Source of the DNA: Campylobacteraceae bacterium | Lineage (GTDB): Bacteria > Campylobacterota > Campylobacteria > Campylobacterales > BB28 | DNA length: 33,294 nt | Direction: 5' to 3' | Assembly: GCA_016744535.1 (NCBI GenBank) | Contig: JADGEE010000027.1 | Coordinates: 1-33,294 of the forward strand | In this document: positions 1 through 33,294 of the stretch, one piece after another | Position numbering within the stretch: position 1 is the first letter of the stretch | Layout: the number at the start of each line of letters is the position of its first letter | Made by a program: the position numbers and the translations under genes | The notes under the pieces: model-generated | The model's input: only the letters and a program-made list of their open reading frames with translations | Database searches by the model: none | What the model was told of the DNA's origin: nothing

Positions 1-1
1 T

Positions 2-751
2 GAAATATTAGAGAGTGAATCTAATCAAGAGTTAAGAGATGATAAATATAATCGAGTTGATTTAAAAGTTAAAAATCAAAAAGATGAAATTATTATAATT
101 GAGCTTCAATATGCGACAGAATATGATTATTTACAAAGAATACTTTATGGCACTTCAAAAGTAATCACAGAACATATAAAAGTAAAAGAGGATTATAGCT
201 CAATCGTGAAAGTGATTTCAGTTAATATTTTATACTTTGATTTAGGAATAGGCAAAGATTATATCTATAAAGGTGTAACTAAATTTGAAGGTATTCACAA
301 TCACGATGAATTGCAATTAAATGATAAACAAAAAGAGTTATATAAACAAGAGAATATCTCAAAACTTTACCCTGAATATTATCTAATAAAAGTTAAGAAT
401 TTTAATGATATTGCAAAAGATAATTTAGATGAATGGATATATTTTTTAAAAAATGAAGAGATAAAAGATGAATTTAGTGCAAAAGGGATAAAAGAAGCAA
501 AAGAGAAACTAGATATTATGAAACTTCCACTAGATAAACAGATAGCTTATGAGCGATATGTTGAGGATTTAATGTATCAAAATAGTTTAATTAATTCAAA
601 TTACGGAGCAGGTAAAATTGATGGAATTAAAGAGGGCGAAAAATTAGCAAAAATAAAAATCGCAAAAAAACTATTAAAGCAAAATATAGATTTAAATATA
701 ATTGTAATTTCAACAGATTTAAGTATTGAAGAGATTAAAAGTTTAAAATAA
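2..751 (+). CDS. Rpn-family PD-(D/E)XK nuclease / putative transposase, 5' end outside window
   Basis: The reading frame is open from base 2 through the stop at 749-751, so the gene begins left of the window; the GTG at 206 is internal. The upstream part reads NRVDLKVKN followed by IIIIELQ, the D...ExQ core of the PD-(D/E)XK fold seen in Rpn (recombination-promoting nuclease) proteins. It continues with YLQRILYGTSK and a VKVISVNIL strand typical of that family. The C-terminus (IAKKLLKQNIDLNIIVISTDLSIEEI) is the short helical tail these proteins carry. Family members cleave DNA and promote RecA-independent recombination in E. coli; a role here is inference. A broken copy of the same tail lies at 10779-10877, so the family has moved or multiplied in this genome. 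Family call is firm, function is not. Confidence 0.85.
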   Translation, partial: EILESESNQELRDDKYNRVDLKVKNQKDEIIIIELQYATEYDYLQRILYGTSKVITEHIKVKEDYSSIVKVISVNILYFDLGIGKDYIYKGVTKFEGIHNHDELQLNDKQKELYKQENISKLYPEYYLIKVKNFNDIAKDNLDEWIYFLKNEEIKDEFSAKGIKEAKEKLDIMKLPLDKQIAYERYVEDLMYQNSLINSNYGAGKIDGIKEGEKLAKIKIAKKLLKQNIDLNIIVISTDLSIEEIKSLK

Positions 752-769
752 AATATAAAAAGGTAAATA

Positions 770-1549
770 ATGATTTGTATATTTGATTGTGAAACTATTC
801 CTGATGTGGAGTTAGTTAAAAAAGAGTATAAAGTTAGTGGAAGTGATTTAGATATTATTAATCAAGCATTCGAGATTCAAAAAGAGAAGAGTGGTAATAG
901 CTTTTTACCAATTGCTTTTCACAAAGTTGTAACAATTTCAGCAGTTATTACTGATAATGATTTTAATTTTTTAAAAGTTGGCTCATTTCCAAGAGATTTA
1001 ACAGATACTGAAGAAATTGATATTTTGAAAAACTTTTTAGGTTTTATAGATTCTAAAAAGCCAAAATTAGTAAGTTTTAATGGAAATGGATTTGATATAC
1101 CTATGTTATTTTTAAGGGGTATGAAATATAATTTAAGTTGCAAAGCATTTTTTAATAGTGATAAATGGGAAGGTTATCGCTCACGATATAGTGAAAAGAA
1201 AAATTTAGATTTATTAGATTCTCTCGCACACTTTGGAGCAGTTAGAGGTCTTAAACTTGATACTGTTTGTTCTATGTCAGGAATACCTGGTAAATTTGAT
1301 GTATCAGGAAATCAAGTACACGAGCTTTTTTATGAAGATAAATTAAATGAAATTATTGATTATTGTGAAAGTGATGTTTTGAATACATATTGGGTAATGC
1401 TAAAGTATGAGATATTAAAAGGTAATTTAAATTTAGTAAATTATAAAACTATTTTAGAGGGCTTTTTAGAGAAGTTACCACAAAACAAAAATTATAGTGA
1501 AATTTTTACAAATTTTCTAAATAATGAAATTAAAAATTTAAAGGTTTAA
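770..1549 (+). CDS. PolB-like predicted 3'-5' exonuclease (DnaQ fold)
   Basis: This 259-residue protein has the three exonuclease motifs of the DnaQ/DEDDy superfamily. Exo I is DCETIPD with D6 and E8, Exo II is SFNGNGFDIP with D109, and Exo III is YCESD with Y198 and D202. This arrangement and the length match the stand-alone PolB-like exonuclease family (PF10108 type), which has no polymerase domain. It should be a cytoplasmic, metal-dependent exonuclease acting on DNA or RNA ends; the substrate is unknown. The stop is one base before the ATG of the next gene, so it heads a tightly packed run that continues through hisH. An AGG ribosome-binding site precedes the ATG. Confidence 0.85.
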   Translation: MICIFDCETIPDVELVKKEYKVSGSDLDIINQAFEIQKEKSGNSFLPIAFHKVVTISAVITDNDFNFLKVGSFPRDLTDTEEIDILKNFLGFIDSKKPKLVSFNGNGFDIPMLFLRGMKYNLSCKAFFNSDKWEGYRSRYSEKKNLDLLDSLAHFGAVRGLKLDTVCSMSGIPGKFDVSGNQVHELFYEDKLNEIIDYCESDVLNTYWVMLKYEILKGNLNLVNYKTILEGFLEKLPQNKNYSEIFTNFLNNEIKNLKV

Positions 1550-1550
1550 A

Positions 1551-2462
1551 ATGTTAGAGAGAGATATAGGAGAGTTTTCCAAAATTAGATACCAAGCTAG
1601 GGCATATATGTGTTTCTTATTTAATAGAAATATTCCAAATAAATTGCCACTATTTAATATAGATACAGCTATTAAGGGTTTAGAAAAGATTCAAATAGAG
1701 ATTAAAAATTTTAGTGCTTTGTATATTTTAAGTGCTGATGGAATTCAAGTGATTGATAATATCTCTAAAAATCCAAAATCTAGAACAGGAAAATCTGAAA
1801 ATAGAAGCCATAGAGCTTATCATTATCGAGCAGTAAAAGAGAAAAAATGTATTTTAACTGACCCATATCCGTGTGCAATTACAGGTGAGCTAACTGTTAC
1901 AGCATCTTATCCTATTTATAACCAAAAAGGTCAATTACAATTTATTGCGTGTATCGATATAACTATGAAAGAGCTTTTAAAAGTTATTCGACCGGAGGGT
2001 ATGAATATAGTTTTTGAACACTTTAACAAAGTGGTATATTCAGCTTTTGCTTTAGGATTATTTATAGTAGCAACTTTACTATTTTCAAGAGGTGTTGTTC
2101 ATATTATGGATTTTCGTTCAATTAAAATTGAGGGAATATTTGAAGCGACTATTCTTTTAACCCTATCCTTAGCAATATTTGATTTAGTTAAAGCGATATT
2201 TGAAGAGGAAGTGTTAGGAAAACATAATTCAAAAACAGCTGCTTTTGAGATACATAAAACTATGACAAAATTTTTAGGCTCAATTATTATTGCACTAGCC
2301 ATTGAATCACTTATGTTAGTTTTTAAATTTGCAATTACAGGTCCAGAAAAAATTGTATATGCTGTTTATTTGATTGGTGGTGTTACAATGTTACTCTTTG
2401 GACTTACATTTTATATCAAAACTACTTTAAAAGGAAGGGCTAAAGTTGATAGCAATAGTTGA
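1551..2462 (+). CDS. PDC/Cache-like sensor protein with four C-terminal membrane helices
   Basis: A 303-residue protein in two parts. Residues about 35-145 look like a PDC/Cache ligand-binding fold (ALYILSADGIQV, then a TASYPIYNQKGQLQFIACIDI strand pair). Residues about 160-290 hold four hydrophobic segments (about 161-180, 195-218, 241-262, 268-289). There is no signal peptide or N-terminal membrane helix, so the sensor part is predicted to stay in the cytoplasm, unlike classic periplasmic Cache domains. No kinase, cyclase or methyl-accepting domain is attached. The four-helix part loosely resembles PsiE-type membrane domains (weak inference). A paralogue lies at 5422-6279. The 3' end overlaps hisH by 17 bases, suggesting translational coupling. 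Confidence 0.7.
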   Translation: MLERDIGEFSKIRYQARAYMCFLFNRNIPNKLPLFNIDTAIKGLEKIQIEIKNFSALYILSADGIQVIDNISKNPKSRTGKSENRSHRAYHYRAVKEKKCILTDPYPCAITGELTVTASYPIYNQKGQLQFIACIDITMKELLKVIRPEGMNIVFEHFNKVVYSAFALGLFIVATLLFSRGVVHIMDFRSIKIEGIFEATILLTLSLAIFDLVKAIFEEEVLGKHNSKTAAFEIHKTMTKFLGSIIIALAIESLMLVFKFAITGPEKIVYAVYLIGGVTMLLFGLTFYIKTTLKGRAKVDSNS

Positions 2463-3054
2463 TTATAATATGGGAAATCTTGCAAGTGTTAAAAATGCTT
2501 TTGATAAAATCGGTAAAAGTGCAGAAGTTGTATCAGACCCTAATGAGTTAAAAAATTATGATAAAGTAATTCTCCCTGGGGTTGGTGCTTTTGGCGATGC
2601 GATGGAACATTTAAAAGAGTTTAATTTAGATAGTGCAATAAAAGAGTTTGCAAAGAGTGGAAAGCCACTATTAGGGGTTTGTCTTGGAATGCAACTACTA
2701 TTTAACAAGAGTGAAGAGTTTGGCGAAAAAGAGGGATTAGGGTTGATTGATGGTGAAGTTAAATATTTTGATAAATCAAAATTTTCAACTCCTCTAAAAG
2801 TTCCACATATGGGTTGGAACAAAATATTTAAAAAAGATAATCCTCTGTTTAATGGATTAAATGAGAGTTTTTATCTCTATTTTGTGCATAGTTTACATAT
2901 TGAAACAAAAGAGGAAAATATTATAGGAAAAACTTTTTATGGATATGAGTTTGCAAGTGCAGTAAACCAAGATAATATTTATGGAATTCAGCCACACCCT
3001 GAAAAATCACACGAAATAGGGCTAAAAATTTTAGAGAATTTTGTGAAGTTGTAG
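2446..3054 (+). CDS. hisH: Imidazole glycerol phosphate synthase, glutamine amidotransferase subunit HisH
   Basis: HisH hydrolyses glutamine and passes ammonia to HisF, making imidazole glycerol phosphate and AICAR in histidine synthesis. The 202 residues match the family length. The N-terminus IVDYNMGNLASV, the oxyanion strand LPGVGAFG, the nucleophile C79 in GVCLGMQLL, and H184/E186 in IQPHPEKS give a full class I amidotransferase triad. Translation starts at a TTG inside the end of the preceding gene (17-base overlap); an in-frame ATG at 2470 would cut into the conserved first strand. No hisF or hisA is visible; the next gene is an ATPase that begins two bases after this stop. A role with a second HisF in surface-sugar amidation is an alternative that cannot be settled here. 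Confidence 0.93.
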   Translation: MIAIVDYNMGNLASVKNAFDKIGKSAEVVSDPNELKNYDKVILPGVGAFGDAMEHLKEFNLDSAIKEFAKSGKPLLGVCLGMQLLFNKSEEFGEKEGLGLIDGEVKYFDKSKFSTPLKVPHMGWNKIFKKDNPLFNGLNESFYLYFVHSLHIETKEENIIGKTFYGYEFASAVNQDNIYGIQPHPEKSHEIGLKILENFVKL

Positions 3055-3056
3055 AG

Positions 3057-4166
3057 ATGATAAAATACTTTAGTGTAAAAAATTTTTACTCTTTTAGAGA
3101 TGAAGTTAGTTTTGAGTTAGATATAAATAGAAAGGCAAAAGAGACAAATCACGCTTTAATTCTCTATGGCTCAAACGCTTCTGGAAAGACAAATTTATTA
3201 AAAGCTATTTCTTTTCTTTTATTTTTTATTAGAATTTCATTTCAACAAATAGAAAAAAATAGTTTAATGCCATTTGAAGCATTTTTACAAACTAAAGATG
3301 AAAATACAACTTTTTATGTGGAGTTTTTGATAAATGAAAAAATTTATATATATGAGTTAGAATTGAATAGAAAAGAAGTTATAAGGGAAATTTTAAAGAC
3401 AAAAAGGGGAAAAGTTATAGTCCATAGAGAAAAACTCAAAGTAATAAAAGCTATTAGAGGAGAGCGAGAGTTAGAAAAAAATTTAAGAAACAATATTTCT
3501 ATATTATCGTTAGCAAGTAGTTATAATACTCAAAAAGAGATAAATGAGGTATTTAATCTATTTTATTCTAGTCCAAATTTAGGTTATAAAAATCAATTTA
3601 AACTATCTAAAGAAGAGTTAGTTAAAAATGCGAAAGATATTATAGAACTCAATTTCAAAGATAAAGTTTTAGAGTTGCTTAAAATAGCAGATACTGAAAT
3701 TATTGATTTTAAATTAATTCCTGAAAATGAACCTGAAGAGATATTTTTTTATCATAAAAGTGAAAATGGAGAAATAAAGATTGAAGCTGATTTTGAGAGT
3801 GATGGGACAATAAAACTGTTCAATTTTAGTTTACATTTAATAGGTTTATTAAAATATGGAGGTATTTTAATATTAGATGAAATAGATTCAAAACTCCACT
3901 TTAAAATAGTTAAATATGTAATTGATATGTTTAAAAATTCAGAGAAAGCTCAATTAATATGCTCATCTCATAATCCTTGTATTATAAATAACTTTTCAAA
4001 AGAGACTTTATGGTTTGTAGAGAAAGAGAATAGTGTGAGTAAACTATATTGTGCAAATGATTTCGAAGAGTTAAAAAAAGATAAAAGCTTAAATTTAGAA
4101 ACTCTATATAAAATCGGTAGATTTGGGGCAGTTCCAAAAAGCTTTTATCCAAATGAGGAAAATTGA
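3057..4166 (+). CDS. RloA-type AAA/ABC-like ATPase, probable phage-defence component
   Basis: This 369-residue cytoplasmic ATPase has the N-terminal FSVKNFYSFRD strand typical of SMC/RecF-like AAA_15/AAA_21 proteins. It has Walker A GSNASGKT (38-45), a signature-like SDGT (248-251), Walker B ILILDEID (270-277) and an SSHN switch motif (303-306). It ends with YKIGRFGAVP, a conserved tail of ATPases paired with RloB or TOPRIM partners. The next gene is such a partner and overlaps by one base (TGATG). Comparable pairs include RloA/RloB first noted in Campylobacter jejuni restriction loci, lactococcal AbiL, and more distantly the PARIS ATPase. In these systems the ATPase is thought to sense infection and license the partner. 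The defence role here is inference from family and pairing. Confidence 0.82.
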   Translation: MIKYFSVKNFYSFRDEVSFELDINRKAKETNHALILYGSNASGKTNLLKAISFLLFFIRISFQQIEKNSLMPFEAFLQTKDENTTFYVEFLINEKIYIYELELNRKEVIREILKTKRGKVIVHREKLKVIKAIRGERELEKNLRNNISILSLASSYNTQKEINEVFNLFYSSPNLGYKNQFKLSKEELVKNAKDIIELNFKDKVLELLKIADTEIIDFKLIPENEPEEIFFYHKSENGEIKIEADFESDGTIKLFNFSLHLIGLLKYGGILILDEIDSKLHFKIVKYVIDMFKNSEKAQLICSSHNPCIINNFSKETLWFVEKENSVSKLYCANDFEELKKDKSLNLETLYKIGRFGAVPKSFYPNEEN

Positions 4167-4714
4167 TGGCTAGAGGAGATAGAGGTACAAAAAAGTTAAA
4201 ATCATCTATTCCATACTTTATAGTTGAAGGGTGTACAGAAGAGAATTATATAAAAGTTTTAAAAAAGCTATATAGAAAAAGTGCGAAACTTAAAAATATA
4301 GAGGGAGGAAGTGCTAAAAATATTTTAACTCAAGCTGAAAAAATTATCAACGATAACTCTGAATACTCAAATTTTATAGTTTGGTTTGACGATGATACAT
4401 TAACACCAAATGATACAAATTTATTAAATCAAGTAAAACAACTTACAAATGTTAATGTAGTTATCTCTTACCCTTGTATAGAAACATTTTTATTAGCACA
4501 TTTTCAAAAATTAAATGAAAATCAATTAAATAATAGTTGTAAATCGTTTGAAGATAAATTAAAAAAAGATTATATGTTAAATTACTCAAAAAATAATTGT
4601 AAATTGTTAGAGAAATCTATTAAAATAGAGAATATAGAAAATTTAAAAATAAATTGCTCAAAATATGTAAATAATTTCGATAAAATTTTTAAGTTTTTTG
4701 AAAAGATGTTATAA
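4166..4714 (+). CDS. RloB-like TOPRIM-fold protein, probable effector partner of the upstream ATPase
   Basis: A 182-residue protein of the RloB family (PF13707 type). Visible family marks are IVEGCTEENYI (E21, E25) early, WFDDDT with D75/D76/D77, and SYPCIETFLLAHF (101-113), the RloB signature usually written as NPcFExWLLxHF. The E and DxD layout resembles a TOPRIM nuclease centre. I place the start at the ATG at 4166, which overlaps the ATPase stop in TGATG; a TTG one codon earlier is less likely. It should act with the ATPase as a two-gene abortive-infection-like unit, possibly as a nuclease. The C-terminal 60 residues are Asn/Lys-rich and low in recognisable motifs. No restriction-modification genes flank it. 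Confidence 0.8.
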   Translation: MARGDRGTKKLKSSIPYFIVEGCTEENYIKVLKKLYRKSAKLKNIEGGSAKNILTQAEKIINDNSEYSNFIVWFDDDTLTPNDTNLLNQVKQLTNVNVVISYPCIETFLLAHFQKLNENQLNNSCKSFEDKLKKDYMLNYSKNNCKLLEKSIKIENIENLKINCSKYVNNFDKIFKFFEKML

Positions 4715-4730
4715 TTATCCGTATAATTAT
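4710..4730 (+). promoter_or_regulatory. Promoter and repeated palindrome in front of the toxin-antitoxin operon
   Basis: The self-complementary octamer ATAATTAT occurs twice, at 4711-4718 and 4723-4730, centres 12 bases apart, so both copies face the same side of the helix. Each copy overlaps a TATAAT hexamer (4710-4715 and 4722-4727). The first overlaps the stop codon of the RloB-like gene. This is a plausible autoregulation site for the Phd-type antitoxin, covering the -10 region (inference). Confidence 0.5.
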
Positions 4731-4754
4731 ATTTAATATTTCAAAGGATATAAA

Positions 4755-5051
4755 ATGGTGTCTTATGCACAAAATGAGTTAGTATCATCAACTGATATAT
4801 CAAAACAGTTTGGACGCTATCTTTCAAATGTTTCAAATCATGAAGTTGAAAAATTAGCAATTTTAAAAAATAATAAAATAGAAGCTGTTATTTTACCGAC
4901 TGATATTTATGAAAATTTAATAAATCTACTCGAAGAGAAAGAGGATTTAGAAATTTTAAAAACTCTTGAAAATAGATTAAAGACACCAAAAGATAAGTAT
5001 CTTGATGGAGATGAAGTTTTAAAAGAGTTAAATTTATCTTTAGATGATTAA
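4755..5051 (+). CDS. Phd/YefM-family antitoxin
   Basis: A 98-residue protein whose first half fits the Phd/YefM fold: VSSTDISKQFGRYLSNV, then KLAILKNNKIEAVILPTDIYENL, where the AVILP-x-x-Y-E stretch is characteristic. The acidic C-terminal part (from about residue 55, DEVLKELNLSLDD at the end) would be the disordered segment that wraps the toxin. It is expected to neutralise the RelE-type toxin encoded two bases downstream and to repress the shared promoter, where a doubled palindrome is visible. An AAAGGA ribosome-binding site lies about 8 bases before the ATG. Its place directly after the RloA/RloB pair makes it part of a small defence or stability cassette. Confidence 0.88.
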   Translation: MVSYAQNELVSSTDISKQFGRYLSNVSNHEVEKLAILKNNKIEAVILPTDIYENLINLLEEKEDLEILKTLENRLKTPKDKYLDGDEVLKELNLSLDD

Positions 5052-5053
5052 TT

Positions 5054-5347
5054 ATGTATAACTTTAAATTTCATCCAGAAGCTAAAAAAGAGTTACAAAA
5101 ATTGAATAACTCTATTCAATTACTTTTTACAAAAAAGTTAAAACAGGTTTTAAAATTTCCTGAAATAGGTGAAAACTTAGGTAACAAAAACCATTTAAAT
5201 TTATCAGGATTTAAAAAAGTATATTTCAATAATAAAAAATATAGAATAATCTATCAAATAATAGAAAATGAAATTTTAATTCATATTATAGCTGTGGGTA
5301 AAAGAGATGATATGGAAGTTTATAAAAAAGCCAATAAGAGGATATAA
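5054..5347 (+). CDS. RelE/ParE-superfamily toxin
   Basis: A 97-residue basic protein with the compact RelE/ParE layout. It has YNFKFHPEAKKELQKL at the N-terminus, a helical hairpin, then YRIIYQIIENEILIHIIAVGKRDDMEVYKKA, the central strand pair and C-terminal helix typical of RelE/YoeB-like ribosome-dependent mRNA interferases. R76-type and K75-type basic residues in AVGKRDD fit the active face, but ParE-like gyrase inhibition cannot be excluded by eye. It starts two bases after the antitoxin stop, the usual antitoxin-first order. Complete and apparently intact. Confidence 0.87.
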   Translation: MYNFKFHPEAKKELQKLNNSIQLLFTKKLKQVLKFPEIGENLGNKNHLNLSGFKKVYFNNKKYRIIYQIIENEILIHIIAVGKRDDMEVYKKANKRI

Positions 5348-5421
5348 AAATGGGAAAACAGTAAAATTAATTTTTTAGAAGAAACCACAATTTCGATAAA
5401 ATTTTGTATTAAAGGATTTCA

Positions 5422-6279
5422 ATGAAAGAGATTTTACAAGTTTATAAAAATAATAGAACAACTATTGAAAACTTTCTATTAACGACAATTAATCAATCTT
5501 TGTCTAGTGAAAAATTGAGTGATAATCTTGCTAATTATTTTAATATTTTACCTGCACTTGAAGTTACTTATGCAATTGATGCCGAATTTATTCAATTAAC
5601 ACCCTATATCTATAAAAATAAAATTAATGATTCAATGGTTGGTGTTAGTAAATATTACCTATTTGAAAAAGCAAATTTTGGAGATAATAAAACTTTTATT
5701 AGCAACTCATATATAAGTTCACGAAGCGGTAAATTATGTGTCACAATTGCTAGAGAAATTGAGGGTAAATTTATTGTATTTGATTTTAATTTAATAGATT
5801 TAATGGAAAAAATGAGATTGATTGAAAATAATAGATTTTTAGATAAATTAGTAAAAGTAGTTTATGCTTTTATTGGATTTGCACTTATGGCATTCGCTAT
5901 ATTTTTAACGCTTTATGCTGGTGCAATTTTTGTAAAACTACTTATACATATCAATAATATTGAGATTCAAGATATATTTAAATCTGTAATAGCTTTAACT
6001 CTTGGACTTGCGATATTTGATTTATCAAAAACAATATTAGAACAAGAGGTTTTTTATAAGAGTTTTGAAGAGAATGAGACAAAAGTTTTTGGTAAATTTA
6101 TGATTTCAATTATAATCGCTTTATCTATTGAAGCTTTAATGGTTGTATTTAAAATTGCCCTATATAACTATCACGATATGATTTACGCTTTATATTTAAT
6201 TTTAGGAATTTCATTTATGATAATCGCACTAGGGCTATTTTATTACAATACTAAAATTAGAGGTGAGAAAAATATATAA
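5422..6279 (+). CDS. Second PDC/Cache-like sensor protein with four membrane helices (paralogue of 1551-2462)
   Basis: This 285-residue protein repeats the plan of the gene at 1551. It has a soluble N-terminal part of about 145 residues with no signal peptide, then four membrane helices and a short basic tail. The membrane part aligns clearly: TLGLAIFDLSKTILEQEV against TLSLAIFDLVKAIFEEEV, and SIIIALSIEALMVVFKIAL against SIIIALAIESLMLVFKFAI. The sensor halves are much more diverged, suggesting different ligands. An AAAGGA ribosome-binding site precedes the ATG. No output domain is attached, so signalling would have to pass through the membrane helices or a partner. The two copies bracket hisH, the RloA/RloB pair and the toxin-antitoxin operon. 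Function unknown. Confidence 0.7.
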   Translation: MKEILQVYKNNRTTIENFLLTTINQSLSSEKLSDNLANYFNILPALEVTYAIDAEFIQLTPYIYKNKINDSMVGVSKYYLFEKANFGDNKTFISNSYISSRSGKLCVTIAREIEGKFIVFDFNLIDLMEKMRLIENNRFLDKLVKVVYAFIGFALMAFAIFLTLYAGAIFVKLLIHINNIEIQDIFKSVIALTLGLAIFDLSKTILEQEVFYKSFEENETKVFGKFMISIIIALSIEALMVVFKIALYNYHDMIYALYLILGISFMIIALGLFYYNTKIRGEKNI

Positions 6280-6285
6280 ATAGAA

Positions 6286-7320
6286 TTAATCCTCTCTTAC
6301 TTCTCTTACCTCTTTTATTACATTATCTTTCTTTTTACCAAATATGAACTCTTTTAAATCATCGTATTCTCTTTGAGATAAAAATCTATGTTTACCAGTT
6401 GGTAGATTATTTAGCTCAATTCCTCCAAATGCAACCCTTTTTAAATCTGTAATTTCTCTCTCAAAATTTGCAAAAAATCGTCTTAATTCTCTATTTTGTC
6501 CCTCTCCGATAACAACTCTAAGCCTTGAATACTCTGGGCGGTTTTTAAGGATTTGATAAGCATAAAATGGAGCAATTGTCATTGATGTAATTTTTGTATC
6601 TTTATGAGCTCCAGCTGTTCCGTGTATCTCTATTCCATTTTTCATAGCATTTTCCATATCTTGAGTAACAAGTCCATTTATTTTGATATTATAAACTCTC
6701 TCTAACTTACTCTCCATAAGTTTTGTAGCAATTTTTGGATTATCAGTTAAAAGTAAAAGTCCCTCACTTGCAAAATCTAATCTTCCAACAGGAATAAAGT
6801 GTCTATATTTTGTAGCTAATGAGTGATAAATTGTCTTTCTACCTCTATCATCTTTTTTAGTTACAAGCTCACCTTTCTCTTTATTATAAACTAATACTGT
6901 AAATAAATTATCCATTCTTTTTACAAATTGACCATTCACATAAACTTTATCGTATTTATCAACTTTAGTAGATAGATTTGTAACTATTTTATTCTCAATA
7001 GTTACTTTACCTTCTGCTATTAATACATCAGCTTCACGACGAGAATATTTTGTACTATGAGATATAAATTTATTTAATCTTATCTCTTCAAGTTCCTCTT
7101 TTTTATTTCTTCTTACTTTAGTAACATTCTCTTTAGCATCTTTTTTTAGACCTTTATGAACATTACCTTTCATATCATTTCTAGCTTTTCTTAAATCTTC
7201 TATTTTAATATTACCACTTCTATTTTTTGCTTCTTCCTCTTTGATATTTTTTCTTTTAATTTTAGCAACTTCTTCTTTTTTGATGTTTTTATTCATTGCT
7301 TTTTTGATATTGTTTTTCAT
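6286..7320 (-). CDS. rluB: RluB/RsuA-family 23S/16S rRNA pseudouridine synthase with long basic N-terminal extension
   Basis: Residues about 80-135 form an S4 RNA-binding domain (RLNKFISHSTKYSRREADVLIAEG). The catalytic domain follows with VLVYNKEKGELVTKKDD and the signature FIPVGRLDFASEGLLLLT, where D182 is the expected catalytic aspartate. RluB makes the pseudouridine in helix 89 of 23S rRNA in E. coli; RsuA or RluE-type specificity is possible. The odd part is residues 1-79, a Lys/Glu/Arg-rich stretch with loosely repeated NIKKEEVAK, NIKEEEAK and NIKIEDLRK units, absent from typical short members. It may be an RNA- or ribosome-contacting tail. The ATG at 7320 is in frame throughout. Convergent with the preceding gene, six bases apart. 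Confidence 0.85.
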   Translation of the reverse strand: MKNNIKKAMNKNIKKEEVAKIKRKNIKEEEAKNRSGNIKIEDLRKARNDMKGNVHKGLKKDAKENVTKVRRNKKEELEEIRLNKFISHSTKYSRREADVLIAEGKVTIENKIVTNLSTKVDKYDKVYVNGQFVKRMDNLFTVLVYNKEKGELVTKKDDRGRKTIYHSLATKYRHFIPVGRLDFASEGLLLLTDNPKIATKLMESKLERVYNIKINGLVTQDMENAMKNGIEIHGTAGAHKDTKITSMTIAPFYAYQILKNRPEYSRLRVVIGEGQNRELRRFFANFEREITDLKRVAFGGIELNNLPTGKHRFLSQREYDDLKEFIFGKKKDNVIKEVREVRED

Positions 7321-7464
7321 TTAATTCCTCATTTAATAATACATTTATAATATTACTATAAAAGCATATAAATAAACAAATTTTTTATTTAATTTTATTA
7401 ATTTTAAGTTTATTTTAATATTGTTTAGTATATTAGATTATAAAAATTAAAATGAGGTTTTAGA

Positions 7465-8355
7465 GTGTTTAATAATATAGGTTTTAAAGAAATTAAAAAG
7501 GTTAGTTTTGGTTTAACTAATTTCAACTATTTAATAATTGATGAAAATAATAATAAATACTTTTTTAAAATATATAGATATAAGAGTATTGAATCTATAA
7601 CAAATGAGTTAAATTTTATAAATTATTTAGTTAAAAAAAACTTTCCTACACCAAAAATAATTATAAATCAAAATAGTGATAAATGCGTAGTTTTTGAATA
7701 CATTGATGGAAAACATCCAAAACAAAATATAGATAATATAATCAAAATTGGAAAATTAATTTCAAAATTACATAATATTAAAATTGATAGAGAAGTAAAT
7801 TTAAATATAGGATATTCGCTAAATTTAAAAGATATAAAAGAGTTTAAAAGTAATTTTAATACTAAATTAAATAATTTATTTGAAATTATACTTCTAAAAG
7901 TAGAATCTATTCCTTTTGATAATTTACCAAAAAGTGCTACACATTGTGATATTTTTTTAGATAATTTAATTGAATTTAATAATAAAGTATTTTTGATAGA
8001 TTTTGAAGAGTTAGCTTATGAAAATTCAATTTTTGATATTTGTAGGGCTATGTATGGATGTTGTTTTAAAAATAATAAACTAAATTTAAATTTAGTTAAA
8101 GTTATGATATATGAGTATCAAAAATATAGAAAATTAACTGATTTAGAAAAAGAGTATATTTATGAATATACTCTTTATGCAGGATTTATATCTATTTTTT
8201 GGAGATATAGAGAATTTAATATTAATAGATATGATAGTGAAAAAAGCTCTTTATATAAAGAATTTATAAATGCTTTAGAGATTTTATTGAATATGAAAAA
8301 AGAAGAATTTTTAAAAACTATTTTTTCAGCAATAAATTTTAACCTAATGTTATGA
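7465..8355 (+). CDS. Phosphotransferase of the APH/choline kinase/ThrB-II type
   Basis: A 296-residue kinase-like protein. The N-lobe shows KYFFKIYRY with the ATP-binding lysine. The Brenner motif is HCDIFLDN (H160, D162, N167), and LIDFEE with D179 is the Mg-binding aspartate. The HCDxFxDN form is closest to homoserine kinase type II (ThrB of the APH fold), but choline kinase and aminoglycoside kinase relatives share it, so the substrate is not settled. The start is a GTG at 7465 with TGAGG about 7 bases upstream; no in-frame ATG precedes it. It stands alone: the 144-base upstream gap is extremely AT-rich and the downstream gene has its own promoter. It is richer in Asn/Ile/Lys than its neighbours. 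Confidence 0.75.
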   Translation: MFNNIGFKEIKKVSFGLTNFNYLIIDENNNKYFFKIYRYKSIESITNELNFINYLVKKNFPTPKIIINQNSDKCVVFEYIDGKHPKQNIDNIIKIGKLISKLHNIKIDREVNLNIGYSLNLKDIKEFKSNFNTKLNNLFEIILLKVESIPFDNLPKSATHCDIFLDNLIEFNNKVFLIDFEELAYENSIFDICRAMYGCCFKNNKLNLNLVKVMIYEYQKYRKLTDLEKEYIYEYTLYAGFISIFWRYREFNINRYDSEKSSLYKEFINALEILLNMKKEEFLKTIFSAINFNLML

Positions 8356-8432
8356 TAAATATAATAATCAAAATAGTCTTATTTTGGTTACAGTATTTAA
8401 GATATAGTGATTTTTTATTAAACTTTTATTGT

Positions 8433-8438
8433 TATAAT
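8433..8438 (+). promoter_or_regulatory. -10 box of the CheY/HD-GYP operon
   Basis: TATAAT at 8433-8438 preceded by a T-rich stretch, the usual sigma-70 promoter form in Campylobacterota, where the -35 box is weak. The expected start point near 8445 leaves a short leader before the TTG start at 8474. Confidence 0.5.
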
Positions 8439-8473
8439 AGACAAAATAGACTTAATAATAAAAAGGGGATTAA

Positions 8474-8854
8474 TTGAATATTTTAGTCGTTGATGATTGT
8501 TCTATAATTACAGGTAGTGTTAAAAAAATTTTAAATAAAATAAGTAGAGTTGATAATATTTTTGAAGCTTGTAATGGTGTGGAAGCATTAGAAGTTTTAA
8601 ATAAAAATCCAGATATGAAAATTTTAATTATAGATTGGAATATGCCTATAATGAATGGTATGGAATTTATAGAAAAAATTAAAAAAATTAAAGAGTATAA
8701 AGATATATATATAATTATGATTACATCTGAGGGTTCAAAAGAGAAAATAATTAAAGCTATTAAAACTGGTATCGATAGTTATATTATGAAGCCTTTTACA
8801 ATGAAAGCTTTACAAATAAAACTAATACCAATAATTGAAAAATTGCCAAAATAA
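8474..8854 (+). CDS. Single-domain CheY-like response regulator
   Basis: 126 residues forming only a receiver domain. The acidic pair is D7/D8 in ILVVDDCS, the phosphoacceptor is D54 in LIIDWNMP, T84 lies in IMITSEG and K106 in YIMKPF, so the site looks fully functional. The start is a TTG at 8474 with AAGGGG as ribosome-binding site; it is the only start that leaves the first strand intact. Being a receiver with no output domain, it probably passes the signal by binding a partner, and the HD-GYP protein two genes downstream is the natural candidate. Whether it binds the flagellar switch like true CheY is unknown; chemotaxis cheY normally sits elsewhere. Confidence 0.85.
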   Translation: MNILVVDDCSIITGSVKKILNKISRVDNIFEACNGVEALEVLNKNPDMKILIIDWNMPIMNGMEFIEKIKKIKEYKDIYIIMITSEGSKEKIIKAIKTGIDSYIMKPFTMKALQIKLIPIIEKLPK

Positions 8855-8892
8855 AATTAAAAATTTTTAAAATAGTTTTTAAGGGAGAATAT

Positions 8893-9132
8893 ATGGAAGA
8901 GATAATAGAGAGTAAATCTGAAGTTCACACAAAATGCGAACTATGTTATGAAATCATTAAAACAAATGAAGATATTTTTAAGATAAAAGATAAAAATGGT
9001 GATAAGTATTATAAACTTTGTAAAAAATGTTTTTTATATAAAAAAGAGGAAGAGTTTAGAAATAGAGATAAAGGATTACTTACATATTTTAAGTGGTTTA
9101 AATATAATAATTTAGATAAAGAGTATTTTTAA
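8893..9132 (+). CDS. Small Cys-rich protein, possible zinc-binding knuckle
   Basis: A 79-residue soluble protein with two CxxC pairs: CELC near residue 15 and CKKC near residue 43, separated by about 25 residues (KTNEDIFKIKDKNGDKYYKL). This spacing fits a treble-clef or zinc-ribbon-like knuckle. I do not recognise a named family. It has a good ribosome-binding site (AAGGGAG) and lies 38 bases after the receiver gene and 21 before the HD-GYP gene, so it is probably co-transcribed with both. The aromatic C-terminus (YFKWFKYNNLDKEYF) could be a binding surface. A role in the same signalling unit is suggested only by position. Confidence 0.65.
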   Translation: MEEIIESKSEVHTKCELCYEIIKTNEDIFKIKDKNGDKYYKLCKKCFLYKKEEEFRNRDKGLLTYFKWFKYNNLDKEYF

Positions 9133-9153
9133 AATATTTCAAAAGGATTTATA

Positions 9154-10116
9154 ATGCAAGAGGAAGATAAAAAGATATCTGTTTTAAATATAAAAAAAGA
9201 GAAAAAAAATTTAGTTCCAATAAATACAAAAACTTTGAACTTAATAGTTTGGGATAATATAGATTTTGATTGTTACATAAAAGAAGATGATAAATATCAA
9301 ATTTTAATAAAAAAAGATACTCCATTTGATAGTGTTGAAAAAAAATTAAACTCACAAAAATCAATATTTATTGATCGAAAAGATTATCAAAACTATTTAG
9401 AGGATAATTTACAAAATATTACAAATAGCAATACTATATCACTAGATGAAAAATCAGAAATTATTTATGATACAGCTTCAAATATTATGCAAGATTTATT
9501 TAAAAATCCAAAAATCAATATAAATCGTTCAAAAAAAATAGTATATTCACTTATGGATAATATATTAAACAATGACGGTGCATTAAAATCTCTTATGAAA
9601 GTAACTTCTTATGACTATTATACTTATACTCACTCAATTGATGTAACAATTTATTCTCTTGGTTTAGCAAAAACTCTACTTTTTACAAGGGAAGAGTTAG
9701 AACAATTAGGGACAGCTGCTATTTTACACGATATTGGAAAAGCAAAAATTGACCATAATATTGTAAATAAAAGTGGAAAATTAACTGAAACAGAATTTTA
9801 TGAGATAAAAAAGCATCCAGTTTATGGTCATACAATAGCAGTTGAAAATGGTATTAGTGATAAGAATATACTCTCTGGAATTAGAAGTCATCACGAAAAA
9901 TATGACGGGACAGGTTATCCTGATGGTTTAACCAGAAATAAAATATCAGTTTTTGCTGAAATTATTGCAATAGCTGATATTTTTGATGCATTGACCACAA
10001 AACGCTCATATAAAGAGCCTTTTAGTACTTTTGATTCACTTCTTTTAATGAAAAAAGAGATGAGCCACCAATTAAACAATAAGTTTCTAAATAAATTTAT
10101 CACTTTATTAAGGTAA
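9154..10116 (+). CDS. HD-GYP domain cyclic-di-GMP phosphodiesterase
   Basis: 320 residues. The first about 90 form the small N-terminal domain common in such proteins (VPINTKTLN..., FDCYIKEDDKYQILIKKDTPFD). The HD-GYP domain covers about 125-320, with HD at 192-193 in ILHDIGKAKI, later histidines in KKHPVYGHT, and HHEKYDGTGYPDGL (246-259). All of the HD and GYP residues needed for metal binding and c-di-GMP hydrolysis appear present, so it should linearise c-di-GMP in the cytoplasm. No receiver is fused; the separate CheY-like protein two genes upstream may supply control. The C-terminus is slightly short after the FDALTTKRSYK stretch but covers the last helix. Confidence 0.9.
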   Translation: MQEEDKKISVLNIKKEKKNLVPINTKTLNLIVWDNIDFDCYIKEDDKYQILIKKDTPFDSVEKKLNSQKSIFIDRKDYQNYLEDNLQNITNSNTISLDEKSEIIYDTASNIMQDLFKNPKININRSKKIVYSLMDNILNNDGALKSLMKVTSYDYYTYTHSIDVTIYSLGLAKTLLFTREELEQLGTAAILHDIGKAKIDHNIVNKSGKLTETEFYEIKKHPVYGHTIAVENGISDKNILSGIRSHHEKYDGTGYPDGLTRNKISVFAEIIAIADIFDALTTKRSYKEPFSTFDSLLLMKKEMSHQLNNKFLNKFITLLR

Positions 10117-10146
10117 TATTATATAATAAAATAAAAAGGAGATGAT

Positions 10147-10428
10147 ATGATTTTATATGCTCAAGAGGATAATATAGAGTACATAAATAGAGAAGATATA
10201 GAGCTATTAAAAGCTGAACTTGACGATTTATTTAAAAAAATAGCAAATTTAGATAATAATTTAAATCGTAAAGATTTTTCAATTAGAAATAAAGAGGGAA
10301 AAGGTATTTTATTTGAAAAATTTTTAGCAAAGGAAGTTTTAAAAGGTATTAGAAAAACACTAACTGAAAGAATTGTAAAAAGAGAGAAAAATATTATCGT
10401 TTTAGAAGAAAAATTTAAAGAAGAATAG
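10147..10428 (+). CDS. Small helical protein, unknown function
   Basis: A 93-residue, highly charged protein predicted to be nearly all helix and probably coiled coil (ELLKAELDDLFKKIANLDNN, then RKTLTERIVKREKNIIVLEEKF). There is no signal peptide, membrane segment or cysteine. It starts 30 bases after the HD-GYP stop with an AAAGGAG ribosome-binding site, so it is likely the last gene of the receiver/HD-GYP operon. I do not recognise a family. It could be an accessory subunit for the phosphodiesterase; this is inference from position only. Confidence 0.6.
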   Translation: MILYAQEDNIEYINREDIELLKAELDDLFKKIANLDNNLNRKDFSIRNKEGKGILFEKFLAKEVLKGIRKTLTERIVKREKNIIVLEEKFKEE

Positions 10429-10549
10429 TAAGTAAGGAGAAAAGAAAACATTGAAATGTTTGTTTGTAATTTTTATAAGGAGGTTTAAACAAAAAGTGTT
10501 AACTTAGTTTAGTAGCTTTTTTTTGTTAACAGTAAAATTATAACAATAC

Positions 10550-10608
10550 TTTGATAATAGAAATTAAATAAATTGTTAATGAGTGTTAATTATTAGAAGA
10601 TTGAATTA
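10550..10608 (+). repeat. 59-bp dispersed repeat, copy 1 (inverted partner at 32872-32930)
   Basis: This stretch, which includes AATTGTTAATGAGTGTTAAT, is identical at 58 of 59 positions to the reverse complement of 32872-32930; the one difference is G at 10560 against A. Flanking sequences on both sides do not match, so the ends are sharp. It ends 21 bases before the IS256-like end at 10630. Confidence 0.9.
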
Positions 10609-10629
10609 TATAATGGAGTAAAAAGTCAA

Positions 10630-10736
10630 GACCGTTAAAAAAAGTGTGTCAAGTAACCACCAGTAACAAATTATACTTTTAAATATTGCTTAAATATACC
10701 TTCAAAAATAATTGACAATTGCCCAAAAGTTAAAGC
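10630..10736 (-). mobile_element. IS256-family remnant: terminal end plus last 21 codons of transposase
   Basis: The minus strand from 10736 reads ALTFGQLSIIFEGIFKQYL then KV and a stop at 10671-10673. This resembles the very C-terminal helix of IS256/mutator transposases (AL..F.I.FE.RL pattern). Just beyond the stop is GACCGTTAAAAAAAGTGTGT (10630-10649), which resembles IS256-type terminal inverted repeats with their ...GTGTGT core. A stop codon at 10737-10739 and lack of any further transposase homology show the rest has been lost. The two observations support each other, but the family name is from memory of the motif. Confidence 0.6.
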
Positions 10737-10778
10737 CTAATTTTTTACCATATCTTATATTTTTAAATTATGCAAAAA

Positions 10779-10877
10779 AGGAATTGAAAAAGGAATATTG
10801 CTAAAAAATTATTATCTCAAGGGATAGATTTAAACACTATTTCATTTATTACTGGGCTTAGTGTAGAAGATATTTAG
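10779..10877 (+). pseudogene. Degraded C-terminal tail of an Rpn-family nuclease
   Basis: From 10791 the plus strand reads NIAKKLLSQGIDLN, then TISFITGLSVEDI and a stop at 10875-10877. The gene at 2-751 ends IAKKLLKQNIDLN-IIVISTDLSIEEI. Just upstream another frame reads KGIEKG, matching the KEGEK region of the intact gene, so at least one frameshift is present. No start codon or nuclease core remains. It is the tail of a second, dead Rpn copy. Confidence 0.75.
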
Positions 10878-10934
10878 AATTTAATTTAGCAACTTTTTAA
10901 CCTCTTTAATATCCTTTTGTAAATTTTAATTTAA

Positions 10935-12725
10935 CTAATCAATTTTAAGCACTGCCAAAAAAGCCTCTTGTGGCAACTCTACTTTACCGATTGATTTCAT
11001 TCTCTTTTTACCAGCTTTTTGTTTCTCTAAAAGTTTTCTCTTTCTTGTAATATCTCCACCATAACACTTAGCAGTTACATTTTTACCCATAGATTTTACA
11101 GTCTCTCTTGCAATTACTTTACTTCCGATACTCGCTTGAACAGCTACTTCAAAAAGTTGTCTTGGGATTAACTCTTTCATACTTTTTACTAAATCTCTAC
11201 CTTTTGATTGAGATTTATCTCTATCAACTATAATCGAAAGGGCATCGACAACTTCACCCGCAACTTTTATATCAAGCTTAATTAAATTACCCTCTCTATA
11301 CTCAATTGGTTCATAATCAAAACTTGCATAACCTTTTGTGGCTGATTTTAATTTGTCATAAAAATCAATAATAATTTCATTCATTGGGATTGAATACTCA
11401 AGCATTACTCTCTCTTCTGTGATGTAATCCATTTTCTCTTGAGTTCCTCTTTTGTCATTTAACATTGTGATAATATTCCCTAAAAATTCCGCAGGTGTTA
11501 AAATTGTAGCTTTTACATAAGGCTCATATATCGTTTTTATTTTACCAATATCAGGCAATTCGCTAGGGTTTTCTACAAAAATTTCATCACTATTATTTAA
11601 CTCAACTCTATAAATTACAGTTGGTGCAGTTGCTATTAAATCTAAATTAAACTCTCTCTCTAATCTCTCTTTTACAACTTCCATATGAAGCATTCCTAAA
11701 AATCCAACTCTAAAACCAAAACCTAAAGCAACTGAAGTTTCAGGCTCATAAGAGATTGATGAGTCATTTAATTTAAGTTTATCTAACGCATCTCTTAAAT
11801 CTTCAAATTTATCAGTCTCTATTGGGTAAAGCCCAGCAAATACAAAGCTTTTTGCCTCTTCAAATCCTTCGATAATATTTTCTGTTGGATTTTTAAAATC
11901 TGTTATCGTATCACCAATTTGAACATCTTTTACATTTTTAAGTCCTAAAACAACGATACCAGTTTCACCAGTTTTTATCTCTTTTGTTTTAATTGGAGCA
12001 ATTGGATTTGGATACATTAAATCATTTACTTGATGTTGATTTTTTGTCCCCATAACTAAAATTTGTTGATTCTTTTTAATACTTCCATCAAACACTCTAA
12101 CAAGTGCCACAGCACCCAAATAGTTATCAAACCAACTATCATAAATAAGTGCTTTTGTGGGGGCGTTTTCATCTCCACTTGGAGGTGGAATTTTTTCTAT
12201 AATTACATCTAATAACTCTTTTATACCTTGACCTGTTTTTGCACTTGTTAAAATAGCATCAGAGCAATCTAAACCGATAGTTGTTTCAATTTCATCAATT
12301 ACTCTATCTGGATCAGCCGAGGGAAGATCTATTTTGTTTATAACTGGAATTATCTCTAAATCATCTTCAATTGCGATATAGACATTTGCCATAGTTTGAG
12401 CCTCAATCCCTTGGGCTGAATCTACAATTAATAATGCCCCATCACTACTTTTTAATGATTTGCTAACTTCATAACTAAAATCAACATGACCTGGGGTATC
12501 AATTAAGTTTAAAACATAAGTTTCTCCATCTTTTTCATAATTTAATCGAACACTTTGGGCTTTAATTGTGATACCTCTCTCTTTTTCAATATCCATACCA
12601 TCTAAGAGTTGAGCTTTCATCTCTCTATCACTTACAGCTTTACACTCTTGAATTAATCTATCTGCTAATGTACTTTTACCGTGGTCAATATGTGCGATAA
12701 TTGAAAAGTTTCTTATATTTTTCAT
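10935..12725 (-). CDS. lepA: Elongation factor 4 (LepA), ribosome back-translocating GTPase
   Basis: 596 residues, the normal LepA length. The GTPase domain shows [12 protein letters not shown], the switch II motif [12 protein letters not shown] and [12 protein letters not shown]. Next come domain 2 and the EF-G-like domains, then the LepA-specific C-terminal domain with [22 protein letters not shown]. LepA binds stalled or pre-initiation ribosomes under stress such as high ionic strength. It starts at the ATG at 12725 with AGAGGA upstream. It is divergent from the gene at 12837 across a 111-base spacer and its 3' end borders the mobile-DNA graveyard. No anomalies seen. Confidence 0.97.
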
Positions 12726-12800
12726 TTTTTTATTTAATCCTCTAAAATTAAAAATTTTTGTAATTATATTATTAAATTATTGAATCCCTTAATAAATTTG

Positions 12801-12808
12801 TGATAATA
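12801..12808 (+). promoter_or_regulatory. Extended -10 box for the coiled-coil protein/mnmA operon
   Basis: TGATAATA inside TTTGTGATAATATC (12801-12808) is an extended -10 sequence 29 bases before the ATG at 12837, facing away from lepA. AGGGG in the leader serves as ribosome-binding site. Confidence 0.4.
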
Positions 12809-12836
12809 TCTAAAGTAAAAAATAGGGGCTAATAAA

Positions 12837-13319
12837 ATGAAAAAATTTTTAATAATTATTTCGTTAGTTATATTTTCATTTGCTAATGAAGTAGCAACTA
12901 AAGATGATATAAAAGAGTTAAGAAAAGATATAAAAGAGAATAATAGGTTACTCTTAGAAGTAATTAGGTCAAGTCAAGAATCTACAAATAAGAGATTCGA
13001 AGATATGCAAAAATATATGGATAAGAGGTTTGGAGATATGCAAAAATATATGAATAAGAGATTTGAATTTATGCAAAACTTAATGATGGGGCTTTTAGCT
13101 TCTATATTTGGAGCAATTGGTTATATGTTCTGGGATAGAAGAAAAACAATAGAAGAGGCAGAAGAGAAGTATAGTAAAAAATTAGATACTAAGCTTATAG
13201 AAAAAGCTGATAAAAAAACATTAGAAAAAATTATAACTATAATTGAAGAGTTAGCTAAAAAAGATAATATTGTAAAAGAAATTTTAGAAAAACATAATTT
13301 AAAAGTGATGAGAAGTTGA
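12837..13319 (+). CDS. Exported or membrane coiled-coil protein with internal 12-residue repeats (Bdr-like)
   Basis: 160 residues. The N-terminus (KKFLIIISLVIFSFA-NEV) is a signal peptide or anchor. A charged coiled coil follows, with three units of the type NKRFEDMQKYMD (about 51-85); the DNA repeats with a 36-base period. A membrane helix comes next (about 84-103, MMGLLASIFGAIGYMFW), then a Lys/Glu-rich helical tail. The plan resembles Borrelia Bdr proteins and small repeat proteins common in vent Campylobacterota. It ends one base before the ATG of mnmA, so the two are co-transcribed. Function unknown. The repeats make the copy number prone to slippage. Confidence 0.65.
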   Translation: MKKFLIIISLVIFSFANEVATKDDIKELRKDIKENNRLLLEVIRSSQESTNKRFEDMQKYMDKRFGDMQKYMNKRFEFMQNLMMGLLASIFGAIGYMFWDRRKTIEEAEEKYSKKLDTKLIEKADKKTLEKIITIIEELAKKDNIVKEILEKHNLKVMRS

Positions 13320-13320
13320 A

Positions 13321-14337
13321 ATGAAAAAAGTACTATTAGGTTTAAGTGGTGGGATAGATTCAAGTTATTCGGCATATTTATTGCAACAGCAAGGCTTTGA
13401 AGTTGAGGGAGTATATATGATACTTCACGATAGAGGTGCTAATTATCACGAAGACAATATCGCAAGAGTTGAAAAAATAAGCAAGTATTTAAATATAAAA
13501 TATCATATATTAGATTTAAAAGATAAATTTAGTAAATTTGTATTTAATCCATTTATTCAAATTTATATAGATGGTAAAACACCTAATCCTTGTGCTATAT
13601 GTAATCGTCATATTAAATTTGGAGCAATGTATGAGTTTGGAAAATCACTTGGAATTGATAAGTTAGCTACGGGACATTATCTTAAAAATGACGGTAAATT
13701 TTTATATCAAGCTAAAGATAAATCAAAAGATCAGAGTTATTTTCTATTTAATATAGATAAGAATATTTTAAAAAATTTGATTTTTCCGCTGGGTAATCTT
13801 TTAAAAGAGAAAGTTAAAGCCAAAGCTAAAGAGATAGAAGTTTTAAAAGATATTGCTGTTAGCAAAGAGAGTAATGATATATGTTTTGTAGATGGGGCTT
13901 ATACAGATATTTTAAGTGAATTTACAAATCCAAATCAGAGTGGTGAAGTTATTAAAGATGGCAAAGTTGTTGGAGTACATAAAGGTTATATGCACTATAC
14001 CATCGGTAAAAGAAGAGGATTTACTTATGAGGCTGGGCAAACTCCACATTATGTTACGAAAATTATTGCTGATAAAAATCAAATTGAAATAGGTGAATAT
14101 GAAAATTTAAAAGTTACAAAAATTTTAGCAAAAGATTTAAATATGTTTATAGATGAGTTAGAGTTTAAGGCTAGTGTTAAAATTAGATATAGAAGTAAAA
14201 AAATAGAATGCAATGTAAAAATTATTGATAGAATTGCACATATTGAGTTAAATGAACCTGTTTATGGTATTGCCCCATCTCAAGCAGCAGTATTTTATGA
14301 TGATGAAAAACTATTAGGGGGAGGTTGGATAATTTAA
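13321..14337 (+). CDS. mnmA: tRNA-specific 2-thiouridylase MnmA
   Basis: MnmA adenylates and thiolates U34 of Lys, Glu and Gln tRNAs. The 338 residues are near the lower end of the family. The PP-loop is SGGIDSS (9-15), the tRNA-binding ATGHY is at 116-120, and the C-terminal beta-barrel has VGVHKGYMHYTIGKRRG. The catalytic cysteines correspond to C94 in NPCAICN and C188 in NDICFVDG. An extra cysteine at C91 gives a CxxC plus C arrangement, the form linked to [4Fe-4S]-dependent thiolation rather than the DxxC form of E. coli. It sits one base after the coiled-coil protein gene. Convergent with the histidine kinase at 14375. Confidence 0.95.
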   Translation: MKKVLLGLSGGIDSSYSAYLLQQQGFEVEGVYMILHDRGANYHEDNIARVEKISKYLNIKYHILDLKDKFSKFVFNPFIQIYIDGKTPNPCAICNRHIKFGAMYEFGKSLGIDKLATGHYLKNDGKFLYQAKDKSKDQSYFLFNIDKNILKNLIFPLGNLLKEKVKAKAKEIEVLKDIAVSKESNDICFVDGAYTDILSEFTNPNQSGEVIKDGKVVGVHKGYMHYTIGKRRGFTYEAGQTPHYVTKIIADKNQIEIGEYENLKVTKILAKDLNMFIDELEFKASVKIRYRSKKIECNVKIIDRIAHIELNEPVYGIAPSQAAVFYDDEKLLGGGWII

Positions 14338-14374
14338 TATCCTATCTACATCTAATATAAACTAGATAAGAGTA

Positions 14375-15970
14375 TTATTTATTATGAGAGGGAAGAGGTA
14401 ATTCAATTATAAATTTTGCTCCATCATTTGAAGCAATAGCATAAATTTTTCCTAAAAAATGTTTTTCTACTATAACTTTACTCATATAAAGTCCTATACC
14501 TGATCCTTTATTCTCTTTTTTTGTACTGAAGTAAGAGTTAAAAATTTTATCTGCAATATTAGGGTCTATCCCTTTACCATTATCTAATATTTTTATTATT
14601 ACATTATCATCTGTTTTATGAATATTAATTTCAACTCTTCTATCTTTCTTTTTAGCCTCTAAAATACTATCTTTTGCATTTGTTAAAATATTTAAAAGAA
14701 CTTGCAATAAATCATTTGGATAACCATATGGTTTAATTTCTGGATTACTATTAACTATAAGATTTATATTATGAAATTTAAAACTAGCATCTACAATAGA
14801 GATTACATCATCTAAAACATTTTTAATATAAAAATCTTTTTTAATTCTATCAGTTTTAAAAAAATCTCTAAAGTTATCAATTGTTTGTGACATTTTTTCT
14901 ATTAAAGTTCTTGCCTCGTGATAATACTCTTCAAATTTATCATTAGTGATATTTCCTCTTAATACTTTTGATTTTATACTATATAAAATTAAACCTAATG
15001 AATTTATAGGTTGTCTCCATTGATGTGCAATATTTCCTATCATTTCACCCATCGCAGCGGAACGAGATTGTTGAATTAAAATATGGTCTTTTTCTCTATT
15101 TGCATTAACTTCTTCATCAACTTTTGATTTTAAAAATTTATTTAGCTCTTCTAATTCACTTGTCTTCTCTTCAAGTTTCTCGGTCTTTTCAAAAACTTTT
15201 TTTTCAAGATTTTTATTTAAATCCTCAATTACATCAAAAGCGTCTTTTATTTCAATTAAAACTTCATTTGTAACCTTTATAATATCTTCTCTCTCATCAT
15301 TATATTTTATATTTTTAAAAATAATTGGCTCAATATTATTAAGTTTTAAGTTTTTTAATCTATTTGCAAGTTTAGTAAATGGAAGTAGCAAAAATTTAAT
15401 AATAATAGAAAATATAGTAATAGATATAAAAATAAGAATAGTTACTATAAATGTAAATTTTTTATAATTTGAAATTGTATTCAAGAATGGAGTTGCAGAA
15501 TAAAAAACTATCATTTGAGTATTATCTCTCCAATATTTTAAATTTTTAGCTCTCACAAAATATGGTAATTTTCTATCTTTAAAAAGTAAAGTTTCATCTC
15601 TTTCTGGTACAGGTAATTTACTATAATTTAACTCTGAAACTTCATCTAAAAGTTTTCCATCTTTTTTAATAATAACTCTACCTACACTCTCTAAAGTTAT
15701 AACTTTTTTTAAAACATCGTGTAGTGTCTCTTCAATCTCTAAATCTACTGCAATATTAATTTCAGGCTCAACAAAACGAATGATATCATCAATTCTATAC
15801 TCAACATGTGTTCTTAGCATAGGATATGTAATAAAATAGTTATATGAGTAAAATATAGAGATAATCAATGCAAACATAAAAAAATTGATAAGAGCAATTT
15901 TTTTACTAATAGAGAAGACACTAATTCTAGACTTAAGGTTTTTTAAAATATAAATTATATCATTTAACAT
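14375..15970 (-). CDS. Orphan membrane sensor histidine kinase
   Basis: 531 residues from the ATG at 15970, chosen because GAGAG lies 7-8 bases upstream; a GTG at 15985 would add five residues. The layout is: membrane helix about 25-47, a periplasmic domain of about 120 residues (50-168), a second membrane helix (170-196) and a HAMP-like linker (LLLPFTKLANRLKNL). A long coiled coil (245-300) is followed by the H-box SAAMGEMIGNIAHQWRQP with H316. The ATPase domain contains NILTNAKDS, DNGKGID and GSGIGLYMSK. The IAHQWRQP type is very common in Campylobacterota. No response regulator is adjacent, so the partner is unknown. The next gene, flagellin, is divergent. Confidence 0.88.
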   Translation of the reverse strand: MLNDIIYILKNLKSRISVFSISKKIALINFFMFALIISIFYSYNYFITYPMLRTHVEYRIDDIIRFVEPEINIAVDLEIEETLHDVLKKVITLESVGRVIIKKDGKLLDEVSELNYSKLPVPERDETLLFKDRKLPYFVRAKNLKYWRDNTQMIVFYSATPFLNTISNYKKFTFIVTILIFISITIFSIIIKFLLLPFTKLANRLKNLKLNNIEPIIFKNIKYNDEREDIIKVTNEVLIEIKDAFDVIEDLNKNLEKKVFEKTEKLEEKTSELEELNKFLKSKVDEEVNANREKDHILIQQSRSAAMGEMIGNIAHQWRQPINSLGLILYSIKSKVLRGNITNDKFEEYYHEARTLIEKMSQTIDNFRDFFKTDRIKKDFYIKNVLDDVISIVDASFKFHNINLIVNSNPEIKPYGYPNDLLQVLLNILTNAKDSILEAKKKDRRVEINIHKTDDNVIIKILDNGKGIDPNIADKIFNSYFSTKKENKGSGIGLYMSKVIVEKHFLGKIYAIASNDGAKFIIELPLPSHNK

Positions 15971-16065
15971 TTTATTCTCTCTCACTTTAAATTATAAAAG
16001 TATTATATAAATATAAAAATAAAAAACTTGTTAGTTTTTTTAATTTTATATTTTTATCTTAACTA

Positions 16066-16079
16066 GGAACACTTTTTGC
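16066..16079 (+). promoter_or_regulatory. Sigma-54 promoter of the flagellin gene
   Basis: GGAACACTTTTTGC has the invariant GG (16066-16067) and GC (16078-16079) exactly ten bases apart, matching the -24/-12 pattern recognised by RpoN and the epsilonproteobacterial flagellar form GGAAC...TTTGCTT. The predicted start is near 16091, 46 bases before the ATG. RpoN with a FlgR-type activator is expected to drive it. Confidence 0.8.
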
Positions 16080-16136
16080 TTTTTTAATTTTTAAATAATA
16101 ATTAAATAATTAATAATAAAAGCTAAAGGAGTAGTT

Positions 16137-17636
16137 ATGAGCTTTTTAATCAATACTAATGTAGCTAGTTTAAATTCTCACAGTGAGGGTAGCAAAATAA
16201 ACAGACAAGTTGCTGATTCTTTAGAAAAATTAAGTAGTGGTCAAAGAATTAATAAAGCGGCTGATGATTCAAGTGGTTTAATGATAGCTGATGGACTTAG
16301 AAATCAAGCGAACTCTTTAGGACAAGCTGTTAGAAATGTTAATGATGCCATAGGAATTGTCCAAATTGCAGATAAAGCGATGGATGAGCAGGTTTCTATT
16401 ACTGATATAATTAAAGTAAAAGCAGTTCAAGCAGCACAAGATGGACAGACTGAACAGACTAGAAAAGCACTTCAAGCTGATGTTACAAGACTTCTTGAAG
16501 AGTTAGATAATATATCATTTACTACAAGTTTTAATGGTAAAAATCTTTTAGCTGGAGCTTTTACTAATAAAGAGTTTCAAATTGGAGCTTACTCAAATGA
16601 GACAGTAAAAGCTAGTATTCCAGCAACTTACTCAAATAAAATTGGTGAAACTAGATTTGAAACAGGTGTTGGTATAGATTCAACTGGAACTGTAAATTTA
16701 ACTTTTAGTGCAGTTGATGGGATGCACGATATTTCAGTTGAAAGTGTAGTTATTTCAACAAGCGTTGGAACAGGAATTGCAAATTTAGCAAATAATATCA
16801 ATAAAAACTCTGATACATTAGGTGGAATAAGAGCTAGTTGGTCACTATTGATGACAGCAGACAATGCTGTTCCAGGTGGTGGACAAATTAGTGATTTAAC
16901 AATTAATGATATTGTAATTGGAGATATTCCAGATATTCAAGGAAATGATAGAGATGGAAAATTAGTAAATGCTATTAACAAAGAAAAAGATAGAACTGGA
17001 GTTGAAGCTTACACCGATAATAGAGGAAATTTAAATTTAAGAAGTTTAGATGGTAGAGGTGTTAGAGTTAGTGGAACTAATCTTGATACGGTTGGTGGAT
17101 TTAATTCAGATTCAATGGAGTACTACGGAAGACTTTCTATTAATAGAGCTGGTTCTAAAGATATTGTGATAGATACGACAGGTGGAACAATTGGTGCTGG
17201 ATTTAGTGCTGATGCTGGTGTTGCTGAGGGTGTTATGAACCTTGCAGATATAAAAGGGGCTATGAGTGCAGGAGTTGCAAGTGCAATTGGGGCATTTGAA
17301 AACTCAAGTGTAGAGAATTACTCAAGTGACTTTGGAGTTGGACTTACAACTATGAGAGGTGCGATGGCTGCAATGGAATTAGCAGAAAATGCACAATCAT
17401 TTTTAGATTCAGTTAGAGCTGATTTAGGTTCTGTTCAAAACCAATTAGTTTCAACCGTTAATAATATATCGATTACTCAAGTAAACGCTAAGAGTAGTGA
17501 ATCTCATATTAGAGATTTAGATTTTGCAAAAGAGGTAGCAAATTTCGAGAGAGGAAGTCTGTTATCTCAAAGTGGTAGTTTTGCAATGAGCCAATCAAAC
17601 CAAGTTAGCCAAAATGTTATGAAGTTACTTCAGTAA
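16137..17636 (+). CDS. Flagellin
   Basis: 499 residues, the main filament subunit. The conserved N-terminal D0/D1 region runs INTNVASLNSH to about residue 150 and the C-terminal D1/D0 from about 400 to NQVSQNVMKLLQ. The middle (about 170-390) is the variable surface part, rich in Gly, Asn and Asp. The TLR5 site region reads IIKVKAVQAAQDGQT, the epsilonproteobacterial variant known from Campylobacter and Helicobacter flagellins to escape TLR5. It is exported by the flagellar type III apparatus without a signal peptide. Expression should depend on sigma-54 (site at 16066). Codon use is less AT-biased than neighbours, as expected for a highly expressed gene. Whether this is FlaA or FlaB cannot be told from one copy. 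Confidence 0.95.
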   Translation: MSFLINTNVASLNSHSEGSKINRQVADSLEKLSSGQRINKAADDSSGLMIADGLRNQANSLGQAVRNVNDAIGIVQIADKAMDEQVSITDIIKVKAVQAAQDGQTEQTRKALQADVTRLLEELDNISFTTSFNGKNLLAGAFTNKEFQIGAYSNETVKASIPATYSNKIGETRFETGVGIDSTGTVNLTFSAVDGMHDISVESVVISTSVGTGIANLANNINKNSDTLGGIRASWSLLMTADNAVPGGGQISDLTINDIVIGDIPDIQGNDRDGKLVNAINKEKDRTGVEAYTDNRGNLNLRSLDGRGVRVSGTNLDTVGGFNSDSMEYYGRLSINRAGSKDIVIDTTGGTIGAGFSADAGVAEGVMNLADIKGAMSAGVASAIGAFENSSVENYSSDFGVGLTTMRGAMAAMELAENAQSFLDSVRADLGSVQNQLVSTVNNISITQVNAKSSESHIRDLDFAKEVANFERGSLLSQSGSFAMSQSNQVSQNVMKLLQ

Positions 17637-17645
17637 CTTCATAAC
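17616..17645 (+). terminator. Hairpin overlapping the flagellin stop codon, probable bidirectional terminator
   Basis: A perfect 14-base stem (GTTATGAAGTTACT with AGTAACTTCATAAC, loop TC) spans the last codons and the stop codon (17634-17636) of flagellin. It lies 11 bases from the 3' end of the convergent cytochrome gene. The following sequence is T/A-rich but lacks a clean T run. Confidence 0.65.
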
Positions 17646-17656
17646 TTATATTATAA

Positions 17657-19333
17657 TTAAAGTGTTTTTAAAAACTCCATTAATTCCCATTTTTGCTCTT
17701 CATTTAAGTTAGTTCCATAATTATGTCCACTATTTGAATTACTGTAAAGTGTTGTATCAAATTTAGAACTCATTTCACTTTTGATCATATCAAATCCAAT
17801 ATGTTTAGGGTCAAACTCTCTACTTCCAACATAAAATGATTTAACTCTTTTATCTGCTGGTTTTAATAATTCCCACATATTTGGAATCGAACCATTGTGT
17901 AGATACGGAGCTGTTGCCCAGATACCATCTAGTGGTCTAGCTTTATATGACGGTGTTGCAATTGGATTAAAATCGCTTTTTTCAATTTTTAAATTATCTA
18001 TTGCTAAAGCTTCTATATCTTCCACAGGGTGTCTTAGTATTGCACCCTCAACAGCATTTGTTAAAATTTGAGCTTTATAAGCCTCAGCACCAAACTTTTC
18101 TCCAGCTAAAATATTTATTTTTGTACCTTCAAGTATTCCAGTTTTCCCTTTTCTCCCAGCATTTATTGCCATAACTGGGTCTGTTCCAATATCTTTTAAT
18201 CCAACCATTGTTACAAAAATTCTTCTTTTTGGGTCAGTTCTATTTATAAGTGAGTGACAAGATACACACTCTTTATTATAATGCTCTTCTCCTTTATTAG
18301 CCTTATCTACATCTATTGCACCTAAATAATCCATAGGCCATTGTGGTGACCAAAGCTCTTGTACCCATTTCTCTAAATGTGCTAAGTTTGGAATATTTGC
18401 TGAAGATGGATAACCTATTGCTTTTGGTTTAAACTCTAACTCTCCAAAAACTCCTAAAACTTCACCTACATTTCTACCAAGAGGTCCTATTCCGTGATTT
18501 GATAGAAGTCCGTTCCATTGAACTAAGTTTGATTGTGGAGTATCCCATAAAAATGGATATGATACAGGTGCGTCAGGTTCAGTTTTATTTTCAGGAACAC
18601 CTAAATCGTGAGCCGAAACCATATTAAAAATTTGTCCAAATGCATCAACTCTAGCAAATCCATAAGGGTTTTTAGTCTCATTTAAACTATTTCTATTAGA
18701 TAGTGATTTAGTAACTTTAAGAAATTCACTTCTAAGTTCATTTGCACTACTCTCATTGTATTTTTCACCAAGTACATTTACTGCAAATTTTTCAAATTTA
18801 ACATTACTGTTTAGAGTATAATTCATAGTTTTTTCTAAATCTATAAAAAATGTTTGAAAATCTGCCATAGTTGGAGCACCATCAATTACCATTGCAGTTT
18901 CTTGATAATTTACTTGACCAGTGTGACAAGCTGAACAGGTAAGTCCTACCCAAGCATCTTTTTTATTATCATTTGCAAATCCAATAGGCAAACCATCAGG
19001 ATTTAAAGGTGTTGCTTTCTGGGGAATATATTTATATTTTTCTATATTTTGTGCACTACGAAACAGTTCAGTTGAGTTTTCTTGTTCTAACCATAAAAAC
19101 CAACTATAAGGCATAAATTTAGAACCTTGAGTCGTATACCAAAATTTTTGTTGTGTATCCCAGTCCCATCCTTGAGATAATGAGACAGTTTTTGCAATAG
19201 TATTTGATACTATCTCTTGTGAATCTAATACTCCATAAGCTGAAGTTTGTGTGCTAGTTGAACAACTTGTAAGTAGAGAGATTAGAGAGATACTTAGAGC
19301 GATTGTACCTACTTTAACTTTATTTGATAACAT
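17657..19333 (-). CDS. RoxA/RoxB-like di-haem cytochrome c peroxidase-family lipoprotein
   Basis: 558 residues. The N-terminus is a lipoprotein signal with lipobox LLTSC, lipidated at C24. Two c-type haem sites are visible, CSACH (133-137) and CVSCH (356-360), and a TAPYLHNGSIPNMWELL motif (474-490) of the di-haem peroxidase/MauG class. The length, the WDWDTQQKFWYTTQGS start and the large insert between the haems fit the RoxA-like branch, known for rubber oxygenases but mostly uncharacterised. It should sit in the periplasm, anchored by lipid. Peroxidase, oxygenase or hydroxylase activity is open. It is a single gene, convergent with flagellin, with no visible maturation partner nearby. Confidence 0.82.
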   Translation of the reverse strand: MLSNKVKVGTIALSISLISLLTSCSTSTQTSAYGVLDSQEIVSNTIAKTVSLSQGWDWDTQQKFWYTTQGSKFMPYSWFLWLEQENSTELFRSAQNIEKYKYIPQKATPLNPDGLPIGFANDNKKDAWVGLTCSACHTGQVNYQETAMVIDGAPTMADFQTFFIDLEKTMNYTLNSNVKFEKFAVNVLGEKYNESSANELRSEFLKVTKSLSNRNSLNETKNPYGFARVDAFGQIFNMVSAHDLGVPENKTEPDAPVSYPFLWDTPQSNLVQWNGLLSNHGIGPLGRNVGEVLGVFGELEFKPKAIGYPSSANIPNLAHLEKWVQELWSPQWPMDYLGAIDVDKANKGEEHYNKECVSCHSLINRTDPKRRIFVTMVGLKDIGTDPVMAINAGRKGKTGILEGTKINILAGEKFGAEAYKAQILTNAVEGAILRHPVEDIEALAIDNLKIEKSDFNPIATPSYKARPLDGIWATAPYLHNGSIPNMWELLKPADKRVKSFYVGSREFDPKHIGFDMIKSEMSSKFDTTLYSNSNSGHNYGTNLNEEQKWELMEFLKTL

Positions 19334-19431
19334 AAAAATCTCCTATTTAATTTAGTAAGCTTTTATTTTATCAAACAAGTGTGTAAAAAAAATGATAATT
19401 TGAAAACTTGTGAGAATTCATCATTAAATTA

Positions 19432-20313
19432 TTATAAACTATATAATAATTTAATCTCCTCTTCCCAAATAGAATCATCAATTGTCTCTAAAATTAATGG
19501 TATATCATCCATTCTAGAATCATTCATAATAAATTTAAACGCGTCAATTCCGATTTCACCCTTTCCAATGCTATTATGTCTATCAACACGGCTTTCAAAT
19601 TTTGCTTTTGAATCGTTTATGTGCATTCCTTTTAAATATTTAAAACCTACAATTTTATCAAATTTTTTGAAACTCTTATCATACGCTTCTTTTGTTCTCA
19701 TATCATAACCACTACTAAACATATGGCAAGTATCGATACAGACTCCAACTCTTGATTTATCTTGAACCTTATCAATTAAAAATGCCAAATGCTCAAATTT
19801 ATATCCTAAATTAGTCCCTTGTCCAGCTGTATTTTCTATCACTAAAATTACATCTGTATCTTTTGTAGCATCTATCGCTTTATTCATAGAGTTTGCAATT
19901 GCGGAAAGACAAACTTCTTCGGCATATATTAAATTATCTTCATAATTATCATCTCGTTTTGAGAATTTTTGTAAGTGACTTCCTGGGTGAAAATTTAATT
20001 TATCTAAACCTAATTGGTGACATCTATTAATTTCGTCAATAAAAGCATCTAATGATTTCTGGCGTTTATCTAAATCAGGTTGTCCTAAATTTATAAGATA
20101 ACTATCGTGAGGCAAAATATGTTTTGGTAAAATTCCAACACTTTTTAAATTTTCTTTAAATTTTGTAATATCTTCATTAGTTAAATCTTTTGCACTCCAT
20201 TGTCTCTGATTTTTAGTAAATAAAGCAAATGCTTTTGCACCAATTTTTTGTGCATTTAAAGGAGCATTAAAGACTCCACCACTAGCACTAGTGTGAGCAC
20301 CAATAAATTTCAT
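19432..20313 (-). CDS. nfo: Endonuclease IV, AP endonuclease
   Basis: 293 residues, usual length. It cleaves 5' of abasic sites and trims blocked 3' ends in base-excision repair. It shows the family's ordered metal-site motifs: [12 protein letters not shown] at the start, [57 protein letters not shown] and LILETID near the end. Together these supply the ligands of the three-zinc centre. It starts at the ATG at 20313 with AAGGAAAA upstream. It is divergent from the acyl-ACP synthetase gene at 20457 across 143 bases of AT-rich sequence. No anomaly. Confidence 0.97.
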
Positions 20314-20456
20314 TATTTTTCCTTTGATATTTTGATAATTAGTATTATAAATAAATTAGTTATATTTGTAGCTAAAGAGAGGAGAGAAAAAAATCTATTC
20401 TTTAACAAAAGCTATATTTTATAAATAGTATTATTTATTCTATAAAAGGAAAATAA

Positions 20457-22883
20457 ATGAAAATAGAAAATTTTAATAAAAATGCAATTATATTTGAAGG
20501 TAAAAAAGTATCTTATGAAGATTTGATAAATAACATAGGATCTTTTAGTCTAAATTTTGATATTTCAAAACAAGAAAGAGTTGTACTATTTTGTGAAAAT
20601 CGCCCCGAGTGGATATATTCACTATTTGGAATTTGGCAAAAAGGTGGAATTGGTGTATTAATTGACTATCTCTCAAATGCTAGTGAGTTAAGTTATATAT
20701 TAAATGATGCAAATCCTAAAATTATTTTAGTATCAAAAACAACTTTAGAGGTTACAAAAGAGGCACTAAAAATTTATTCAAAAAATATAAAATTAATTTT
20801 AATAGATGATATAGAGTTAAAAGATATAAATTTTACTCAAAAAAAATTAATTTCAAGTGATATTGCCTTAATGCCTTATACTTCAGGTACAACTGGAAAT
20901 CCTAAAGGTGTTGTTTTAACTTTTAAAAATCTCTACTCAAATATCAATTCACTTAAAAAAATTAAAATCGCAACAAAAGAGGATGCCGTTATTTCACTTT
21001 TACCGTTTCACCACTCTTATCCTCTTATAACTACTCTTTTAGCACCACTTGCAGTTGGTTCAACTATCTCAATAGTTAGAGATATTTCAAGTGATTCTAT
21101 AATTAAAACTCTACAAAATGATAAAATATCTATTTTTATAGGAGTTCCACGGCTTTTTGATCTATTTCATAAAGCTATTATGGAAAAAGTTAATTCAAAT
21201 ATTGCTACTAAAACTCTATTTAAATTAGCCAAAAATATAGATTCTATTGCTTTTAGTAAAATAATATTTAATAAAGCCCATCAAAGATTTGGTGGAAATA
21301 TTAAATATTTTGTAAGTGGTGGGGCGAAATTAGATTTTGAAGTTATGAGTGATTTTAAAGCACTTGGCTTTAGAGTAATCGAGGGTTATGGTTTAACTGA
21401 AACTTCTCCTATTATCTCTTTTAACCCTCCTAAAAAAATAAAAATAGGAAGTGTTGGAAAACCTATTGACAGAGTTGAAATTAAATTTATAGATGGAGAA
21501 ATTGTAGTAAAAGGTGATAATGTCACAAAAGGATACTATAATTTAAGAGAGAAAACTAATGAAGCCATTAAAGATGGATGGTTTTATACTGGTGATTTAG
21601 GTGAACTTGATAGTGACGGTTATCTATATATTACAGGTAGAAAAAAAGATATGATAGTTTTAGGAAGTGGTAAAAATATAAATCCAGAAGAGTTAGAAAA
21701 TTCACTTATTAAAGTTTCAAATTTTGTAAAAGAGGTTGGAGTTATCTCAAAAGATGGAAATCTATTTGCAATAATTTATCCAAATCATCAAGCCCTAAAA
21801 GATACTTTAAATATACAAGAAAAGATTAGATGGGCTGTTATTGATGTCTATAATTTAAAAGCATCAAGTTATAAAAAAATTAATGGCTTTAAAGTTGTAA
21901 ATAGCGAACTACCTAAAACTAGATTAGGTAAAATAAAACACTATAAATTAAAAGAGTTTTTAAATGAAGATAGCAAAAAAATAGTGGAAAATGAACCTAA
22001 AGATGAAGTTTATGAAGTTTTAAAAAATTATTTAGCAAAAGTTAATAATAAAAGCGTAGCACCTAAAGATAATATAGAGATTGATTTAGGATTTGATTCA
22101 CTTGCAAAAATTGAGCTTTTAACTTTTATAGATTCAGCTTTTGGAATAGAGATGGACGAAGAGAGTTTAACAAAATACTTAATAGTAGAAGAGCTTTATA
22201 ACTTTATAAAAGATAGAAATAGTAAAATCGAAGATGGTGAAATTAATTGGGAAAAAATTATCTCAAAAGAGGTTGATTTTAATATTCCAAAGCACGAAAA
22301 AACTCTAAGAATATTTAGTGCTTTTTCAAATTTTATTTTTAAATTATACTTTAGAATTGAAGTTAATGGCTTAGAGAATTTACCTAAAAAACCATATATC
22401 ATTGCTCCAAACCATCAAAGCTTTTTAGATGGATTTTTGATTATAGCATCACTTCCAAATGAAGTTTTAAAGGATAGTTACACTATTGCAGATGAGCATT
22501 TTTTTAATACTTTATTAAAAAAATCTATCGCAGATTATAGTCAAATAATTCCAATTAATATAAATAGTAATTTAAAAATTGCACTTCAAAAGAGTGTAAA
22601 AGTTTTAAAAGATAATAAAAATATTGTAATTTTTCCAGAGGGTGCTAGAAGTAGAGATGGTAAACTTTTAGAGTTTAAAAAACTATTTGCTATTTTAGCA
22701 AAAGAGTTAAATACTCCTATTGTTCCTGTTGCAATTGAGGGGGCATTTAAAGCGTTTCCATTTGGGGCAATTATTCCAAGACCAAGTAAAATAAAGATAA
22801 CTTTTTTAAAACCAATTGAACCCAAAGGGAGTTATGAAGAGATTAGAGATAGTGTTAAGAGTGAAATAGAGAGTAAAATTTAA
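20457..22883 (+). CDS. Three-domain acyl-CoA/ACP synthetase - acyl carrier - acyltransferase (Aas-like)
   Basis: 808 residues. Residues 1-500 are an AMP-forming ligase with YTSGTTGNPKGVV (141-153), EGYGLTETSP (309-318), YTGD (377-380) and the hinge GRKKDMIVLGSGKNINPEELE. Residues about 513-585 form an acyl-carrier-like domain with DLGFDSLAKIE, S548 being the phosphopantetheine site. Residues 615-808 are a PlsC-type acyltransferase with NHQSFLD (652-658) and FPEGARS (726-732). The likely job is to activate free fatty acids and transfer them to lysophospholipid, recycling membrane lipids. E. coli Aas has no built-in carrier and the opposite domain order, so this fusion can channel acyl groups internally. 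AAAGGAAAA precedes the ATG. The next gene starts about 20 bases on. Confidence 0.9.
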   Translation: MKIENFNKNAIIFEGKKVSYEDLINNIGSFSLNFDISKQERVVLFCENRPEWIYSLFGIWQKGGIGVLIDYLSNASELSYILNDANPKIILVSKTTLEVTKEALKIYSKNIKLILIDDIELKDINFTQKKLISSDIALMPYTSGTTGNPKGVVLTFKNLYSNINSLKKIKIATKEDAVISLLPFHHSYPLITTLLAPLAVGSTISIVRDISSDSIIKTLQNDKISIFIGVPRLFDLFHKAIMEKVNSNIATKTLFKLAKNIDSIAFSKIIFNKAHQRFGGNIKYFVSGGAKLDFEVMSDFKALGFRVIEGYGLTETSPIISFNPPKKIKIGSVGKPIDRVEIKFIDGEIVVKGDNVTKGYYNLREKTNEAIKDGWFYTGDLGELDSDGYLYITGRKKDMIVLGSGKNINPEELENSLIKVSNFVKEVGVISKDGNLFAIIYPNHQALKDTLNIQEKIRWAVIDVYNLKASSYKKINGFKVVNSELPKTRLGKIKHYKLKEFLNEDSKKIVENEPKDEVYEVLKNYLAKVNNKSVAPKDNIEIDLGFDSLAKIELLTFIDSAFGIEMDEESLTKYLIVEELYNFIKDRNSKIEDGEINWEKIISKEVDFNIPKHEKTLRIFSAFSNFIFKLYFRIEVNGLENLPKKPYIIAPNHQSFLDGFLIIASLPNEVLKDSYTIADEHFFNTLLKKSIADYSQIIPININSNLKIALQKSVKVLKDNKNIVIFPEGARSRDGKLLEFKKLFAILAKELNTPIVPVAIEGAFKAFPFGAIIPRPSKIKITFLKPIEPKGSYEEIRDSVKSEIESKI

Positions 22884-22904
22884 TAGAAAAATTGGTTGGA
22901 GCAT

Positions 22905-23588
22905 ATGAAAAAAAGAATTTTAATAGTTGAGGATGAGATTCAAATCATTAAATTTATAAAAAATAGGCTAGATGAAAATATTTTTGATATTGATATTTCA
23001 ACAGATGGTAAAGATGCAATTTCAAAAGTTAAATCAAATAGATATGATTTAATAACTTTAGATATTATGTTGCCATCTATTAACGGGTTTGATATATGTA
23101 AAGAGACAAGAGCAAACTCAAGAGATACATTTATAATCATAGTAAGTGCAATCAATAAAGAAGAAGATAAATTAAAAGGATATGAGTTGGGTGCGGATGA
23201 TTATATATCAAAACCATTTTCACCTAGAGAGTTATCAGCTAAAATAAAAGCTCTTTTCAAGCGTTCTCAAGAGATTCAAATAAATAACTCTAAATTTAAT
23301 AAAAATATTATGATAAATTATGATTCTAAAGAGATTTATATAAATAGCTTTAAATTAAAATTGACTCCAAGTGAGTATCTAATATTTGAAATACTATTTA
23401 AGTATCATAATAAGGTATTTAGTCGAGAGGAGTTATCGCAATTAATTTATGATAATAACTATGGCAATATTGATACTAGAGGAATAGATAGTCATATCTA
23501 TCATATTAGAAAAAAAACAAAACTCTTTGAATCAAAAGAGATTATAAAAACAGTAAGGGGAATAGGATATAAGATATATGAAAATTAA
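22905..23588 (+). CDS. OmpR/PhoB-family response regulator
   Basis: 227 residues. The receiver has E9/D10 in LIVEDE, D53 in LITLDIMLP and K103 in YISKPFSP. A winged-helix DNA-binding domain follows from about 130 to the end (KLTPSEYLIFEILF, then RGIDSHIYHIRKKT, TVRGIGYKIYEN). It should be a transcription regulator controlled by the kinase that overlaps its 3' end. I chose the ATG at 22905; a TTG at 22896 would add three residues, and the close GGAG (22898-22901) leaves the choice open. It follows the acyl-ACP synthetase by about 20 bases and may be read with it. Its regulon is not visible, although the sulfite oxidation operon ends next to this pair. Confidence 0.9.
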   Translation: MKKRILIVEDEIQIIKFIKNRLDENIFDIDISTDGKDAISKVKSNRYDLITLDIMLPSINGFDICKETRANSRDTFIIIVSAINKEEDKLKGYELGADDYISKPFSPRELSAKIKALFKRSQEIQINNSKFNKNIMINYDSKEIYINSFKLKLTPSEYLIFEILFKYHNKVFSREELSQLIYDNNYGNIDTRGIDSHIYHIRKKTKLFESKEIIKTVRGIGYKIYEN

Positions 23589-24582
23589 AAAATTTTTGAT
23601 AATCATTTACGCTTTAGCTGGTTTTTTCATTTCAATATTCACAGCATTTATGACATTTATAATTATAAATGAGCCAATTGGCTTAAAAATGTTTACAAAA
23701 ATAGTAATCACTGTTTTACTATCTCTTCCATTAATTATGCTTATTAGTTACTATATTGGAAATTACTTATCAAATAAATTTAAAGATATAGAGTCAGTAC
23801 TTTTAAATATTAAAGATGAAAAGTTTGAAACTAAAGAGATTAATGAGTATATAAAAGAGGTTGAAGAGATAAAAAATAGTATCAACTTTTTATCTAAAAA
23901 ATTAAACCAATTAATTGAAGACTTAAAGATTAAAAATAGAAACTTATCTACTATGCTAATATCTTTAGCACACGATGTCAAAACTCCTTTAACTATATTA
24001 AATGGCTACATAGAAGAGTTAGAAGATGATTTAATTTCAAAAGATAATTTAAAAACAACTACCACTAAAATGCAAAATGAAGTAAAGTTTATTGATGAGC
24101 TTAGTTCTGATATAGTTAGATTTATAAACTCTATGCAAAATAGAAAGATAAAAAATATTATAAATTTAAATCAACTCATAATGAGTGAAGTTTTACCTCT
24201 ATTAAAAAAAGATATAGAGATAGAAAACTTAACTCCTATAAATTACCAAATAGAGTTTAATAGAGTTGATTTGAAAAAGATAGCTATCAATCTTTTAAGT
24301 AATGCCATTAAATTTAGTGCTAAAGATAGTTATATAAGAGTTTTTGTTGAAGATGAAAAAAAAATTATATTTGAAAATAGAGGTATAAAAATTAATAAAA
24401 AACATAAAAATGAGATATTTGAACCATTCTTTACACTTTCAAAGAGTAGAAATAGGAGAGAGGGAGGGCTTGGACTTGGTCTAACTATATCAAAAAATTT
24501 AGCTTTAAATAATAATTATAACCTCTATTTTGATGATAATTACATAACTGCAACTAGATTTATATTAATTGCTAGGGTTTAA
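23578..24582 (+). CDS. Sensor histidine kinase lacking a periplasmic domain
   Basis: 334 residues, starting inside the last codons of the response regulator (11-base overlap), so the two form one unit. Two membrane helices (about 5-31 and 40-62) are separated by only some eight residues. Signal input must therefore be within the membrane, from a partner, or cytoplasmic. A coiled-coil linker (66-120) leads to the H-box LISLAHDVKTPLTIL with H132. The ATP-binding domain has KIAINLLSNAIKFS, and a G-box EGGLGLGLTISKN. This is the intramembrane-sensing layout known from antimicrobial-peptide kinases of Firmicutes. The 3' end overlaps the convergent cytochrome gene by 18 bases. Confidence 0.88.
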   Translation: MKIKKFLIIIYALAGFFISIFTAFMTFIIINEPIGLKMFTKIVITVLLSLPLIMLISYYIGNYLSNKFKDIESVLLNIKDEKFETKEINEYIKEVEEIKNSINFLSKKLNQLIEDLKIKNRNLSTMLISLAHDVKTPLTILNGYIEELEDDLISKDNLKTTTTKMQNEVKFIDELSSDIVRFINSMQNRKIKNIINLNQLIMSEVLPLLKKDIEIENLTPINYQIEFNRVDLKKIAINLLSNAIKFSAKDSYIRVFVEDEKKIIFENRGIKINKKHKNEIFEPFFTLSKSRNRREGGLGLGLTISKNLALNNNYNLYFDDNYITATRFILIARV

Positions 24583-25194
24583 CTTATACCAGTTTTGAGG
24601 CTGTGTTAAAGGGACTCTTCTTATGACTCTTTTATTATTAGAAGTGTTATAGTTTGTCTCTAAATAGTCTAAAATAGTCTGCTCTCTTGCTTCATTAAAT
24701 TCTAATTGTTTTGATTTAAGTTTATCTATTAAACCGTAACTTTTCATAAGGCTAATTTTACCTCTCCACCAATCCCTATTACCACTTGAACTTGATATAT
24801 ATTTTCCACTATGACAAAGTGTACAACTCTCTTTTACTGTGTCATAGCCTCTTGTTATAATTAAACCATCACTATCAACTTCAATATGCTCTACATCTGT
24901 TGTAGTATCTGTCGAAATTGTACAGTTTTTTACTGCATTAATCCAAAAACCTCTTGCTATATCTATACTACTTAATTGATTTACTGTAATAGATGTATCT
25001 TTATTAGTATGATAAACAGACCAAGAGTTATCTCTATAAGCCCAAATAGATTTAACACAATCACTCGTAAAAGAGTCCATATTTGAAATTTTTTCAGTGC
25101 TACCAATTAAATTCCAACCCTCTTTAACCTCTATCTCTTGTGAGGTAGCAAAAAATGTTACTCCACTTATAACTAAAATTGCTAACTTTTTCAT
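24565..25194 (-). CDS. Periplasmic mono-haem cytochrome c, probable electron acceptor of the sulfite dehydrogenase
   Basis: 209 residues. A signal peptide (1-18, KKLAILVISGVTFFATS) is followed by a Trp-rich domain (about 20-92) with GWNLIG, CVKSIWAYRDNSW and GFWINAVKNCTI. A small cytochrome part then carries one haem site CTLCH (124-128); a distal methionine ligand may be in SLMKSYG. It starts four bases after the stop of the SorA/SoxC-like gene, so the two should form a SorAB-type sulfite:cytochrome c pair. SorB proteins are normally just a small cytochrome, so the extra N-terminal domain is unusual; the same domain is found in the first gene of this operon. The 3' end overlaps the opposing kinase gene by 18 bases. 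Confidence 0.75.
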   Translation of the reverse strand: MKKLAILVISGVTFFATSQEIEVKEGWNLIGSTEKISNMDSFTSDCVKSIWAYRDNSWSVYHTNKDTSITVNQLSSIDIARGFWINAVKNCTISTDTTTDVEHIEVDSDGLIITRGYDTVKESCTLCHSGKYISSSSGNRDWWRGKISLMKSYGLIDKLKSKQLEFNEAREQTILDYLETNYNTSNNKRVIRRVPLTQPQNWYKLNPSN

Positions 25195-25198
25195 ACTA

Positions 25199-26506
25199 TT
25201 AACTCTCTATCATTACTGCTATTCTGTGACAAGCATTATTTAAATACCCCTTTGGATTCCACTGAGGCATAACCATTGGCTGTTTTATACCATTTAAATC
25301 AGTTGCTCTTGCCCATATTTCATAATATCCAACTTTAAGAAAATTAACTTCAGTACTCCAGTGTTGCCAAGCTAATCTATTTATAGGCTCTTGTAATATA
25401 GCTTTAGACCAAGTTGCTCCAAAATCAATTGAGATTTCCATCTCATTAACTCTCAAATCACCTGCCCAAGCGTGTCCTCTTAACTTTAGCCTATCATTTA
25501 ATTTAACTACTGCTCCACTTTTTGGATAAGTTATCAAAGATTTAACAGGCATTGATTCTATAATACACATATTTTCACTCTCTTGACCAGGTTCAACTGG
25601 ATTACGAGGGGTTCTATAAGATGAGCCTCCCATCTTTACACCATCGTGTACTTGATTTCTAATTACAATTTTATTTAACCATTTACCAGAAGTTGAGGCT
25701 GGCCAACCTGCTGTGATTACTCTTAATGGATGACCATTATGAAATGGAATATCACCGCCATTAACACCCCAAGCGATTATACTCTCATCCTCTAGTGCCT
25801 TTTTAAGTGGAACTCCTCTTGAGATTGCCTCTTTACCATCAGAATTTAAACTCTTATCAGCTCCATAATATGCAACATATACAGCATCATCTTTAATTCC
25901 ACAATCATTTAATACATCTTTTAACTTAACACCACTCCATTTTGCACAAGATATTGCACCTAATGACCATTGATTACCACTTGCAGAAGGGTTAAATTCA
26001 ACTCTACCATTTCCAGCACACTCTAGTTGAAGTTGAATAGTTACCTCTTCAAACTTCTCTTTTAAGTCAGAAATTTTATACTTTTTAGTAGTTTCACAAG
26101 ATTCACCACCTACCTCTAAAATCCAGTTATCTACATCAATATCTACTGGAGGTATGCCATTATTTCTAATAAACATTTTATCATTTGGTGTCACTTCATC
26201 ATCTAATAGATGTGCAGGAAATTCAGTATTTACAGGATAATCATTTAATATTATCATACCTTCGTGTTTTCCCTCTATCTTAAATGAACTATCATCAGCT
26301 ACTGCCACAGGAATTAAGCCACTTGGCATATTATTAGCAAACGGAATATTTGCTCCAATTACACTTGCCATTGCTAAAAGACCACTCTTTTTTAAAAAAC
26401 CTCTTCTAGTTTTGGGATTAATTTCTCTATCCCACAACTCTTTATCAGCTTTTATTGGGTCTTTTGAATAAAGCTCAAACAGACCTATTCTTTTTTTATT
26501 GTTCAT
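25199..26506 (-). CDS. Molybdopterin sulfite dehydrogenase, SorA/SoxC type
   Basis: 435 residues. A twin-arginine signal is visible as TRRGFLKK (33-40) then a hydrophobic run to VAVADD near 70, unusually placed behind a 32-residue N-terminal leader. The mature part has LTP-like EVTPNDKMFIRNNG, the molybdenum-ligand cysteine C163 in LQLECAGNGR, and the C-terminal dimerisation domain (LRGHAWAGDL, then VNEMEISIDFGATW). It should oxidise sulfite to sulfate in the periplasm and pass electrons to the cytochrome downstream. SorA or a SoxC-like sulfane dehydrogenase cannot be fully told apart, but no soxD or other sox genes are here. The start could be GTG at 26512 (in TAGTG) or ATG at 26506; I use the ATG. 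Confidence 0.87.
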   Translation of the reverse strand: MNNKKRIGLFELYSKDPIKADKELWDREINPKTRRGFLKKSGLLAMASVIGANIPFANNMPSGLIPVAVADDSSFKIEGKHEGMIILNDYPVNTEFPAHLLDDEVTPNDKMFIRNNGIPPVDIDVDNWILEVGGESCETTKKYKISDLKEKFEEVTIQLQLECAGNGRVEFNPSASGNQWSLGAISCAKWSGVKLKDVLNDCGIKDDAVYVAYYGADKSLNSDGKEAISRGVPLKKALEDESIIAWGVNGGDIPFHNGHPLRVITAGWPASTSGKWLNKIVIRNQVHDGVKMGGSSYRTPRNPVEPGQESENMCIIESMPVKSLITYPKSGAVVKLNDRLKLRGHAWAGDLRVNEMEISIDFGATWSKAILQEPINRLAWQHWSTEVNFLKVGYYEIWARATDLNGIKQPMVMPQWNPKGYLNNACHRIAVMIES

Positions 26507-26511
26507 ATTCA

Positions 26512-27435
26512 CTACTTATTTGAATCAAATTCAACTATATCCCAAAGACCTTTAACTAAATTACCTTTTAAATCATTTGCACTCTCATCTAAAAAGAAAT
26601 AATATAGTGGCTTACCTTGATACGAAATCTGTTTTGTTAAGTCATCTCTCTCTATCACTTTAAAATCACTCTCATTTAAATCATCCGAAGAAGTGAAATT
26701 TTCAACATAAAAAACCGGCCACTTATCTTCGCAACCATCATAACAGTTACTCTTATCAACTTCATCATTATCAAAAGTGTATAGAGTAAATCCCTTATCA
26801 TCAGTTAAATATTTTAATTTTGTAGTATCATCACTCACTTTGACAAATTCATTATCTATTTCAACACCCTTTATTAAGTGCCAAATATTAGCAACAAAGT
26901 CACCTTTTACTTCACTATCTGTATCTAAATAGAAGTAATATAGAGGTAAAGAGTTTAGTGCTAATTGAGTATCACCATCTTCTCTTGTTATTTCTGAGAA
27001 TCTATCATCTGTTGTTAAATTATCAGGATAAAAAATTGGCCACTTAACTTTACAATCTCCACTACAATTACTTGTATTTAAAGTATCATTATCAAATGTA
27101 TATAGGGCATTTCCATTAATATCAGTTAAATAATTTACATCTCTATTTTTTACTTGAACTGAAGCATTAGTTGTTGTATCAATATTACAATTTCTATTTC
27201 CTTTTATCCAAAAACCATCTCCACTGCTGATAACATCAAACTCTTTTTTATTTTGAGTGTAACTTTTCCAACTATTATCACTATATGACCAAATAGAATT
27301 AACACAATCATTAAATAAATTTACACTTTTAATATCATCTACTGCACCTAAAAGTTTCCAATCATTTTCAATTTCAATAGACTGAGAATAGAGTAGAGTA
27401 GATAAAATTAGCGAAGAGATTAAAACTTTTTTCAT
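26512..27435 (-). CDS. Secreted protein with two PF03640-type repeats and a shared N-terminal Trp-rich domain
   Basis: 307 residues with a signal peptide (1-18). Residues about 19-86 match the N-terminal domain of the operon's cytochrome (WKLLGA, CVNSIWSYSDNSW, GFWIKGNRNCNI). Two repeats follow (about 98-190 and 206-303). Each has LYTFDND, a Cys-x(3)-Cys pair (SNCSGDCKVKWPIFY and SNCYDGCEDKWPVFY) and LPLYYF/KPLYYF then GxxxxxxWxxV. That is the 'secreted repeat of unknown function' family (PF03640/COG4315). It is first in a three-gene operon with the sulfite dehydrogenase; its stop overlaps or abuts the next start. Such proteins often accompany periplasmic redox enzymes but their chemistry is unproven. 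Confidence 0.8.
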   Translation of the reverse strand: MKKVLISSLILSTLLYSQSIEIENDWKLLGAVDDIKSVNLFNDCVNSIWSYSDNSWKSYTQNKKEFDVISSGDGFWIKGNRNCNIDTTTNASVQVKNRDVNYLTDINGNALYTFDNDTLNTSNCSGDCKVKWPIFYPDNLTTDDRFSEITREDGDTQLALNSLPLYYFYLDTDSEVKGDFVANIWHLIKGVEIDNEFVKVSDDTTKLKYLTDDKGFTLYTFDNDEVDKSNCYDGCEDKWPVFYVENFTSSDDLNESDFKVIERDDLTKQISYQGKPLYYFFLDESANDLKGNLVKGLWDIVEFDSNK

Positions 27436-27724
27436 AAAAAATCCTTAATGTTAAAATATAATTTAATTATATAAACATAATATGGAGATTTTATGAAGAT
27501 TGAAAAAATTAAAATTAAATATTTTTTATCAAGAATTAGTATTGTTTTTCAAGTATAGTAAAAAAAGACGATGATTTTAAATTAGTTTATTTTTGAAAAG
27601 GAGGGAGGAAAAAGATTTAAAACTACTAGAGGAGGAAGTAATTTTAAATTTGCGATCCTTATATCAGATCTAAATTTATATAAATTATAAGACATATTTG
27701 ATTGCTCAAAATGTTTTCGAAAAA

Positions 27725-27799
<75 letters not shown>

Positions 27800-27846
27800 T
27801 TACTCTTTAAATGTGAACGGAATTATAGACAAAAATTTTTTATTTG

Positions 27847-28752
27847 TCAAGCTTTTTTATAAAATCTAACTCCTGAAATATTTTTAACTTCAATAACACC
27901 CATATTTACAAGCTTTTGAAGTGTTTTAATTGAAAGCTCATCAAATAATAAATCTATATCACTTCTAGTTAATGGTCGTTTTTTTAGTGTAGTTAAAATA
28001 TCATCTTTATTAAAATTATTTTTTAAGACTTTTTTATCTACTCGTGAGGCTATATTTACATTTAAATTTTTAAAATTCTCTGATATTTTTAATAACTCTT
28101 CATAATTTAATCCCTCTACCTTATAAGCAGGTGGTCTATCAATTGAGCTTAAATCTACTCTATTAGGTTTTATCTCTTGTAAAACTCTATTTAGCCCTTC
28201 TATCTCTTTGATATTATCATTAATATTTTTAACAAATAGAATTTCAATAATTAATGAATTTTTAAATATTTTTCTAAATTCTATCATTGCATTAATCATT
28301 TTTTTAGTATCAATCTCTATTGGTCTATCTAATTTTTTAAAAGCTTCATTTGATATACAATCTAATGAAAGTTTTACAATATCTAGCTTTTTTAAACTAT
28401 TTTGAATATTTTTATTGTATATAGTTGAGCCATTACTTAAAATAAGACTTTTTTTATCCTCTTTTATCAAATTTATCTCATCTATTAACTCACTTAAATA
28501 TGGATATAGAGTAGGTTCACCATTTGCTGTAATTGTTATAACCTCTATATTTTTATATTTTCTTAATGCCTCTTCTATATCGTTTATAATATCTTTTACT
28601 TTTGCAGGGTTATTTTGAATATTAGTTTTTTTAGCAGGAGGTAATTCACAATATAAACAGTCAAAATTACAAATTTTCTCATTAGGGCTTAAATCAACTC
28701 CTAGTGAAATTCCAAATCTACGAGATGGCACAGGCCCAAAAATATATTTCAT
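27847..28752 (-). CDS. Radical SAM protein of the COG0731 type
   Basis: 301 residues. The N-terminus FGPVPSRRFGISLGVDL leads into the iron-sulfur motif CNFDCLYC (C28, C32, C35), then the SAM-binding GEPTLYP. This PSRRFG...CNFDCxYC form belongs to the COG0731 group of radical SAM enzymes, many of them short, without a known substrate; some relatives are tRNA wybutosine-type or cofactor enzymes. The last about 70 residues form a winged-helix-like tail (ILTTLKKRPLTRSDIDLLFDEL). The start of this gene lies four bases after the stop of the L,D-transpeptidase gene, so they are likely co-transcribed. Confidence 0.82.
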   Translation of the reverse strand: MKYIFGPVPSRRFGISLGVDLSPNEKICNFDCLYCELPPAKKTNIQNNPAKVKDIINDIEEALRKYKNIEVITITANGEPTLYPYLSELIDEINLIKEDKKSLILSNGSTIYNKNIQNSLKKLDIVKLSLDCISNEAFKKLDRPIEIDTKKMINAMIEFRKIFKNSLIIEILFVKNINDNIKEIEGLNRVLQEIKPNRVDLSSIDRPPAYKVEGLNYEELLKISENFKNLNVNIASRVDKKVLKNNFNKDDILTTLKKRPLTRSDIDLLFDELSIKTLQKLVNMGVIEVKNISGVRFYKKA

Positions 28753-28756
28753 ATAT

Positions 28757-29485
28757 TTACCTTATATTTAATGTTTTAAAAATTTTCTTTGGCAATTGAA
28801 TTAGGAGTGGATTTTTATCTATATCTAACCACTCTATTAAATCTCTTAACTCATTTTTTGCCATAGAGGTACATCCAAGGGTTGGAGAAGCATTTTTAAT
28901 ATGTATAAAGATACAAGAACCACCTTTTTTGATAGCTTTATTATTATGATTGACTATAACTTCTAATGAATATAAATCATCATTTCGTTTCATATCTTCA
29001 AAACTTTTATAATCAATTTTAATTTTTTTTGAATTGACTATTTGATTATAGTATTTTGAATTACTATCATCTATACATTTTAAATTTTTATCTACTTTTA
29101 AATAATCATACTTAAATTTTTCATTTTTATATCCAAAAGCGGTATTTAAACTAAAAATTCCTGCGGGTGCTTTTTTATCACCTTCTACTTTTAGATTACT
29201 ACTTTGATTTAATTCACAAACTCCACGCCCCCAAGCTAAACCATTTTTACCAATAAAAACACTTATCTCTTTGCCAATTTTCTGCCAATAATTTTTATTT
29301 TTTATATATCGTTGTAAAATACCATTATCACTTCGCCACTCTTTTGTAGTTACAACAATTAATTGTTTTGTATTTTGATTAATACTATTTAAGTTTAAGG
29401 TATTATTTTTAATTACACAATTTGCTAAAGCTAAATTAGATAAATTAAATATAAAAAGAAAAGTAAATATTATAAATTTTTTCAT
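28757..29485 (-). CDS. Periplasmic L,D-transpeptidase (YkuD fold)
   Basis: 242 residues with a signal peptide (1-21, FIIFTFLFIFNLSNLALA). The catalytic motif CIFIHIKNASPTLGCTSM (191-208) supplies H195 and nucleophile C205; substrate-side features include KAPAGIFSL and GRGVC. YkuD enzymes cross-link or trim meso-diaminopimelate peptides or attach lipoproteins; related Campylobacter peptidases shape the cell. The spacing of 9 residues between His and Cys is normal. It starts at the ATG at 29485 and is divergent from mqnA across 62 bases. Confidence 0.82.
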   Translation of the reverse strand: MKKFIIFTFLFIFNLSNLALANCVIKNNTLNLNSINQNTKQLIVVTTKEWRSDNGILQRYIKNKNYWQKIGKEISVFIGKNGLAWGRGVCELNQSSNLKVEGDKKAPAGIFSLNTAFGYKNEKFKYDYLKVDKNLKCIDDSNSKYYNQIVNSKKIKIDYKSFEDMKRNDDLYSLEVIVNHNNKAIKKGGSCIFIHIKNASPTLGCTSMAKNELRDLIEWLDIDKNPLLIQLPKKIFKTLNIR

Positions 29486-29523
29486 TTATACTCCAAAATT
29501 TTGCTAAAATTATACACTTAATT

Positions 29524-29529
29524 TATAAT
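29524..29529 (+). promoter_or_regulatory. -10 box of mqnA
   Basis: TATAAT at 29524-29529 in the short divergent spacer between the L,D-transpeptidase gene and mqnA. A start point near 29536 would leave a leader of about 12 bases, just enough for AGGAT as ribosome-binding site. Confidence 0.4.
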
Positions 29530-29547
29530 AATAGGATAATAAATAAT

Positions 29548-30189
29548 ATGATTTTTGCAAAAATTGATTACTTAAATTTACTCCCTTTTCATATTTTTTT
29601 AAAAAGATATATTAAATCTACACAATTAAAAAAATCTATCGAATACAAAAAAAGTTATCCATCTAAAATAAATAGAGATTTTAAAAGAAGAAGAGTAAAT
29701 GGAGCATTTATATCTAGTATAGCTTCTAAAAACTGTAAATGCAGTGATGCTGGTATTATTGCAAATGGTGAAGTTTTAAGTGTTTTAGTATTTGAAGGAG
29801 AAAATAGTAATGATATTGAGTCTGAAACTTCAAATGCACTGGCTAAAATATTAAATATTAGAGGTGAAATTGTAATTGGTGATAGAGCATTAAAGAGATA
29901 CTATAATCAAGAGAGGGCAATTGATTTATCACTTGAGTGGAAAAAAAAATATAATCTACCATTTGTATTTGCAAGACTCTGTTATAATTCAAATCCTACA
30001 TTTTTTAAAAATTTAGCAAAAAAATTTTTATATAAAAAGAGAAGTATAAAAATACCTCAATATATATTAAAAAGTTACGCTAAAAAAACTAATATTTCTC
30101 CAAAAAATATTGCTTATTATTTAACAAAAATATATTATCATTTAGAATATAAAGAGAAATTAGCTCTTAAAAAATTTTTAATACTTTAA
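29548..30189 (+). CDS. mqnA: MqnA-type chorismate dehydratase of the futalosine menaquinone pathway
   Basis: 213 residues, short as in other Campylobacterota. MqnA dehydrates chorismate to 3-enolpyruvylbenzoate, the first step of futalosine-dependent menaquinone synthesis. The N-terminal [28 protein letters not shown], and later [33 protein letters not shown] fit the MqnA/MqnD periplasmic-binding-protein-like fold (PF02621). IDLSLEWxxxxxLPFVFA is especially typical. Several members in this phylum are divergent from Thermus MqnA, so activity is inferred from family. Confidence 0.85.
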
Positions 30190-30245
30190 TATTTTTTTCT
30201 GTACAATTCTTACTTTTTCTAAAATTAAAAAGTAAAGGATTGAAA

Positions 30246-32402
30246 ATGAAAAATTTAAGTATTAAAGTTAAACTAATAGCATTGAATATAATTTCTATTA
30301 TGTTTATATCCATATTAATAAGTATATTATCTTCTAATGGTATGTTATTACTTACTCAAGAATATGTTGAAAGTTACGAAGATGATTTATTAAAATCCAG
30401 AAAGTTTGAAATAAAAAATCAGATAGATACAGCATCAAAAGCTATGGAAAGTTTTTATAATGATTCTAAAATAGAGAATATATCTAAATCTGTTAAACTT
30501 GTTAGTTTAGATTTTAAAGAAACTCTTATGAGGTATTATAATGACAATAAAGATAAATATACTAAAGAAAAATTAAAAGATGAGTTAGAAAAATTTATTA
30601 AATCTTATAGATATGATTCTGGAATAGGATATTTTTGGATAAATGATTTTGACTATAAAATGCTAATGCACCCAATTAAACCCAATTTTGATGGAAAATT
30701 TTTTATTAATACTCCTAAAGTACCTTTCGTAGCTTTAGCAGTAGATGCTTTGAAAAAAAGTGGCAATAATAGTGAAATAATTAGTTATGAATTTTTAAAT
30801 CCTAAATCTGGAGAGTATGAATTTAAGATTTCAAATGTATTCGTTTTTGAACCGTTTAATTGGATTATAGGAACAGGTGCTTATAAAAGTTATTTGGAAC
30901 ATAAATTACAGAAAAATGCTAAAAAGGTAATTAGTAATTTAAGATACGGAACAAGTGGATATTTTTGGATTAATGATATAGATGGAAATATGATTTCACA
31001 TCCAAAAAAAGATCTCGAAGGTAAAAATTTTGCAAATGATAAAAAAGTTCCATTTATAAAATTAGGGATGGATATAGCAAAAACAAAAGGTAAAGGTTTT
31101 GCAAATTATAATTTTCCTAAAGCAGGTTCTACAAAATATGAACCTAAAATATCTTATATAAAATATTTTCCTGAATGGAAATGGATGATAGGAACTGGAG
31201 TATATGTTGATGATATAATTAAATCAGTTCAAAAACAAGAAAATATAAGCAATGATAAAGTTAATACATTAATATTAAAATATTTAATTGTTATATCTTT
31301 TAGTATATTAATAATATTAATTATTTCTGTAATACTTATTAATAAATTTTTAATAAATCCTATCATTAAATTTGAAGCAGGTCTTTTAGGTTTCTTTAAA
31401 TACTTAAAAAAAGAGACAACGACAATATCACTACTTAATGATAATTCAAATGATGAAATTGGCAATATGTCTAAAACTATAAATAAAAATATTCATAAAA
31501 TCAAACTCGAGTTTGATGAAGATAATAAATTAATAGCAGAAGCAGAACTTGTAATGAATAGAGTTCAAAATGGCTGGTACTCTCAATATATTGAAAAAAG
31601 CACAAATAATGAATCTTTAAATAATTTTAAAAATGGCGTAAATAGTATGATTAAAGCTACTAAAGATAATTTTATAATTATTAATACACAATTAAATGAA
31701 TATGCTAATTATCATTATACTAAAGAGTTAGTTATGCAAGATATTGAAAAAAATGGTGTATTTGACGAATTGATTGTTGATATAAATAAATTAAGAAAAG
31801 CAATTATTGGAATGTTAAATAACTCTTCTAGTAGTTCTAATGAGCTTTTAACTAAATCTGATTTTTTACAAACTCAAATGGAAAATTTAAATACTACAAC
31901 GACGCAACAAGCAGCAAGTATAGAAGAGACAGCAATTGCCATAGAGAAAATTACCCAATCTATTGAAGAGACTTCTAGTAAAGCAAAAGATGTTGTAAGT
32001 CAATCAAGTGATATTAAATCAGTTGTTGGAATCATTAGTGATATTGCAGAACAGACAAATTTACTTGCATTAAATGCAGCCATAGAAGCTGCAAGAGCGG
32101 GTGAACACGGTAGAGGGTTTGCTGTTGTTGCTGATGAGGTACGACAACTTGCAGAAAGAACTCAAAAATCTCTATCTGAAATTAATGCAAATATTAATAT
32201 TTTAACTCAATCAATTATGGAAATTGACTCAAGCATTGAAAATCAAACTGCTAATATTTCTGAAGTTAATTCTACTATTTCTGATATTGACCAAACAACT
32301 CAAAATAATGCAAATACAGTTAGTGAAGTTAGTGAAGTAGCAAATGAAGTTAAAAATATGGCTTCTAGCATTTTAGAGGATGTTAAAAAGAAGAAGTTTT
32401 AA
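30246..32402 (+). CDS. Methyl-accepting chemotaxis protein with tandem Cache domains
   Basis: 718 residues from the ATG at 30246, which has AAAGGA at ideal distance; a TTG at 30240 is less likely. After membrane helix 1 (about 8-35) come two similar Cache_2-type units. The first has [16 protein letters not shown]...NWIIGTGAY and the second [16 protein letters not shown]...KWMIGTGVY. The second membrane helix follows (about 345-370), then a long linker without a clear HAMP, and the cytoplasmic signalling hairpin [39 protein letters not shown]. The tail KKKKF lacks a CheR-docking pentapeptide. Repeated sensor units with FWIND usually bind small carboxylates. A TACAAT at 30202-30207 may be its -10 box. 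Confidence 0.92.
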
Positions 32403-32434
32403 ATTAATATAAAATATTTTTAATTATTTTTAGA

Positions 32435-32440
32435 TATAAT
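32435..32440 (+). promoter_or_regulatory. -10 box of the small exported protein gene
   Basis: TATAAT at 32435-32440 in an AT-rich gap, with an expected start near 32447 and the ribosome-binding site AAAGGAG at 32470-32476, before the ATG at 32482. Confidence 0.5.
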
Positions 32441-32481
32441 AATCCGATTTGTTAAATAATCAAAAAAATAAAGGAGACAAA

Positions 32482-32817
32482 ATGAAAAGAGTAACAGGTT
32501 TACTTTTAGCTATTTTCTTAGGACTTAGCCTAGCGACATCTACTGCTTTAGCAGACCCAGCTAAGGGACAAAAACTATATCTTAAGTATATGAAAAAGAC
32601 TACAGGAATGAATGGTGCAAAATTTGCTGCTGTACATACACAAGATGAGTGGGAAGAGTTATTTGAAGAAGATGGTGCAGGATTTAAGAAAGAGTTTGGA
32701 ACAAGTGATAGAGCTAAAAAATTCTTTGGAGGTAAAAAATTTGAAAAAATTATGCCACATATTAAAGATTTCGTAATTGAGTATGCTTCTGATTCAGGAA
32801 ATGTACCATCTTGTTAA
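32482..32817 (+). CDS. Small exported protein, cytochrome-c-like but without a haem motif
   Basis: 111 residues from the ATG at 32482; AAGGAG sits 6-8 bases upstream, and an earlier in-frame TTG at 32449 is rejected. A signal peptide is clear (KRVTGLLLAIFLGLSLATSTALA, cleavage before DP). The mature start DPAKGQKLYLKYMKK resembles the first helix of small c-type cytochromes, and the end FVIEYASDSGNVPSC resembles their last, but no CxxCH is present; only one Cys, the last residue, remains. Related haem-less proteins are widespread in Campylobacterota under cytochrome-like names. It has its own promoter and is followed by a strong hairpin. Function unknown; probably well expressed, judging by the strong signals. 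Confidence 0.75.
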   Translation: MKRVTGLLLAIFLGLSLATSTALADPAKGQKLYLKYMKKTTGMNGAKFAAVHTQDEWEELFEEDGAGFKKEFGTSDRAKKFFGGKKFEKIMPHIKDFVIEYASDSGNVPSC

Positions 32818-32827
32818 TCACTTTTAA

Positions 32828-32855
32828 TTAATATGGAGTTTTAACTCCATATTAA
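32828..32855 (+). terminator. 13-bp perfect hairpin after the small exported protein gene
   Basis: TTAATATGGAGTT pairs with AACTCCATATTAA around a TT loop, starting 11 bases after the stop. The flank is A-rich, not T-rich, so termination is plausible but not canonical. Confidence 0.5.
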
Positions 32856-32871
32856 AAAACTTCATAACTAT

Positions 32872-32930
32872 TAATTCAATCTTCTAATAATTAACACTCA
32901 TTAACAATTTATTTAATTTTTATTATCAAA
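32872..32930 (-). repeat. 59-bp dispersed repeat, copy 2 (inverted relative to 10550-10608)
   Basis: The reverse complement matches 10550-10608 at 58 of 59 positions. Flanks on both sides differ from those of copy 1. The IS3-like transposase remnant begins about 54 bases to the right. Confidence 0.9.
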
Positions 32931-32983
32931 AAATTCTCAAGACAAGATTTCATAAAATTTAATTCCTTTTCCAACTTATTACT

Positions 32984-33073
32984 CTAAGCTACAATTTCAT
33001 CTAAATTATAATAAACCTCCATAGGCTTTTTATACTTAGGTGTTTGATGAAATCTCTTATGATTATAAAATAA
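32984..33073 (-). mobile_element. C-terminal remnant of an IS3/IS481-like integrase-core transposase
   Basis: The minus strand from 33073 reads FYNHKRFHQTPKYKKP followed by MEVYYNLDEIVA and a stop at 32984-32986. This is the end of an rve/integrase-core transposase (YNxxRxHxxLgxxxPxxxY pattern). No more of the gene is present: at its upstream side the sequence changes directly to the end of a PilB/GspE gene. The other side of the stop holds about 50 bases (to about 32931) that may be the element's outer end (TCAAGACAAG...), but no matching second end is visible. Confidence 0.75.
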
Positions 33074-33294
33074 CCCTTTTTATCTCGTCAATTGATGTAA
33101 CTCCACTTAAAATTTTATTCATAGCATTCTCTTTCATAAGTATCATTCCATCTTTTCTAGCTTTTGCTAAAATATCAACTATGCTTTTATTTAAGCTAAT
33201 CATATTTTTTATCTCTTCATCAACTTTTAATATCTCTATAATTGCTTCTCTTCCTAAATATCCACTCTCTTTACAATGCACACATCCAACTGGT
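33063..33294 (-). CDS. 3' end of a PilB/GspE-type secretion or pilus ATPase, truncated by window edge
   Basis: The frame is open from the window edge; a GTG at 33281 is internal. The visible 76 residues start PVGCVHCKESGYLGREAIIEIL, the second CxxC of the zinc-binding four-cysteine motif followed by GYxGR, as in PilB/GspE hexameric ATPases. It ends GMILMKENAMNKILSGVTSIDEIKRVIL, the usual C-terminal helices. It should power type IV pilus or type II secretion pseudopilus assembly from the cytoplasmic face. The last codon or two and the stop (33063-33065) overlap the transposase remnant, so the natural end was probably replaced by insertion-sequence DNA. The ATPase core looks unaffected, but most of the gene is not visible. 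Confidence 0.88.
   Translation of the reverse strand, partial: PVGCVHCKESGYLGREAIIEILKVDEEIKNMISLNKSIVDILAKARKDGMILMKENAMNKILSGVTSIDEIKRVIL

What the first reader, a model, noticed from the sequence alone, without database searches (positions are those of the whole stretch)
3057..4714. RloA/RloB-type ATPase plus TOPRIM-like pair translationally coupled behind hisH
The ATPase has intact Walker A and B and the GRFGAVP tail, and the partner has the EGxTE, DDD and SYPCIETFLLAHF marks of RloB. The junction is TGATG. The ATPase starts two bases after hisH with no promoter room, so a defence-like pair rides on a housekeeping transcript. RloA/RloB genes were named from C. jejuni restriction loci and similar pairs appear as AbiL, but here no restriction genes are present. 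A stand-alone, constitutively co-expressed form would be new in this context.
Basis: partly seen in the sequence, partly recalled or inferred. Interest (0 to 1): 0.7.

Follow-up and report, generated by a model that had tools for sequence, protein, structure and literature searches.

The report
Defence gene pair behind hisH
A probable virus-defence gene pair sits directly behind a histidine-synthesis gene in a Campylobacterota genome, and related genomes repeatedly carry different defence genes at that same spot, which suggests the histidine operon is a recurring docking place for bacterial immune genes.

Summary
A complete RloA-type ATPase (3057-4166) and an RloB-type TOPRIM protein (4166-4714, overlapping stop/start) lie 2 nt behind hisH, with catalytic motifs intact. 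They match PADLOC AbiLi/AbiLii and Pfam AAA_21/RloB. "Stand-alone RloAB would be new" is wrong: about 40 RloAB loci in this order are nearly all free-standing pairs, with restriction genes (by motif) near one. The position is the real find. Across the order hisH is normally followed at once by hisA. In this genome hisA lies on another contig, and the sister species has neither the pair nor the break. Elsewhere in the order the same hisH|hisA junction holds other defence-type genes: a type IIG restriction enzyme that overlaps both his genes (1 genome); a type II methyltransferase behind hisH, with the hisH 3' end duplicated (1 genome); and, in one large family, ATPase + TOPRIM pairs of another subfamily (28 loci, 27 genomes, 6 genera). 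Those cassettes have a conserved ATPase 5' end, a hypervariable middle and freely swapped TOPRIM partners. Best reading: an AbiL/RloAB-type abortive-defence pair, acquired horizontally, occupying a recurrent defence slot in the his operon and probably expressed by read-through. Defence function and expression are inferred, not shown.

The parts
2446..3054 (+). hisH (imidazole glycerol phosphate synthase glutaminase subunit), the host gene in front of the pair
   Evidence: TIGR01855 2.4e-71; 84% identical to sister species G001
3057..4166 (+). rloA / abiLi-type AAA_21 (ABC-type) ATPase, 369 aa
   Evidence: AAA_21 4.6e-32; AbiLi 1.8e-66; Walker A/B, signature and H-loop intact
4166..4714 (+). 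rloB / abiLii-type TOPRIM protein, 182 aa from ATG 4166, start overlaps rloA stop
   Evidence: PF13707 5.8e-17; AbiLii 1.2e-12; E21, D75, D77, E106, H112 conserved
3052..3059 (+). hisH stop / rloA start junction (TAG-AG-ATG), no room for a promoter
   Evidence: sequence
4755..5051 (+). Phd/YefM-like antitoxin next to the pair
   Evidence: PF02604 2.3e-4, below the curated cut-off; strong -35/-10-like site at 4698-4727 in front of it
5054..5347 (+). ParE/RelE-like toxin
   Evidence: PF05016 1.8e-10
770..2462 (+). exonuclease-like gene and PDC-sensor gene, the order's usual upstream neighbours of hisH; they show that the hisH side of the operon is ancestral
   Evidence: same arrangement in L050, L055, L063, L067

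Best explanation
The two genes are an RloA/RloB (AbiL-like) ATPase + TOPRIM-nuclease pair, most likely an abortive-infection defence. The ATPase is inferred to hold or license the nuclease until a phage cue releases it, and the nuclease then stops growth by cutting nucleic acid, by analogy with PARIS, whose TOPRIM subunit AriB cuts host tRNAs. The pair arrived by horizontal transfer and sits at the hisH|hisA junction, separated from hisA in this lineage. In this order of Campylobacterota that junction is a recurrent slot for promoterless defence cassettes: RloAB here, PDC-M38/AbiL-like ATPase+TOPRIM pairs in another family, a type IIG restriction enzyme in a third, a type II methyltransferase (convergent) in a fourth. 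A co-directional cassette there would be expressed by read-through from the his operon. SHOWN: gene identities, intact motifs, junctions, patchy distribution, displaced hisA, recurrence at the junction, module swapping between the related cassettes. INFERRED: defence function, nuclease target, read-through expression, and that the window pair belongs to the same phenomenon as the other cassettes.
For: Families and motifs. RloB is patchy: 36 of 299 genomes and 25 of 81 genera of the order, absent from sister G001; contexts of about 40 loci nearly all differ, and rloA almost always directly precedes rloB. Closest RloB found is in the gammaproteobacterium Ca. Marithrix at 50% identity, while the window's own phylum gives at most 39%: horizontal transfer. 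Outside family f5, hisA follows hisH within 300 nt in 67 of 79 genomes; of the 12 exceptions, 4 hold one conserved housekeeping-type gene, 3 hold defence genes (the window, G057, G031) and 5 are unrelated rearrangements. G000 hisA-cheY-prmA-ftsH is on contig C91 behind moeA; sister G001 has hisA 3 nt after hisH. G057: type IIG enzyme (PADLOC 1.3e-190) overlaps hisH and hisA by 4 nt each. Family f5: ATPase(+TOPRIM) between hisH and hisA in 28 loci (27 genomes, 6 genera); 26 of 27 such ATPase ORFs seen in 970 kb of hisH neighbourhoods lie in the slot; 20 of the 22 matches of 200 bits or more in 120 genomes sit beside hisH. ATPase N-terminus 87% conserved, middle 36-38%, ATPase-middle versus TOPRIM identity correlation 0.05, and one pair with ATPase middle 99% but TOPRIM 36% identical.
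Against: No experiment on this pair. The window RloA is a different subfamily from the f5 slot ATPases (4e-6 to their profile), so only the position links them. In the window hisA is not downstream, so insertion is inferred from relatives rather than seen as hisH-X-hisA. No duplicated hisH 3' end was found in the window or near hisA. Some non-f5 exceptions at the junction are ordinary genes. F. nucleatum AbiLii was toxic in E. coli but its AbiLi did not neutralise it, and lactococcal AbiLii was not toxic (PMC3985639), so the toxin/keeper model is not settled for AbiL.
Confidence: 0.62

Rival explanations
1. An ordinary horizontally acquired RloAB/AbiL defence pair that happened to land, through a random rearrangement, behind hisH; the cassettes at the same junction in other families are unrelated coincidences.
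For: The window ATPase is a different subfamily from the f5 cassettes; hisA is displaced and no att-like repeat is visible; 5 other genomes have hisH followed by unrelated genes after rearrangement.
Against: Four different families of the order have defence-type genes directly behind hisH, with 3 distinct system types; start spacing is mostly operon-like (2 nt, overlap of 4 nt, about 10 nt); 20 of 22 strong f5 ATPase matches are at this one junction.
Confidence: 0.3
2. The pair is not defence but a housekeeping or regulatory ATPase-nuclease co-opted with histidine synthesis (for example growth control under amino-acid stress).
For: Tight coupling behind a biosynthetic gene; an archaeal OLD-family ATPase (Cran1) is reported to act in the cell cycle rather than in defence (PMC12796447, abstract).
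Against: Patchy presence, absence in the sister species, transfer signal from a distant class, nearly all relatives in unrelated contexts, hypervariable ATPase middles and replacement of the cassette by restriction enzymes at the same junction.
Confidence: 0.05
3. Assembly error: hisH and rloA were joined wrongly.
For: Draft assembly with 174 contigs.
Against: Both breakpoints (hisH|rloA in C15, moeA|hisA in C91) lie well inside contigs, reading frames are intact on both sides, and comparable junctions occur in other assemblies.
Confidence: 0.03

Closest known systems
AbiL (AbiLi/AbiLii, Lactococcus) and the RloA/RloB genes of Campylobacter jejuni restriction loci (Pfam RloB PF13707)
   Same: Two-gene ATPase then RloB order, overlapping genes, same protein families (PADLOC AbiLi 1.8e-66, AbiLii 1.2e-12).
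   Different: Chromosomal, directly behind hisH, no restriction genes nearby; short RloB (182 aa) lacking the C-terminal part of the family profile.
PARIS (AriA/AriB)
   Same: Separate ABC-type ATPase and TOPRIM nuclease genes; AAA_21 ATPase (AriA model 1.2e-32).
   Different: The TOPRIM partner is RloB, not AriB; the best ATPase model is AbiLi, not AriA. Trigger and target are not testable here.
PDC-M38 / AbiLi-like ATPase + DUF3226-type TOPRIM cassettes between hisH and hisA in family f5 of the same order (this work)
   Same: Same genomic junction, same ATPase-then-TOPRIM arrangement, same orientation behind hisH.
   Different: Different ATPase subfamily (AAA_15 type) and other TOPRIM families; hisA still directly downstream there.
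Insertion with long target duplication of restriction-modification genes (Nobusato et al. 2000, cited in PMC3874152)
   Same: Relative G031 shows an RM module behind hisH and a 120-nt, 97.5% identical extra copy of the hisH 3' end before hisA.
   Different: No such duplication in the window.

Membership tests
RloA/RloB = AbiL-type pair | AAA_21-type ATPase gene directly followed by an RloB (PF13707) gene | tested here: met
   AAA_21 4.6e-32, AbiLi 1.8e-66; RloB 5.8e-17 (cut-off 31.5 bits, scored 63)
RloA/RloB = AbiL-type pair | Intact ATPase motifs and TOPRIM acidic residues | tested here: met
   Walker A/B, signature, H-loop; E21, D75/D77, E106, H112
RloA/RloB = AbiL-type pair | Full-length RloB domain | tested here: inconclusive
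   profile 1-152 of 195 only; closest relative (Marithrix, 175 aa) is equally short
RloA/RloB = AbiL-type pair | Phage protection / abortive infection | not testable with these tools
   needs experiment
RloA/RloB inside a restriction locus (the original C. jejuni context) | hsd or other restriction genes adjacent | tested here: not met
   none in the window; 1 of about 40 order loci
PARIS (AriA/AriB) | AriB-type TOPRIM partner | tested here: not met
   partner matches RloB/AbiLii only
OLD (single-chain ATPase-TOPRIM) | ATPase and TOPRIM in one protein | tested here: not met
   two separate genes
hisH|hisA defence slot of this order (defined here) | defence-type gene directly behind hisH, same strand, operon-like spacing | tested here: met
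   2-nt gap
hisH|hisA defence slot of this order (defined here) | hisA immediately behind the cassette | tested here: not met
   hisA is on contig C91 behind moeA

The most novel reading that the evidence does not exclude
The hisH|hisA junction of the histidine operon is a dedicated, long-lived and combinatorial immune locus in Campylobacterales. Promoterless ATPase-TOPRIM cassettes (with restriction enzymes as alternatives) are swapped in and out by homologous recombination through the conserved his flanks and the conserved ATPase 5' end, with sensor (ATPase middle) and effector (TOPRIM) exchanged independently, all expressed from the his transcript. The window's RloAB pair is one occupant.
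Probability: 0.5. Interest if true: 0.8.

Novelty: new variant of a known kind. Interest (0 to 1): 0.62.

Why it matters
Defence genes are usually found in islands, prophages or integrative elements with their own promoters. A fixed slot inside a core biosynthetic operon would couple immunity to a housekeeping transcript and give a simple way to find new systems: read what lies between hisH and hisA. In one family, about a third of readable loci carry an ATPase-TOPRIM cassette there, with independently assorting sensor and nuclease parts. That is a natural experiment on which ATPase part recognises the phage and which TOPRIM part does the killing, a question open for AbiL/PARIS-like systems.

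Tried and rejected
Profile search of the PDB found no RloB structure and only weak matches for RloA (PtuA, retron ATPases, AriA at 1.5e-4). tblastn of RloB against plasmids and phages and scans of viral contigs for RloA and RloB found nothing, so carriage on a known phage or plasmid is unsupported. Promoter scan: matches inside hisH are only 9 of 12 and the scan as a whole is only mildly above shuffled expectation (66 versus 51 +/- 8); an internal promoter is neither shown nor excluded. Target-site duplication of the hisH 3' end in the window: none. A second contig of G117 with a diverged hisH 3' end (76%) was first read as a duplication; it is more likely a second strain in the assembly. The 0.9-kb insert in family f8 is one conserved epimerase-like gene (assigned by eye), not defence. 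Remnants of cassettes in 'empty' slots were clear in only 2 of 35.

Full report
What is in the window. The ATPase matches AAA_21 (4.6e-32) and, best of all PADLOC models, AbiLi (1.8e-66); the second protein matches Pfam RloB (5.8e-17) and AbiLii (1.2e-12); neither has an NCBIfam assignment above cut-off. Aligned with relatives, all ATPase motifs and the TOPRIM-type residues (E21, D75, D77) plus E106 and H112 are present, so both genes look functional. Behind them is a Phd/ParE-like toxin-antitoxin pair with its own promoter-like site.

Is a stand-alone RloAB new? No. RloB occurs in 36 of 299 sampled genomes of the order, in 25 of 81 genera. In about 40 loci examined, rloA almost always directly precedes rloB, neighbours differ nearly everywhere, and only one locus has a restriction-type gene by motif. 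The lactococcal AbiL is a free two-gene system, and RloB was linked to AbiLii and OLD-type TOPRIM domains before (PMC10440598). Unusual here is the spacing: the 2-nt gap to the gene in front is the tightest of about 30 rloA loci (next 21 nt, most 50-300 nt).

Where it came from. The sister species G001 (hisH 84% identical; assembly 88% complete) lacks the pair. The closest RloB found is in Ca. Marithrix, a gammaproteobacterium, at 50% identity, where it stands beside a polyphosphate-kinase-like gene (named by eye) and a second RloA-like gene; within the window's own phylum the best identity is 39%. This points to horizontal transfer. No phage, plasmid or viral-contig relative was found.

The hisH|hisA junction. 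Across the order the usual arrangement is (exonuclease)-(PDC sensor)-hisH-hisA-cheY. Outside family f5, 67 of 79 sampled genomes have hisA within 300 nt of hisH; G001 has hisA 3 nt behind hisH. In the window's genome hisA-cheY-prmA-ftsH is on another contig behind moeA, so the ancestral junction was opened and RloAB now follows hisH. Of the 12 non-f5 genomes without adjacency, four (family f8) share one conserved housekeeping-type gene there, five are ordinary rearrangements, and three have defence-type genes directly behind hisH: the window; G057, where a 1128-aa type IIG restriction enzyme-methyltransferase (PADLOC 1.3e-190, Eco57I 2e-39) overlaps hisH by 4 nt and hisA by 4 nt; and G031, where a convergent type II methyltransferase (1.1e-153) follows hisH and the last 120 nt of hisH recur at 97.5% identity in front of hisA, with a decayed third copy between. 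The last pattern resembles the published insertion of restriction genes with long target duplication (Nobusato et al. 2000, cited in PMC3874152).

A whole family uses the junction. In family f5 (120 genomes searched) an ATPase, usually with a TOPRIM-like partner, sits between hisH and hisA in 28 loci from 27 genomes of six genera, among about 84 readable loci; the rest have hisA directly or within 300 nt behind hisH, apart from a few rearrangements. The three of these ATPases scanned match AbiLi (PDLC02336) and PDC-M38A at 1e-42 to 1e-48; their partners match PDC-M38B or DUF3226 or nothing, but most partners carry EGxxDxxF and DxD motifs. Among 167 hisH neighbourhoods (970 kb) 26 of 27 such ATPase ORFs are in the slot, and of the 22 genome-wide matches of 200 bits or more 20 are beside hisH. 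Caveat: the profile was built from slot members, but the genome-wide search used a single sequence. The ATPase has a nearly invariant first 42 residues, a hypervariable middle (36-38% mean column identity) and a conserved Walker B/H-loop end. ATPase-middle and TOPRIM identities do not correlate over 231 pairs (r = 0.05): two genomes of one genus share a 99% identical ATPase middle with TOPRIMs only 36% identical, while one of those TOPRIMs is 73% identical to that of another genus whose ATPase middle is 15% identical. Tandem cassettes (L172 of G117; C238 of G574), truncated cassettes (L266, L270) and two relics were seen.

How it most likely works. By family knowledge and analogy with PARIS, where the ATPase keeps the TOPRIM nuclease AriB until triggered and AriB cuts host tRNAs (AriB cleavage: PMC12409363; the keeper role is from general knowledge), RloA is the sensor/keeper and RloB the effector that stops growth of an infected cell. 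This is inference: for AbiL, one AbiLii was toxic in E. coli but not neutralised by its AbiLi (PMC3985639), whereas related AAA/TOPRIM pairs did behave as antitoxin and toxin (PMC10440598). With 2 nt between hisH and rloA and no terminator predicted there, read-through from the his transcript is the simplest expression route; an internal promoter in hisH is not excluded.

Verdict. The pair itself is a new member of a known kind. The new element is its position in a junction that several lineages of the order have filled, apparently independently, with different defence-type genes, one family extensively and combinatorially. The link between the window's pair and the f5 cassettes is positional only: the ATPases are distant (4e-6), and in the window hisA no longer follows.

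Noticed in passing
L172 (G117:C66) 3800-6904; L173; L223, L226, L230, L231, L234, L236, L238, L240, L245, L247, L252, L259, L280: Mosaic ATPase + TOPRIM cassettes between hisH and hisA in family f5, with conserved ATPase 5' end, hypervariable middle and freely assorting TOPRIM partners; two tandem pairs in L172.
   Followed up: yes
L177 (G057:C148) 3511-6897: Type IIG restriction-methylation enzyme embedded between hisH and hisA with 4-nt overlaps on both sides.
   Followed up: yes
L174 (G031:C57) 3978-4097 and 6059-6229; L175 3739-3620: Three copies of the hisH 3' end around a type II RM module, like insertion with long target duplication or an attachment site.
   Followed up: partly
window 4755-5347: Phd/YefM-like and ParE-like toxin-antitoxin pair right behind rloB, with an 11-of-12 sigma-70-like site at 4698-4727 overlapping the end of rloB.
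   Followed up: partly
window 1551-2462 and 5422-6279: Two paralogous membrane proteins (33-34% identical; the first has a PDC sensor domain) flank hisH-rloAB-TA; of the two genomes searched only this one has both.
   Followed up: partly
L038 4829-7755: In Ca. Marithrix the RloAB pair is followed 12 nt later by a second RloA-like ATPase without its own RloB.
   Followed up: no
L122 (G080:C58): Behind hisH, on the opposite strand: patatin-like and dynamin-like genes (by eye), possibly another defence cluster; hisA not found downstream.
   Followed up: no
L071 2613-3203 (G000:C91): Methionine/glycine-rich MSGMGG repeat protein with a masked stretch.
   Followed up: no

Follow-up and report, generated by a model that had tools for sequence, protein, structure and literature searches.

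A tryptophan-rich module that begins two proteins of a sulfite dehydrogenase operon recurs at the termini of many exported proteins of a Campylobacterales genome

Two exported proteins encoded in a sulfite dehydrogenase operon of a Campylobacteraceae bacterium, a c-type cytochrome and a PF03640-repeat protein, begin with the same tryptophan-rich module, and this module was found again and again at the termini of otherwise unrelated exported proteins of the same genome. We lean towards the view that it is a general terminal add-on of exported proteins, which would tether its cargo to the envelope or to a surface matrix, and is not a connector devoted to sulfite oxidation. The interest of the operon lies in the module family itself and not in sulfite oxidation.

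The operon and the shared N-terminal module

The operon lies on the minus strand of the window, the whole stretch of 33,294 nucleotides that was analysed, in the order PF03640 protein, SorA-like enzyme and cytochrome. The leading gene (26512-27435, minus strand) encodes an exported PF03640-repeat protein (E = 6e-36; 122.2 bits against the PF03640 gathering score of 24.4), in which the module precedes four repeats spanning 26533-27129 (27034-27129, 26869-26991, 26710-26808 and 26533-26661, minus strand), each above the family cut-off. These four repeats are shared with the PF03640/SCO0930 secreted repeat proteins. The operon protein differs from SCO0930 in having the N-terminal module and in having no lipobox-type Cys at the mature start, and its score with the NCBIfam SCO0930 model was 126.6 bits, which did not reach the cut-off of 275. 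No PF03640 gene was found in the 39 sampled relatives, and the operon gene is the sole family member found in this genome and those relatives; therefore, the PF03640 body probably came from another source and was then fitted with the module of the lineage.

The second gene (25199-26512, minus strand) starts with GTG, overlapping the stop of the PF03640 gene upstream, and encodes a SorA-like molybdopterin sulfite dehydrogenase with a Tat-type leader (RRGFLKK) and matches above cut-off to both PF00174 (E = 3e-46) and PF03404 (E = 6e-19). It aligned with 2blf_A (E = 9e-47) and over its whole length with NF052245 (SorA) at 240.7 bits, the curated cut-off of 600 not being reached. The enzyme has the CxGN motif, and Cys165 in ECAGNGR (26018-26020, minus strand) aligns with the Cys of CSGNSR in 2blf_A and is thus the counterpart of the SorA residue that we take, from established knowledge of the family, to be the Mo ligand. 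Standing between two module carriers, this enzyme is itself without the module. The third gene (24565-25194, minus strand) encodes an exported monohaem c-type cytochrome with a SorB-like body behind the module. It matched NF052246 (SorB) at 26.8 bits (E = 4e-6), below the cut-off of 93, and has the haem c attachment motif CTLCH at residues 124-128 (24811-24825, minus strand), where CxxCH is conserved in the SorB-like neighbours of SorA genes in other genomes. On the plus strand, a gene pair for a response regulator and a sensor kinase (22896-24582) converges on the operon, with an overlap of 18 bases between the sensor kinase gene and the end of the cytochrome gene.

The module covers residues 20-94 of the cytochrome (24913-25137, minus strand) and residues 19-86 of the PF03640 protein (27178-27381, minus strand), in both cases immediately following the signal peptide. 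When aligned with each other, the two stretches were identical in 40% of 73 columns, with 55 bits and, for this one comparison, E = 3e-17. To avoid circularity, a control profile was made solely from module copies of other genomes and run against 175 frames of the window; it recovered just the cytochrome (E = 4e-14) and the PF03640 protein (E = 8e-14), that is, E values of about 1e-13, and the third-best frame had an E value of 0.29. The scores of the two modules were 49.0 and 50.1 bits, respectively, and the maxima from 2000 shuffles of each were 11.2 and 13.3 bits. These results confirmed that the two stretches are homologous, and the first-pass annotation was right in seeing one tryptophan-rich module at the start of both proteins.

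The same annotation had suggested a docking domain that holds the redox partners together. On this view, the module on the cytochrome and on the PF03640 protein would bind SorA or each other. The presence of the same Cys-type module on both SorA neighbours of one operon is in keeping with such a role. However, the modules of two PrcB-like proteins (E = 8e-16 and 4e-15) gave better alignments with the cytochrome module than that of the PF03640 neighbour did (E = 1e-11), and a tree of 20 Cys-type modules did not resolve the cytochrome and PF03640 copies as sisters.

Signature, cysteines and predicted fold

The module has about 55-75 residues and the signature GWxLxG - [IV]WxYxxxxW - GFW[IV]K, with near-invariant aromatic positions. 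It was shown to occur in two forms, which may have different roles: one is a lone copy that has the Cys pair and directly follows the signal peptide, as in the cytochrome and the PF03640 protein, and the other is a tandem pair at the C-terminal end. Among 90 scored modules of this genome, both cysteines were present in 10, one in 3 and none in 77 (Fisher p ~1e-10, a value that is optimistic because related module copies are not independent). Because the paired cysteines co-occur so strongly, a disulfide between them, as had been suggested earlier, is plausible from the sequences, and it would stabilise the single N-terminal copy.

The AlphaFold2 model of the cytochrome module alone was all-beta with six strands (mean pLDDT 88.9, pTM 0.77), and that of a tandem pair from a related MAG reached a mean pLDDT of 96.7 and a pTM of 0.88. 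Foldseek searches of the PDB with the single module and with the tandem gave no match at E ≤ 0.001. The sole good structural match of the tandem was A0A8D9C8P8, a "putative hemin binding protein" of an uncultured marine phage in BFVD (E = 2e-4, probability 1.00, TM-score 0.66 by query length); the identity between the two was 16%, and no sequence match was detectable in the phage collection.

Searches of Pfam, NCBIfam and PHROGs with both proteins, 23 single modules and 10 tandem pairs returned for the module isolated chance-level matches only. Weak database matches, to Kelch and beta-propeller lectin among others, were likewise at chance level, confined to isolated members, and were set aside. 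No relative of the module was found among the PDB sequences, no sequence relatives were found in plasmids, phages and viral contigs, and its motif strings occur in none of the papers searched. The description of the module as unrecognised therefore holds for the Pfam, NCBIfam and PHROGs families and for the sequences and folds of the PDB.

The near-invariant aromatic positions raised the possibility of carbohydrate or ligand binding, in which the conserved tryptophans would face a glycan and the cargo enzymes would be targeted to their substrate and not to the cell; several of the hosts are indeed hydrolases or carbohydrate-binding proteins. However, the module resembles no carbohydrate-binding module of Pfam and has no PDB fold match, its tryptophans may be mere core residues, and a cytochrome would gain little from being targeted to a substrate. 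We consider such glycan or other ligand binding quite unlikely as its general function.

Copies, cargo and distribution

The genome was searched for further copies with a single module, which gave 47 matches, and with a profile, which gave 93. After the surrounding regions were added, the count rose to 104 modules in 60 ORFs, mostly with a recognisable signal peptide. With the gene number of the 3.0 Mb genome estimated at ~1 per kb, nearly 2% of the likely genes carry the module. It is located at a terminus in 56 of the 60 ORFs (C-terminal in 40, of which 33 have tandem pairs, N-terminal in 16 and elsewhere in 4), and in 30 of the 40 C-terminal carriers the last GFW-like motif lies no more than four residues from the end of the protein. 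The cargo includes secretory lipase, PrcB_C, DUF1800, VWA with PA14, Cthe_2159, C13 peptidase with Lcl_C, CAP, LRR, subtilase and nuclease proteins, and many unknowns. In other genomes, the Cys-type module heads another c-type cytochrome and, as judged from the sequences, sulfatase-like, esterase-like, YHYH, PEBP-like and DUF1800 proteins; WD40-like proteins are also among the module carriers there. A c-type cytochrome of a different family in genome G007 (C42, L111), with the motif CATCH, has the Cys-type module immediately following its signal peptide.

At C85 of this genome (L070:4086-16003), adjacent exported ORFs of 1631 and 2337 aa have near-identical C-termini with four modules each; these large surface-type proteins arose by a recent duplication. 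At C161 of the same genome, an ORF of 86 residues (L100:6221-6478) matches the module and the start of a nearby DUF1800 protein (L100:534-2531), of which it looks like a truncated partial copy.

The profile search that the first-pass annotation had named as its check thus found the module on many unrelated exported proteins, the very outcome by which, according to that annotation, its reading would be refuted. In the order, the module was present in 10 of 40 genomes with 2 to 92 copies each (~255 in total), a very patchy distribution, and in the phylum-wide sample it was present in 12 of 347 genomes; a sister genome of the same genus has 45 copies. A GTDB-wide scan with the second half of the tandem, which is motif-based and finds close relatives only, returned Campylobacterota MAGs only. 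Among these were public sulfidic-cave MAGs titled Helicobacter cetorum (SulCav, L058-L067), which carry many modules and for which this species name looks doubtful. Similar GWNL...GYW pairs may also occur in secreted proteins of Bacteroidota and Ignavibacteriota.

Short terminal domains that sit on many unrelated exported proteins per genome are familiar from sorting and attachment systems, such as the T9SS C-terminal domains, PEP-CTERM and SLH. The module resembles these in being short, terminal and repeated on many unrelated exported proteins, and differs from them in sharing no common sequence family, in occurring at either end and in having no partner machine that was found. A terminal module, above all the C-terminal tandem ending in GFWIKK, could therefore be a sorting or secretion signal recognised by an export or surface-attachment machine, and the high share of C-terminal and tandem hosts, their ends so close to the last GFW-like motif and their signal peptides agree with this. 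On the other side, a quarter of the hosts, including the cytochrome and the PF03640 protein, have the module at the N-terminus, and no candidate machine was found. T9SS sortase had no match in the 40 genomes, a search in which the control genomes gave none either. The type II secretin family was present in each of the 40 genomes, whether they carry modules or not, and therefore its occurrence does not follow that of the module; type II secretion was dropped as a partner system since it offers no contrast among these genomes. A sorting signal is on balance unlikely. A more specific proposal is that Campylobacterales have an undescribed system for sorting or surface anchoring and that this module, borne by about 60 exported proteins in one genome and predicted to adopt a fold without counterpart in the PDB, is the tag that it recognises; this, too, is to be regarded as unlikely.

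Sulfite dehydrogenases without the module and the role of the module

In C. jejuni, SorA (Cj0005c) and SorB (Cj0004c) form a working sulfite:cytochrome c oxidoreductase (PMC4178425, PMC7759655). Like Starkeya SorA and C. jejuni SorAB, the operon encodes a SorA-like molybdoenzyme exported by Tat and, after it, a monohaem cytochrome; it differs in that the module is inserted between the signal peptide and the haem domain, the PF03640 gene leads the operon and its scores lie under the NCBIfam SorA and SorB cut-offs. SorA-like genes 52-63% identical to that of the operon were found in four relatives. The SorB-like cytochromes adjacent to them align with the SorB body of the operon cytochrome over its whole length, and they pass from the signal peptide to the haem domain with a short linker at most and without the module. 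The SorB-like neighbours at three more distant SorA-like loci also lack it, which bears out, in seven of seven cases, the earlier remark that SorB normally does so. In genome G002, the SorA/SorB pair is without the module although 16 modules are present elsewhere in the genome.

With SorB-like neighbours elsewhere lacking it, the module was most likely added to SorB in the lineage of this operon and is not required for the SorA-SorB pair. It is thus neither restricted to the redox partners nor conserved in them. The docking function proposed by the first-pass annotation is not supported in view of these module-free pairs and of some 60 ORFs of the same genome whose cargo has no relation to sulfite, and we regard it as highly improbable; it was rejected on the distribution of the module together with the module-less SorB neighbours. 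The alternative given in that annotation, that the modules of both proteins may bind the same surface, comes near to the reading that we prefer.

That reading, a general terminal add-on with a tethering role, may be pictured as follows. This Campylobacterales lineage attaches a small all-beta module to the ends of many exported proteins, and the cytochrome and the PF03640 protein share it because the lineage does so. Since the add-on is terminal and independent of the cargo, it most likely binds a shared component, either of the cell envelope or of a surface matrix, and would thereby tether its cargo; this step is suggested by the position and promiscuity of the module alone. In the operon, both module carriers, the cytochrome and the PF03640 protein, would be kept at one and the same site of the envelope, and electron transfer from SorA to SorB would not need the module. 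One common binding site for all hosts is not certain, because the cytochrome and the sulfite dehydrogenase are periplasmic and many other hosts resemble surface or secreted proteins.

With the module come a small fold, predicted with confidence and unmatched in the PDB, and the question of a common attachment target of all its hosts. As long as it has no name, many exported proteins of uncultured Campylobacterota are left half-annotated, and its presence on neighbouring genes tempts one to infer functional links that are false, as in this operon.
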